In this document: one piece after another, positions 1-10,440 of the stretch
Position numbering within the stretch: the first letter of the stretch is position 1
How the letters are laid out: every line of letters starts with the position of its first letter
Source of the DNA: a bacterium
GTDB taxonomy: Bacteria; Hydrogenedentota; Hydrogenedentia; Hydrogenedentiales; SLHB01
Direction: 5' to 3'
Assembly: GCA_024231375.1 (NCBI GenBank)
Contig: JAAEQP010001879.1
Span: 1-10,440 of the forward strand
Length of the DNA: 10,440 nucleotides
Notes under the pieces: model-generated
The model's database searches: none
The model's input: only the letters and a program-made list of their open reading frames with translations
What the model was told of the DNA's origin: nothing
Position numbers and translations under genes: made by a program

Positions 1-2
1 GT

Positions 3-34
3 CCCATTATTGCCCTTCTTAGGGCAACAATGGG
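3..34. repeat. Long hairpin at the left edge, probable dispersed-repeat DNA
   Basis: Positions 3-16 (CCCATTATTGCCCT) pair with 21-34 (AGGGCAACAATGGG) as a 14-bp stem with a single A-C mismatch and a TCTT loop. No T-run follows on the + strand, so a simple intrinsic terminator is unlikely. The flanking GGTGGCTGTCCCC (read as GGGGACAGCCACC on the other strand) resembles the GGGGACAG-type ends of REP-like elements spread by Y1 (RAYT) transposases. That comparison is from memory and was not searched. The left end of the element may lie outside the window. Confidence 0.6.
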
Positions 35-43
35 TGGCTGTCC

Positions 44-58
44 CCCGCTTATCGCGGG
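44..58. repeat. Short GC-rich hairpin, second of three in tandem
   Basis: CCCGC at 44-48 pairs with GCGGG at 54-58 around a TTATC loop. It sits 9 bases after the long edge hairpin and before a third hairpin at 91-108, so the whole of 1-108 appears to be structured, non-coding DNA. It may belong to the same repeat element as the first hairpin. A structured leader for the downstream gene is the alternative. Confidence 0.4.
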
Positions 59-90
59 CTACGCGCCACGGCTGAGACTCTTTCAACAAC

Positions 91-108
91 CCCGCTGTGC
101 CAAGCGGG
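91..108. repeat. Third hairpin, 6-bp perfect stem
   Basis: CCCGCT at 91-96 pairs perfectly with AGCGGG at 103-108 around a 6-nt loop (GTGCCA). It is followed by CGGACCTTTTCT, a short T-rich stretch, so it could act as a weak terminator for an upstream + strand gene. It covers the in-frame GTG at 97, which argues against that GTG being the start of the downstream propeller gene. Confidence 0.35.
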
Positions 109-153
109 CGGACCTTTTCTGAACGGCCTTTCAGTCCCCTTGTCGCCTCATGT

Positions 154-160
154 GGAGGAA
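154..160 (+). promoter_or_regulatory. Ribosome binding site that fixes the propeller gene start
   Basis: GGAGGAA lies 8 nt before the ATG at 169. This near-perfect Shine-Dalgarno sequence selects ATG 169 over the longer in-frame alternative GTG at 97, which has no such site and lies inside a hairpin. Confidence 0.75.
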
Positions 161-168
161 CTCATGCC

Positions 169-1434
169 ATGTTGAACGACTGCTTCCCGCGCTACACCGA
201 CTTCGATCCGAAGGTGCCGGTGTGGTGCGTCACGCCCAATCGTCCGGGGTGCATTCACCGGTTCTTCGACACGTCGCCTATCAGTCCATCGGGCCGGTAT
301 CTGGCCGTGTTCCAAATGCCTTTCGAGGACCGTCGCCCCGAGCCGGGCGACGCGGGGAACGTCTGCATCGTCGATCTGGAGACCGGAGAGGTCCGCGTCG
401 TGGCCGAGACCTGTGGATGGGAACCTCAGATGGGGGCCAACGTCAACTGGGGCGGGTCGGACCACGAACTCTTCTTCAACGACGTGGACACCACGACCTG
501 GCAGCCCTTCGCTTGGAAACTCGACCCGCTGACTGGTGACCGCCAACGGATGGACGGCACGGTGTACCATGCGTCGCCCGACGGCCGGTGGCTGATTTCG
601 TCGAACATGACGACCATGCGCAAGACACAACCCGGCTATGGCGTATGCATCCCCGACGACGCGGCACGGCGGAATGTGGGACCCGCCGACGACGACGGAT
701 TCTACCTGACGGATACCGATACCGGCGAAACGAAACTGTTGGTTTCGCTTCATGAACTGTTGAGCAAGGCGGACCCACCCGTCCGCATCGAGAACCCGGA
801 CATTCAGGAGATCTACGGGTTCCACAGCAAGTTCAATCCCCAAGGCGACCGCCTGATGCTGAGTATTCGGTGGTTCCCGGCGAAAGACGGGCCCCAGTGG
901 GATCTATTCGGCACGGACCACTTGGCGGTGAGATTCGCCTGGGTGACCATGAAACTGGACGGAAGCGAGATGCATTGCGCCGTGGGCCCGGAAGAGTGGG
1001 AGAAGGGCGGCCACCATGCCGCATGGTTTCCTGACGGCAAACGGATCTCCATGAATCTCGCCATCGACCGCGAGTGCATGCGCTTCGTTCAGGTCAACGC
1101 CGACGGCAGCGGGCTGGGCAAGATTCTCGACGATGTGGAGGGTTCGGGGCACCCCACCATCCATCCCGATGGCCGACACCTGTTGACGGACACGTACACT
1201 TCTGAAGTCGTGGCCTTCGGCGACGGAACGATTCCCCTGCGCTGGGTCAATCTCGGCAACGGCACCGAAGAAACGATTGTGCGCATCAACACCCAGACCC
1301 TCTGCGGCGACGTGGCACTGCGCGTCGACCCCCATCCTGCATGGGACCGCACCTGGCGCTACGTTACCTTCAACGCCTTCGTCGACGGCACGCGCCGCGT
1401 CTACATGGCGGACATGGAAGCGCTGGTTTCGTAG
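169..1434 (+). CDS. TolB/oligogalacturonate-lyase-like beta-propeller protein
   Basis: The product is 421 aa with no signal peptide or membrane segment, so it should be cytoplasmic. Repeated propeller strands of the TolB/WD40-like PD40 type are visible: SPSGRYLAVF (about 39-48), SPDGRWLIS (136-144), NPQGDRLMLS (223-232), FPDGKRISM (287-295) and HPDGRHLLTD (332-341). The C-terminal segment DPHPAWDRTWRYVTFNA (387-403), followed by RRVYMADM, matches the last blade of oligogalacturonate-lyase-like (PL22-type) propellers as I recall them. Histidines cluster at H282/H283, H328 and H389. PL22 enzymes bind a metal through propeller histidines, so a lyase acting on imported oligouronides is possible, but I cannot align the residues exactly. 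Many family members have no tested function. The start is ATG 169 because of the strong ribosome binding site. The gene stands alone on this strand, with hairpin DNA upstream and a REP-like gap downstream. Confidence 0.72.
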   Translation: MLNDCFPRYTDFDPKVPVWCVTPNRPGCIHRFFDTSPISPSGRYLAVFQMPFEDRRPEPGDAGNVCIVDLETGEVRVVAETCGWEPQMGANVNWGGSDHELFFNDVDTTTWQPFAWKLDPLTGDRQRMDGTVYHASPDGRWLISSNMTTMRKTQPGYGVCIPDDAARRNVGPADDDGFYLTDTDTGETKLLVSLHELLSKADPPVRIENPDIQEIYGFHSKFNPQGDRLMLSIRWFPAKDGPQWDLFGTDHLAVRFAWVTMKLDGSEMHCAVGPEEWEKGGHHAAWFPDGKRISMNLAIDRECMRFVQVNADGSGLGKILDDVEGSGHPTIHPDGRHLLTDTYTSEVVAFGDGTIPLRWVNLGNGTEETIVRINTQTLCGDVALRVDPHPAWDRTWRYVTFNAFVDGTRRVYMADMEALVS

Positions 1435-1549
1435 CGGGGCGCGCAAGACAGGAGGATGAACACGTCCCCGCGCTCCGTTGAGCCCCCCGCTTGAGCCTGT
1501 TCAGCCGTTGAAGAAGCCACGTGCTTATCAGAGCAGGAGCGAAAAAACC

Positions 1550-1589
1550 GGGACTGTACCAAGCGAGCGCAGCGAGACGGGACTGTCCC
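1550..1589. repeat. REP-like motif pair GGGACTGTACC / GGGACTGTCCC
   Basis: GGGACTGTACC (1550-1560) and GGGACTGTCCC (1579-1589) are near-identical direct copies. They are separated by AAGCGAGCGCAGCGAGAC, which itself repeats GCGAG. Each motif is close to its own reverse complement. This matches the general look of GGGACAGTCCC-type intergenic repeats seen in genomes with RAYT transposases, by recollection only. No transposase is present in the window. Confidence 0.45.
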
Positions 1590-1599
1590 TCGTCTTTTT
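1576..1599 (+). terminator. Possible intrinsic terminator, imperfect hairpin plus T5
   Basis: GACGGGA (1576-1582) pairs with TCC and CGTC (1586-1594) with a 2-nt CT bulge and a CTG loop, followed directly by TTTTT (1595-1599). The order of stem then T-run fits termination of a + strand transcript coming from the propeller gene 142 bp upstream. The stem is weak and overlaps the REP-like motif, so this may be coincidental. Confidence 0.3.
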
Positions 1600-1603
1600 C
1601 AGC

Positions 1604-1621
1604 GGGCTTCGCGAGAGGCCC
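1604..1621. repeat. GNRA-tetraloop hairpin in the convergent gap
   Basis: GGGCTTC (1604-1610) pairs with GAGGCCC (1615-1621), with one G-U wobble, around a GCGA loop. Read on the - strand it lies 51 bp after the sigma factor stop codon and is followed by GCTGAAAAAG rather than a T-run. It may help stabilise or end the 3' end of that mRNA. Confidence 0.35.
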
Positions 1622-1672
1622 GATCCTCCTCCAGCAACCCCTCAGTCCCCCTGTTGCCGCGCTCCTTCGTCC

Positions 1673-4408
1673 TCACTTTCGGTGGACAATGGCGGGTTCC
1701 GGCCTGGCGCGCAATTCTCTGGGCGCTGGTACTGGTTTGGGTGCGCGCACTATCTGAGGCTCCCTGAGTCCGTCCAGGCCAAGGCCGTCCCGCAACTCCT
1801 CCAGCCGAAGTTGCCGCGCCCAGGAGGCGACCCCCTCATTCGTCACGACGCCGCGCTCCGTTTCCCCGTTGCGCTCTCGCACCGAAGTCTTCGGCTCGAA
1901 CCGCCATTTAGCCAAGTCCGGTACACGGTCGAGGGCCCCCAGGATGGCGAGGGATTCCATGGCAAGATAGGTGCACTCTTCGTTGGGGTTGATGAGGATG
2001 TTGGACTCGCGCACGTCGGACTGGAACCTGCCGCGCCCCTGGTGAAATCGCATGATGCCTCTGGTGCATGCGAGTTGGTCGATTCGGTCCAGCGCGTCCA
2101 GCGTCTGAAGCGCCCACAAAGCGCCCCGCGTCATGCTCATGTCGCACCAGCCGAAATGGAACAGGCCGTCCGCCTTGGCCACGTCCACCGGTGCATACCC
2201 GTCCCGGAGGGGCCAACCCGGCTTGACCTGGTGCTCAACGATGTACGCCACGAGGCGGTCGCCATCGACGAAATCCAGACAATCGAATTCGCGGAGACAC
2301 GCCAGCCGCCAGGCAATGCGGTCCATCTCCACAAAGTGATAGTTCCCGCCCTGCGCCCTGACCTCGCCTCTGGAGGCGTCGTTCATCTTCTGGATTGCGT
2401 CGCTGCCAAGAGCTTCGAGCGCGGCACGCACGCTCTCTGGCGAGAACCCGATGTCGGCGAGTTCTTGCTTCGTCAGGACGCCGCTGGAAATGACGTTGTA
2501 GAGGGCGCGCGGTTGGCTCAACGCAGCGCGCACCCTCTCGGGTATGTTCTTTCTGTTGCCGTTGGTCAGATAACCCACCACGGCCGACTTGTATCTCTCA
2601 CCTACCTCCGGTCCGAAGAACGCCATCGGCGGATGCGCCTGGGCTCGTAGGAGGATCGAGAACTCGCCTCGACCTGATTCTGCCCACTCATCGATCTCGG
2701 CAAGCGCCATTTCGCGGGAGATCGTCCGCGGCCAATGCGGCTGTCTGCCTCCGGTGAACGCGCCGGTCGTCAGCATGACGGTCAGCATCACAACCGCCGC
2801 GCCGATGGCAAGAGCGCCTCGCACCTTATGTGCGCGGGATTCGGCGGGAGGCCGGACGAACACGGACGCGTCGCCCTCGGGCTGGAGGAGCGATTCCGCC
2901 TCGTCCGCCCGTCCGCCCAGGAAGAGACCGAGAGCGGTGGCGGCCACATCCGCGACCGCGTTCTCGAGGGCGGCGGGATCGACAACGTTGCTCTCGGAAA
3001 GCTTGCGCAGATCGCGAAGGTCCCGCGCGCCGAGCTGTGTCTCGCACTGCCCGTCGAAGTCGATTCGGATCCTCGAGTTGACCCCCGTCACTCCGAAGAA
3101 CTGAGTTGCACTCATCTTCACGGGCGGCAGGAACAGGACGACGCCCGTATTCGTGATGCGGTAGTCGCGCAGAAGGAAGCGGTCGCCCAAGTAACGGATG
3201 AATGCCAGGGCCTGGGTCTGCGTGACAGGTCTTGGCTCCACGTGTTCCGGAGCGCCCAGCAACCCCCGCGCCTGACGCAGAAACAAATTGTAGTCGTGCC
3301 GGATGGGCGCGGTCTTGTTGGTGTGATAGAGGGTGATGTTCAACACCAGCAGGGCCGCGAAGAAGGTCCAGAACGGCGCATGGCAGAACCCCATCAGCAC
3401 CGACACGACGAGAAACGTCGCGCTCGCAAGAACTTGCCCATAGGCGAAGGGCGAACGGTTGACGCGCAGAAAACGGGCCGTCTGCCATGTGCCGAACGCG
3501 CAGAGCGGTATCAGAAGCCTGAACAAGAACACCGGGCCGAGGCGAGCGGTCACCGTGATCGAAATCAAGAGGGTCGGGACGGTGACCAGGACGAGCGCAA
3601 CAACATTGCCGCGAATGACGGTCTTGCGGAAACCACGCCCCGTCCCTGGCGCGAGATTGTCGGCTTCCAGCTTCCCTAGCCACCCGTGGAAAGCAGCTGC
3701 GACCACCCCTTGAAACAGCCCAAACCAGAGGAGAAGCATCCATGGCACGGATAGCAGCGCGGCCACGGCCGTCGAAGAAGAACCACCCCCGACCGTAAGG
3801 GACGTAGCCGGCAGGAGCGCCATGACCCCGGTCTTGAATCCCTTGCGCGGTTCCAGGTCGGCAAGCGACGATTCGAGGCGCTCTTCCAGCTTCCCGCGCA
3901 GCACGGTTCGTGCCCGGTGCAGGCGGGTCTTCATAGCGGTTTCGGAAATGCCCAAGGCCGTGGAGGCTTCCCTGACGCTCTTGCCTTCAATGTAGAAGAG
4001 CACCAGGCATTCGCGATGGGTGGACGGCAAGGAGGACACGGTCCGCCGAAGCGTTTCGCTCAGGGATTTGGCCTCGTCACCTTCCGGAGCCACCTCCTCG
4101 GATGCGGGCTGTTCAAGCCGCCACCGTTCCCTTCGGGCCAGTTCGCGCTTGTGCCGACGCAACATTGACGTGCTGACGTTGCGCGCGATGCGCCCGAGCC
4201 AGGCGCCAAACTTTTCCGGGTTCCGCAACGCGCGCAGATAGCGGAACGCCTTCACAAACGTTTCCTGGGCGGCGTCTTCGCAGAGGGTGGCGTCGCCAAG
4301 CCGGCTCCAAGCGATCCCGTAAACCATGTTCTGGTAACGGTCTACCAGCTCGGAGTAGCGTTCCGTCTCGCCGTTTCGCACGGCCTCGATTACTGGGGCG
4401 TCGGACAT
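1673..4408 (-). CDS. ECF sigma factor fused to membrane segments and an alpha-toroid-like domain
   Basis: The product is 911 aa from the ATG at 4408. Residues about 8-80 are sigma region 2 (DAAQETFVKAF at 45-55, then NPEKFGAWLGRIARN at 63-77). Residues about 118-171 are region 4 with a helix-turn-helix (SVREASTALGISETAMKTRL). Ordinary ECF factors stop near here, at roughly 180-200 aa. This one continues with hydrophobic segments at about 214-240, 269-286, 292-308, 323-344, 346-360 and 532-551. A soluble stretch at about 362-531 matches nothing I recognise. A C-terminal region has three repeats (about 692-732, 754-795, 809-842) of the type WAL..L..LDRID, like prenyltransferase or terpene-cyclase toroids. 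A Pro/Arg-rich tail ends it. No HxxxCxxC zinc anti-sigma motif is seen. A membrane-bound sensor and sigma factor in one chain is inferred. Upstream in-frame starts at 4420 and 4468 exist, but the GGAGAGG at 4421-4427 favours 4408 (spacing 12 nt). Confidence 0.85.
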   Translation of the reverse strand: MSDAPVIEAVRNGETERYSELVDRYQNMVYGIAWSRLGDATLCEDAAQETFVKAFRYLRALRNPEKFGAWLGRIARNVSTSMLRRHKRELARRERWRLEQPASEEVAPEGDEAKSLSETLRRTVSSLPSTHRECLVLFYIEGKSVREASTALGISETAMKTRLHRARTVLRGKLEERLESSLADLEPRKGFKTGVMALLPATSLTVGGGSSSTAVAALLSVPWMLLLWFGLFQGVVAAAFHGWLGKLEADNLAPGTGRGFRKTVIRGNVVALVLVTVPTLLISITVTARLGPVFLFRLLIPLCAFGTWQTARFLRVNRSPFAYGQVLASATFLVVSVLMGFCHAPFWTFFAALLVLNITLYHTNKTAPIRHDYNLFLRQARGLLGAPEHVEPRPVTQTQALAFIRYLGDRFLLRDYRITNTGVVLFLPPVKMSATQFFGVTGVNSRIRIDFDGQCETQLGARDLRDLRKLSESNVVDPAALENAVADVAATALGLFLGGRADEAESLLQPEGDASVFVRPPAESRAHKVRGALAIGAAVVMLTVMLTTGAFTGGRQPHWPRTISREMALAEIDEWAESGRGEFSILLRAQAHPPMAFFGPEVGERYKSAVVGYLTNGNRKNIPERVRAALSQPRALYNVISSGVLTKQELADIGFSPESVRAALEALGSDAIQKMNDASRGEVRAQGGNYHFVEMDRIAWRLACLREFDCLDFVDGDRLVAYIVEHQVKPGWPLRDGYAPVDVAKADGLFHFGWCDMSMTRGALWALQTLDALDRIDQLACTRGIMRFHQGRGRFQSDVRESNILINPNEECTYLAMESLAILGALDRVPDLAKWRFEPKTSVRERNGETERGVVTNEGVASWARQLRLEELRDGLGLDGLREPQIVRAPKPVPAPRELRARPEPAIVHRK

Positions 4409-4420
4409 GAGTGTGTGCAT

Positions 4421-4427
4421 CCTCTCC
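4421..4427 (-). promoter_or_regulatory. Ribosome binding site of the sigma factor gene
   Basis: On the - strand GGAGAGG lies 12 nt before ATG 4408 and directly abuts the in-frame ATG at 4420. The zero spacing makes 4420 unlikely as the start. Twelve nt is slightly long but usable, and 4408 leaves the usual short leader before sigma region 2. Confidence 0.5.
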
Positions 4428-4430
4428 GGA

Positions 4431-4451
4431 TTCGTGTCTGTTCTACACGAA
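4431..4451. promoter_or_regulatory. Perfect 7-bp inverted repeat in the divergent promoter region
   Basis: TTCGTGT (4431-4437) and ACACGAA (4445-4451) are exact reverse complements around a 7-nt spacer. The site lies just downstream of the proposed ECF -10 element and covers the expected transcription start of the sigma factor gene. It could be an operator for a dimeric regulator or a hairpin at the 5' end of the mRNA. A 7-bp palindrome can also arise by chance. Confidence 0.4.
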
Positions 4452-4453
4452 AA

Positions 4454-4479
4454 GACGCCACGAAGCACAGAAGGTTACA
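4454..4479 (-). promoter_or_regulatory. Candidate ECF-type promoter of the sigma factor gene
   Basis: On the - strand TGTAAC (4479-4474) is followed after exactly 16 nt by CGTC (4457-4454). This resembles the ECF promoter pattern with an AAC-containing -35 and a CGTC -10, as in TGAAAC-N16-CGTC. The expected start of transcription would be near 4447, giving a leader of about 40 nt before ATG 4408. ECF genes are often autoregulated, so the factor may recognise this site itself. The motif is short and was found by eye. Confidence 0.4.
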
Positions 4480-4490
4480 TCGAAATGCGG

Positions 4491-4519
4491 TTGAACGGGA
4501 CGACCGGCTAAGGAATACT
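4491..4519 (+). promoter_or_regulatory. Candidate sigma-70 promoter of the radical SAM gene
   Basis: TTGAAC (4491-4496) and AATACT (4514-4519) are spaced by 17 nt. Each matches the housekeeping consensus at four of six positions. Transcription would begin near 4526, about 36 nt before the GTG start at 4562. This supports a start downstream of this element rather than the longer in-frame ATG at 4415, which would lie upstream of the promoter. Confidence 0.4.
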
Positions 4520-4546
4520 CGGGTCCTGACGCAGCGTACACCCTAT

Positions 4547-4550
4547 GGAG
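4547..4550 (+). promoter_or_regulatory. Ribosome binding site for the GTG start of the radical SAM gene
   Basis: GGAG lies 11 nt before GTG 4562. Family members typically begin only a short distance before the KGRGA...NP..RF motif. That motif starts at residue 10 of the protein when GTG 4562 is used. Confidence 0.45.
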
Positions 4551-4561
4551 AATCCGTCAGC

Positions 4562-5626
4562 GTGTCATCGTTCGATTCGAAATCGCACAAGGGCCGGGGC
4601 GCGGGAGGCAACCCCGCGAACCGGTTTGACGAGATCGCCTACGAGGCGGACCCGGACTGGGACGCCCGCGACGAGCCGGGACCTCGGACGGTGTTTCTGA
4701 AAGACGCCACGAAGAAGGTCTTCAGCCGGAACGACAGTCCAGACATCCCTGCCGACACGACGTGCAATCCCTACCGGGGATGCGAGCACGGGTGCATCTA
4801 TTGCTACGCGCGACCCACCCACGAGTACCTTGGGTTCTCGGCCGGACTGGATTTCGAGACGCGCATCGTGGTGAAAGAGAACGCGCCCGCCCTTATTCGC
4901 AAGGAGTTTATGTCGCCCCGCTGGGACCCGCGGCCCGTGGCGTTCTCGGGCGTGACCGACCCGTATCAACCCATCGAGCGGCGGCTCCAACTGACGCGTC
5001 GATGCTTGCAGGTGTTCGCCGAGTTCCTGAATCCCGTGACCATCATCACCAAGAACCGGCTCATCGAACGTGACATCGACTTGCTGCGTCATTTGGCCGA
5101 CTACCAGGCGGTTTCGACGGCGGTGACCATGACCACGCTCGACAAAGGCTTGAACCGCATCCTCGAACCGCGTTCGTCGTTGCCGCGGCAACGGCTGGAA
5201 ACGATCGCGCGGTTGGCCGAGGCAGGCATTCCCGTGGCCGTGCTGGTGGCGCCCGTGATTCCAGGATTGAACGACGAGGAGATCCCTGCGTTGTTGAAAG
5301 CGGCGGCCGATGCGGGTGCGCGGAGCGCGGGAACTGAGGTACTGCGGTTGCCCCACGCGGTCGCGCCGTTGTTCGAAGACTGGCTCGAACGCCACATGCC
5401 TGACCGGAAGAGCAAGATTCTGAACCGTATCCGCGCCATGCGTGGCGGGAAGCTCAACGATTCCCGGTTCGGCTCGCGAATGTCGGGGGAGGGGTTATTC
5501 GCCGAACAGATAGCCAACCTGTTCGTGGTGGCGGCCCGCAAGTACGGGATCGACCAGCCTGACGCGCCATTGTCCGCGGAATCGTTCCGTCGGCCTGGGG
5601 GACGGCAGCTCTCGCTGTTCGACTGA
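4562..5626 (+). CDS. PA0069-family radical SAM protein (spore photoproduct lyase superfamily)
   Basis: The product is 354 aa from GTG 4562. The radical SAM motif CxxxCxxC is clear at C74, C78 and C81 (RGCEHGCIYCYAR), and should bind a [4Fe-4S] cluster and S-adenosylmethionine. Other blocks match PA0069-family proteins as I know them: KGRGAGGNPANRF near the start, FSRNDSPDIP (54-63), TDPYQPIERR (132-141), LVAPVIPGLND (228-238), MRGGKLNDSRFG (293-304) and a C-terminal QLSLFD. The length is usual for the family. The substrate is unknown. The relationship to spore photoproduct lyase suggests nucleic-acid chemistry, but this is only an analogy. An ATG at 4415 is in frame but lies before the promoter candidate, and its first 49 residues look non-conserved. 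The gene is divergent from the sigma factor gene and convergent with the peptidase gene, so it is probably transcribed alone. Confidence 0.92.
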   Translation: MSSFDSKSHKGRGAGGNPANRFDEIAYEADPDWDARDEPGPRTVFLKDATKKVFSRNDSPDIPADTTCNPYRGCEHGCIYCYARPTHEYLGFSAGLDFETRIVVKENAPALIRKEFMSPRWDPRPVAFSGVTDPYQPIERRLQLTRRCLQVFAEFLNPVTIITKNRLIERDIDLLRHLADYQAVSTAVTMTTLDKGLNRILEPRSSLPRQRLETIARLAEAGIPVAVLVAPVIPGLNDEEIPALLKAAADAGARSAGTEVLRLPHAVAPLFEDWLERHMPDRKSKILNRIRAMRGGKLNDSRFGSRMSGEGLFAEQIANLFVVAARKYGIDQPDAPLSAESFRRPGGRQLSLFD

Positions 5627-5718
5627 AGGGGGCGGGACTTGCCCGACGAGCATCCGAGCGGCGAGGAATGTGGACACCCACCCGCGGCGAACCCGTCTCG
5701 GAACAGATAGAACATCGG

Positions 5719-5732
5719 GCGGCAGGCGCCGC
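5719..5732. terminator. Hairpin in the convergent gap, possible weak terminator
   Basis: GCGGC (5719-5723) pairs with GCCGC (5728-5732) around AGGC, one base past the peptidase stop codon on the - strand. No T-run follows on either strand, so termination here would need Rho or would be weak. The rest of the 107-bp gap (5627-5733) holds nothing else I can support. Confidence 0.25.
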
Positions 5733-5733
5733 A

Positions 5734-6918
5734 TCAATCGGCCAGATACCGCCGCAACGCCGTGGCCAGGTCCACCCCAAAGGCACGGGCGCGGTCCGGC
5801 GTGACCGTTGCGCCGCCCGCGTTGGCATAGGCGATCTCGATGGTGCTCGCCAGGCGCACGCCCTCCTGTTCCCCCATCCACGCACTGGACGACTTCCCTG
5901 CCGCGTAGTTCTCGGACGTGTTCCACTCCTTGCCGAAGGGCAGGTTGTCGGCCGCCGCGTAAGGCAGTGAATCACTGACGACGTCTTCCAGGATCGCGCC
6001 GAACCGCATCTGCTCGGCCCAGATAGCCTCGTTCCGGCTACCCACCAGGTAGACCGTCTCGTTGCGGCCGCCGCGAATGTAGGGGCAATGCAGGTCCAGC
6101 CCCACCCGCAACTTGCCATCCGACCAACCTGGTACGAATGCGCGCAGAGCCGCCGTCGATGCGTAGATGCTGTCCCCAGCATAGTCGCGGTTGTGGTCGT
6201 GGGGTTTGCGGTTCTTGCCTTGGTCCCCGTCCTCCACGCCATCCTTGTCCATGAACGGCACGGCCAGCACCTCCACGTGGTCGCGGAACCACGCGCCGTC
6301 GTCCGTGTCGGCCAGAATCGTCGTCAGCATGCCCTCCAGCGTGTAGCTGGCCATGGACTCGCAGGCATGGTGCCGGCACGTGAGCAACACGCGGTATTCA
6401 GGGTCGCCATCCAGCTTGCCCACGCGAACGCGTTCCACGGCACGGCCCTTGCCCGTCGCTGCGAGTGTCTCGACGGCCACGTTCGGGTTGCCGGACAGCC
6501 CCGCCGCGAACCCGCGCCAATCCTCTTCCAGATAGGGAATGGCAAACGCGAACCGGACCGCGTCGGCATCCGCCGCGAAGGCGTACGTGAAGGTCACGCC
6601 CTTCTCGACGGCTTCGACCGCGTCCATCCCCAGCCAGGTCCACGTGTGGCCATCGTCCACACTGACCGCGGGCCCGCGCGTGCCCATGACGTTCCGGTTC
6701 GTGAAGTGGAACGTCAGCGTTCGCCCCGCCGCGCCCCGCACCCGGAAGTTCCAGTAGAACCACCACCCTTCCGTATCCCGTAGATCCTGATGGAGGTAGA
6801 CCGTGTCGCCCTCCATGCGCTCAGACACGACGTTCCCACCCGGATAGTCGCAATCGATAACAGGACCGGACGGGGCCGCATGCAGGTGTACGAGGGCTGC
6901 GATCATCACACTGGCCAT
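5734..6918 (-). CDS. Secreted M14 metallocarboxypeptidase, cytosolic-carboxypeptidase-like branch
   Basis: The product is 394 aa. A hydrophobic N-terminus (MASVMIAALVHLHAAPSGP) suggests a short signal peptide ending near residue 15-19, although a positive n-region is lacking. Residues about 25-135 form a beta-rich domain with WFYWNFRVRGAAGRTLTF (53-70) and DDGHTWTWLG. This matches the N-domain that precedes the catalytic domain in CCP/AGBL-type M14 enzymes. The catalytic part has the zinc motif HxxE at H184-E187, NRDY at 243-246, the third zinc ligand at H277 (DLHCPY) and a likely catalytic glutamate at E361 (STIEIAY). It should remove C-terminal residues from peptides or proteins outside the cytoplasm; the specificity is not readable here. 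The start at ATG 6918 has GGGGAG 10 nt upstream. The nearest gene on the same strand ends 352 bp upstream, so its own promoter is likely. Confidence 0.85.
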   Translation of the reverse strand: MASVMIAALVHLHAAPSGPVIDCDYPGGNVVSERMEGDTVYLHQDLRDTEGWWFYWNFRVRGAAGRTLTFHFTNRNVMGTRGPAVSVDDGHTWTWLGMDAVEAVEKGVTFTYAFAADADAVRFAFAIPYLEEDWRGFAAGLSGNPNVAVETLAATGKGRAVERVRVGKLDGDPEYRVLLTCRHHACESMASYTLEGMLTTILADTDDGAWFRDHVEVLAVPFMDKDGVEDGDQGKNRKPHDHNRDYAGDSIYASTAALRAFVPGWSDGKLRVGLDLHCPYIRGGRNETVYLVGSRNEAIWAEQMRFGAILEDVVSDSLPYAAADNLPFGKEWNTSENYAAGKSSSAWMGEQEGVRLASTIEIAYANAGGATVTPDRARAFGVDLATALRRYLAD

Positions 6919-6928
6919 GTCGTCGTGT

Positions 6929-6934
6929 CTCCCC
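6929..6934 (-). promoter_or_regulatory. Ribosome binding site of the peptidase gene
   Basis: On the - strand GGGGAG (within AAGGGGAG) lies 10 nt before ATG 6918 and supports that start. Confidence 0.6.
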
Positions 6935-6959
6935 TTCGATGCCGCGGATTCATGCGCGA

Positions 6960-6965
6960 ATCATA
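6960..6965 (-). promoter_or_regulatory. Candidate -10 element upstream of the peptidase gene
   Basis: TATGAT matches the sigma-70 -10 consensus at five of six positions and lies 41 nt before ATG 6918. The -35 region at suitable spacing (TGGCTG) is poor, so an activator or a different sigma factor may be needed, or the match is accidental. Confidence 0.3.
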
Positions 6966-7025
6966 CACTGAAGCACGCCACGCAGCCAGATAGACCGCCA
7001 CTCGGCGAGAGCACCCCTCCCCCGT

Positions 7026-7106
7026 GTCATTCTGAACGAAGTGAAGAATCTCATTCACCCGGCGACTGTTCTGGAGTGCGAGATGCTTCGTTTGACTCAG
7101 CATGAC
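7026..7106. repeat. Inverted pair of the GTCATtCTGA...GAAgaATCTC dispersed repeat
   Basis: Unit 1 (7026-7052) begins GTCATTCTGAACGAAG and ends GAATCTC. Unit 2 (7080-7106) is the same repeat in reverse orientation: its reverse complement begins GTCATGCTGAG and ends CATCTC, with 20 of 27 positions equal to unit 1. The pair can fold into a long imperfect hairpin with a 27-nt loop. Repeats of this type occur in intergenic DNA of many unrelated bacteria, by general recollection. Confidence 0.75.
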
Positions 7107-7145
7107 GGATCGGGCGTGCCCCGTCACCGGACACAGACCCATCAT

Positions 7146-7173
7146 GTCATCCTGAGCGAAGTCGAGGAATCTC
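7146..7173. repeat. Third copy of the dispersed repeat, direct orientation
   Basis: This 28-nt unit begins GTCATCCTGAGCGAAG, ends GGAATCTC and has the same orientation as unit 1. It equals unit 4 (7233-7260) at 23 of 28 positions. Confidence 0.75.
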
Positions 7174-7232
7174 GCGCACCGGGACCCACGCACACACCGA
7201 CGCTGCAGCCCTCTTCGGCAGGCCCGGTCTCC

Positions 7233-7260
7233 GTCATTCCGAGCGTAGCCGAGGGATCTC
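7233..7260. repeat. Fourth copy of the dispersed repeat, direct orientation
   Basis: This 28-nt unit begins GTCATTCCGAGCGTAG and ends GGGATCTC. It lies 10 bp beyond the stop codon of the - strand glycosidase-like gene, so it will be in that gene's 3' untranslated region. Confidence 0.75.
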
Positions 7261-7270
7261 AGTCGCCCGT

Positions 7271-10200
7271 TCAATACAACACGAAGGCCTGCACGGCCGT
7301 CGGACCCAGCACCAGCGAACGGTCGAACGATGTGGACGCCTTGTCCATGGATTCGCGGCCGCCTTCGCGGACGAGGTCGATGGCGATCTCGGGACCGGCG
7401 AGCCCGTACTCCTTGGTGTCGCAATGCCACGTGAATTCGATGGACTCATCGGTCGAATTGGCGAAGATGAAGGCAACCGCACCCGATTCGGCCTGCCAAG
7501 CGGCGCATTGTAGCGCGGAATCCGTGACGGGCCAATCGCCGCTCCATGCCCAGTTGGCCGTGACTTCGGGGATGTCTCCGGAGACGCGCGGGGGACGCGC
7601 CATCTGGCCGCGGGCCAGGTGGTCGATCAAGTGGCTTCGGATGCGCGCGCATCGGCGGATGTAGGCGGCCGCCTTGGGTTGCGTGTCGATCAGTTCCACG
7701 CCGCACCACCCGAGTTGCTCGCCGAACACCAATGCTTGGGCGGTCTTCATGCGGTGGGCCAGCAGGTCTTTCCCTTTGTAGGCGCGTCCGAACAACTGCA
7801 CCTTGCCGCCGTAGACGGCTGCGGCGGCGGGCACGGCGTTCTGGTATTGAAAATGCCACGTAAGGTAGCCGTCGAAGACGTGGAGGAAGGGTTCCGCATT
7901 GCATTCGGTGGTCAGCATCTTGTCGGGGTACTTCTCGGCCATGGTCGCTTGCAGTGCGGTCAGCATGGGCCAGTACCCGTCGCGCGTCCACCAGTGCCCG
8001 CCGGCGAGCGGATGGCCGTGGGACGCGTCGTAGCACAGAACCGGCGCGGCCGCGGCCACCTGATCGATGTAGACTCCGTCCACGTTGCATTCGGGTCCCA
8101 CTAGGCGCAACACGATCTCGTGCATTTTGTCGTGCCACACTTTCTGCGTGGGGCACATGGGCGCCAGGTCCTGAGGATTGCTGCCATAATGCTCGATGTA
8201 GGGTTTGCCGTCGCGCTGTTTGGTAACGCCGGGCAAGGCCACGGTCTCGAAGTCGTCGGTGTCGGAATCCCAGAGCCGTCCGTTGATGTAGGGCATCACG
8301 CGGACGCCCGCGGCCTGCATGTCGGCGACGCCTTTGGCGAACTCCGGCTTCGCGGGGAAGTAGTGGGGATAGTCGTTGTCGAAAGGAATCTCGTGCCACG
8401 AGTACCAGTGGACGGCTGTCGGCACTCCCATGAAATCGGCGTACTTCTTCACCAGACCCACGGCTTGCTGGCGGGTGCCGCTGCACAACCCCCAAACACA
8501 GACTTCTTCCATCCAGTCCGGCGTGTCGGACCGGCCCCAAGACCCTCGTTCGGGCCACCACTCCGCCTCAGCTTCGACCCAGGCGCGGTATCTTTGGGCG
8601 GCGTCGAACCAGTCCCCGTGGAGCGGCTCCACATGCACCCAACCGGGATGGCTGAAATCGTTCCCCGGCACGGTGGCGTCGGGTGCGGGCCATTCGATGG
8701 AGGCTTCCGCGGCGGCGCCGTTGGCGACCAACCCTGCGCGGAGGGTCTTGGTCGAGGCGTAGGGGTCGTGGGAGGCCACGTAGACGCCGCAATCGGGGTC
8801 GTAACAGGCGAGATAGGGCAACGATCCCCACCCGCTCGGGTAGCTGGCGTTGCACGACACGCCTTTGAGCAACGGCTGCGGCGCCAACGCACCGGCCACG
8901 GTAGGCACGAAGAAGGTGTCGTCCTCGGCGCTATCGCCCAAGGCGCCGATGGCGACACGCGGGAAGGCCACGCGCAATATCGACACGGTGTCGGAGTCGT
9001 TCGCGATGGACAGACGCAACGCGCCGTCCTGTGCAACGACCGTTGCCGTGAGTCCAGCAGCCTCCTGTTCGCCGACCCAGACGATTTGCGCGGGTTCGAG
9101 GTCCGCCTTGAGCGACGCCGTGAACGGCCCCTCGCGGTTGTCCCAATGATACGCGGTGCCGTCCGTGGATTCGGCTTCAATACTCCACAGGGGCCACGCG
9201 ATGCCGGACACGAGTTCGCGCCCCTTCTTCGAGTCATAGACGCTGGCCAGTGAGCATCCGTCTTCGGTCGAACCCCACATGCGGATGACGCCGTCTACCG
9301 ACATGGAAGCGTATCCGCCGCCCGCGAGCGTACATACGCGTTCAAGAATGCCGCCCACGTCCGGCGGGGATTCCAGGGCCACGCCCAACTCCTGAAGCGC
9401 CGCCTGCCCCTCGCGCAGATGGCCGGGCCCGAGCAGGCTGCGTTCGATACACGACAGCCACCAGCCGAACGGGCTCGCGCCCGCGGCCTTGACCCCGGTC
9501 CGGACATGGGTGAGCGCCTTCTCCACGGCGGGTGTGCTCAGGGCCACCTGGGCGCCCGCCGTCCGTGCCGCCGCAAACGCCTCCAGCCGGTCCAGCGTGT
9601 CAGGCCGCGAATCGGCCCAGAACGTGCAGGCAACGTCGTATCGTGTGGAATCCCATGACGTCCATGGACCGTGGATGTAGCTGCCGTAAGCGCCTGATCC
9701 GGAATAGAACTTCACCTGGTTCGTCACCAAGCCCAGCACGTTGGCGCCATCGGTTACAGCGCCCCACTTGGCCGTGTTGGCGGATTGGTTGTCCGTGTCG
9801 AAGGCGCCGGACTGGCGTGGCATGCTGCCGGTCCAGGTGGGCAGGGGACGTCCATTGAACTGCCACTGAAGCAGATGGTGCTCGCTCCAAGACGCAGGCG
9901 TCGCCTGTTCACACCGGGCCGTGACTTCCACGGCTGGCGAGCCGACGCGGTAGGCGAATCGGTACACGGCCTGGGGTTGTGACGCTGGCCAATTCTCGCC
10001 CTCGACGTACCGGGCGCGCGCTTCGACCACGATCTCCAGGGGGCCTTTCCGCACCGCCTTGACGGAGGCCTTTCGGTCGTTGCGCAGAAAGAACTGGCCG
10101 CGGTCCTTGTCGTAGAGGCGGTCAAACATGTCGAACCCGTCAAAGGTCTTGCCCGATGCGAGGAAGGTGATGCGCGATGGCAGACCACCCTCGGCGGCGG

Positions 10201-10440
10201 GATCGTGGACGATCTCGGCGAATCCGTTGTTCACGATGACGCGGCCGTCCTCGCGGCGGAGTGTGAGTGGGGGCAAGGCGTCCAGAAAGGTTGTGGCATC
10301 GCCGGGCGGCGGGATGTGCAGACCATAGAGCTGCACGCGTCCTTTGCGGACGCCTTCGGGCAGGAGCAACACGGCGTCCGTGCGGTCGCCGTCGACGGTC
10401 ATCTGGGCGACGAGGGGTTGAAGAATGCCGTTCACTTCGA
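7271..10440 (-). CDS. Large DUF6259/glycoside-hydrolase-like TIM-barrel protein, N-terminus cut off
   Basis: At least 1,055 codons are present and the frame is still open at the right edge (a GAA codon precedes the GTG at 10435), so the true start lies outside. Residues are counted from that GTG. The N-terminal half (about 60-600) looks like beta-sandwich domains of the type that precede the barrel in large glycosidases. Residues about 638-950 resemble the DUF6259 glycosidase-like TIM barrel: AVHWYSWHEIPFDNDYP (674-690), GVRVMPYINGRLW (710-722), VDGVYIDQ (785-792) and LTTECNAEP (841-849). By analogy with retaining glycosidases of the GH36/GH101 type, D791 could be the nucleophile and E844 the acid/base. 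The C-terminal part (about 960-1054) is a beta-rich domain ending in VLGPTAVQAFVLY. No substrate can be read from the sequence. A signal peptide, if any, is outside the window. The gene is followed by repeat DNA and, 352 bp on, by the peptidase gene. Confidence 0.75.
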   Translation of the reverse strand, partial: EVNGILQPLVAQMTVDGDRTDAVLLLPEGVRKGRVQLYGLHIPPPGDATTFLDALPPLTLRREDGRVIVNNGFAEIVHDPAAEGGLPSRITFLASGKTFDGFDMFDRLYDKDRGQFFLRNDRKASVKAVRKGPLEIVVEARARYVEGENWPASQPQAVYRFAYRVGSPAVEVTARCEQATPASWSEHHLLQWQFNGRPLPTWTGSMPRQSGAFDTDNQSANTAKWGAVTDGANVLGLVTNQVKFYSGSGAYGSYIHGPWTSWDSTRYDVACTFWADSRPDTLDRLEAFAAARTAGAQVALSTPAVEKALTHVRTGVKAAGASPFGWWLSCIERSLLGPGHLREGQAALQELGVALESPPDVGGILERVCTLAGGGYASMSVDGVIRMWGSTEDGCSLASVYDSKKGRELVSGIAWPLWSIEAESTDGTAYHWDNREGPFTASLKADLEPAQIVWVGEQEAAGLTATVVAQDGALRLSIANDSDTVSILRVAFPRVAIGALGDSAEDDTFFVPTVAGALAPQPLLKGVSCNASYPSGWGSLPYLACYDPDCGVYVASHDPYASTKTLRAGLVANGAAAEASIEWPAPDATVPGNDFSHPGWVHVEPLHGDWFDAAQRYRAWVEAEAEWWPERGSWGRSDTPDWMEEVCVWGLCSGTRQQAVGLVKKYADFMGVPTAVHWYSWHEIPFDNDYPHYFPAKPEFAKGVADMQAAGVRVMPYINGRLWDSDTDDFETVALPGVTKQRDGKPYIEHYGSNPQDLAPMCPTQKVWHDKMHEIVLRLVGPECNVDGVYIDQVAAAAPVLCYDASHGHPLAGGHWWTRDGYWPMLTALQATMAEKYPDKMLTTECNAEPFLHVFDGYLTWHFQYQNAVPAAAAVYGGKVQLFGRAYKGKDLLAHRMKTAQALVFGEQLGWCGVELIDTQPKAAAYIRRCARIRSHLIDHLARGQMARPPRVSGDIPEVTANWAWSGDWPVTDSALQCAAWQAESGAVAFIFANSTDESIEFTWHCDTKEYGLAGPEIAIDLVREGGRESMDKASTSFDRSLVLGPTAVQAFVLY

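Follow-up and report, generated by a model that had tools for sequence, protein, structure and literature searches.

The window analysed here, a stretch of 10,440 nucleotides taken as a whole, carries on its minus strand a gene (1673..4408) that encodes a protein of 911 amino acids followed by a stop codon, and whose ATG start at 4408 agrees with the starts across the family in our alignment. The N-terminal part of this protein is an intact ECF (group 4) sigma factor. Pfam places sigma-70 region 2 at 4145..4348 (residues 21-88, E 1.5e-15) and region 4 at 3905..4057 (residues 118-168, r4_2, E 4.7e-13), both on the minus strand; the two matches are 29 residues apart, and no match to sigma region 3 was obtained at E up to 1. 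Likewise, the NCBIfam model TIGR02937 scores 79.4 bits against a cut-off of 42.9, and the best 25 of 98 NCBIfam matches are all sigma models, among which TIGR02937 alone exceeds its cut-off. The sigma regions continue without a break into about 740 further residues with some six hydrophobic segments, as the first-pass annotation of this DNA had proposed and as we confirm here.

Upstream of the start codon we read a probable ribosome-binding site, GGAGAGG (4421..4427, minus strand), and an element, GTAAC-N16-CGTC (4454..4478, minus strand), separated from the ATG by 45 bases, which resembles the AAC/CGT hallmark of ECF promoters (PMC8103513). The element was spotted by eye and the search pattern was chosen afterwards; its exact form is expected 0.26 times in the window and occurred at least once in 42 of 200 shuffles, while a looser pattern has eight matches in the window and is present in 4.3% of 150-base stretches. 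With these frequencies and a pattern chosen post hoc, it is only a hint that the gene may regulate itself from this site. A methionine codon is also found at residue 196 (3821-3823, minus strand), within the linker S0 described below; the methionine is kept in at least 90% of 134 proteins, and could be an internal start or a matter of chance.

The gene is divergent from one for a PA0069 family radical SAM protein (4565-5623, plus strand; NCBIfam 460 bits, cut-off 360). Further along, the gene at 5737-6918 (minus strand) has a match to M14 zinc carboxypeptidases over 147-245 of its product, just above the Pfam cut-off (E 6e-5) and preceded by a weak cytosolic-carboxypeptidase N-terminal domain, and that at 7274-10435 (minus strand), which reaches the contig end, encodes a protein of 1054 aa that matches DUF6259 strongly (E 7.4e-85). 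A PD40-like protein is also encoded in the window according to Pfam. None of the other four predicted genes has a match to an anti-sigma factor, and the functions predicted for these neighbours suggest no signalling partner for the sigma fusion. Two near-identical 12-base units, CGGGACTGTACC and CGGGACTGTCCC, lie 29 bases apart in the gap that follows the sigma gene on its downstream side (1549-1589, plus strand) and may be a dispersed repeat.

A family of sigma fusions and the exchange of their sigma parts

The first-pass annotation had suggested searching with the extension alone. We did so with the sigma part left out, using as queries the window protein, a second member and a third member, and scoring in each search about 8000 candidates that shared most words. 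These searches found 36, 192 (120 of them listed) and 91 proteins, respectively, and yielded a sigma-joined family from Hydrogenedentes or Hydrogenedentota and Verrucomicrobia. The family set comprises 196 proteins, including that of the window. Named sources are Candidatus Hydrogenedentes or Hydrogenedentota (P0013, P0015, P0016), Verrucomicrobia and groups within it (P0089, P0169, P0171, P0182, P0187, P0195), and simply "bacterium" (P0020); among partial relatives the window protein is nearest in identity to P0016, of Candidatus Hydrogenedentes (68% over 44%), so that the window probably belongs to this group. A total of 169 proteins are 880-1000 aa long, and in each of these more than 120 residues align to the sigma part; of the others, 26 are shorter and one is longer. 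Median pairwise identity in alignment A2 is 73% for the sigma part, 26% for the membrane bundle, 39% for the middle domain and 45% for the toroid. Thus, throughout a large family one chain unites a sigma factor with a polytopic membrane module and a toroid of the prenyltransferase type, which bears out the earlier idea that a sensor-like domain, an anchor and a sigma factor are united in a single polypeptide. That two separate genes were joined by an assembly error or by a frameshift, the latter named in the first-pass annotation as something that would overturn this idea, is contradicted by the recurrence of the same joined layout in 169 of the 196 proteins, our own included, and can be given practically no credence.

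For twelve of the 196 proteins the precomputed Pfam annotation shows no sigma match. Their starts lie late in the sigma part (P0129), within S0, among the helices or inside the middle domain. Six of them (P0054, P0146, P0153, P0180, P0181 and P0186) are encoded on contigs longer than their gene and could be split two-gene systems or broken or frameshifted genes; the contigs of the other six are too short to tell a stand-alone module from a cut gene. Four proteins that end early (P0124, P0191, P0192 and P0196) look, from their sequences, broken rather than naturally toroid-free.

Other collections were searched as well. A single-sequence scan of the genome contigs found 11 loci, every match being confined to the sigma part, and the viral contigs contained two loci, again with the sigma part only. 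Matches were present in 189 of the 199 genomes from the phylum of G001, none of those listed extending beyond query residue 236; of the 500 plasmid records matched none covered more than 80% of the query, and the best 10 of the 500 end by query residue 200. Separately, locus L024 and loci of G068, G082 and G024, from the phylum of G001, have ECF matches in open frames of 541-667 aa and may encode other long-tailed ECF factors.

The sigma part is not of one kind throughout the family. Seven of the 169 proteins (P0032, P0130, P0159, P0165, P0166, P0178 and P0182) carry a sigma factor of a second class, with sigma parts showing 50-67% identity to that of P0130 (itself left out) versus 30-38% to that of P0027; the early-ending P0191 bears the same second-class sigma motif. 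We built a tree, of a quick type, from 59 selected extensions (all seven second-class members plus 52 others) with the sigma part and S0 excluded. On this tree the second class requires three changes, at least two of which are forced by the starred branches, and 0 of 500 shuffles gave as low a number of sigma-class changes. Long-branch warnings concern P0194, P0195, and P0025 together with the P0001 group, all away from the exchanges, and an odd composition was flagged for P0032, which belongs to the second class, and for P0195. By its module, P0130 is the sister of P0089 (support 90). Comparison of these two proteins in 40-column windows gave 17-45% identity as long as the start was no later than residue 202, and 55-80% for the 13 listed that start from residue 220 on, which places the breakpoint at about residues 202-220, that is, around S0 or just after it, in the low-confidence linker before helix 1. 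Two ECF sigma classes have therefore exchanged the module at a single joint, and this argues that the module is a unit and that the sigma factor is what it would control.

Membrane topology and the toroid

The structure of the window protein was modelled with a 34-protein alignment (A1). The full-chain model has a mean pLDDT of 84.2 and a pTM of 0.49, so that each domain taken by itself is well modelled, whereas the arrangement of the domains relative to one another is not reliable. In order from the sigma part, and all on the minus strand, the extension consists of a semi-hydrophobic linker recognised by hydropathy, S0 (3773..3838, residues 191-212), which lies between the sigma part and helix 1; a five-helix membrane bundle (3311..3748, residues 221-366) seen in both the model and the hydropathy profile, with hydrophobic helices at 221-250, 258-290, 292-316, 320-341 and 347-366; an alpha/beta middle domain (2837..3310, residues 367-524); a sixth membrane helix (2750..2836, residues 525-553) supported by hydropathy and the model; a toroid (1772..2734, residues 559-879); and a C-terminal tail (1676..1765, residues 882-911). 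The pLDDT is below 50 in the tail and over linker residues 203-220. The middle domain is well defined when folded alone (residues 363-526, 121 rows; pLDDT 82.4, pTM 0.78), and comparison with the PDB gave no confident relative for it. Column counts identify a D-Y-N/S-L-F motif at its residues 372-376, and D372 and R378 are invariant in 134 proteins and conserved at 1.00 (rounded) in the 169.

The distribution of positive charges gives an indication of topology. With loops defined on the model of the window protein and transferred to its relatives by alignment, loops 244-265, 311-323, 363-378 and 516-530 contain on average 14.2 Lys plus Arg versus 3.1 on the opposite loops, and the first set is the richer in 169/169 proteins; per residue, the values are 0.22 versus 0.09, the first set being higher in 134/134. 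Under the positive-inside rule, these charges support a topology in which the four loops and the alpha/beta domain would be cytoplasmic and the toroid extracytoplasmic. Sigma factors must reside in the cytoplasm. If loop 244-265 is inside as well, the number of crossings before residue 244 has to be even, and S0 and helix 1 thus probably form a hairpin.

S0 is a weak membrane segment. On an approximate dG-like scale of membrane insertion, its group medians are 3.5 and 2.1, which lie between those of the six helices (-1.3 to 1.2) and those of three soluble controls (3.8 to 7.0). The scores within the window protein are 3.1 for S0, 2.0 for helix 3 and 2.4 for one soluble control, so that it is uncertain whether the chain crosses an odd or an even number of times. 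The weakness of S0 and the even number of clear helices, together with the need for sigma to be inside, would fit six plain crossings, with the alpha/beta domain outside and the toroid in the cytoplasm, where it would serve for binding or as a scaffold. However, the strongly positive loops would then face outward in 169/169 proteins, and we regard this arrangement as improbable. At its end, S0 has an A-x-A-like stretch in 110 of the 112 rows from P0026 onward, the named ones being verrucomicrobial (exactly SAKA in 77 of the 112), and in 11 of the remaining 22 rows. This stretch resembles a signal-peptidase site, which may mean nothing because so many small residues are present.

The first-pass annotation had seen a toroid-like domain, and the model indeed recovers, over residues 559-879, the alpha/alpha toroid fold of protein prenyltransferase beta subunits. 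The family profile shows detectable sequence kinship to these subunits. In the window protein the PF00432 match is weak (11.5 bits versus a cut-off of 26.5), while among nine other members P0131 (33.4 bits) and P0138 (29.6 bits) are above the cut-off, four are below it, and three have no match at E up to 0.1. In fold and in the kinship of the family profile the domain is like the beta subunits of RabGGTase, FTase and GGTase-I; unlike them, it shares its chain with membrane and sigma parts, and its zinc pattern is not conserved. The zinc ligands of the beta subunits are a D-x-C and a later H. Counted as a sequence pattern rather than on a residue-level structural alignment, D-x-C occurs in just 13 of the 169 proteins, with at most 8 of 169 in any single column, and the Cys two positions after D812 is absent in 134/134. 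The toroid is apparently without its zinc site, and that it should be an active prenyltransferase is very hard to believe. Toroids of this fold bind isoprenoids in known enzymes, and by analogy a lipid of the envelope would be a sensible first candidate as the ligand.

Relation to known ECF systems

ECF factors with membrane extensions are already known. Those of groups ECF48, ECF52 and ECF53 from Actinobacteria (SCO4117 of Streptomyces coelicolor among them) likewise combine the sigma factor and a C-terminal membrane extension in one chain, and proteolytic activation is expected for them; their extensions, of up to 400 residues, contain one or two helices and an anti-sigma part of the zinc-finger type (PMC8999054). 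The window protein, on the other hand, has six helices, about 740 extra residues with a toroid, and no zinc motif: the HxxxCxxC anti-sigma motif, which the first-pass annotation had likewise reported as not visible in this protein, occurs in 0 of the 169 proteins. In IutY of Pseudomonas putida (ECF243) the sigma factor is joined to a membrane anti-sigma part, from which cleavage by Prc and RseP releases it, and some ECF57 members have WD40-like repeats in their extension (PMC8999054). IutY belongs to a cell-surface siderophore system, whereas in the window protein Pfam finds, after the sigma regions and at E up to 1, no anti-sigma domain and the weak toroid match only. In the IutY type the fused anti-sigma domain is FecR-like, and the window protein has no FecR-like Pfam match at E up to 1. 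It shares with some members of ECF57 and other planctomycete ECFs a large repeat-type C-terminal extension, but does not match WD40 repeats at E up to 1 and carries a prenyltransferase-type toroid instead. What would be new here is the larger number of helices, the absence of a zinc anti-sigma motif, the prenyltransferase-type toroid and a module common to two sigma classes. We found neither this architecture nor a standard ECF group that would contain it, the other refuting evidence named in the first-pass annotation, described in the literature searched, which fell short of the main ECF classification paper, so that its novelty is not settled.

A possible one-protein signalling system

Taking the anatomy, the exchange and the charge pattern as known, we infer sensing, release and ligand as follows. 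On balance we lean towards a one-protein ECF signalling system, in which the sigma factor is tethered, the toroid senses and cleavage releases. The membrane tether itself would keep sigma off its promoters; the toroid, outside and no longer acting as a zinc-dependent prenyltransferase, would read an envelope signal, which would travel through helix 6, the alpha/beta domain and the five-helix bundle to the linker. Sigma would most likely be freed by cleavage in or near S0 and would then transcribe its own gene among others. Release of this kind has been shown for IutY, and ECF48, ECF52 and ECF53 are expected to be released by proteolysis.

It is also conceivable, at roughly half that probability, that sigma is never cut, and that a flexible linker lets the membrane-bound sigma factor recruit RNA polymerase while the sensor alters only its exposure. 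Membrane-bound one-component regulators such as CadC and ToxR do act from the membrane, residues 203-220 are modelled with low confidence and are presumably flexible, and there is neither a zinc anti-sigma motif nor a recognised partner gene beside the sigma gene. Against this, the fused membrane ECFs that have been studied are thought to be released by proteolysis (PMC8999054). A little less probable still is that the middle domain is a built-in anti-sigma factor of a new type, which clamps sigma and lets go by a conformational change without cleavage: the same middle domain serves two ECF classes that are only about 30-38% identical, and the model does not confidently place it against sigma (pTM 0.49). 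The reading with tether and cleavage can also be taken further, to a portable module of Hydrogenedentes and Verrucomicrobiota that makes any ECF sigma factor joined to it membrane-held and signal-controlled without an anti-sigma of a known kind, its extracytoplasmic pseudo-prenyltransferase toroid sensing an isoprenoid envelope lipid (e.g., the undecaprenyl carrier) and sigma being cut at the shared S0. We consider this full version unlikely; if true, a single polypeptide would make up an entire envelope-stress pathway, and its sensor would read lipids with a domain that descends from an enzyme fold.

ECF sigma factors normally rely on a separate anti-sigma partner, and with this family one could ask directly if being tethered to the membrane is by itself enough to control a sigma factor. 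The sigma part was swapped in evolution while the module was kept, which would make this a ready-made module for fusing other sigma factors, and the prenyltransferase-type toroid, which apparently lacks its zinc site and probably lies outside, would represent a sensor domain of a new kind.
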